NCBI GenBank assembly: GCA_001769385.1
Contig: MEPB01000010.1
Location: 1 to 32,605, forward strand
DNA from: Bacteroidetes bacterium RIFCSPLOWO2_12_FULL_35_15
GTDB taxonomy: Bacteria; Bacteroidota; Bacteroidia; 2-12-FULL-35-15
Reading direction: 5' to 3'
DNA length: 32,605 nucleotides
In this document: positions 1 through 32,605 of the stretch, piece by piece
How the letters are laid out: the number at the start of each line of letters is the position of its first letter
How positions within the stretch are numbered: the first letter of the stretch is position 1
Translations under genes and position numbers: made by a program
The notes under the pieces: generated by a model
Seen by the model: the letters and a program-made list of their open reading frames with translations, nothing else
The model's database searches: none
Told to the model about the DNA's origin: nothing

Positions 1-29
1 AGTTTTTTTGTAATTTCTATTAGTTCCAT
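1..29 (-). CDS. 5' end of a probable transposase gene (partial)
   Basis: The reading frame starts at the ATG at 29-27 on the minus strand and runs off the left edge. Only MELIEITKK can be read. The same start, in the same sequence context, is found at 32572 on the plus strand. The assignment as transposase rests on the repeat context, not on recognisable catalytic residues. The -7-like box ends only four bases before the ATG, so the transcript may have almost no leader. Confidence 0.5.
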
Positions 30-70
30 TTTACAAATATAATAATTCTACCTTATCATATGACATTGCC
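1..70 (-). mobile_element. End of an insertion sequence, truncated by the window edge
   Basis: These 70 bases are an exact reverse complement of 32531-32600. Read on the minus strand they begin GGCAATGTCATATGATAAGG at base 70. A TATATTTG box (a TAnnTTTG-type Bacteroidota -7 element) follows, and then an ATG at 29-27 that starts a reading frame leaving the window. A terminal sequence, promoter and gene start repeated at both window ends is what one end of an insertion sequence looks like. The family cannot be fixed from so little. The start of the encoded peptide and the GGC-type terminus are compatible with the IS1595 group, but this is only a guess. Confidence 0.7.
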
Positions 71-77
71 ATTTAAA

Positions 78-117
78 GGGGGTAAAATTACCCCTTAAAT
101 AGGGTAATTTTACCCCC
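78..117. promoter_or_regulatory. Tandem palindrome pair, putative operator (copy A)
   Basis: Two palindromic motifs lie side by side: GGGGTAAAATTACCCC at 79-94 and GGGTAATTTTACCC at 102-115. Their centres are 22 bases apart, about two helical turns, and the linker contains TAAATA. The same arrangement, with the same 22-base spacing and the same TAAATA linker, occurs at 11820-11858. That is the pattern of a dimer-of-dimers DNA-binding site. The nearest plus-strand gene start is about 195 bases downstream. Operator function is inferred. Confidence 0.5.
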
Positions 118-312
118 TCTAAAAATTTGATTAGAAAGAATAAATGCCTTAAGTTTGGGGCGATTATTTGGTGTTTTTTTTGTATTGTTTTTTGTTAAAC
201 ATTAAGTTCAATAATTTTTCTTTTTAAGGCACCAATTTTTGAGCATACGCTATCATAGTATGATAATATAGTAATATGAATTTTTTATCCAGAAAATAAC
301 TTTCCTTGCTAA
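118..312. other. Non-coding leader region
   Basis: There is no credible coding frame here. A perfect short palindrome, TATCATAGTATGATA (arms of seven bases around one G), lies at 251-265, about 50 bases before the start of the next gene. It could be a regulator site or chance in AT-rich DNA. No convincing promoter box was found. Confidence 0.3.
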
Positions 313-723
313 ATGAAAACAAAGTTTATTCTTGCTGCTGTAATTTTATTCTTGATTTGTACAGATCTGTTTTCGCAAACCGATCTAATAGTAAAACGTT
401 CGTCCTATTCTCAGTTTTATGTGGCAGAGAACCCATCTGAAAAGCTAGCGAATGCGGCTTCATGGAAAATAGGCTGTTCAGCAGTCAATACAAAGGATAA
501 TACCACAAAAGATAATGTGGATGTTGTTCGGGAAGCAGGAATAAAAACAGCAGGTGATCATGGTACTACTAAAAATGTTTTTTTTTATCTGCCTTTAGTG
601 ATAATTTATACTGTTGGCCAATTATTGATTTTATTCTTATTTATTTGTGAAAGAAGATTTAATAACAAAAATAACCCAGCGGATATTTATACAATTGCTG
701 ATAAGAAGTGTTTAATTCTGTAA
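313..723 (+). CDS. Hypothetical exported or membrane protein
   Basis: This 136-residue protein was not recognised as a member of any family. Residues 1-21 look like a signal peptide, with Lys at positions 2 and 4, a hydrophobic core and an end near Phe-Ser-Gln. A second strongly hydrophobic stretch at about 89-112 is followed by Glu-Arg-Arg and a polar tail. The product is therefore probably exported or anchored by one C-terminal helix, with a polar domain of about 65 residues outside. It stands alone between the insertion sequence and a Cys-rich small gene, a setting typical of accessory DNA. The start is the first ATG of the frame, and no ribosome-binding site is visible. Confidence 0.55.
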   Translation: MKTKFILAAVILFLICTDLFSQTDLIVKRSSYSQFYVAENPSEKLANAASWKIGCSAVNTKDNTTKDNVDVVREAGIKTAGDHGTTKNVFFYLPLVIIYTVGQLLILFLFICERRFNNKNNPADIYTIADKKCLIL

Positions 724-853
724 TCCGGTTCTTTGTTCTTTTGAGTCAGAAAGATTTTTAGTAATAAAAACCTGAATATAATAAGCGAGCTACGCCCCGA
801 CTGTTATGTGATCAGGTATTTTAACAAAAGATAATTCAACATACAAAACACGC

Positions 854-1087
854 ATGGAAATTGACGAAAAAATTGTAAAGGAAACTACTTATTGTGGCAA
901 AAACTTTGAGTGTTTGAAAGATGAAAATTTTACGTTTTTAAAATCGTCAGTAGAAAATTGTGTTGCCGGGAAAGTTCATTTTATAAATTGCAATGAAATG
1001 TCCTGCAAGTACAAAATGAATTTTGGATATTCTAAAATTTGCAATTGTCCGGTACGAAAAGAAATATTCAATAAATACAACAAATAA
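854..1087 (+). CDS. Small cysteine-rich hypothetical protein
   Basis: This 77-residue protein has no signal peptide or membrane segment. It contains seven cysteines, including a C-terminal Cys-Asn-Cys-Pro and a Cys-x5-Cys near residue 14, so a zinc-binding or disulphide-stabilised fold is possible. The composition is rich in Lys, Glu and Asn, as expected of a real cytoplasmic Bacteroidota protein. The opening MEIDEK is also not typical of a random frame. Two overlapping frames on either strand (947-1192 minus, 1023-1205 plus) are less convincing. No function can be assigned. The preceding gap (724-853) has a short GC-rich patch at 785-810 that stands out from the AT-rich surroundings. Confidence 0.55.
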   Translation: MEIDEKIVKETTYCGKNFECLKDENFTFLKSSVENCVAGKVHFINCNEMSCKYKMNFGYSKICNCPVRKEIFNKYNK

Positions 1088-1291
1088 ATTTTGTTTCCTG
1101 CACGTTTGTAAGAACCTTGTAATTAGCCTTCTGGAAAACCAATTCAAAAATTTTGCCGAATTAATTTTATCATTTCCTTCAGCAGGTAGCATCCCTTTTT
1201 TCTAAAATCCACTGCCTCCGGTAAAAAACAAACCTTAGATTTCGATCCGGTAAATGGTTACAAGCATTTTGAATTTTATTAATCATTTGTA

Positions 1292-1711
1292 TTAACTGGA
1301 GAGTGATTTTTCCATTAATATCCTGACAATTTCTGTAAATTTTTTTTCTGTAATAGGCTTAATTAGAAAATCAGACACTTCACTTATACTATTAATTTTT
1401 TCATGATCAATTGGTGAAATAGATGATGAGACTACATAAATACTTGTTTTTTTATTGTATTTCGGTTTCAATTTTAAAAATTCTTCCAAAAATTGAAAAC
1501 CATCCATAAGCGGCATATTCAAATCAAGAAGAATAATTTCAGGAAGTAAATCGGGGTGCATGGAATTAGCATTAAAATAATTAATAGCCTCTTTTCCGCT
1601 TGAAAAATCTTTGATTTGATTTACAAGATTTGTTTTTTCAATTAATTTTCTTTTGATAAAGTTTTCAATTTCATCATCATCAATAAGTACCACTAAATTT
1701 ATTGGTCGCAT
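1292..1711 (-). CDS. Single-domain response regulator (CheY-like receiver)
   Basis: The 139-residue protein is one receiver domain with no output domain. The acidic cluster is Asp11-Asp12-Asp13. The phosphoacceptor is Asp63 in ILLDLNMP, the conserved Ser/Thr lies in VVSSS near 95, and the conserved Lys is Lys118 in LIKPI. Stand-alone receivers act as phosphorelay intermediates or bind a partner protein. No kinase is directly adjacent, but the island at 5020-11329 supplies two candidates. The gene is monocistronic or shares a transcript with the short gene upstream at 1763-1996, with a 51-base gap. The start is the first ATG, and the receiver begins at once at residue 5. Confidence 0.9.
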   Translation of the reverse strand: MRPINLVVLIDDDEIENFIKRKLIEKTNLVNQIKDFSSGKEAINYFNANSMHPDLLPEIILLDLNMPLMDGFQFLEEFLKLKPKYNKKTSIYVVSSSISPIDHEKINSISEVSDFLIKPITEKKFTEIVRILMEKSLSS

Positions 1712-1762
1712 TCGTTCGGTTTTTAAATAAATCCTTTTATAATGGTCACTTGGAAAGACTCC

Positions 1763-1996
1763 CTAAGAGTTATAAACAAAATCGGCCAATTCTGTTTCAT
1801 CCATTAATAAAATAGTTGTAATTTTTTCATTCTCCTTATCTACAATAACTTTCACGTAAAAATCAAAAATTAAAAACGCTTTAATTTCATTTTTTGGATA
1901 GCTGTAATTTGTAAATAAACAAACTCCTTTATCCCGTAAAATCTGGATTTGAGACTTTAATTTAAAACTAAAAAACTCTTTTTCGGCTAATTTCAA
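1763..1996 (-). CDS. Short hypothetical protein, TTG start
   Basis: The frame encodes 77 residues and opens with TTG directly after an in-frame stop. No ATG is available until near the C-terminus, so the start must be TTG if the gene is real. The sequence has alternating hydrophobic and charged segments (FLIFDFYVKVIVD, then ITTILLMDETEL) that suggest a small alpha/beta protein with an antiparallel sheet. It resembles short uncharacterised proteins common in Bacteroidota, but no named family can be given. There is no signal peptide and no membrane helix. The gap to the large fusion gene at 2054 is 57 bases, in the same orientation. A truncated or decayed gene is the main alternative. Confidence 0.45.
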   Translation of the reverse strand: MKLAEKEFFSFKLKSQIQILRDKGVCLFTNYSYPKNEIKAFLIFDFYVKVIVDKENEKITTILLMDETELADFVYNS

Positions 1997-2053
1997 TTAT
2001 ATGTTTAATTACTGCACAATCAGATTTCTTTATCTCTTTATTTTATTATTATT

Positions 2054-4495
2054 TTAATGTGTTTTTATTTCTATAATCGACATGTTCTCAATAACTGACA
2101 TGTTGTAATGATCTTTTGCTTGCATGTATGCAACTGTTGGAATGATTGAAGCTCCTAATTTTCTTTTCTCGAATGATGCGGCAAATCCCAGATGAACATT
2201 TTTACAGTTTAATTCCTTTGCTCTCTGTATGTTTTGATATAATGCTTGTCGGTAGCAACCATATTCTTTCTGAAAGGTATAATCGAGCCCTATTAGCATA
2301 AAGTTTGAATTTCCTTCTGCAAAATAGCTGAACATAACTGCTACAGGACTTGTTTCATTTTTTTTGTCAAACTCATTTTTTAATTTTAGAGTAAGAACTT
2401 CCCAGTTTTTATCATGTGCAATATTTTCGAAAAACCGGTATGGTAATTTAAAGGTGTTTAACTCCAGACTATTGTTTTTAACATTCAGGTATAAGTCATA
2501 CCACACTGCTATTTCTTGTGAAGTGGGATCTTTTGAAACAGATAGTTCATATTTCGGACTATGTTTTAAAATATCTTGTCGTAAATGTTTTCTGGATCTG
2601 GAAGATAATTTCATTTCATATTCCTCATCGCTTTCCCAATCTATTGCTATCAAATGATTATCAGGCATGCTCACTTTAATAAAACCATTCTCAATAAAAA
2701 ATGCATCTAGTTCAGCATCACCGGTTTTAAAGTCTCTCAACATAATATTGCTGGCGTCATATTTTTCCTGAAGTTCGTTTATTATTTCAAAAAGCTTGAT
2801 CAGGGCCTCTTTCCATTGATCAGAATTTCTATCGATAAATAAATGTTCCCCTTCTGTGATCAATGATCCCATCATTATAACTTTGGAAGTTAAATAATAG
2901 GGATTGTTTTTTCTATCCAGTTCTATTTGTGCTGAAATCGATTCGGGAGACAGCATATCGTCTTTAAGCAATGTTGTGGTTAAGAATGTGGCCAGAACAG
3001 GCTTGTTGTTTATATCTCTAATCAGAATATAATCAAAATCCCAGTTATCTTCAGCTAAGAAGCTATTCGTGAATGTTTTTTCCAAAAAACAAAGGCCATC
3101 ATAATTGAAAGAACCTCTTGCGCCTAACAAAATATCCCATTCTTGTTTATCAATTTTAGTTATTGATGTATGTCTTTCAATTTTTAATTCCGATTGATTA
3201 ATAATTAAATTCAGACTTTCCTCTATCATTTTTTCCTGAGGCGTTTTTAGCTTAAATGCCTGGCATATCTGTTCCCAGGTTATATTTTCTTCCAACATTG
3301 CTAATGGAAGCTGCTGTGCCATTGCAGCGATCATATCTTCAATTTGCCTGAATGTATGTAATCGTGTGATGGTAAATCGTATCCCTGTGTTTTTCATCGG
3401 TACGGCAGGGAAGATTCCTAAATTCAAATAATAACCTTCATTCATCATTCGTTTCACCATATTATATCCTAATTTGGGTAAACTAACTCCAATAAAAAAT
3501 ACTGGCGAAGGTGTATCGGCAACCAATGGTAAACCATATTTTTGAATCATCAGGTTTGCATATTTTATGTTTTCCTGAAGATCTTCCTGCATCTGGTAAA
3601 TTTCATCACTCAGATGAATGGTTGCTGCTGCGATAGCTGCTCCTAAAGCTGCAGGTTGCATGGGGCCGGAAGTGATCATGGGTCCGCCACAGGAACGAAC
3701 TTTATTTGCCATTTCACCGGAAGGAAACAGCATTGCTCCACCCCCTGAAGCAAAAGCTTTATTTAATGATATACCCACAACCATCCTTTCATGAATAGGT
3801 GATTGATCTAATACGTATCCTCGGCCATGTTTTCCAAAGCAACTCATTCCATGCGCATCATCCACATAATAGTAAAGCTCAGGATACTTGTTCATTAAGC
3901 TGATGACTTCCTTAACCGGTGAAACATCTCCATACATGGAATAAATTCCGTCAGCCATATACCATATTTTTTTATGCTTTAGCCGAAGTGATTTAATTTT
4001 TTCTTCCAGCAGATCCATTCGGTTATGCCGCACCATTTCAATATGCACCCCTTTTGATTTTACCATACTTACTGCTATATGGATACTGTTATGAACCTGA
4101 TGGTCCAAAATAATGGCATCATCATTTTCAATTAATACAGGTATGGTCGATATATGACCTAACGTAGTAGTTGGTGTAACAACGGCATGTGCATCAAATA
4201 ATTTATTTAATAATTTTTCAAGAACGAGGTAATGAGAGGTGGAAACATAGGACCTGGATTCTGAAAACTGGGTGCCGTAATTTTCAATTGCCCTAATAGC
4301 TGAATCTTTCATTCGCCTGTCAAACTCAAGCCCTAGATAACTGCAGGAACCAAAATTTATTACCTCTTTATTTTTCAAATGAAGTTTATTCCCGGTTAAT
4401 TTTTCATCTTCTGTGTACAGATGAAAAATTCCTTTTTGTACACCATCTGACGCAATCTGACTAACGGTCTCAACAAATGAATTCTTGGTTGCCAT
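2054..4495 (-). CDS. Fusion of alpha-oxoamine-synthase-type PLP enzyme and acyltransferase (GNAT/FemAB-like)
   Basis: Residues 1 to about 400 form a fold-type-I PLP enzyme of the alpha-oxoamine synthase family, which includes 8-amino-7-oxononanoate synthase (BioF), 2-amino-3-ketobutyrate CoA ligase (Kbl) and serine palmitoyltransferase. Visible marks are NFGSCSYLGL near 48, the VDDAHG motif near 212, and the Schiff-base lysine Lys246 in SLNKAFASGGGA. These enzymes condense an amino acid with an acyl-CoA. Residues about 430-813 look like a GNAT/FemAB-like acyltransferase half, with a late segment (LDYTFQKEYGCYRQALYQNI, then ELNCKNVHLGF) like the end of that fold. The length of 813 is about twice that of a free-standing synthase. 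One reading is that the first half makes an acylated keto-amine and the second half N-acylates it, as in sphingolipid or sulfonolipid synthesis. An alpha-hydroxyketone-type signal synthase is an alternative. Substrates are unknown. The N-terminal start is the first ATG, transcribed away from the STAS-like gene. Confidence 0.85.
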   Translation of the reverse strand: MATKNSFVETVSQIASDGVQKGIFHLYTEDEKLTGNKLHLKNKEVINFGSCSYLGLEFDRRMKDSAIRAIENYGTQFSESRSYVSTSHYLVLEKLLNKLFDAHAVVTPTTTLGHISTIPVLIENDDAIILDHQVHNSIHIAVSMVKSKGVHIEMVRHNRMDLLEEKIKSLRLKHKKIWYMADGIYSMYGDVSPVKEVISLMNKYPELYYYVDDAHGMSCFGKHGRGYVLDQSPIHERMVVGISLNKAFASGGGAMLFPSGEMANKVRSCGGPMITSGPMQPAALGAAIAAATIHLSDEIYQMQEDLQENIKYANLMIQKYGLPLVADTPSPVFFIGVSLPKLGYNMVKRMMNEGYYLNLGIFPAVPMKNTGIRFTITRLHTFRQIEDMIAAMAQQLPLAMLEENITWEQICQAFKLKTPQEKMIEESLNLIINQSELKIERHTSITKIDKQEWDILLGARGSFNYDGLCFLEKTFTNSFLAEDNWDFDYILIRDINNKPVLATFLTTTLLKDDMLSPESISAQIELDRKNNPYYLTSKVIMMGSLITEGEHLFIDRNSDQWKEALIKLFEIINELQEKYDASNIMLRDFKTGDAELDAFFIENGFIKVSMPDNHLIAIDWESDEEYEMKLSSRSRKHLRQDILKHSPKYELSVSKDPTSQEIAVWYDLYLNVKNNSLELNTFKLPYRFFENIAHDKNWEVLTLKLKNEFDKKNETSPVAVMFSYFAEGNSNFMLIGLDYTFQKEYGCYRQALYQNIQRAKELNCKNVHLGFAASFEKRKLGASIIPTVAYMQAKDHYNMSVIENMSIIEIKTH

Positions 4496-4617
4496 ATCTA
4501 GTTATAATTTGTAGTTGGAACAAAAATATATATCAGCAAACCTATATTTACCCGATAAAAATCCTATTTTTGACCATATTAAATACTGTTTTTTTTAATA
4601 ATTTTTGTACTCCTTTT

Positions 4618-5007
4618 ATGCTTTTAAATGAAAAATTTTCTTCTCAAAGTGTTGACCTTGAGATAGTAAGTGGTGTTTTGATCGTTGCTTATAAAGTAGG
4701 TGTTCCTATAACTTTAGAAATTGCAAAAAATAGTGTTAAAGAGAGAATTGAATTTACAGCAGGCAGGTCTTATCCGGTTTTAATAAGGGATTATGGAATT
4801 TCTGTAATAGAAAAGGAAGCCAGAAGTTACTTTGCATCTACTGAATCAACAAATGGTATTTCAGCAGCAGCATTCGTTTTAAAATCCATTTTTAGCGTTT
4901 TTTTGGGTAATTTTTTCATAAAAATTTATCCGCCAAATATACCGGTTAAGATTTTTGGTGGAGAAGAGGAAGCTATAAAATGGCTCAAGCAGTTTACAAA
5001 CTCATAG
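4618..5007 (+). CDS. STAS/SpoIIAA-like small protein
   Basis: The start chosen is the ATG at 4618, giving 129 residues. The open frame extends to 4477, but those extra residues are Phe/Ile/Tyr-rich and overlap the divergent gene. The order of segments fits a SpoIIAA/STAS-like fold: a strand pair near residues 10-30, ITLEIAKNSVKERIEF as a helix, YPVLIRDYG as the central strand, then IEKEARSYFAS as a helix. A C-terminal FGGEEEAIKWLKQF follows, a recurrent ending in Bacteroidota STAS-like proteins (DUF7793-type). The classical phosphorylated Ser/Thr (DSSG in anti-anti-sigma factors) is replaced by Glu-Lys-Glu-Ala-Arg. Twelve bases separate it from the kinase gene downstream, so it is probably co-transcribed and may modulate that kinase. 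Confidence 0.75.
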   Translation: MLLNEKFSSQSVDLEIVSGVLIVAYKVGVPITLEIAKNSVKERIEFTAGRSYPVLIRDYGISVIEKEARSYFASTESTNGISAAAFVLKSIFSVFLGNFFIKIYPPNIPVKIFGGEEEAIKWLKQFTNS

Positions 5008-5019
5008 AATTTTATTCAA

Positions 5020-6531
5020 ATGATTGACCCAAGATTTCAAAAAATTAATGATCTGTTTATTGATTTTTCCCGGGGTAATTTTGATACACAAATTGAATTA
5101 TCCAATCAGTTGGATGAAATAGATGCTTTCATCTCTAACATCAATATGCTTGGTGAAGAGTTAAAAAGCACAACCATTTCTCTCAACTATTTTAACAACA
5201 TTTTTCATTCTGTTTCCGATATGATCTTTGTCCTTCAGCCTGATGGAAAGATCAAAAATATCAATCATTCTGTGAAGTTATTATTAGCTTGTTCTGAAGA
5301 TGAAATAATGAATACTCCTATAAATAAATTATTCCCCTCTTCCCAAAATAAATTATTTAAAGAAATTACAGCTCAGCTCCAGCAGGATCGTAAAATAGTT
5401 TCTTCAACAATTAAACTGAAATATAAAAATGCAAGTATTGATACGCAATGTTTATTTACGCATTTGTATTCGGAACAAAATGAGAATATCGGATTTTTAC
5501 TGATTGCCAGGGATGTTCGGAAAATAAAAGAATATGAAGCAAAATATCAGAAAATATTCCAGGACTCCAGTGATGCGATCTTTATTATGAACAAAGATAA
5601 CAGGCTTCTTGAAATAAATAAAGCAGGTAAACAATTGTTGGATCTTAAAAATGAATTGCCGTTTATTCTTGATCTTTTTGCGGATGCATCAGAAAAAATG
5701 AATTTTGAAACAGCTCTGAAAAAAAATAATAAAATAAGAGACTTCTATTTTAAATTAAAATCTAAGCGAAATAAACATACAGATTGCCTTATTTCGGTGA
5801 ATCAGATAGGAGAGGATTCAGGCAATCTGCAAGGGATCATAAAAGATATTTCGATCCAAAAAGCAAATGAAACCATTGTGATCAATACGATTATTCAAAC
5901 AGAAGAAAATGAGCGTAAAAGAATCTCCTCTGACTTACACGATTCATTGGGTCAACAATTGTCGGCCATTCTTTTTTATTTAAGCACCATAAAAGGAAAT
6001 AAAAAACTTTCACCAGAAAATGTATCGGAAATTCTTGAAAAATCGCATGATGCAATTTCTAGTGCCGTTAAGGAATTAAGGGATATCTGTTTCAATATTA
6101 TGCCACGTACGCTTGAAAACTATGGTTTGTTAGAAGCAATAAAAGAATTGTGTGCCAAAATTGAAAAACAGGAAATATTTAAATTTGATATTTCGTTTCC
6201 AAAAACAAAAATAGAATTACCAAAAAGCCTGGAGACAACACTTTTCAGAATAGTACAGGAATTTATCAATAATACTATTAAACATGCAAATGCCGATGAG
6301 GTAAAAATTAAAATTAAACTTGAAAATGAATTTTTACTAATCGATATTCAAGATAACGGGATAGGCTTTGACCCCGAAAATAATCATGGAAAATTCGGAC
6401 TGGGGTTAAAAAATATGGAATCAAGACTCTTGCCTTATAACGGAAAATTGGAATTTAAAAACATGCTAAATCAAGGAACATATTGCAGAATTAAAATTGA
6501 TATGCATTATATAAATGATACTAAATCATGA
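5020..6531 (+). CDS. Cytoplasmic PAS-PAS sensor histidine kinase (NarX/HisKA_3 type)
   Basis: This 503-residue kinase has no membrane segment. Residues 1-50 resemble a HAMP-like or coiled connector, residues about 55-165 are a first PAS domain (NYFNNIFHSVSDMIFVLQPDG), and about 173-285 a second (KIFQDSSDAIFIMNKDN). A HisKA_3 dimerisation domain follows, with phosphoacceptor His307 in ERKRISSDLHDSLGQQL. The HATPase_c domain comes last, with FINNTIKHANA (N box), DNGIGFD (G1) and GLGLKNMESR (G2). HisKA_3 kinases pair with NarL/LuxR regulators, and exactly such a gene overlaps its stop by four bases. The upstream STAS-like gene is 12 bases away. The PAS domains suggest that an intracellular cue such as redox state, gas or a small ligand is sensed. 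No haem- or flavin-binding residue could be recognised. Confidence 0.93.
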   Translation: MIDPRFQKINDLFIDFSRGNFDTQIELSNQLDEIDAFISNINMLGEELKSTTISLNYFNNIFHSVSDMIFVLQPDGKIKNINHSVKLLLACSEDEIMNTPINKLFPSSQNKLFKEITAQLQQDRKIVSSTIKLKYKNASIDTQCLFTHLYSEQNENIGFLLIARDVRKIKEYEAKYQKIFQDSSDAIFIMNKDNRLLEINKAGKQLLDLKNELPFILDLFADASEKMNFETALKKNNKIRDFYFKLKSKRNKHTDCLISVNQIGEDSGNLQGIIKDISIQKANETIVINTIIQTEENERKRISSDLHDSLGQQLSAILFYLSTIKGNKKLSPENVSEILEKSHDAISSAVKELRDICFNIMPRTLENYGLLEAIKELCAKIEKQEIFKFDISFPKTKIELPKSLETTLFRIVQEFINNTIKHANADEVKIKIKLENEFLLIDIQDNGIGFDPENNHGKFGLGLKNMESRLLPYNGKLEFKNMLNQGTYCRIKIDMHYINDTKS

Positions 6532-7181
6532 AAAAAAAGAATATAAACCTGTTAATAGTTGACGATCATCAAATGATACGCGATGGAATAAGGGTAATGT
6601 TGGAAAAAACAGAATCCGAATATCTATTCCTTATTCAGGAAGTTGGAAATGCAGAGATGGCAATAAAAATGGTGAAAAATAATAAGTTTGATATTATTCT
6701 GATGGATTATCAATTGCCCGATAATGTTACAGGAGCAGACTGCGTAACAGAAATACTTTCAATAAAACCAAGCAGTAAAATATTGGCCATCTCCAATCAT
6801 GATGAATATTTGTATCTGAAAGACATGCTGGACGCAGGAGCGCAAGGTTATGTGTTGAAAAATATTTTACCTGAAGAATTAATCAAAGCAATTAAAACTA
6901 TTTTAGACGACCAACAATATTTTTCTAATGATGTGGCCATGACCTTTATAAAGCAACGGGTCAAAAAGAACATCCAGGTTCCGGAAGCCATTAAACTAAA
7001 AAAACGAGAATTGGAAATTCTTATATTAATTGCTGAAGAATACACCAATGAAGAAATTTCAAAAAAATTATTTCTTGCAAAAACCACTATCAATGAATAC
7101 CGCCAGAATTTACTAACAAAATTTGATGCAAAAAATACTGCAGGTCTTATAAGAAAGGCTACCAGGCTCAATCTGATTTAA
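6528..7181 (+). CDS. NarL/LuxR-family response regulator
   Basis: The 217-residue protein has an N-terminal receiver (residues 5-125) with Asp12-Asp13 and phosphoacceptor Asp60 in IILMDYQLP. The conserved Ser lies in ILAISNHD and the conserved Lys in YVLKNILP. A LuxR-type helix-turn-helix occupies about 152-215 (KKRELEILILIAEEYTNEEI, then AKTTINEYRQNLLTKF). The ATGA overlap with the kinase stop at 6528-6531 implies translational coupling, so this is almost certainly the kinase's cognate regulator and a transcription factor. NarL-type regulators bind as dimers to short palindromes. The GGGTAA-TTACCC tandem palindromes at 78-117 and 11820-11858 are candidate targets, though nothing in the sequence proves that link. 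Confidence 0.94.
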   Translation: MKKKNINLLIVDDHQMIRDGIRVMLEKTESEYLFLIQEVGNAEMAIKMVKNNKFDIILMDYQLPDNVTGADCVTEILSIKPSSKILAISNHDEYLYLKDMLDAGAQGYVLKNILPEELIKAIKTILDDQQYFSNDVAMTFIKQRVKKNIQVPEAIKLKKRELEILILIAEEYTNEEISKKLFLAKTTINEYRQNLLTKFDAKNTAGLIRKATRLNLI

Positions 7182-7322
7182 ATTTTTGTCCTTCATTAAT
7201 CAGAATGAGGTGTCTAAAAAGGGGAGTGGGGTAATGTTTCACGATTCTGTTATATTGCTTGGTTGGAATTCATAAAACATAAACATTTATACATAAGAAG
7301 CATAAACCTGAAAAATAGAATG

Positions 7323-7958
7323 TTAAATAATATTTTTAAGCTCACTTGTTTTTTGTACTATTTCGTGGATCACACTATCAAATTCTTTGGCAGAAATATC
7401 AAGTTTTAACATTATTTCGGTATTCAGAGGGGCATTCGGATCATTAAAATCAAACAAACTTATTAAACCCAGGATACTAGCAATGGGTCTTCGTACCTGA
7501 TGTGATTGAAGAGAACAGATTTCAAGAAGTTTTTCGTTTTTTATTTTTAATTTTTCTACTGCAATTCCCTTTTCTTTCTTTTCTTTTGTTTCAAATAGTG
7601 CTCGTATGATTTTCGGATTTAATGTAAATAATTTCCCCTTTAATGCATAATCTGTAACACCAATTTTTATTAGTTCAACAGCATTCTCTTCGCCTATTGT
7701 ACCTGAAATAATAATAAAAGGAATTTCCGGGATTTTCTCTTGTTTGATATGGAAAGCTGTAAGCCCATCAAATGAAGGAAGTGAATAGTCAGATAAAATT
7801 AAGTCAGGTTTAAAGTTTTGAATTGCATTTTGAAATGCTTCACGTGTTTGTACAACTTCTGAAGTAAAACTTAATTTGGACTTCTTTAATTCACGTATCA
7901 ACAAATCAACATCGGCCGGATTATCTTCAAGGATAAGAATTTTTAAATTGGTAGTCAT
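7323..7958 (-). CDS. Receiver domain fused to a kinase dimerisation domain without ATPase
   Basis: Residues 1-125 of this 211-residue protein are a receiver, with Glu11-Asp12, phosphoacceptor Asp57 in LILSDYSLP, IISGT, and Lys in YALKGKL. A charged coiled coil (about 126-145) then leads into LQSHQVRRPIASILGLI. This is the H-box of a HisKA-type dimerisation domain with His153. The protein ends at 211, about 60 residues after that His, and no N, G1 or G2 box of a HATPase is present. It therefore cannot phosphorylate itself with ATP. A role as phosphotransfer protein (Hpt- or Spo0B-like) or as a dominant partner of another kinase is inferred. It is the last gene of the minus-strand operon, four bases after the phosphatase gene. 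Confidence 0.88.
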   Translation of the reverse strand: MTTNLKILILEDNPADVDLLIRELKKSKLSFTSEVVQTREAFQNAIQNFKPDLILSDYSLPSFDGLTAFHIKQEKIPEIPFIIISGTIGEENAVELIKIGVTDYALKGKLFTLNPKIIRALFETKEKKEKGIAVEKLKIKNEKLLEICSLQSHQVRRPIASILGLISLFDFNDPNAPLNTEIMLKLDISAKEFDSVIHEIVQKTSELKNII

Positions 7959-7962
7959 AATT

Positions 7963-9120
7963 TTAGGGTATTTGAACCATCATTAATAATACATCGTCAA
8001 CTTGTTCTTTGTTACCTTTCCAATTTTCGAAAAAATATTTCATAAATTTCCTTTGTTCGTTAAACGATAAATTAGCAGAAATAGTAAGTAATTCTTTTAA
8101 CCCTTTACGCATTATTTTTTTTCCTGTTTCAAAATGAAATTGATCCGTATAGCCGTCTGAAAAAAGAAAAATCCTGTCACCGTTTTTTATAGGGATAGTG
8201 TGATTGGTAAATTTCATTTCAGTATTATCTATGCCTCCAATTGAAATTTTGTCAGGCTTAAATTCAATCATTTTTTTCTCCCTTTCAATATATAATGGAC
8301 GGTTTGCACCAGCGTACATTATAATCTTTCTTTTCATATCAATCGTGCAAAACACGATGTCCATTCCATCATTGATCGTAGTAGTGCCATGTTTAAGAAT
8401 TCTTCTAACTTGTTTATTCAATCTATCCAAGACCTCCGAAGGTAGTGATATCTTTTTTGTTGAAACAGCTTCATAAAGGATATTAAATCCCATCATGGAA
8501 AGTAAAGCTCCTGGAACACCATGTCCTGTGCAATCGGCAACTGCAATAGAAAAGGTATGCTCTCCTTTTTTAAACCAATAAAAGTCGCCACTCAAAATAT
8601 CTTTTGGTTTAAAAAATATAAAAGATTCTGGAAAATTAGCATGTAGTATAGCTTCATCCGGCAACATCGCTTCTTGAATTATTTTTGAATAATTAATACT
8701 ATCATTAATATGCGTATGTGCTATTTCTAGTTTCTCGTGTAACTGTTCAATTTTTTTCTTGCTGACCACATTTACAATAGCTGATGGCAAGCGTAAAAGA
8801 TTTTCTTTCAGAATATAATCGTCAACTCCTTCTTTAGCATATTCGGTGAGGATTTTTTCGGATACAGAGCCGGTAATTAAAATAAACGGAATGTTTTTAT
8901 TTTTCGCTATATGAAACGCTTCCATTCCACTAAACTGGGGAAGGGTATGGTCTGCAATTATTAGATCATAATTGTTTTCATTTAATGCATTTATAAAGGC
9001 ATCCTTATTCCACACTCTTGAATGGCTAAAGTTGATATTCTCTTTTTTCAAAAAACGAATAAGCAGATCTGCATCTGTTTCCGAATCCTCCACTATCAGT
9101 ATTTTTAGGCTATTGTTCAT
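7963..9120 (-). CDS. Response regulator with PP2C (SpoIIE-type) phosphatase output
   Basis: The start chosen is the ATG at 9120-9118, which overlaps the stop of the upstream gene as TAATG. It yields 385 residues beginning directly with the receiver strand NNSLKILIVED. The frame could extend ten codons further, but that would overlap the upstream gene. The receiver (4-125) has Glu11-Asp12 and phosphoacceptor Asp57. A coiled linker (about 130-150) precedes the SpoIIE-type PP2C domain, whose metal-binding acidic motifs are all visible: SGDFYWF, VADCTGHGVPGALLSMMG, FLFSDGYTDQ and QVDDVLLMMV. Such proteins dephosphorylate Ser/Thr-phosphorylated anti-sigma antagonists when their receiver is phosphorylated. 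The STAS-like protein encoded at 4618-5007 is a nearby candidate partner, but it lacks the usual phospho-Ser. Confidence 0.92.
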   Translation of the reverse strand: MNNSLKILIVEDSETDADLLIRFLKKENINFSHSRVWNKDAFINALNENNYDLIIADHTLPQFSGMEAFHIAKNKNIPFILITGSVSEKILTEYAKEGVDDYILKENLLRLPSAIVNVVSKKKIEQLHEKLEIAHTHINDSINYSKIIQEAMLPDEAILHANFPESFIFFKPKDILSGDFYWFKKGEHTFSIAVADCTGHGVPGALLSMMGFNILYEAVSTKKISLPSEVLDRLNKQVRRILKHGTTTINDGMDIVFCTIDMKRKIIMYAGANRPLYIEREKKMIEFKPDKISIGGIDNTEMKFTNHTIPIKNGDRIFLFSDGYTDQFHFETGKKIMRKGLKELLTISANLSFNEQRKFMKYFFENWKGNKEQVDDVLLMMVQIP

Positions 9121-9560
9121 TAAAGTGGGGGTTGGTTGGATATCATCCAATACATGCTAAGATCTTTAATGGTCTGAAAGAAATTGTCGCTTTCAACAGG
9201 TTTTACAATATAACTGTTTGCGCCTAGTTCATAGCATATTTTAATGTCCGGATCTTCTTTTGAGGATGTAAGTATTACAACAGGAATTGTTTTAAACCTA
9301 GGGTCAGATTTTATTTTTTTTAGTACCTCGATTCCTGACACTTTTGGCATTTTAAGATCGAGTAATATCAGTTTGATATTTTCATTCGTTTTTCGTGAAG
9401 CATAAGCTCCCTTACAATAAATAAAATCAAGAGCTTCTGCACCATCTTTTACGTGGAAGATGCTGTTCTTTAGCCCGCTTTTTTTAAGTGCACGCAACGT
9501 GAGTGCTGCATCATCCATATTGTCTTCGACAAATAAAATTTCATTCGTATGGTAAGTCAT
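9120..9560 (-). CDS. Rcp1-type single-domain response regulator
   Basis: This 146-residue protein is one receiver with Glu12-Asp13, phosphoacceptor Asp68 in LILLDLKMP, the conserved Thr-Ser in VILTSSK, and Lys in YIVKPVE. The extended loop before the phosphoacceptor strand (CKGAYASRKTNENIK) and the ending DLSMYWMISNQPPL are typical of the Rcp1 group, the receivers that pair with phytochrome-like or CHASE-type kinases. It lies 11 bases after the CHASE3 kinase gene and is coupled by a TAATG overlap to the phosphatase gene. It is thus most likely the first phosphate acceptor from that kinase. There is no output domain, so it must act by protein contact or phosphate transfer. Confidence 0.93.
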   Translation of the reverse strand: MTYHTNEILFVEDNMDDAALTLRALKKSGLKNSIFHVKDGAEALDFIYCKGAYASRKTNENIKLILLDLKMPKVSGIEVLKKIKSDPRFKTIPVVILTSSKEDPDIKICYELGANSYIVKPVESDNFFQTIKDLSMYWMISNQPPL

Positions 9561-9571
9561 GGTATTTAGAT

Positions 9572-11329
9572 TTAAGAGTTAATAATAGGTAAACTGAAAT
9601 AAAAACAAGATCCCTCGTTTAACTTTGATTCCGCCCAAACCATTCCATTATGGCGATTAATAATTTTTTGAACAATAGCCAAACCGATCCCGGTTCCTTC
9701 AAATTCTTCCTGAGAGTGTAATCGTTGGAAAATTCCGAAAAGTTTATCATAGTATTGCATGTCAAATCCTGCACCCTTATCTTTTACATAATAAACAACA
9801 AGGTCGTCTTTAAAATAGGATCCGATTTCAATAATGGTTTTTGGCTTATATTTTGAAAACTTAAGAGCATTGGAAATTAAATTAACCCATACTTGTCTGA
9901 TCAAGGACTGTTGGCCCATTGCTGACGGAAGTTCCTGTATTACAAATTCAGTTTTCTTTGAACTTTCAATCAATTCTTCTTCTTTTATTGATCTAACCAG
10001 TACGTTCATGTTTATTTCAGAGGTAGTAAGCGCCTTTCTTCCCAATCTTGAAAATGCAAGCAGATCGTCAATGAGTTCACCCATTTTTTTCGAATTGTTA
10101 AGGATGGCATTAAGAGAACTCATTCCATCAGCATCCAGCTTTACGGTATAATCTTCCTTTAAAATTTTTGAATATCCATTGATGGCTCTCAGGGGGGCTC
10201 TCAGATCATGTGAAACGGAATAGGTAAAAGTTTCCAATTCCTTATTGACAGTAATCAATTGTTCTTCAGTTTTTTTTAGTTCTGTGTTGGAAAGGATAAG
10301 TTCAGCAGCGTGTTTTTCTTTCTCTCCATTTTGAAAATTAAGCTCTTTGTTGGCAATGATCAATTCATCGGCACGTTTTTCTTTTTCTTCGTTTTGATAA
10401 GCAAGTTCCTTGTTGGCAATAATTAACTCATCTGCTCTGTTTTCTTTCTCTGTGTTTTGATAGGCAAGTTCATTGTTAGCAATGATTAACTCGTCTGCTC
10501 TTTTTTCTTTCTCGGTGTTTTGATAGGCAAGCTCCTTGTTAGCAATGATTAACTCGTCTGCCCTTTTTTCTTTCTCGGTGTTTTGATAGGCAAGTTCCTT
10601 GTTAGCAATGATTAACTCATCTGCCCTTTTTTCTTTCTCTGTATTTTGATAGGCAAGTTCCTTATTAAGTTGTTGCAATTTTTCCTCCGCTTTTTGGCGA
10701 ACTTTTAAATTTGAAGTAATTAAAATATATACACTGCTAAGAATAATAATAATAATTGCAAATAACACCATAAAAATAATGGTAAAATTCTTCGTGTCCT
10801 CCTCAACGACTTTTCTTCTTTGTGTAAGTAAACGGAGTTCTTCCGAATTTATGTCAACAATTATACTTCTGATAATATCGGTAAGAAGTTTTCCTGTTCC
10901 ATTGAGAACTCTTTCTCCTGTTTCATTCAATTTATTCTTCTTCTTGGCTTCAATAGTTTTTTTTGTGAAAACCAATCTTTCATTTACCACTTTTTTTAAT
11001 GAATCGACCCGTGATTGTTGATTCAGATTGTCTTTTGTGAGTAATGCCAATTTTTCAATATTGCTGTTTATTGTTATTACAGCATTATCAAAGGGCTCTA
11101 AATAATTTTCATTCCCTGTTAAACTATATCCCCTTGATCCTGTTTCAATATTAAGAACATCCAAAAGAACATCATCGCTCTTGCGAAGCACTTCCTGTGT
11201 CTGCTCCACTAAATCGTTTGTCGATTTTATTTTTTGAGCATTGTAATAAAAAATAAGCATTACAGATAGAAGTGCAATGGCTGCAAGAAAAAAGAAGAAT
11301 ATTATTTTTTTTTCTAAAGTAAATTTCAT
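9572..11329 (-). CDS. CHASE3 membrane histidine kinase with 21-residue linker repeats
   Basis: The 585-residue kinase has membrane helices at about 7-27 and 180-206 flanking a periplasmic CHASE3 domain (DVLNIETGSRGYSLTGNENY near 57-76). From Asn222 to Ser347 it carries six copies of a 21-residue unit, consensus NKELAYQNTEKEKRADELIIA, predicted to be a long coiled coil. The HisKA domain follows with phosphoacceptor His374 in SVSHDLRAPLRAINGY. Then comes a HATPase with NLISNALKFSK (N box), DKGAGFD (G1) and GTGIGLAIVQKI (G2). There is no attached receiver, so phosphate must leave to the three receiver proteins encoded just downstream in the same operon. This architecture is like Bacteroidota and cyanobacterial kinases that partner Rcp1 proteins. 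The DNA repeat (10289-10666) makes copy number prone to slippage. Confidence 0.94.
   Translation of the reverse strand: MKFTLEKKIIFFFFLAAIALLSVMLIFYYNAQKIKSTNDLVEQTQEVLRKSDDVLLDVLNIETGSRGYSLTGNENYLEPFDNAVITINSNIEKLALLTKDNLNQQSRVDSLKKVVNERLVFTKKTIEAKKKNKLNETGERVLNGTGKLLTDIIRSIIVDINSEELRLLTQRRKVVEEDTKNFTIIFMVLFAIIIIILSSVYILITSNLKVRQKAEEKLQQLNKELAYQNTEKEKRADELIIANKELAYQNTEKEKRADELIIANKELAYQNTEKEKRADELIIANNELAYQNTEKENRADELIIANKELAYQNEEKEKRADELIIANKELNFQNGEKEKHAAELILSNTELKKTEEQLITVNKELETFTYSVSHDLRAPLRAINGYSKILKEDYTVKLDADGMSSLNAILNNSKKMGELIDDLLAFSRLGRKALTTSEINMNVLVRSIKEEELIESSKKTEFVIQELPSAMGQQSLIRQVWVNLISNALKFSKYKPKTIIEIGSYFKDDLVVYYVKDKGAGFDMQYYDKLFGIFQRLHSQEEFEGTGIGLAIVQKIINRHNGMVWAESKLNEGSCFYFSLPIINS
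10289..10666 (-). repeat. Six tandem 63-base units inside the CHASE3 kinase gene
   Basis: The region equals exactly six units of 63 bases, each encoding 21 residues. Units 1-3 are identical in protein, unit 4 has two Lys-to-Asn changes and unit 5 one Thr-to-Glu change. Unit 6 is the most diverged (NKELNFQNGEKEKHAAELIL). The gradient of similarity points to recent unit duplication at the end nearest the membrane helix. Because 21 residues are three heptads, copy gain or loss keeps the coiled-coil register. Confidence 0.95.
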
Positions 11330-11374
11330 TAATGGATTTGTAATTAATTATTTTTAAAAAATGTTCGCAAAACT

Positions 11375-11578
11375 CTAGTGAATTAGTTCTATTTTTTTAT
11401 AATTCTTTTTGATTTTTGTGAGTTCATTTTTACAAACAAATTTGAGAAGAAGAAAGCTAGGAGTGTTTATATAATTCTTATAATAAGTTACATAATTCAC
11501 ACTTAAATTATATTCTGTCGAGCCTGTTTCAATATTAAGAACATCTAAAAAATTATAACTTTTTCGAAACATCTCCAT
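11375..11578 (-). pseudogene. Decayed fragment of a second CHASE3 sensor gene
   Basis: The 67-codon frame begins MEMFRKSYNFLDVLNIETGS and continues TEYNLSVNYVTYY. It aligns with the CHASE3 segment of the kinase encoded at 9572-11329 (EVLRKSDDVLLDVLNIETGS, then RGYSLTGNENYL). DNA similarity is also visible, with a shared run of about 18 bases around 11518-11544. After the matching section the frame becomes unrelated sequence and stops. There is no membrane helix, HisKA or ATPase. It is best read as a remnant of a duplicated kinase gene, left 45 bases upstream of the surviving copy. Confidence 0.75.
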
Positions 11579-12097
11579 GTAGGCTCCAACTGCTTGTTAA
11601 TTTTGCTTTTTGCCCAGCAATTAGGGTAGATCAGCTATATCAAAGATAAGGTTGTTAATTCTGTACAATTTATGTGTTTTGCATCGATCGAAAATGAATA
11701 TATGGTTTGTTAATTCGGCAAAAAAAACATGTTCATCCGAAAACAGCTGCTTGCAGGGACAAAGAAGTAGAAGAACCTTTACATACTAGATGGGGTATCT
11801 TCTTTTAGAAATAAAAACTGGGGTAAATTTACCCCCTAAATAGGGTAAAATTACCCCCAGGCAAACATATTTTATGTTCAAAGTGAAATCCCTGATTTTA
11901 TTGATATTTTAAAAAACGTCTACGGTTTCGGGGACGTTTGTCAAAAAAATATTATTAATTATTCGATTCACAATATAATTTCAATAATGTATTAAAAATG
12001 ACTTGTGTTAAGTTAACAGTATTATGACGCATTGTTTATCTATTTTCAAAACATTAAAATATTTTGCAAATGATATGCTATACAATTCAAATTATAA
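11579..12097. other. Gene-free region with decayed sequence
   Basis: No coding frame of credible length was seen. The stretch holds the tandem palindrome at 11820-11858. It also has a small hairpin at 11914-11939 (arms AAACGTC and GACGTTT), followed on the minus strand by a T-run, so it might be a weak terminator for minus-strand transcription. Together with the kinase fragment on the left and the transposase relic on the right, it looks like a scar of past rearrangement. Confidence 0.5.
11820..11858. promoter_or_regulatory. Tandem palindrome pair, putative operator (copy B)
   Basis: GGGGTAAATTTACCCC at 11820-11835 is a perfect 16-base palindrome. GGGTAAAATTACCC follows at 11843-11856. The centres are 22 bases apart and the linker carries TAAATA, exactly as in copy A at 78-117. 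The nearest intact genes are the CHASE3 kinase (start 11329, minus) about 490 bases one way and the M36 protease (start 12420, plus) about 560 bases the other way. Both promoter distances are long, so the original target gene may have been lost. Confidence 0.5.
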
Positions 12098-12274
12098 AAA
12101 AAAGAAGTTGAAGAGCTTCAAAGTAGTATCAACAAGTGCTCTTATATATCCACAATTGAAAAAATTGCAGATGAAGTAATTGCATGGCAAGCATATAGAA
12201 ATAGTAAAAACAAAAAAAATAAATTGGCAAATAAGGAAGCAAGGATAAAGTTTTTAAAAATATCTGTCAATTAA
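12098..12274 (+). pseudogene. 3' remnant of an IS630-family transposase
   Basis: The frame from 12098 to the TAA at 12272-12274 encodes about 58 residues with no start codon. It contains ISTIEKIADEVIAWQAYRN and ends ANKEARIKFLKISVN. The pattern of an xV-x-AW-x3-RN segment followed by an ARIK-L motif is the well-known C-terminus of IS630-type DDE transposases, where it usually reads EVAAWxxxRN...WxFTxxDARIKLKRLYP. Here the Trp of WxF is lost and the last residues are altered. The upstream catalytic part was not found, so this is a relic. Confidence 0.65.
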
Positions 12275-12419
12275 TATTTAAAATATTACCAGATCGGTAT
12301 TCATACATTCATTCAAAAGAAGAATTTCTGCCCGAAACCTAAGATGCGGATGTTTTTTTTCTTGCCTTTCCTGTTTTTATTCACTTTCTTTATCTTAATC
12401 AAACTTCAAAAATTCTCTC

Positions 12420-15413
12420 ATGACTAAAAAAATAAAATTATCATTCCTTTCAGCTCTTTTTGCAACAATAGCTTTTGCTTCTGATGGAGGGCTCTTATCT
12501 AATTCAAACAAAACAGAGATCCGTTATATTAAGAATGGAAAACGAATGCCTGATGTTGCTTATCAACAAGAACTCAGGAATAAAAATTCCTGGAAAAATT
12601 TCACTGCCCTTAATGGTACCTGGTATGTTGTTTTTAACGAAGAAAATGCAAAACCTCATCGGGCATTAGGTAAACCTATCCAGGTATTTGGTATGGATGC
12701 ACAAACCCAGGCATTTAATTTTATTAATCAAAAATTAATTGATTTTAATATTCCTGTAGCAGAATTAAAATATGTAGCTACTACCACCTCTGAAAAATAT
12801 AAATATGTACATTTTGATCAAACACACAATGGAGCTAAGGTTTTAAATAGCGATATGTATGTTAAGCTAACTCCTGATGGAAAAGTAATAACGTTTGGTA
12901 TTGATGTTTTTAGTGATATTTCAATTTCTGTTTCACCCGCTATCAGTACTTCTTCTGCCATTCAGTTTGCTAAAACAGGGATATCAGAAAGCATAACAAA
13001 CACATCGGTTAATCCACAGGTTTGTATTTTACCAATTCCTGAATTCAAACAAAATATTTATAAATTGGTGTATGAGGTTACAATTGAAACGATTGATAAC
13101 AAAGCTATTCCTTCAAAATATTATACCTTGGTGGATGCACAAACGGGAGAAGTTCTTTATCGTCAGAACAAAGTAAAACATGATGCAGCACATTCTCTTT
13201 CTCCAACTCCTCCTCCGGCAGCAAGCACTGATGTTACTATTACAGGAACAGTTTATGCAACAAATCCATATAACACAAGTGCCATTGTACCATTAAGAAA
13301 TCTGAAACTTATTGAAAGCGCAACTACTTATAATACGGATAGTTTAGGTTTTATCGGATTAACAAATGCTTCATCTACCAGTGTAACTTTTTCTTTAGAA
13401 GGATTATGGTCAAAAGTAATTACAGGAACAACAACTCCTTCATTTATTGCAACCGTAAATCCCGGAACAAATGCTCTTTCATTTAATTCAAATGCCAACA
13501 TCAGGGAGTTATCAGCTTATTATCATGTGAACATTGTGCATGATTATATGAAAACAAAATTTCCGGCATTTACAGGAATGGATAGTCCTTTACCAACAAA
13601 TGTTGATTTAACAAGTGGTACCTGCAATGCATTTTATGATGGTTCATCCATTAATTTTTATGCTTTGGGTGGTGGTTGTAATTCAATGGCACAAGTTGGT
13701 GATGTGATATATCATGAATACGGGCATGGCATCAATGATAAGTTTTATCAGGCACAAGGAGGATCTTTTAATAATGGCGCTATGGGCGAAGGGTATGCTG
13801 ATATTTGGGCATTGGGAATTACAGCTGATCCTGTATTAGGGATCGGTATGGACGAAACCGACCCAACCGTATTTGTTAGAAGATATGATATGGATCCAAA
13901 GGTTTATCCTCAGGATCTGATAGGCGAAGTACATGCAGATGGTGAAATTATTGCCGGGGCATGGTGGGATACAGGTGTAAATTTTGGCAATCTCCAAAAA
14001 ATGATGGATCTGTATAAAGAAACATTCTTTGCAATTGTTACCGGTCCTGATGGAGCAGAAGGTCAGGTATATGTTGATATTTTAATCGAAGCGCTTACCT
14101 CTGATGATGTTCCTGCAAATGGTGGGGATAACGATATTACCAATGGAACACCTAATGATCTGGCCATTGTTAATGCTTTTGCTGCTCATGGTATCACCTT
14201 ATTGTCGAATGCCATTGTAACACATACACCGGTTGAATCTTCTCTTTCATTAACAGCTATTCCTGTCGATGCAACTGTTACAGTTACCTATCCATGGGCA
14301 ATGAGCGGAGTAAAGTTGTTTTACAAAATAAATCGTACCGGTTCCTGGATACCTAATACAATGATAAATACAGGAGGAACAAATTATACTTCTTCTATTC
14401 CTTCGCAACCACAAGGCACTGTAATAGGATATTATATTGGCGTTGAAGGAACTACCGGTATTTTATCTGCTGTTCAGCCTTTTTCGGCTAATTTGAGTGA
14501 TCCCAACATACCCTATTTTATTTTAATTGGTACGGTACTTAAATCTACCGAAGATTTTGATGATAATTTTGGTTCATGGAGTTCAGGTATCACATCTGAT
14601 AATGCAACAACAGGATTATGGAATGTTCTAATACCGGTAGGTTCTTTTTCAACACCCGGAGATCAAAGTACCATGGTTCAAACAAATGCGCAGCATACTA
14701 TTGGCGGACAATATTGTGCGCTGACAGGAAATGCTGTTTCTGCTTCAGATGCATTAGGAGCCAATGATGTGGATGCAGGTGAAACTACACTTGAATCACC
14801 AATTTACGACCTAAGCACTTATACCAATCCAATTTTTTCCTATTACAGATGGTATATAAACAATCCGCCAAGTGGTGCTAATCCCGGAAATGATTTTTGG
14901 GAAGTGCAGATCTCAAATAATGGAAGCAATTGGGTAAAAGTTGAACGTACAAATGTTTCTGATAAGAGCTGGAGACGATTTGCATTCAGAGTAAAGGATT
15001 ATGTTACGCTCAGCAATTCGATACAAATACGATTTGTTGCGGAAGACAGTTTAATGCCCGGTACAAATTTAAATGGAGGAAGTATTGTTGAAGCCGCAAT
15101 TGATGATTTCTATTTGTATGAAGAAGGAACAATCGGAATTATTGAAAATGATGAAGTTTCAAGTCTGACAACCTATCCTAATCCTTCAAAAGATAATTTG
15201 TTTGTTGATTTTTCCATCATTGAGAATACGGATGTAACGATTGAATTAATAAATACATTAGGTCAAAAAGTGTTTAGTGTAACATTAGGTAAAATAACAA
15301 CAGGAATGCACAAGCAAAAAATTAATATTGAAAATTTAACACAAGGTGTTTATATGTTGAACATGAAAACAACTAAAAACAGCAGAACACAAAAGATTAC
15401 GATAGTAAAATAA
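12420..15413 (+). CDS. Secreted M36 (fungalysin-type) metalloprotease with T9SS sorting domain
   Basis: This 997-residue enzyme has a signal peptide at 1-20, then a propeptide of the FTP/PepSY type (about 60-250). The M36 catalytic domain begins near residue 360 (AYYHVNIVHDYM). The zinc site is His432-Glu433-Tyr-Gly-His436, with a third ligand Glu457 in GEGYADIWAL. About residues 590-695 look like beta-rich linker domains, followed by a jelly-roll or MAM-like domain (about 705-910). The last 80 residues, from TYPNPSKDNLFVDF to the final Lys, form a type A T9SS sorting domain. The enzyme is therefore exported across the outer membrane and released or anchored on the surface, where it degrades protein. 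The gene ends 20 bases before a strong terminator and is probably monocistronic. Confidence 0.94.
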   Translation: MTKKIKLSFLSALFATIAFASDGGLLSNSNKTEIRYIKNGKRMPDVAYQQELRNKNSWKNFTALNGTWYVVFNEENAKPHRALGKPIQVFGMDAQTQAFNFINQKLIDFNIPVAELKYVATTTSEKYKYVHFDQTHNGAKVLNSDMYVKLTPDGKVITFGIDVFSDISISVSPAISTSSAIQFAKTGISESITNTSVNPQVCILPIPEFKQNIYKLVYEVTIETIDNKAIPSKYYTLVDAQTGEVLYRQNKVKHDAAHSLSPTPPPAASTDVTITGTVYATNPYNTSAIVPLRNLKLIESATTYNTDSLGFIGLTNASSTSVTFSLEGLWSKVITGTTTPSFIATVNPGTNALSFNSNANIRELSAYYHVNIVHDYMKTKFPAFTGMDSPLPTNVDLTSGTCNAFYDGSSINFYALGGGCNSMAQVGDVIYHEYGHGINDKFYQAQGGSFNNGAMGEGYADIWALGITADPVLGIGMDETDPTVFVRRYDMDPKVYPQDLIGEVHADGEIIAGAWWDTGVNFGNLQKMMDLYKETFFAIVTGPDGAEGQVYVDILIEALTSDDVPANGGDNDITNGTPNDLAIVNAFAAHGITLLSNAIVTHTPVESSLSLTAIPVDATVTVTYPWAMSGVKLFYKINRTGSWIPNTMINTGGTNYTSSIPSQPQGTVIGYYIGVEGTTGILSAVQPFSANLSDPNIPYFILIGTVLKSTEDFDDNFGSWSSGITSDNATTGLWNVLIPVGSFSTPGDQSTMVQTNAQHTIGGQYCALTGNAVSASDALGANDVDAGETTLESPIYDLSTYTNPIFSYYRWYINNPPSGANPGNDFWEVQISNNGSNWVKVERTNVSDKSWRRFAFRVKDYVTLSNSIQIRFVAEDSLMPGTNLNGGSIVEAAIDDFYLYEEGTIGIIENDEVSSLTTYPNPSKDNLFVDFSIIENTDVTIELINTLGQKVFSVTLGKITTGMHKQKINIENLTQGVYMLNMKTTKNSRTQKITIVK

Positions 15414-15432
15414 TACTCCTGGTTTTTAATGT

Positions 15433-15478
15433 AAATCGTCCTTTATTCTTTTTTCGAATAAAGGACGATTTTATTTTT
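15433..15478 (+). terminator. Rho-independent terminator of the M36 protease gene
   Basis: The arms at 15433-15448 and 1556-base-matched 15456-15471 form a perfect 16-base-pair stem (left arm AAATCGTCCTTTATTC) with a seven-base loop, followed by a T-rich run. It starts 20 bases after the stop codon. The stem is long and perfect, so termination should be efficient and may also protect the mRNA end. Confidence 0.85.
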
Positions 15479-15522
15479 ATTCCATACATACTTAAATCTT
15501 ATAATTACTTTTTCTTGAAGGA

Positions 15523-15582
15523 CAATTCTCGGTTCTCTCAAAATGTATATTGCGAAGTCATTTTGAGCGGAGTCGAGAATTG
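15523..15582. repeat. Palindromic intergenic repeat (variant with TTTTGAGCGGAGTCGAGA)
   Basis: The arms at 15523-15545 and 15559-15582 are imperfect inverted copies of one another, both built on CAATTCTCG...CTCAAAATG. The right arm contains the TTTTGAGCGGAGTCGAGAATTG core that recurs widely in Bacteroidota intergenic DNA. It is related in layout to the copies at 19587, 20812, 29144 and 30778. Just downstream a direct repeat of 18 bases (15578-15595 and 15603-15620, AATTGAG-TGTATAAT) lies upstream of the S46 peptidase gene. Confidence 0.65.
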
Positions 15583-15674
15583 AGGGTGTATAATGAATCA
15601 GAAATTGAGAATGTATAATTGTACAACAATATTCTTTATTTTTACATCTTCAATTCAAATAAATAAAAAGCTCA

Positions 15675-17834
15675 ATGAAAAAGATAATCATCCCGTTTTT
15701 AATTTTTAATTTCTCATTATTAACTTCCGTTAAAGCAGATGAAGGCATGTGGCTTCCCATGCTGTTAAAGCAGTTGAACGAATCTGATATGCTGAAGAAT
15801 GGATTAAAACTTTCTGCAGAAGATATTTACAGCATCAATAAATCATGTTTGAAAGATGCAATTGTTCATTTTGGTGGTGGTTGTACAGCTGAAGTGATTT
15901 CTGATAAAGGGTTAATACTAACGAATCATCATTGTGGATACGGACAAATCCAAGCCCATAGCACTGTTCAAAATGATCTGTTGACAAATGGCTTTTGGGC
16001 AATGAATCAGTCGGAAGAATTAAAAAACCCGGGACTTACCGCTACATTCATTATTCGGATGGAAGATGTAACAGCAAAAATTCTTTCCGGAATAACAGAT
16101 TCGATGAGTGATGCATTGCGTGAAGCAAAAATTAATGAGGCTATAGCAAAGATTCAAAAAGAGGCTGTAGCTGGTACACATTATGGTGCATTTGTGCGTC
16201 CTTTTTATTACGGAAATGAATATTATATGTTTATTACCGAAGTATTTAAAGATGTCCGTTTAGTAGGTGCTCCGCCCTCTTCTATCGGAAAATTTGGTGG
16301 TGATACCGATAATTGGATGTGGCCCCGACATACCGGTGATTTCTCCATGTTCCGTATTTATGCAAATAAAAATAATGAGCCTGCGGATTATTCACCTGAC
16401 AATGTTCCTTATAAACCCAAATATCATTTAACAATTTCGATGAAAGGTGTGGAGAAAGACGATTTTACAATGGTTTATGGTTTTCCTGGCCGTACAAGTG
16501 AGTATTTATCATCTTTTGCTGTGGATATGATCATGAATGAATCTGATCCTGCAAAAGTAAAGATCCGTACCACTCGTTTAAAGATCATAGATGAAGATAT
16601 GAAAGCAAGTGATAAGGTGCGGATTCAATATTCTGCAAAATATGCAGGGTTGGCAAACTATTGGAAAAAATGGCAAGGTGAAATGAATGGGTTAAAAAAA
16701 TTAGATGCTGTAAATAAAAAGAAATTACTTGAACAGGATTTTTTATTGAAAGTGAATACGGATGATGCTGCCAATGCCAAATACGGAAAACTGTTTGGCG
16801 ATTTTGAAAAAAAGTATGGGGAGTTCAGAATCTTAAATAAACAGCGCGATTATTTTGTGGAAGCAATTTTAGGGACGGAAGCTGTTACTTATGCATTGGG
16901 TTTTACAGATGTGATAGACGCTTTAAAAAGCGGCAAAAAACAAGCCGATGTTCAGGCGGCAATAGATAAATTGAAAACAAATGCAAAAGCTTTTTTCAAA
17001 GATTATAATGCTTCAACAGACGAAAAAGTTTGTGCCGCATTATTAAAAATGTATTCAACGGATATTGATAAAAAGCAACAGCCCGAAATTTTTAAGGAAA
17101 TAGAAAAAAAATTCAAAGGAGATTTTGAAAAATATGCAAAAGAGGTGTTTTCAAAATCTATTTTTGTTTCTGAAATAAAGATAAATGAAGCTTTTGAGAA
17201 GATGGGTAAAAATTATAAAAAAATTGAAAAGGATCCCATTTATCAATTGATGATAAGTTGTTATACCAAATTTTCAAAAGATGTTCGTCCGCAATACACT
17301 GCCTTGGATGACCAGATAACAAAATTAAATGGCAACTATATGAAAGGAATGCGTGAATTAATTACCACAAAAAAATATTATCCTGATGCCAATGGCACAT
17401 TGCGTGTGGCTTACGGAAAAGTAGAAGGTTATTATCCCCGCGATGGTGTGTTTTATAATTATTATACCACCTTGGATGGCTTGATGGAAAAGGAAAATCC
17501 ATTGGTAGATGAATTTATGGTATCGCCAAAATTAAAAGAGATCTATCAGAAAAAAGATTATGGCCCTTATGCCGATAAGAACGGAGAACTGCGCATAGCT
17601 TTCTGTGCAAGTAATCACACAACAGGTGGTAATTCAGGAAGTCCGGTGTTGAATGGCGAAGGACAATTGATAGGGACCAATTTCGATCGTGATTGGGAAG
17701 GTACCATGAGTGACATTATGTATGATCCCAATCAAGTACGCAATGTTGTGCTGGATGTAAGATACACGCTTTTTGTGATCGATAAATATGCCGGTGCAGG
17801 ATATTTGTTGAACGAAATGACATTGGTGAAATAA
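15675..17834 (+). CDS. S46 dipeptidyl peptidase, DPP11-like (Asp/Glu-specific)
   Basis: The 719-residue protein has a signal peptide at about 1-21 and the S46 fold throughout, the usual length for the family (about 720). The catalytic triad is His85 (LTNHHCGYG), Asp222 (RHTGDFSMFR) and Ser654 (GGNSGSPV). In S46 enzymes the residue 18 positions after the catalytic Ser sets the substrate: Gly gives DPP7 and Arg gives DPP11. Here it is Arg672, in TNFDRDWEG, so dipeptides with Asp or Glu in second position should be released from the N-terminus. It acts in the periplasm on peptides, and the upstream secreted protease is a plausible supplier. A four-helix-bundle gene follows 56 bases later. Confidence 0.93.
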   Translation: MKKIIIPFLIFNFSLLTSVKADEGMWLPMLLKQLNESDMLKNGLKLSAEDIYSINKSCLKDAIVHFGGGCTAEVISDKGLILTNHHCGYGQIQAHSTVQNDLLTNGFWAMNQSEELKNPGLTATFIIRMEDVTAKILSGITDSMSDALREAKINEAIAKIQKEAVAGTHYGAFVRPFYYGNEYYMFITEVFKDVRLVGAPPSSIGKFGGDTDNWMWPRHTGDFSMFRIYANKNNEPADYSPDNVPYKPKYHLTISMKGVEKDDFTMVYGFPGRTSEYLSSFAVDMIMNESDPAKVKIRTTRLKIIDEDMKASDKVRIQYSAKYAGLANYWKKWQGEMNGLKKLDAVNKKKLLEQDFLLKVNTDDAANAKYGKLFGDFEKKYGEFRILNKQRDYFVEAILGTEAVTYALGFTDVIDALKSGKKQADVQAAIDKLKTNAKAFFKDYNASTDEKVCAALLKMYSTDIDKKQQPEIFKEIEKKFKGDFEKYAKEVFSKSIFVSEIKINEAFEKMGKNYKKIEKDPIYQLMISCYTKFSKDVRPQYTALDDQITKLNGNYMKGMRELITTKKYYPDANGTLRVAYGKVEGYYPRDGVFYNYYTTLDGLMEKENPLVDEFMVSPKLKEIYQKKDYGPYADKNGELRIAFCASNHTTGGNSGSPVLNGEGQLIGTNFDRDWEGTMSDIMYDPNQVRNVVLDVRYTLFVIDKYAGAGYLLNEMTLVK

Positions 17835-17890
17835 ATTAAAAGGTTGATTAAGCTATTAAGTTATTTTGGCAATGTGTAAAAATCTTATGT

Positions 17891-18259
17891 ATGAATAATT
17901 TTGAAGAGTTGGAAGCTTGGAAACTTGCACGTGAATTAAGAAACGAAGTTTCAATTCTTGTGAGGAAATTTCCTGCAGAAGAAAAATTTAGATTAATCGA
18001 TCAAGTTATTCGATCTTCTCGCTCTGTTACTGCAAATATCGCAGAAGGATATGGTAGGTTTCATTATCAGGAGAATATTCAATATTGCCGACAAGCGAGA
18101 GGTTCAATTACTGAAACGTTAGATCATTTAATTTGCGCTAAAGATAATTCCTATATTGACGAAAAAGTTTTAAATGAATACAGAATAAAAATCAATCACA
18201 ATATAAAAGTGTTAAACGGTTATATTGCATACTTAATAAAGAGGAAAGAAGAATCATAA
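17891..18259 (+). CDS. Four-helix-bundle protein (23S rRNA intervening-sequence type)
   Basis: This 122-residue protein has no signal or membrane segment. It shows the hallmark motifs of the family: ELEAWKLARELRNEV at the start, LIDQVIRSSRSVTANIAEGYGR in the middle, and YCRQARGSITETLDHLICA after it. The family was first seen as open frames in intervening sequences of 23S rRNA, and free-standing copies are very common in Bacteroidota, often as scattered accessory genes. The biochemical role is not settled. It lies between the peptidase and cinA on the same strand, with gaps of 56 and 65 bases, so read-through transcription is possible but a functional link is unlikely. Confidence 0.92.
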   Translation: MNNFEELEAWKLARELRNEVSILVRKFPAEEKFRLIDQVIRSSRSVTANIAEGYGRFHYQENIQYCRQARGSITETLDHLICAKDNSYIDEKVLNEYRIKINHNIKVLNGYIAYLIKRKEES

Positions 18260-18324
18260 TCATTATCAGCTCATTATGCCTAAATCACTTATTTTTCCTA
18301 ATTAACCTAATTACCATTAGCCAA

Positions 18325-19578
18325 ATGCAAGTCGAAATTATAACCATCGGTGACGAAATCCTTATCGGTCAAATTGTAGATACCAATTCAGCATACATTG
18401 CTACATTGCTAAATTTAAACGGAATAAGTGTTAAACAAATTTCTTCTGTATCGGATGATCGCCAACATATTTTAAAAGCCTTGGATGAAGCGAAAGAACG
18501 AGCTGATATTATTTTAATTACAGGCGGCTTAGGTCCGACAAAAGACGATATCACAAAAAAAACATTATGCGATTATTTTAAGACGACCATGCGTTTTGAT
18601 GAAAAAGTGTATGAAGATGTAGTTAATATTTTTGCTCAATATAATAAAGAAGTTACAGCGCTCAATAGTTTACAGGCGGAAGTTCCTGCTATTTGCGAAG
18701 TGATACGTAATTACAATGGAACAGCCCCGGGAATGTGGTTTGATGTGGAGGGGAAAATATTTGTTTCTATGCCCGGAGTGCCTTACGAAATGAAGTCAAT
18801 GATGAAGGAACAAGTAGTTCCGAAAATTAAGGAACGATTTAAACTTCCGAAAATTTATCATAAAACAGTTTTAACACAAGGCCTTGGTGAATCATTTTTA
18901 TCTGAAATGATCTCTGATTGGGAAGATAGTTTAGCTGCTGTAAATATTAAGTTAGCATATCTGCCTGCACCCGGAATGGTTCGTTTACGATTGAGTACAA
19001 AAGGAGAGGATGAGCAACTCTTAATCGAAACTGTTGACAAAAAAATTGAAGAACTAAAAAAAATAATTTCAGAATACATTTATGGTTACGAAATTTTCGG
19101 TGAAGAAAAAGAAAGTCTGGAACAGATTGTTGGAAATCTATTACGCAACAAAAAGCAAACTCTTTCTACTGCAGAAAGCTGTACCGGTGGTTATATCTCC
19201 CATTTAATTACCAGTATTCCCGGAAGCTCTCACTATTATGTCGGTTCGGTTATTTCCTATTCCTACGAAATAAAAGAAACCGAATTGAATGTTTCTAAAA
19301 AACTATTGGATACCGAAGGAGCAGTGAGTAAAGCTGTGGTAGAACAAATGGCAAAAGCCATACGCGAAAAATACAAGACCGATTATTCCATCTCTGCTTC
19401 CGGTATTGCAGGCCCTGATGGCGGAACACCCGATAAACCTGTTGGCACTGTATGGATTGCCATTGCAACTCCCGAAAAAGTCATCTCAGAAAAATTCCTT
19501 TTTGGAAACAACCGTAAACGCAACATTGAAAAAACAGCAAATGCTGCTTTGAATATGTTGAGAAAAGAGTTGGAGTAG
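18325..19578 (+). CDS. cinA: CinA family protein, nicotinamide-nucleotide amidohydrolase
   Basis: The 417-residue protein matches the usual CinA length and layout. The N-terminal half is a MoaB/MogA-like (COG1058) domain, with TIGDEILIGQIVDTNSAYI at 7-25 and the TGGLGPTKDD motif at 66-75. The C-terminal half is the amidohydrolase (PncC-type) domain, with AESCTGG at 283-289, GSVISYS, and SGIAGPDGGTPDKPVGTVW. The enzyme deamidates NMN in the pyridine nucleotide salvage pathway, and the N-terminal domain has ADP-ribose pyrophosphatase activity in characterised relatives. It is cytoplasmic. The start is the ATG at 18325, directly at the first conserved strand. Confidence 0.95.
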   Translation: MQVEIITIGDEILIGQIVDTNSAYIATLLNLNGISVKQISSVSDDRQHILKALDEAKERADIILITGGLGPTKDDITKKTLCDYFKTTMRFDEKVYEDVVNIFAQYNKEVTALNSLQAEVPAICEVIRNYNGTAPGMWFDVEGKIFVSMPGVPYEMKSMMKEQVVPKIKERFKLPKIYHKTVLTQGLGESFLSEMISDWEDSLAAVNIKLAYLPAPGMVRLRLSTKGEDEQLLIETVDKKIEELKKIISEYIYGYEIFGEEKESLEQIVGNLLRNKKQTLSTAESCTGGYISHLITSIPGSSHYYVGSVISYSYEIKETELNVSKKLLDTEGAVSKAVVEQMAKAIREKYKTDYSISASGIAGPDGGTPDKPVGTVWIAIATPEKVISEKFLFGNNRKRNIEKTANAALNMLRKELE

Positions 19579-19586
19579 TTTTTTTC

Positions 19587-19615
19587 TGTCATTTCGACTT
19601 AAAGGAGAAATCTCA
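19587..19615 (+). repeat. Single arm of the intergenic repeat family
   Basis: The core TGTCATTTCGACTTAAAGG, then AGAAATCTCA, occurs eight bases after the cinA stop codon. No matching inverted arm is found within the next hundred bases, so this is a half copy. The same core appears at 20812, 29144 and 30778. Confidence 0.7.
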
Positions 19616-19710
19616 TTTTTAGAATCATTCTTCTTATTGTAATTTATTATGTTTGTAATACTTAATTAATATAGATCTCAAAAAAATATTGAAAAAGCAA
19701 ATAAGTTTTT

Positions 19711-20775
19711 CTAATTCCTAATCGTTTCCTTATAAATAAAAAACTCCTGCACCGATTCAAAAGGACTGTAAACATAATACACTTCATTGTTTTTTATTTT
19801 AAGTTTGTCGACATACTGGTTGGAAAGTTTAAAAGAAGAAACAATTTTTCCGGTTTTCATATCAATGTTTTTCAAATAAAAAAATCCACTTTTCTGATAC
19901 ACAGCGTAAACTTTGTTTGTTTCCTTATCCACGATTAATTGATGTTTCCATTCGCGCCAGTTTTTAGGGTGGTTGTAATCAATAGTAATGGAATCGAGCA
20001 GGTGTTGACTTTTATCGTATTTCAAAATCGCATTGCTGCAATGATCGAAAATACAAACTGTGTCATTAATAATAAATAAGGGAGCATACAATGGTGTATA
20101 AAAATATGAATTGGTTAAACCAGTCATCATAACTGCAATGCGGTGTTTATCAACTTTATATTCATCTGCTAATTGGCGGGCAAGTAATTTTTGTTTGGGT
20201 TGTAAAAAATAATATTCCATGTTATAACCTTGTAATTGTTCTTTGTCACAAACAGTTTTAAAAGGATTTACAGCTAGTTTGCTTGTGTTGTAAGCATAAT
20301 ACGTAAACTCCGGATAATCACGATCATAGTTGGAAAAATAAATATCTTTCCCGATTGTATCCAAACAAGGCATGATGTGCCTTCTGTAATCATCCATAGG
20401 AAGTTTTCCCAGATGAATTTCATTATTGATGATTGTTATTCTGTATATAGTTGACTCGCAAATAATATTGGTATAACCCTGATAATCTTTGTAGAGTTTT
20501 TTTGCTTCATCAGGGATCTCAAAAGTGGAAATAATGTTTTGTGAGCCATCGGTCAGAATTACTTTGGGATGTTCTAAACTTTTTTCAAAAGTAAGTAGTA
20601 GTAATTTATCATCCTGAAATTCATAATCGGCCACACTAAATTTCCAGGATCCAAAAACGGTATCGGCAATAGGATGTGGATAAACACTTACAGATCTCAA
20701 ATCAATGGTTTTTTGTGCTTTTAAATTTCCGATAAGCAAAATTGTGGCGAATAATAAGTAGTATGTTTTGCGCAT
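19711..20775 (-). CDS. Exported protein of unknown function, propeller-like
   Basis: This 354-residue protein was not assigned to a named family. Residues 1-20 are a signal peptide ending LKAQ. The rest consists of short beta-strand pairs repeated around phrases such as LLLLTFEKSLEHPKVILTD, KDIYFSNYDRD, APLFIINDTVCIFDH and NKVYAVYQKSGFFYLKNID. This pattern suggests a beta-propeller or related six-bladed fold reading out as a periplasmic or outer-membrane-associated protein. It is transcribed alone and is convergent with cinA. Unusually for this genome, a perfect Shine-Dalgarno AAAGGAGG (20788-20781 on the minus strand) lies five bases before the ATG, which fixes the start. There is no sorting domain at the C-terminus. 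Confidence 0.8.
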   Translation of the reverse strand: MRKTYYLLFATILLIGNLKAQKTIDLRSVSVYPHPIADTVFGSWKFSVADYEFQDDKLLLLTFEKSLEHPKVILTDGSQNIISTFEIPDEAKKLYKDYQGYTNIICESTIYRITIINNEIHLGKLPMDDYRRHIMPCLDTIGKDIYFSNYDRDYPEFTYYAYNTSKLAVNPFKTVCDKEQLQGYNMEYYFLQPKQKLLARQLADEYKVDKHRIAVMMTGLTNSYFYTPLYAPLFIINDTVCIFDHCSNAILKYDKSQHLLDSITIDYNHPKNWREWKHQLIVDKETNKVYAVYQKSGFFYLKNIDMKTGKIVSSFKLSNQYVDKLKIKNNEVYYVYSPFESVQEFFIYKETIRN

Positions 20776-20776
20776 T

Positions 20777-20790
20777 TTGACCTCCTTTTT
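20777..20790 (-). promoter_or_regulatory. Canonical Shine-Dalgarno sequence
   Basis: On the minus strand the sequence reads AAAAAGGAGGTCAAA directly before the ATG at 20775. Spacing of five bases is near optimal. Bacteroidota usually lack such sites, and the other genes of this window show none this strong. Confidence 0.7.
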
Positions 20791-20811
20791 CTGTTTTTTT
20801 TCTTTTTTATG

Positions 20812-20882
20812 ATTTCGACCAACGGGAGAAATCTTTTTATGATTGAATTTTTTTGAGATTTCTCACTCCGTTCGAAATGACA
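20812..20882. repeat. Palindromic intergenic repeat, full copy
   Basis: The left arm ATTTCGACCAACGGGAGAAA (20812-20834) and the right arm AGATTTCTCACTCCGTTCGA (20856-20878) are imperfect inverted copies, separated by about 21 AT-rich bases. The element could fold into a long hairpin in RNA. It fills the 298-base gap between the unknown exported protein and the J-domain gene. The remaining 190 bases of that gap are AT-rich and show no other feature. Confidence 0.75.
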
Positions 20883-21073
20883 TTACGGAAATAGTATTAA
20901 TTTTTTTACTATAAAAAAAGATACTATTACATTCATGACGTTTTTTAACAAAATATTCCATAAATTAGCATATATAAGCTACAACAAAATGGATTCACCC
21001 CCAAAATACAATATGGTACAGCCTTAAATATAAAGGGAAAACTTTACCCGATAAAAAAACACCTTTGGTATAA

Positions 21074-21661
21074 ATGTTCTACGATTACTACAAAATATTA
21101 GAGATCACTCGTGAAGCCGGTTTGGATGAAATAAAACGAGCGTATCGCATCAAGGCCAAACTGATACATCCGGATGTAAATAATTCGCCAAAAGCTAGCG
21201 AAGTTTTTGCAGTGGTTAATGAAGCTTATGACGTGTTGTGTGACGATAAGAAAAGGTATCTGTATGATATTAAATTGAATTTTGCTGAATCAAAAAAGAT
21301 GGATGCCGAACGCAAAAAGCAATACTATGGCACTTCCGTTAAAAATGATACCTATTCTAATCCAAATACAATAAATCAGGATGTTGACTGGAATGTTTTT
21401 GCTAAAAATGCATACAAAGAAAAAACGGATGAAGATTATTTTAAGCAAGCACCATTTATTTACAATATGTTTTTTGCGAGTGGAATGTTTCTTGGTTTTT
21501 TGATCCTGATCATCTCTCTTTATGGAACATATAATCGCTTTTGGCCTTTACCATTCATTTTCATTGGAGTAACAGGTGTTATTCTTATCCGGGAAGGATG
21601 GAAAGGCATAATGGGTAAAAAAACGTTTTATAGTAACTTTTTGAGACTATTCCGAAAATAA
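21074..21661 (+). CDS. Membrane-anchored J-domain (DnaJ-like) protein
   Basis: Residues 2-66 are a J domain: YDYYKILEITREAGLDEIKR, the His32-Pro33-Asp34 motif in LIHPDVN, and FAVVNEAYDVLCDDKKRYLYD. A polar linker (about 70-125) leads to two hydrophobic segments at about 128-150 and 154-172, and a basic tail. There is no Gly/Phe region, zinc-finger or C-terminal substrate domain, so it is a class C J protein rather than DnaJ itself. It should recruit DnaK (Hsp70) to the inner membrane and stimulate its ATPase there. Its client is unknown. The length of 195 residues fits this kind of protein, and the gene appears to be monocistronic. Confidence 0.9.
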   Translation: MFYDYYKILEITREAGLDEIKRAYRIKAKLIHPDVNNSPKASEVFAVVNEAYDVLCDDKKRYLYDIKLNFAESKKMDAERKKQYYGTSVKNDTYSNPNTINQDVDWNVFAKNAYKEKTDEDYFKQAPFIYNMFFASGMFLGFLILIISLYGTYNRFWPLPFIFIGVTGVILIREGWKGIMGKKTFYSNFLRLFRK

Positions 21662-21807
21662 AAAATAAAATACAGCTGTGCTTTGAAACATTGTTTTGCT
21701 GGTTTTTCTTCCTTATCCTTGATCCTCTCTTTCTTATCATTAAGTGACATTTTAATTGTGTAAATAAAAATTGCTATGCTTTTTTAATAAAATTTCAAGA
21801 CAGTTCT

Positions 21808-22974
21808 ATGGGATCAAAAAAATATATAAAAGCTGATGAGATACGCTTAGTGCATAGTGGAAATGATTATTTTGATGTGCTCGAAAAAATTATTGGGGAA
21901 GCAAAAGAGATCATTCATTTCCATACATATATTTTTGATGGTGATGAAACCGGTATTCGGATCGCAGATGCATTAATAAATGCAGCTGAACGAAATGTAC
22001 AGGTAAATGTTTTGCTTGACGGATATGGTTCAAGAAAACTTTCAAAAAAAATCGTAAAGAGATTGCTGGATTCCGGAATTAATTTTCGATTTTTTAACCT
22101 TTATTTTTTTCAAAATATTCACATTGGCAGACGGCTTCATCATAAAATAATTGTGGCGGATCAGAACATCGCTCTTATCGGAGGAATAAACATTGCTAAT
22201 AAATATAAGGGAACCAAAGAGGAATTGCCCTGGCTGGATTATGCTATTTTACTAAAAGGCAAGATATGTGAAGTGGTAAATAAAATTTGTCAGGAGATTA
22301 ATCAACGAGAATTTAGAAAGAAAAAAACGAGTATAATAACTAAACATACTGAACCGGAAACTGATTTTATTTTAGCGCAATTTCGTGTAAATGATTGGCT
22401 GAGAGGGAAAAATCAAATTGCTGCAAGTTATTTTCGGGAGATCAGAAAGGCGAAACATTCTATTACTATCATAGCGAGTTATTTTTTACCTGGACTGCGT
22501 CTGAAAAAAGCATTGATCGATGCTGCCGGAAGAGGAGTGGAAATAAATATCATTTTATCCGGTATCTCTGATGTCCCTGTGTTTCGAGTGGCGACCAGCT
22601 ATTTATATAGAGTTTTCTTAAATCACTCAATAAATATTTACGAATGGAAAAAATCAATTCTTCATGGAAAAGTTGCTGTAATTGATAATGAGTGGACAAC
22701 AATTGGTTCGTTCAATCTTAATCATTTAAGTGCTTTTGGAAGCATCGAATTAAATGTGGATGTATTGGACAAAACGTTTGCTAAATCTTGTAGCAAACAT
22801 TTTATGGATGTTATTGAAAATGGATGCGAAAAAATTGAGGTTAAAACAAATAATAATCATTCATTCTTTTACCGTCTAAAAAGAGCCGTAGCTTTTTATT
22901 TTACAAGAACGATAATTAAAATTTTAGCCTTGTTTCCCAGAATATTTTCTTTTTACAATAAAAAATTTGAGTAG
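21808..22974 (+). CDS. Phospholipase D family protein, cardiolipin-synthase-like
   Basis: The 388-residue protein has the two HKD motifs of the phospholipase D superfamily. The first is His111-x-Lys113-x4-Asp118 (HHKIIVAD, followed by ALIGGIN) and the second is His286-x-Lys288-x4-Asp293 (HGKVAVID, followed by TIGSFNLN). Both are intact, so the enzyme should be active. Unlike classical ClsA there are no N-terminal membrane helices, a layout closer to ClsB/YbhO. The C-terminus (about 355-385) is hydrophobic and basic and may associate with the membrane. The likely reaction is phosphatidyl transfer to phosphatidylglycerol to give cardiolipin, though other PLD activities cannot be excluded. A bidirectional terminator separates it from ilvE. 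Confidence 0.88.
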   Translation: MGSKKYIKADEIRLVHSGNDYFDVLEKIIGEAKEIIHFHTYIFDGDETGIRIADALINAAERNVQVNVLLDGYGSRKLSKKIVKRLLDSGINFRFFNLYFFQNIHIGRRLHHKIIVADQNIALIGGINIANKYKGTKEELPWLDYAILLKGKICEVVNKICQEINQREFRKKKTSIITKHTEPETDFILAQFRVNDWLRGKNQIAASYFREIRKAKHSITIIASYFLPGLRLKKALIDAAGRGVEINIILSGISDVPVFRVATSYLYRVFLNHSINIYEWKKSILHGKVAVIDNEWTTIGSFNLNHLSAFGSIELNVDVLDKTFAKSCSKHFMDVIENGCEKIEVKTNNNHSFFYRLKRAVAFYFTRTIIKILALFPRIFSFYNKKFE

Positions 22975-22991
22975 CTCAACTTTCTTTAAAT

Positions 22992-23028
22992 AAAAAAAAC
23001 TCCGAAAATATTTCGGAGTTTTTTATTT
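22992..23028. terminator. Bidirectional terminator between the PLD and ilvE genes
   Basis: The inverted repeat AAAAACTCCGAAA / TTTCGGAGTTTTT surrounds a short ATA loop and is flanked by an A-run on the left and a T-run on the right. It can therefore terminate transcription from either strand. It sits 17 bases after the PLD-family stop and about 17 bases after the ilvE stop on the other strand. Confidence 0.85.
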
Positions 23029-23044
23029 AAGAATTTTATGGACA

Positions 23045-24118
23045 TTAACCAATCTTATACATCCAGTTATGTTTGTCTTCGACTTTTCCTCTTTTGATAT
23101 TATTTAATTCCTGTGCCACACGGTTCGAAAATATTCTTTCTTTTACTTCAGGTAAAACGTAATCTTTCCCTTCAAAACCAATTGTAGAAATATCTGCAAT
23201 TGTTGCTGCAGTACCTGTTCCAAATGCTTCATCCAATACACCTCGTTTATGAGCATCAATTACTTCATCAATACTTATTTTACGTTCCTGAACCTTCATT
23301 TTCCAATCACGTGCTAATGTTATAACGCTATCTCTTGTAATACCGGCTAAAATAGTGTCACCCAAAGCCGGAGTAATCAATACATCATCAATTACAAACA
23401 TTAAATTCATTGTTCCTGATTCTTCCAGATAGCGGTGGTTGCGTGCATCGGTCCACATAATTTGCTGGTATCCGCGTTGTTGTGCTAATTTTGTTGGAAA
23501 TAAAGAACGGCCATAATTTCCTGAACACTTTGTAAAACCTACACCACCTTCAACAGCACGAATAAAGTTTGTTTCAATTAATACTTTCACAGGCTCACTG
23601 TAATAGGCTCCTCCGGGAGAGGTAATGATCATAAATTTGTAAGTATCAGATGGGCGAACTCCAATAAACTCATCTGTAGCAAATAAAAATGGACGAATGT
23701 ATAAGGAGGCTCCATCATTTGACGGCACCCATCCTTTATCAAGTTTTATTAGTTGTTTTAAAGCATCCATAAATAACTCTTCCGGAATGCTAGGCATACA
23801 CATACGTTCAGCTGAAATGTTGATTCGTTTTTGATTCTCTAATGGACGAAACAAACTAACTTCTCCTTTATCATTTTTATAGGCTTTCATCCCTTCAAAA
23901 ATAGATTGACCATAATGTAAAGCAGAGTTTGCCGGACTCATTGTCAAAGAACCATAAGGAAGAATTTGTGAATCGATCCAATGTCCATCCTGATAGTCTG
24001 ATATAAACATATGATCGGCAAAAGTCTTCCCGAATGACAAATGATTAAAATCAAGTTCACTCAAACGGGAATTAGATGTTTTTTGAACTTTTATTGAAAA
24101 AGTATCTGCAGTTACCAT
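23045..24118 (-). CDS. ilvE: Branched-chain amino acid aminotransferase
   Basis: The 357-residue protein is a class IV PLP aminotransferase of the longer, eukaryotic-like (BCAT) subgroup. Marks include LHYGQSIFEGMKAY near 88, the RPFLFATDEFIGVRPS segment, and the Schiff-base lysine Lys197 in FTKCSGNYGRSL. EESGTMNLMFV and GTGTAATIADIS bind the cofactor phosphate. It transfers the amino group between glutamate and the keto acids of Leu, Ile and Val, the last step of their synthesis and first step of their breakdown, in the cytoplasm. In Bacteroidota it also feeds iso-branched fatty acid synthesis. The gene is convergent with the PLD gene, and the start is the first ATG. Confidence 0.95.
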   Translation of the reverse strand: MVTADTFSIKVQKTSNSRLSELDFNHLSFGKTFADHMFISDYQDGHWIDSQILPYGSLTMSPANSALHYGQSIFEGMKAYKNDKGEVSLFRPLENQKRINISAERMCMPSIPEELFMDALKQLIKLDKGWVPSNDGASLYIRPFLFATDEFIGVRPSDTYKFMIITSPGGAYYSEPVKVLIETNFIRAVEGGVGFTKCSGNYGRSLFPTKLAQQRGYQQIMWTDARNHRYLEESGTMNLMFVIDDVLITPALGDTILAGITRDSVITLARDWKMKVQERKISIDEVIDAHKRGVLDEAFGTGTAATIADISTIGFEGKDYVLPEVKERIFSNRVAQELNNIKRGKVEDKHNWMYKIG

Positions 24119-24227
24119 ATATATATCGTTTTTGTTTTGTTAAATGTAGGAATTTAATTTATTTAACACAATTTCAGGAATAAAATTTAGACGAACATCG
24201 AAAGAATAAAGACTAAAACAATATAAA

Positions 24228-26303
24228 CTAGTATGCTCCGTTACGTTTACGCAGGAACCATTCAATACTTAATAAACCAAGTAGTAAGAAAAATATCCAT
24301 TTCAGATTGATCAGATCACTGAGTTTTTTTTCGGAATAGGATACCGATTTTATATCTTCTCTGCTGTTTAATTTACTTACTAATTTATCCAGTTCATTTG
24401 GGTAAACCATTTCTCCATTATGCTTTTTTGCAAGACTGAAAAGCAATTGATGGTCTGCTGTTGTATTACTTAACTCTATTTGCAAGGCACTCACACTGAA
24501 CTTGCCATGTTGTAAAAAGATCTTTTCTCCGATCTTTACTTTTGCTTCATAACTATATTCCCCAACAGGCATCATTCCAGCATTTAATCGATAAGCATTG
24601 CTTGTTTTGCTAAATGTGAAAGGGAATTTTTTATTCTCAGAATTGCTGATGGTGATGTTTACTTCGGGCTCATTTATTAATTCATAGCTTTCATTATAAA
24701 CTTCTGCTTCAAGCTGAATTGCTTCATTTTCCTGGAAATTGCCGGGACCTGAAATTCTGAAAAAACTTTTATCTGCTTTTACAGAAAGGTATTGAACTGT
24801 TTTAGAGATAAATTCATCAAATAAATTATGATCATTATGAGCTGCAAAATCCTGCAAACGCCATCGCCATATTCCCTCACCTGTAAAAATGGCTACTTTG
24901 TTTTCACCTATAGTATTAAAAAGCATTAAAGGTTTTTTTGTATCAACTATTCCAATACGTTGATAGAACAATACATTGCTGTTATTTTCTGTTTGATAAG
25001 TAGAAAATGGACACACAACTGCAGGGAAATCTTTTATAGCCTTTCGTAATTCATCACTTATAGTGAACAGAGGAAAGTTTTGATCCAATACAGGTTCTAC
25101 TTCATTTGTTTTCTGAGTATAAGAGGCTTTTGACAGATCTGTTTGAAATAATCCACTTGCTCCGGAAAACGACCATACAGGAATATTGGAAGCATTTATT
25201 TCACTCAGTATTTTTGATGCAGGGTTATGAACACTTGGTAATGTATGAAGTATAACCAAATTGTATTTTTTCAGTGACTTATCAAAGTCAGAAAGTAAAT
25301 AACTCTCCACTTCATAATTTTGATTTGATTCTATTGATTCCTTTATTGCTGCAATATCAGGATGTGGAGCATCCGATAATATTAATATTTTTTGTCGTGC
25401 ATCCAATACTTCCATAAACACATCGGAAATATTATTCGCAACACTTACTTCCTCCGGAAGAGAAGATAGTTTTACCTTATAGTGTTGTAACCCAACTTCC
25501 TTCGCTTGTATTAAAACAGGAACCGTTATAATAAATGCATCTGAGTTAAAGTTGACTGTTTGTGTAAATAATGTTGCATCACCTTTGCTGACAGTAAGTG
25601 TAGTTGTTTTTCCTTTGAATTGTTTTGCATTTATTACAATCTCGACCGGAAATTCATTCCCTAAATATGCCAAACGATTATGTTCTGCTTTTAAAAGAAT
25701 AATATCCTTATTAACAGTTGTATCTCCTAAAGCAATAGTATAGATCGGTACTTTTATTTTTTCAGAAGAATAAATAGGATTGAAACCCTTGTTGTATAAA
25801 CCATCACTGGAAAGGACAATGGCACCTACATTTCGATTACTATACCGTGTTTCTATTTCAGCAAATAATGAGGAAAAGTCAGTTTGTTTTTCATTGAATT
25901 TTAATGAATCGCTTGAGGTAAATTCTTTTATTTTATCTGCGAAAGAGTAAGAATAAACTTCATACTTGTCGCTCAGATCATTTATTAATTTTTGTAAATT
26001 TTGTTTGTATTCTTTTTTTATAAAAGAGGAATCTTTTCCAATGATCAAGGATTCTGAATTATCCTGGGCAATAATAACAATAGGCTTTTCAACTTCACGA
26101 TGTATGGATTTTAATAAAGGAGAAAGTAATAAAAATGAGAGAATGGTAACAACACTAAAACGAAATGTTGCCATTAAGCGTATGAACCAAATGGATAGTT
26201 CATCCAGCTTTTTATCTTTTCGGTAAAGAAAAAAAGAATATACAAATCCTGCCGAAAGGCAAAATAGAAAAAACCAGGTAGGGTATTCAGTAACTATGTT
26301 CAT
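24228..26303 (-). CDS. Membrane protein with vWA-like domain
   Basis: This 691-residue protein has two N-terminal membrane helices (about 9-27 and 45-64) and one near the C-terminus (about 667-683, NLKWIFFLLLGLLSIEWFLR). A von Willebrand A-like domain begins at residue 75, with the metal-ion (MIDAS) motif Asp81-x-Ser83-x-Ser85, a Thr at 141 and Asp167 in VLSSDGLYNKG. The middle, about 200-640, is beta-rich with Ig-like segments and a glutamine-amidotransferase-like segment near 300-400. The topology places the large part in the periplasm. Such proteins occur throughout Bacteroidota and resemble the BatA/BatB aerotolerance group, but their role is not established. It lies 40 bases after fabG on the same strand and may be co-transcribed. 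Confidence 0.8.
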   Translation of the reverse strand: MNIVTEYPTWFFLFCLSAGFVYSFFLYRKDKKLDELSIWFIRLMATFRFSVVTILSFLLLSPLLKSIHREVEKPIVIIAQDNSESLIIGKDSSFIKKEYKQNLQKLINDLSDKYEVYSYSFADKIKEFTSSDSLKFNEKQTDFSSLFAEIETRYSNRNVGAIVLSSDGLYNKGFNPIYSSEKIKVPIYTIALGDTTVNKDIILLKAEHNRLAYLGNEFPVEIVINAKQFKGKTTTLTVSKGDATLFTQTVNFNSDAFIITVPVLIQAKEVGLQHYKVKLSSLPEEVSVANNISDVFMEVLDARQKILILSDAPHPDIAAIKESIESNQNYEVESYLLSDFDKSLKKYNLVILHTLPSVHNPASKILSEINASNIPVWSFSGASGLFQTDLSKASYTQKTNEVEPVLDQNFPLFTISDELRKAIKDFPAVVCPFSTYQTENNSNVLFYQRIGIVDTKKPLMLFNTIGENKVAIFTGEGIWRWRLQDFAAHNDHNLFDEFISKTVQYLSVKADKSFFRISGPGNFQENEAIQLEAEVYNESYELINEPEVNITISNSENKKFPFTFSKTSNAYRLNAGMMPVGEYSYEAKVKIGEKIFLQHGKFSVSALQIELSNTTADHQLLFSLAKKHNGEMVYPNELDKLVSKLNSREDIKSVSYSEKKLSDLINLKWIFFLLLGLLSIEWFLRKRNGAY

Positions 26304-26343
26304 TTCTATTTCCTATTCGCTATTTCGTATTAAAAATTACCCT

Positions 26344-27090
26344 CTAGGTTAACATTCCGCCACAAACATTAATTACTTGTCCATTAACAAATGCACTCAT
26401 GTCGGATGCTAAGAATAATGCGGTATTTGCAACATCCTCAATTGTTCCACCACGTTTCATAGGAATAGTTGCGCGCCATCCTTCAACAATTTTAGGGTCA
26501 AGAGCATCTGTCATTTCAGTTTCAATAAATCCGGGAGCAATTGCATTGCTGCGGATGTTACGAGAACCCAACTCTAATGCGATTGATTTGGTGAATCCAA
26601 TTATTCCGGCTTTTGAAGCTGCATAATTCGATTGTCCACCATTTCCTTTTATACCTATTATAGAACTTAAATTTACGATAGCCCCTTTCCGTTGTTTTAA
26701 CATCGGTTTTTGGGCTGCTTTCGTAAGGTTGAAAACTGATTTTAAATTTATATTGATCACTTCATCCCATTGTTGTTCTGTCATACGCATCAATAAGGTA
26801 TCTCTGGTAATACCTGCATTGTTAATTAAAATATCCAATGTCCCGAAGTCGGCAACAACCGAATTCACTAACTCTTCAGCAGCTTTAAAATCTGAAGCAT
26901 CCGAACGGTATCCTTTTGCTTTAATGCCAAATGCTTCTAATTCTTTGACCAATGCTTCCCCCTTTTCAACTGATGCTAAATAAGTGAATGCAATGTTAGC
27001 CCCTTGTTCAGCGAATTTCAGAGCAATGCCATGTCCGATTCCTCGGGAAGCTCCTGTTATCAATGCGATTTTTCCTTCTAATAACTTCAT
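26344..27090 (-). CDS. fabG: 3-oxoacyl-[acyl-carrier-protein] reductase
   Basis: The start chosen is the ATG at 27090, giving 248 residues, the standard FabG length. The frame could extend 14 codons upstream, but those residues (MKIIYKKKNSITYN) are not part of the family. The short-chain dehydrogenase motifs are complete: TGASRGIG at 12-19 for NADPH binding, NNAG at 90-93, and the catalytic Ser143, Tyr156 and Lys160 (SNYAASKAG). It reduces 3-oxoacyl-ACP in each cycle of fatty acid elongation in the cytoplasm. A TATCTTTG box on the minus strand, 40 bases before the start, is a likely promoter element. The vWA gene follows on the same strand. Confidence 0.95.
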   Translation of the reverse strand: MKLLEGKIALITGASRGIGHGIALKFAEQGANIAFTYLASVEKGEALVKELEAFGIKAKGYRSDASDFKAAEELVNSVVADFGTLDILINNAGITRDTLLMRMTEQQWDEVININLKSVFNLTKAAQKPMLKQRKGAIVNLSSIIGIKGNGGQSNYAASKAGIIGFTKSIALELGSRNIRSNAIAPGFIETEMTDALDPKIVEGWRATIPMKRGGTIEDVANTALFLASDMSAFVNGQVINVCGGMLT

Positions 27091-27129
27091 ATTATATGTG
27101 ATTGAGTTTTTCTTTTTATAAATTATTTT

Positions 27130-27137
27130 CAAAGATA
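27130..27137 (-). promoter_or_regulatory. Putative -7 box of the fabG promoter
   Basis: The minus strand reads TATCTTTG, a perfect match to the Bacteroidota -7 consensus TAnnTTTG. It would start transcription about 33 bases before the chosen ATG, and this supports the shorter fabG start at 27090. A clear TTTG at -33 is not visible; the position is T-rich. Confidence 0.45.
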
Positions 27138-27324
27138 AAAGAAAAACTTAGGGATAAAAAAAAAAGGATAAAGTACTTTGAACCTGTTTGAAATTTAATA
27201 AGGCTCTTATTTTACTATTTAAATACATTCTCCGAAAAAATAAATAAAAATTTATAATTGTAAAAAAAATTTACATTTTGCTCAACGATTCTTCCTTTAA
27301 ATAATAAAAAGTAATTTTGCCCTC

Positions 27325-29103
27325 ATGGAACTGGATAAGATTAATTTTTCTCGCAGAGGTATTTATTGGATTCATGAGAAACTGAACGAAAAACAATTTC
27401 TAATCTTTTCAAGTGTTTTAGTAGGTTTAAGTGCTGGATTAGCAGCTGTCATACTAAAATTGTTCGTCAATTTTATAAAAGTGTATATTCTTGAAGGCTG
27501 GCTGCTGAATTACAATTATAAATATATTTATTTAGGTTTACCACTTATTGGAATTGGTATTACCGTCTTTATTGTCAACAAATTTTTTAAGGGAAAGCTT
27601 AGCCGGGGAACAGTTAATATTTTGCATTCAATTGCAAAAAAAGGAAGTTTTTTGCCACTCCACCAAATGTACTCTCACATTATTACAAGCGGTTTAACTG
27701 TTGGTTTTGGTGGTTCTGCCGGATTGGAGTCTCCAATCGTTTCTACAGGAGCTGCAATAGGTTCAAATTATGCCAAGCGTTATAAATTAAGTTACAAAGA
27801 AAGAACCTTGTTACTTGCAGCTGGTGCTGCAGGAGGTATTGCAGGAGCTTTTAATGCGCCTATTGCCGGAGTATTATTTGCCTTGGAAGTAATTTTGGTG
27901 GATATTTCAATTACTGCGTTTATTCCATTATTAATTGCTGCTGCTTCCGGAGCATTGCTTTCAAAAATTATTTTAAATGAAAGTATATTATTGATCTTTC
28001 AGACTCGCCAACCTTTTGACTATTATAATATTCCATATTATCTTGTTTTGGGTTTATTAACAGCTATTACATCCTTGTATTACGTGAATGTTTTCGACAA
28101 GGTTGAAACAAAATTTAAAGCCGTAAAATCAAAATATTTGAGATGGATAATAGGAGCCATATTACTCGCGGTACTTTTCGCTTTTTTTCCTTCCTTATTT
28201 GGCGAAGGGTATAACAGTATTAAAACGTTAGCTCAAATTGAACCTGAAAAACTTATAACCAACAGTATTATTGGCCCCTACATCACCAATCAATGGCTTA
28301 TTCTTTTGTTCATATTAGGGGTCATGTTGCTTAAAGCCTTTGCTGTTGGTATCACCTTAGGAAGTGGCGGAAATGGTGGAAATTTTGCTCCTTCTTTATT
28401 TGTGGGAGCCTATTTAGGTTTTGTGTTTTCCTATTTTTTAATGATTCTCGGATTTCATTATGTTCCTGTAAGTAACTTTACCTTAGTCGCAATGGCCGGG
28501 CTTTTAAGCGGAGTATTTCATGCCCCGCTTACAGCAATATTTCTTATTGCGGAAATTACTGGCGGTTATGAGCTCATGATCCCGTTAATGTTGGTTTCTT
28601 CGATTAGTTATACCATTGTTAAATATTTTCACCCGGTTTCATTGGATGTCAAAAAATTAATAAAAAAAGGAACTATTATTTCGGAAGATAAAGATATCAG
28701 TATCTTAGGAAAGATAGAAACAAAAGAGATGATCGAAACAAATTTTTCTGTTATCCATTTTAAAACAAGCCTTCGTGAAATAGTAGAAATCATTAAACAT
28801 TCGAAGCGAAACGTCTTTCCGGTAATTAATAAATACAATAAGCTATTAGGATTAATTCAATTGGATAATATCAGGGAAGAAATGTTTAATCAGGATTTAT
28901 ATGATAAAGTTATTGCAAAGGAATTAATGATTAAGCCTTTAGCAGTAATCAATAAGGAAGATGATATTTTTAAGATCATGAAAAAATTTGAAGAATCCGG
29001 GCAATGGAATTTACCCGTTGTTGATAAAGGACATTATGTTGGTTTTCTTTCCAAATCGAGTATTCTAACGAAATATAGAAGTGAATTGCTGGCTTCCGTT
29101 TAA
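27325..29103 (+). CDS. CLC-type chloride channel/antiporter with CBS domains
   Basis: The 592-residue protein has about ten or more membrane segments (residues 25-445) and a C-terminal pair of CBS domains (about 470-590). CLC signature regions are present: GFGGSAGLESPIVS, where Glu135 takes the place of the gating glutamate of GREGP; AAGAAGGIAGAFNAPIAGVLFALE with Glu188; and LGSGGNGGNFAPSLFVGAYLG. The gating glutamate being kept suggests a Cl-/H+ exchanger or a gated channel, but the surrounding residues differ from the EcClC motif. CBS pairs bind adenine nucleotides and regulate transport. The gene stands alone. A TAATTTTG box at 27312-27319, only five bases before the ATG, may be a -7 element giving a nearly leaderless mRNA. 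Confidence 0.93.
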   Translation: MELDKINFSRRGIYWIHEKLNEKQFLIFSSVLVGLSAGLAAVILKLFVNFIKVYILEGWLLNYNYKYIYLGLPLIGIGITVFIVNKFFKGKLSRGTVNILHSIAKKGSFLPLHQMYSHIITSGLTVGFGGSAGLESPIVSTGAAIGSNYAKRYKLSYKERTLLLAAGAAGGIAGAFNAPIAGVLFALEVILVDISITAFIPLLIAAASGALLSKIILNESILLIFQTRQPFDYYNIPYYLVLGLLTAITSLYYVNVFDKVETKFKAVKSKYLRWIIGAILLAVLFAFFPSLFGEGYNSIKTLAQIEPEKLITNSIIGPYITNQWLILLFILGVMLLKAFAVGITLGSGGNGGNFAPSLFVGAYLGFVFSYFLMILGFHYVPVSNFTLVAMAGLLSGVFHAPLTAIFLIAEITGGYELMIPLMLVSSISYTIVKYFHPVSLDVKKLIKKGTIISEDKDISILGKIETKEMIETNFSVIHFKTSLREIVEIIKHSKRNVFPVINKYNKLLGLIQLDNIREEMFNQDLYDKVIAKELMIKPLAVINKEDDIFKIMKKFEESGQWNLPVVDKGHYVGFLSKSSILTKYRSELLASV

Positions 29104-29143
29104 TTGATTTTGTTGATTCGAATATTTAAATAATTTTTTGTTC

Positions 29144-29221
29144 TGTCATTTCGAACGCAATGAAATGAAGAGAGAAATCTGCCTTTCGGGGACGAGATTT
29201 CTCCCGTTGGTCGAAATGACA
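29144..29221. repeat. Palindromic intergenic repeat, full copy
   Basis: The left arm starts TGTCATTTCGAACGCAATGA (29144) and ends GAGAGAAATCT (29180). The right arm is AGATTTCTCCCGTTGGTCGA, then AATGAC (29195-29220). The outer 11 bases pair perfectly. A short open frame passes through it on the plus strand (29138-29320), but this is only the repeat being read. The rest of the 29104-29375 gap is AT-rich without other features. Confidence 0.8.
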
Positions 29222-29375
29222 TTTACTGCATTTCTTCCTTTACAAATTCCATCAATCTGTTTTTGTTCCTTTTTTGAATCAATGATTCTGAATAAATTCA
29301 AATATTTAATTTCATTATAGCATATTCCCTCCCATTCAAAATACTATCTTTATCAGCAATTTTTTATAAATTATA

Positions 29376-30767
29376 ATGAGCGAAAAAAACAAGCATTCTC
29401 AACCGTTTATAATGGTACTATCTGTTACCATTGTGTTGCTTGTTGTTTCACAATTCAATACTAAAATAAAAGTGCTTGGTTTTGAAACAAAAAAAATAGA
29501 ACCGATTGCAGATATTATTCAAAAAGGAAAAGCAAAAAATGTTCCTTTGCCCGAAATTATTGTTAATGATTCCATTATTTCAAAAGATAGTTCAGAATTT
29601 GCCTTACGACAAACAGATGTATCCAATATATATGACTTTGACCAGGATAGCACATCTGCATTGGCGCATTTTTTTAAATCGCTGAACGAAACAAGAACGA
29701 AAAAACATAAAACCCGTATCGCCTATTTTGGTGATTCGATGATCGAAGGCGATTTGATAACACAGGATTTTCGCGATTGCTTACAAGATGCTTTTGGTGG
29801 TACAGGAATCGGGTTTCTTCCTATAACATCTATTGTTGCAGGATTCAGAACAAGTGTCATTCATTCATTTGATGGCTGGACAACATATAATTTATTAGAA
29901 AATATCCCTTCGAATCATACACTTGGGATTTCAGGATATAGTTTTGTTCCGAACACTATGAGTAGTATTGATACGAATAATTCATCCTCAGGAAGTTGGG
30001 TGAAATATACTGCTGTGAAAAGAAAACACATCGATAAATTTTGTGAAACGAAATTACTTTACGGAAAAAGCGATGGTGAAAATTATGTGGTTATCAATGG
30101 TTCGCATTATAAATTAGGTGGAACAAATTCAGTTAATCAACTGGTAATTAATAGTAAAAATGTTTGCCAATCTATAAATGCAAAGTTTCAATGTAAAGCA
30201 CCTGTTGATATTTATGGGTTCAGTATGGAAAGTGATAGTGGTGTTTTTGTGGATAATTTCTCCTTTCGTGGAAACTCAGGATTGCCTATCACTAAAGTAT
30301 CTCAAAATATTTATTCGCAAACAAATCAATGCTTAGGATACGATCTGATTATTTTGGAATATGGTTTGAATGCAGTAAGTCCAAAAGTTACTGACTTTTC
30401 TTGGTATGAACGGGGAATGGATGAAGTGATAAAACACATGCAGGCAAGTTTCCCTAATACCAGTATTTTATTAATAAGCGTTGGCGATAAGAGTTATAGG
30501 AATAATGGGGCGTATGAAACTGATCCAAGTGTTCCTATTTTAGTAAATTCACAAATGCGTTTGGCACAAAAAAATAAACTCGCATTCTGGAGCTTGTATG
30601 ATGCGATGGGTGGCAATGGTTCAATGGTAAAATGGGTGGAAGGTGATACTGTATATGCGAATAGGGATTATACACATTTCAATTTCAAAGGTGCACACAA
30701 AGTAGGGAAGTTATTGTTTAATAAATTAATGAGTGAATACAGTGATTATAACAAAAAACATAAATAA
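29376..30767 (+). CDS. SGNH/GDSL-type hydrolase-like protein (membrane-anchored)
   Basis: The 463-residue protein has one N-terminal hydrophobic segment (about 11-28) that serves as a signal anchor. The SGNH core starts near 110. The nucleophile block is FGDSM with Ser121, block III is LEYGLNA (a variant of GxND), and the last block is Asp431-Tyr-Thr-His434-Phe (DYTHFNFKG). Between them lies a beta-rich insert (about 170-300), as in Bacteroidota proteins of this group. Related pairs of SGNH proteins commonly accompany MBOAT O-acyltransferases that O-acetylate cell-wall or exopolysaccharide. Here the transferase is not in the window. The next gene, of the same type, overlaps its last 35 bases. 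Confidence 0.85.
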   Translation: MSEKNKHSQPFIMVLSVTIVLLVVSQFNTKIKVLGFETKKIEPIADIIQKGKAKNVPLPEIIVNDSIISKDSSEFALRQTDVSNIYDFDQDSTSALAHFFKSLNETRTKKHKTRIAYFGDSMIEGDLITQDFRDCLQDAFGGTGIGFLPITSIVAGFRTSVIHSFDGWTTYNLLENIPSNHTLGISGYSFVPNTMSSIDTNNSSSGSWVKYTAVKRKHIDKFCETKLLYGKSDGENYVVINGSHYKLGGTNSVNQLVINSKNVCQSINAKFQCKAPVDIYGFSMESDSGVFVDNFSFRGNSGLPITKVSQNIYSQTNQCLGYDLIILEYGLNAVSPKVTDFSWYERGMDEVIKHMQASFPNTSILLISVGDKSYRNNGAYETDPSVPILVNSQMRLAQKNKLAFWSLYDAMGGNGSMVKWVEGDTVYANRDYTHFNFKGAHKVGKLLFNKLMSEYSDYNKKHK

Positions 30768-32061
30768 AAAATTCGCATGTCATTTCGACTGCAAGGAGAA
30801 ATCTCATAAGAGCTTCCAGCTGTTTATTTTATTTTTCATTTTAAATTTTTCATTTTCTATTTCTGCTCAAACTATTGATTCTACTGCTTATATTCAATAT
30901 AAATTTATTAACAGAACTAGTAATAAAATTGAAAATGATAGTACTTCATTAAGTTCTTTTTATGAAAAGTTATACCAATTAAAGAAAACTGAAAAAGGAC
31001 GTGTAAATATTATTCATATGGGTGATTCGCATATTCAGGCAGATAATTTATCCGGCACTATTCGACAAAAATTACAATTGAAATTCGGTAATGCAGGAAG
31101 AGGTTTGATATTTCCTTATCGTGTGGCCAAAAGTAACGAGCCAACTACCTACAAAACAATTACTAATACTACCTGGGACTCGAAGCGAAACGTGTTTTAT
31201 GAAAAGCCTTTACCAATAGGAATAAGCGGATTTACAATAGAAACAAGAGATTCTACTGCCGAAATAAATCTGACGGTGAAAGATCAACCTGGCTTGGGTT
31301 ATAGCTTTACAAAATTTACCATGTTTCACGATAAAGGAATCAATAATTTCGATATTTCAATTTGTGATGAGTTGAATTGTGAGAATGGTGTATTTAGATC
31401 AAAAGAGAGATCAAGTAATCCTTTTGTTTCTGAGCTGAGGTTTAATAGACCAATGCGACAGATCTATATCCGGAATAAAAATACGGATACGCTTAATCAA
31501 AAAAGCACACGCATTTATGGAATGTTATTGGAAAACGATTCATCAGGTATATTGTACAATATGATTGGAGTAAATGGAGCTGAATTCAGGCATTATAACA
31601 TGTCAAAATATTTTCAGGAACAATTAAACTATTTGAATTCTGATCTGATAATTGTTTCAATGGGAACAAATGAAGCTTTTTCAAAAGGCTTTGATAAACA
31701 ATTGTTTTATAAAAACATTGATTCTCTTATCATAAATCTGAAAGTTTCTAACCCCAATGCAACTATTTTAATGACTACTCCTGCTGATTCATATCGAAAA
31801 TCACGAAAAGGAAGGGTGAAAAATCCGGATATGAAAATTGCTAAAGAAACGATCATCGAATATTGTCTGAAAAATAAGTTGCCCTACTGGAATTTATATG
31901 ATATTATGGGCGGTTTTGGTTCGATGGGAAAATGGTACACCATGAAATTGACCGCAAAAGATCGTGTTCATTTTAGTGGCAGAGGTTACCAGATCCAAGG
32001 TGATTTGTTTTACAATGCACTGATGAATGGTTATGAAAAGTATGTTGGAATTAGAAAATAA
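30733..32061 (+). CDS. Second SGNH/GDSL-type hydrolase-like protein
   Basis: The core (from about residue 85) has block I GDSH with Ser99, block III SMGTNEA, and the last block Asp410-Arg-Val-His413 (DRVHFSGRG). It is probably periplasmic, because the hydrophobic segment LFILFFILNFSFSISAQ (about 30-46) looks like a signal peptide. The N-terminus is odd. The only ATG before the signal peptide is at 30733, inside the previous gene. Residues about 15-28 (ACHFDCKEKSHKS) are the intergenic repeat at 30778-30806 read in frame. The original start codon was probably lost when the repeat arrived. The overlap of 35 bases with the upstream SGNH gene could now give coupled translation. Confidence 0.82.
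   Translation: MNTVIITKNINKKFACHFDCKEKSHKSFQLFILFFILNFSFSISAQTIDSTAYIQYKFINRTSNKIENDSTSLSSFYEKLYQLKKTEKGRVNIIHMGDSHIQADNLSGTIRQKLQLKFGNAGRGLIFPYRVAKSNEPTTYKTITNTTWDSKRNVFYEKPLPIGISGFTIETRDSTAEINLTVKDQPGLGYSFTKFTMFHDKGINNFDISICDELNCENGVFRSKERSSNPFVSELRFNRPMRQIYIRNKNTDTLNQKSTRIYGMLLENDSSGILYNMIGVNGAEFRHYNMSKYFQEQLNYLNSDLIIVSMGTNEAFSKGFDKQLFYKNIDSLIINLKVSNPNATILMTTPADSYRKSRKGRVKNPDMKIAKETIIEYCLKNKLPYWNLYDIMGGFGSMGKWYTMKLTAKDRVHFSGRGYQIQGDLFYNALMNGYEKYVGIRK
30778..30806 (+). repeat. Half copy of the intergenic repeat inside a gene start
   Basis: The sequence is TGTCATTTCGACTGCAAGG followed by AGAAATCTCA, closely matching the half copy at 19587-19615. It lies 11 bases after the stop codon of the first SGNH gene and is in frame with the second. 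Confidence 0.75.
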
Positions 32062-32080
32062 ATTTTAAAACAAATTCTCT

Positions 32081-32118
32081 CAGCTCCCCTCCTTTTCAAG
32101 GAGGGGTAGGGGTGGTTG
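32081..32118. repeat. GC-rich inverted arm, left side of the DUF559 element
   Basis: The arm holds CCCCTCCTT-TTC-AAGGAGGGG (32086-32106), a perfect nine-base-pair hairpin, then TAGGGGTGGTTG. It stands out by composition from the AT-rich genome. It can also act as a terminator-like hairpin for the SGNH operon. A matching inverted arm lies at 32506-32530. Confidence 0.7.
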
Positions 32119-32133
32119 AAAAGTGATTTTAGT

Positions 32134-32502
32134 ATGAACCAAATTAATAATCTTCCTTATTTAAAAGAAAAAAGAAGATCACTTAGAAATAATCTGACTC
32201 CTGCCGAAGCAAAACTTTGGAATGCTTTAAAAAATAGCAAATTGGCAGAGATAAAGTTTAGACGTCAACATAGTATTGGAAATTATATTGTAGATTTTTA
32301 TTGCCCGAAATATTTATTAGCCATTGAATTAGACGGACAAATCCATTTCAATAGTGTGAATATTGAAAGAGATAAAAAAAGAACAGAATACCTGAATAAT
32401 TTAGGAATTGTTGTTGTGAGATTTGAAAACGAAAAAATATTTCAACAACTAAATCTTGTTTTAGAAGAAATAAAACAAAATTGTTCGAATAAAAGATTTT
32501 AG
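32134..32502 (+). CDS. DUF559 (Vsr-like endonuclease fold) protein
   Basis: The start chosen is the ATG at 32134, giving 122 residues. The frame opens six codons earlier with TTG, but those codons are adjacent to the repeat arm. Family marks are LRNNLTPAEAKLWNALKNSK, FRRQHSIGNYIVDFYCPKYL, AIELDGQIHF and a final VVRFENEKIFQQL. DUF559 proteins share the fold of the very-short-patch repair nuclease Vsr, with a probable catalytic Asp in VDFY and Glu in IELDG. Their role is unsettled, and they are often carried as scattered cargo. Here the gene is enclosed by GC-rich inverted arms and the right arm is interrupted by an insertion sequence. Confidence 0.9.
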   Translation: MNQINNLPYLKEKRRSLRNNLTPAEAKLWNALKNSKLAEIKFRRQHSIGNYIVDFYCPKYLLAIELDGQIHFNSVNIERDKKRTEYLNNLGIVVVRFENEKIFQQLNLVLEEIKQNCSNKRF

Positions 32503-32505
32503 AAT

Positions 32506-32530
32506 GCCCCCCCCTAACCCCTCCTTGAAA
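32506..32530. repeat. GC-rich inverted arm, right side, cut by the insertion sequence
   Basis: The segment CCCCCCCCTAACCCCTCCTTGAAA (ending at 32530) is the reverse complement, with small changes, of the left arm at 32081-32118. The hairpin half AAGGAGGGG that should follow is missing because the insertion sequence begins at 32531. Confidence 0.65.
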
Positions 32531-32605
32531 GGCAATGTCATATGATAAGGTAGAATTATTATATTTGTAAAATGGAACTAATAGAAATTACAAAAAAACT
32601 GAATA
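32531..32605 (+). mobile_element. End of an insertion sequence, truncated by the window edge
   Basis: Bases 32531-32600 are the exact reverse complement of 1-70. The element starts GGCAATGTCATATGATAAGG, has a TATATTTG promoter-like box at 32560-32567 and an ATG at 32572. It has inserted in the right arm of the DUF559 element, so it arrived after that element. Eight bases before it are CCTTGAAA. If the element makes an eight-base target duplication these would be repeated beyond its far end, outside this window. Confidence 0.7.
32572..32605 (+). CDS. 5' end of a probable transposase gene (partial)
   Basis: The frame reads MELIEITKKLN and runs off the right edge. It is identical to the minus-strand frame at the left edge as far as both can be read. 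It is assigned as a transposase only because of the repeated element context. Confidence 0.5.
   Translation, partial: MELIEITKKLN

Follow-up and report, generated by a model that had tools for sequence, protein, structure and literature searches.

A fused alpha-oxoamine synthase–acyltransferase gene in Bacteroidota with DUF7793 and sensor-module neighbours: a possible signal synthase

Results

Genes at the locus

The window, by which we mean the whole analysed stretch of 32,605 nucleotides from Bacteroidetes bacterium RIFCSPLOWO2_12_FULL_35_15 (contig MEPB01000010.1), carries on its minus strand a gene joining an alpha-oxoamine-synthase (AOS) half to an acyltransferase-type (GNAT) half, with DUF7793, sensor kinase and regulator genes on the opposite strand. 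The features are listed by position.

1292..1711, minus strand: stand-alone receiver domain, downstream of the fused gene
1763..1996, minus strand: small ORF, 77 aa
2054..4495, minus strand: gene of the fused AOS-GNAT enzyme, 813 aa (ORF, family scans, AlphaFold2 model)
2057..3193, minus strand: acyltransferase-type half, residues about 435-813 (Pfam scan of the half, AlphaFold2 model)
3281..4495, minus strand: AOS half, residues about 1-405 (NCBIfam, profile search, fold search, alignment)
3758-3760, minus strand: codon of the PLP lysine K246
4496..4617, no strand: 122-bp intergenic region from which the enzyme and DUF7793 genes diverge; in the window no repeat was recognised
4618..5007, plus strand: DUF7793 (PF25056) gene; 129 aa when read from the conserved start, within an ORF that is open from 4477
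5020..6531, plus strand: sensor kinase lacking a membrane-like stretch; its module of HAMP-like element and PAS spans 5020 to about 5577 and is followed by another PAS, HisKA_3 and HATPase_c
6528..7181, plus strand: LuxR-type response regulator, overlapping the kinase stop

The fused gene, for which the earlier note gave no strand, is a single ORF of 813 codons from ATG to TAA, and the plus strand across it is packed with stops; when the bases of the window were shuffled singly 30 times and three frames of one strand read, the longest stretch left open by chance was 140 codons. Promoter-like sites in 4400-4750 show no excess over shuffled sequence, and five proteins tested have no match among the PADLOC defence families. 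Eight of the 41 loci compared (the window counted) have a relative of the small ORF downstream of the fused gene and in the same orientation, and no Pfam family reaches its cut-off with this ORF; membership of the receiver gene in the module is uncertain. The families common to at least six loci are the enzyme, DUF7793, kinases, regulators, the small ORF, SusD, MauE, RteC and HTH_17, plus two without a clear family assignment. No reductase, tailoring enzyme or cell-wall gene is found among the Pfam-named families of this set, and families present in fewer than six loci mostly carry no annotation.

Within the class, 52 of 295 genomes match the fused protein at E<=1e-60: 27 over at least 600 query residues, 24 in the AOS half only and one as a fragment. 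The distribution is patchy, with a match in 2 of the 10 genomes of the window's own genus in our listing. Because those 27 genomes carry the long match, and because a second full copy (L072, 44% identity) exists in the window's own genome, the fusion is no assembly accident. The 41 fused loci comprise 12 from genome contigs, 28 from further genomes and the window; four of 33 long matches (G196:C33, G052:C51, G031:C103 and G278:C226) lie outside this set, and its members are partly non-independent (L005 and L007 come from one genome, L008 and L009 are near-identical, L072 is the window genome's own second copy). The unfused set consists of loci from 12 of the 24 AOS-only genomes. We considered a plasmid origin of the fused gene and set it aside: 626 plasmid records match the protein, no match among them covers more than 80% of the query, and the five inspected are stand-alone AOS enzymes.

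The alpha-oxoamine-synthase half

The AOS half has a fold-type I PLP domain and the H, D-x-x-H, K and carboxylate Arg of the AOS superfamily. K246 sits in the motif SLNKAFASGGG, and K246, H135, D212, H215 and R373 are invariant in all 53 aligned AOS halves (41/41 fused, 12/12 unfused). The AlphaFold2 model of the fused protein, built with 12 family members as input, reaches pLDDT 82.2 and pTM 0.59 and shows an AOS fold over residues 1-408. In fold searches with the whole model, the best 50 matches of each search are AOS-family chains (Z 33.5-39.5 in one search; 7poa_A at Z 39.5, rmsd 3.6 over 378 residues), and Foldseek ranks serine palmitoyltransferase (SPT) chains on top among the matches listed.

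Which branch of the superfamily is this? The best NCBIfam match of the fused protein is PRK07505 (2.9e-76, 256.7 bits, below its cut-off of 342), followed by the Bacteroidota SPT profile NF047600 (173.6 bits, cut-off 640), a second SPT model (163.6 bits), BioF (TIGR00858, 146 bits, cut-off 426), two Kbl-type models (140.7 and 111.9 bits; cut-off of TIGR01822, 493) and the CqsA/LqsA model PRK07179 (65.9 bits, cut-off 428). A profile of 15 AOS halves finds Alb29 (PDB 8XHA) as the best solved chain at 200.9 bits, with SPT at 175.8. In a maximum-likelihood (ML) tree of 65 rows, with none from CqsA, CerS or SulA and a root drawn for display only, the fused and unfused Bacteroidota enzymes form a single group (99/98) whose neighbours are three plasmid PRK07505 members and Alb29; the SPT, Kbl and BioF rows are split from all of these (100/100). 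Long branches lead to L018, EcBioF, the Enterobacter row, L017 and Alb29, and the joins of these may be false. Judged by sequence, the AOS half belongs with PRK07505/Alb29, as their sister group, and not with SPT, Kbl or BioF; orthology to these three is ruled out by the NCBIfam scores together with tree position, and orthology to CqsA/LqsA by score alone. The phylogeny against BioF, Kbl and Spt that the earlier note had proposed thus places the PLP half outside their clades. The window's genome encodes a bona fide SPT and a Kbl, both scoring above cut-off, as well as a BioF-like gene that falls short of its own, so the fused protein need not serve in any of these roles.

With PRK07505/Alb29 taken as outgroup, the unfused AOS genes nest within the fused group, which suggests that they arose by loss of the GNAT half. 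Among 11 genomes with the unfused form, a distant relative of the C-terminal half is present in 7 (E 1.7e-14 to 1.5e-7) and absent from 4.

The C-terminal half

Whole-protein Pfam scans, one of them at E<=10, detect neither PF00155 nor PF13480, and the halves scanned singly give both: PF00155 in the AOS half, and PF13480 (Acetyltransf_6) in the C-terminal half at E 7.5e-5 and 23.4 bits against a gathering cut-off of 22, or 24.9 bits with a shorter piece. ORF, lysine motif and PF13480 match together bear out the earlier note's description of an AOS domain with intact Lys246 and an acyltransferase-type half in one 813-residue chain. The structure prediction it had called for was made within the whole-protein model; there the chain from residue 438 onward looks like two tandem GNAT folds, a reading based on the order of predicted strands and helices and not on a fold match. 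A profile of this half (A3) finds no solved relative among PDB sequences at E<=10. Its sole other relative in the window's genome (E 6.2e-15) has a weak FemAB_like match of 15.7 bits, under the cut-off of 27.

The DUF7793 partner

A DUF7793 gene, scoring 109.5 bits in the window against a cut-off of 26, lies within 3 kb of the fused gene in 39 of 41 loci (in L003 by six-frame search); L066 is without it, and L068 begins 210 bases from a contig end. It is divergent and directly upstream in 37 of 41, tiny ORFs skipped and L081 counted by gene order, the loci outside this count being L066, L068, L073 and L085. None of the 12 unfused loci has it beside the gene; among 11 genomes carrying the unfused form, G057 alone matches DUF7793, five times and always away from the gene. 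Plasmids give no DUF7793 match at E 1e-5. The family is not exclusive to the fused-gene module, because the window's genome holds 12 copies. Its best-scoring copy adjoins the second fused gene, and the window copy ranks sixth; in G041, G115, G191 and G194 the fused gene's neighbour outscores every other copy or is the sole one. Another AOS gene of the window's genome, L017, has DFP (CoaBC-type) and DUF1015 genes as two of its neighbours, and its link to DUF7793 is possibly a coincidence.

The predicted fold of DUF7793 (pLDDT 87.8) is STAS/SpoIIAA-like, with best Foldseek matches to 2q3l (E 8e-6) and 4xs5 (E 2e-4) at TM 0.60-0.67 and weaker ones to SpoIIAA, RsfB, RsbV and SiaC. Such a match of a modelled fold says nothing on function. 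At the position that we take to be that of SpoIIAA's phosphorylated serine, a serine is nearby in 3 of 11 aligned rows (L001, L002 and L011) and absent from the window row. A literature search on DUF7793 found nothing.

The sensor module

In 35 of 41 loci the fused gene has a kinase of our cluster c3 or a PAS-AraC protein no more than 3.5 kb away, upstream and divergent in 28, which supports the link to sensors raised in the earlier note. The N-termini of the flavobacterial PAS-AraC proteins and of many kinases are one shared module, joined to a kinase in the window and to an AraC domain in flavobacteria. Its alignment begins with an element (GNF...DE.D...NMLGEEL) that we label HAMP-like from its sequence, followed by PAS. 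An HMM built from ten PAS-AraC N-termini matches kinase N-termini in 18 further fused loci (E 4.1e-27 to 1.3e-12, mostly near full length), which places the module at E<=1.3e-12 in 28 of 41. The other 13 lack a clear module: the match is weak or partial in five (L066, L071, L075, L085 and L072, the own second copy, whose kinase matches in part at E 5e-10), and there is none in eight (L068, which lies at a contig end, L073, L074, L076-L078, L080 and L081).

Is the module tied to this enzyme, or is it a common sensor? In 11 genomes, all carrying a fused gene and chosen from clades having the module, the module profile gives 13 full-length matches (E<=4.2e-33) among the matches listed, and all 13 are beside a fused gene; eight of them were in the profile by construction and five were not. 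At one match outside the profile (G303:C13), a fused gene with 84% identity to L012 subsequently turned up. The next matches in these genomes are partial PAS domains at E 5.5e-15 and weaker. No membrane-like stretch was seen in the five sensors checked, whose Kyte-Doolittle maxima in 19-residue windows were 0.79-1.22.

A paired repeat and mobile-element genes in flavobacteria

AraC-type operators are direct repeats about 21 bp apart, as in araI, and lie close to a target promoter. In nine aligned flavobacterial intergenic regions, between the enzyme gene and the sensor operon, the strongest conserved block is a repeat of approximately TTGTCtgaaacGGATTATT, present twice in a 21-bp register. Leave-one-out matrix scans rank it first in 9/9 of these loci, with a small margin in L083 (17.2 against 12.1); the matrix background is not negligible, L059 scoring 19.2 within a kinase gene, above the true site of L083. 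Of six loci tested, five (L004, L005, L007, L008 and L012) give their best self-match at a spacing of 21 bp; L010 does not. A second repeat site lies between the PAS-AraC and MauE-type genes in L007, L008, L009, L010, L012, L079, L086 and L122, is weak in L083 and is absent from L004. Over four genomes the half-site occurs at 0-2 mismatches in 13 places, all in G299 and G303: 11 inside fused-gene loci, one (G299) ahead of a weak DUF6520 gene that is some 10 kb distant from the enzyme, and one (G303:C26) without explanation. At up to 3 mismatches it occurs 9 times in G299, 10 in G303, 3 in G301 and 3 in G300, against 2, 0, 4 and 2 for a reversed control, so that in G301 and G300 the half-site alone is not above chance. 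No such repeat was found in the window, where the best matrix score (10.2 at 11938) falls far from the gene, or in the remaining loci scanned.

Ten of the 11 flavobacterial loci, L122 among them, have RteC directly downstream of the fused gene; cluster membership identifies it in nine, and PF09357 in eight of those nine as well as in L122. In L086 it is placed after a split-off 187-aa frame, and L079 ends close to a contig edge. TraG lies within 20 kb of the fused gene in 5 of the 10 flavobacterial loci searched (the genome of L009 being outside the search): twice in G299 (5 kb) and once each in G303:C32 (11 kb), G301 (13 kb) and G065 (18 kb). It is about 90 kb away in G300 and about 129 kb from L122; searches of G194, G298 and G221 found none. 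L001 and L003, outside the 5/10 count, share their contigs with a TraG gene some 59 and 66 kb off. The flavobacterial module is often on conjugative-transposon-like DNA beside RteC; mobility is thus a trait of one clade. For the window copy a conjugative element is unsupported, its genome having no TraG and only two partial RteC matches elsewhere.

Discussion

What could an enzyme of this build be making? We favour, tentatively and with a probability of about 0.46, a one-protein signal synthase that has a dedicated intracellular sensor and is mobile in one clade. Since the AOS residues are intact, the first step would join an alpha-amino acid to an acyl thioester by PLP-dependent decarboxylative condensation and yield an alpha-aminoketone, and given the GNAT half, the new amine would then be acylated to an N-acyl-aminoketone or a derivative; the two-step route of the earlier note, keto-amine formation followed by acylation, is therefore plausible. 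Alb29 is described as an L-glutamate-using AOS from a natural-product pathway of Streptomyces albogriseolus, and by analogy an acidic amino acid, perhaps glutamate, is a fair guess for the substrate. The product may be a chemical signal rather than a membrane lipid, because a near-constant DUF7793 gene and often the same kind of sensor adjoin the enzyme. It would most likely be the ligand of the adjacent soluble HAMP-PAS sensor, whose output would pass through the kinase to the LuxR regulator in the window's clade and directly to the AraC DNA-binding domain in flavobacteria; the STAS-like DUF7793 protein may be a partner of enzyme or sensor. A PAS module can also respond to redox or to metabolites that have nothing to do with the product. 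The flavobacterial AraC regulator probably has its binding site in the paired repeat that lies between its own operon and the enzyme gene, which would close a feedback loop, and would control the MauE/DUF6520 operon.

The enzymes nearest to the AOS half by profile, NCBIfam and tree, PRK07505 and Alb29, are stand-alone, and the window protein scores under the PRK07505 cut-off. SLNK at the PLP lysine is shared by Alb29 and the window protein, with N at that place in 10 of 41 fused rows. The three plasmid PRK07505 genes have no DUF7793 or sensor kinase annotated within 8 kb (L099, L100) or 1 kb (L109), in an incomplete gene table. To our knowledge there is no AOS-made signal in Bacteroidota, no sensor link for BioWF and no AOS gene in CTnDOT; our search of the open-access literature found no AOS-GNAT fusion named together with DUF7793. 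An AOS-made signal with an adjacent sensor is itself an idea already known from CqsA/LqsA, where the gene adjoins a dedicated sensor kinase, CqsS or LqsS, and a regulator, and whose homologues are reported from Proteobacteria and Chlorobiaceae (PMC5289986). Our case differs from it in enzyme group, in the fused GNAT half, in the STAS-like partner, in a soluble HAMP-PAS sensor with two outputs, AraC being that of one clade, as against a membrane-bound LqsS (PMC5289986), and in the tie to RteC. The earlier note's final option, a signal synthase of the CqsA/LqsA sort, fails by score as an assignment to that family, but the signal-synthase idea itself gains most, because of the divergent DUF7793, the recurrent sensor module and the flavobacterial repeat.

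Other precedents share single aspects. Condensation by an AOS followed by N-acylation is described for SPT or SulA (CapL) with CerS (PMC9304779, PMC11324152), but there the genes are separate, a reductase step is involved and SPT falls in another AOS group, CerS and SulA not being among the tree rows. BioWF is likewise an AOS enzyme fused to a second one, but joins pimeloyl-CoA synthetase to AON synthase, not to an acyltransferase (PMC9544090). The RteC gene after the flavobacterial fused gene recalls the RteA/RteB/RteC set of CTnDOT, where rteC is switched on by a two-component system and in turn governs the genes for excision and transfer; that system is described as tetracycline-responsive (PMC1976400).

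Three other explanations have to be weighed against a signal. A secondary metabolite or stress compound, with the PAS sensor answering another cue (redox, nutrient or stress) and only switching the gene on, is unlikely, if still a serious contender. It would accord with the natural-product origin of Alb29, with the 13 loci that lack a clear module, and with flavobacterial neighbours such as MauE, a thioredoxin-like protein, SusCD and peptidases; the PRK07505 gene of S. meliloti, which is over cut-off, moreover adjoins an annotated DgcN N-acetyltransferase and a Glu/Leu/Phe/Val dehydrogenase, surroundings that we read as amino-acid-metabolism-like. The common neighbour families of known name, however, hold no tailoring enzyme, and the restriction of the full-length module to fused-gene loci, among the matches listed for the 11 chosen genomes, goes beyond what an ordinary cue sensor would need.

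The first candidates of the earlier note were sphingolipids and sulfonolipids, and a membrane aminolipid of this or a ceramide-like kind would make the AOS half an SPT or SulA step and the GNAT half an N-acyltransferase in the manner of CerS. The enzyme pair is fitting, an SPT profile is second among the NCBIfam families, and SPT chains lead the Foldseek matches listed. This reading is nonetheless weakened by the AOS half lying apart from SPT, Kbl and BioF in a genome that has its own SPT and Kbl; a reductase is missing from the common named families (the rarer neighbours being mostly unannotated), and a sensor module as partner is not what one would expect of a housekeeping lipid gene. We consider it improbable. 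FemAB-type GNATs may take aminoacyl-tRNA as donor, and the FemAB_like match of the C-terminal half's genomic relative could point to an aminoacyl transferase that modifies a peptide or the cell wall and receives its acceptor from the AOS half. That relationship is distant, however, and the common named families include no cell-wall gene; we regard this explanation as highly improbable.

Returning to signal synthesis, the fullest version would be an undescribed signalling system of Bacteroidota with an N-acyl-aminoketone-type signal from a single AOS-GNAT protein, a dedicated cytoplasmic HAMP-PAS sensor with two outputs, a STAS-like partner, and flavobacterial conjugative elements that sense their own density or that of their neighbours and time their transfer by it; in that entirety we think it rather improbable. 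If the signal reading is true, Bacteroidota would gain an autoinducer class with a named synthase, a receptor and, in one clade, a candidate operator. This class would be linked to conjugative elements, and DUF7793 would gain a first context through the fused-gene loci.

Signalling genes and further DUF7793 copies

Near the window's DUF7793 gene, whose product has a predicted STAS-like fold, the domain scan placed two signalling genes:

7963-9150 and 9572-11329, a pair listed as the receiver-SpoIIE phosphatase protein first and the CHASE3 kinase second

The SiaA model scored the phosphatase protein at 183 bits against a cut-off of 700, and its cluster is present in three of the compared loci. 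DUF7793 is also found in other contexts: another copy in the same genome lies between YchF-type GTPase and GyrB-like genes (L110, 5484-8963, contig C86). In L115 (6960-8866, contig C4), a further DUF7793 gene is convergent with a fourth alpha-oxoamine synthase (AOS) of this genome, for which the top SPT model gave 312.9 bits, below its cut-off.

Relatives of the fused enzyme and hints of mobile DNA

Five of the 12 unfused AOS genes (L093, L094, L096, L097 and L098) are followed within 3.5 kb by a kinase gene of the same orientation, and DUF7793 is absent there. The PRK07505 gene of a S. meliloti plasmid (L100, 6159-15520) has DgcN, Glu/Leu/Phe/Val dehydrogenase, aminotransferase, acetolactate synthase and FabG genes nearby.

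In four loci (L079, L007, L008 and L122) a second recurring gene set lies near the flavobacterial module. It consists of MauE, either by itself or carrying a long extension, small proteins of the DUF6520 family, genes of SusD/SusC size and peptidases of type S9 or M16. The fused gene of L086 (G194, contig C1) is read as two frames of 637 and 187 aa.

Beyond the fused gene, HTH_17 and Rep3-type replication initiator genes follow in L002 (10513-12292, family scan) and in L011 (assigned by membership of the same clusters), a further hint of mobile DNA.
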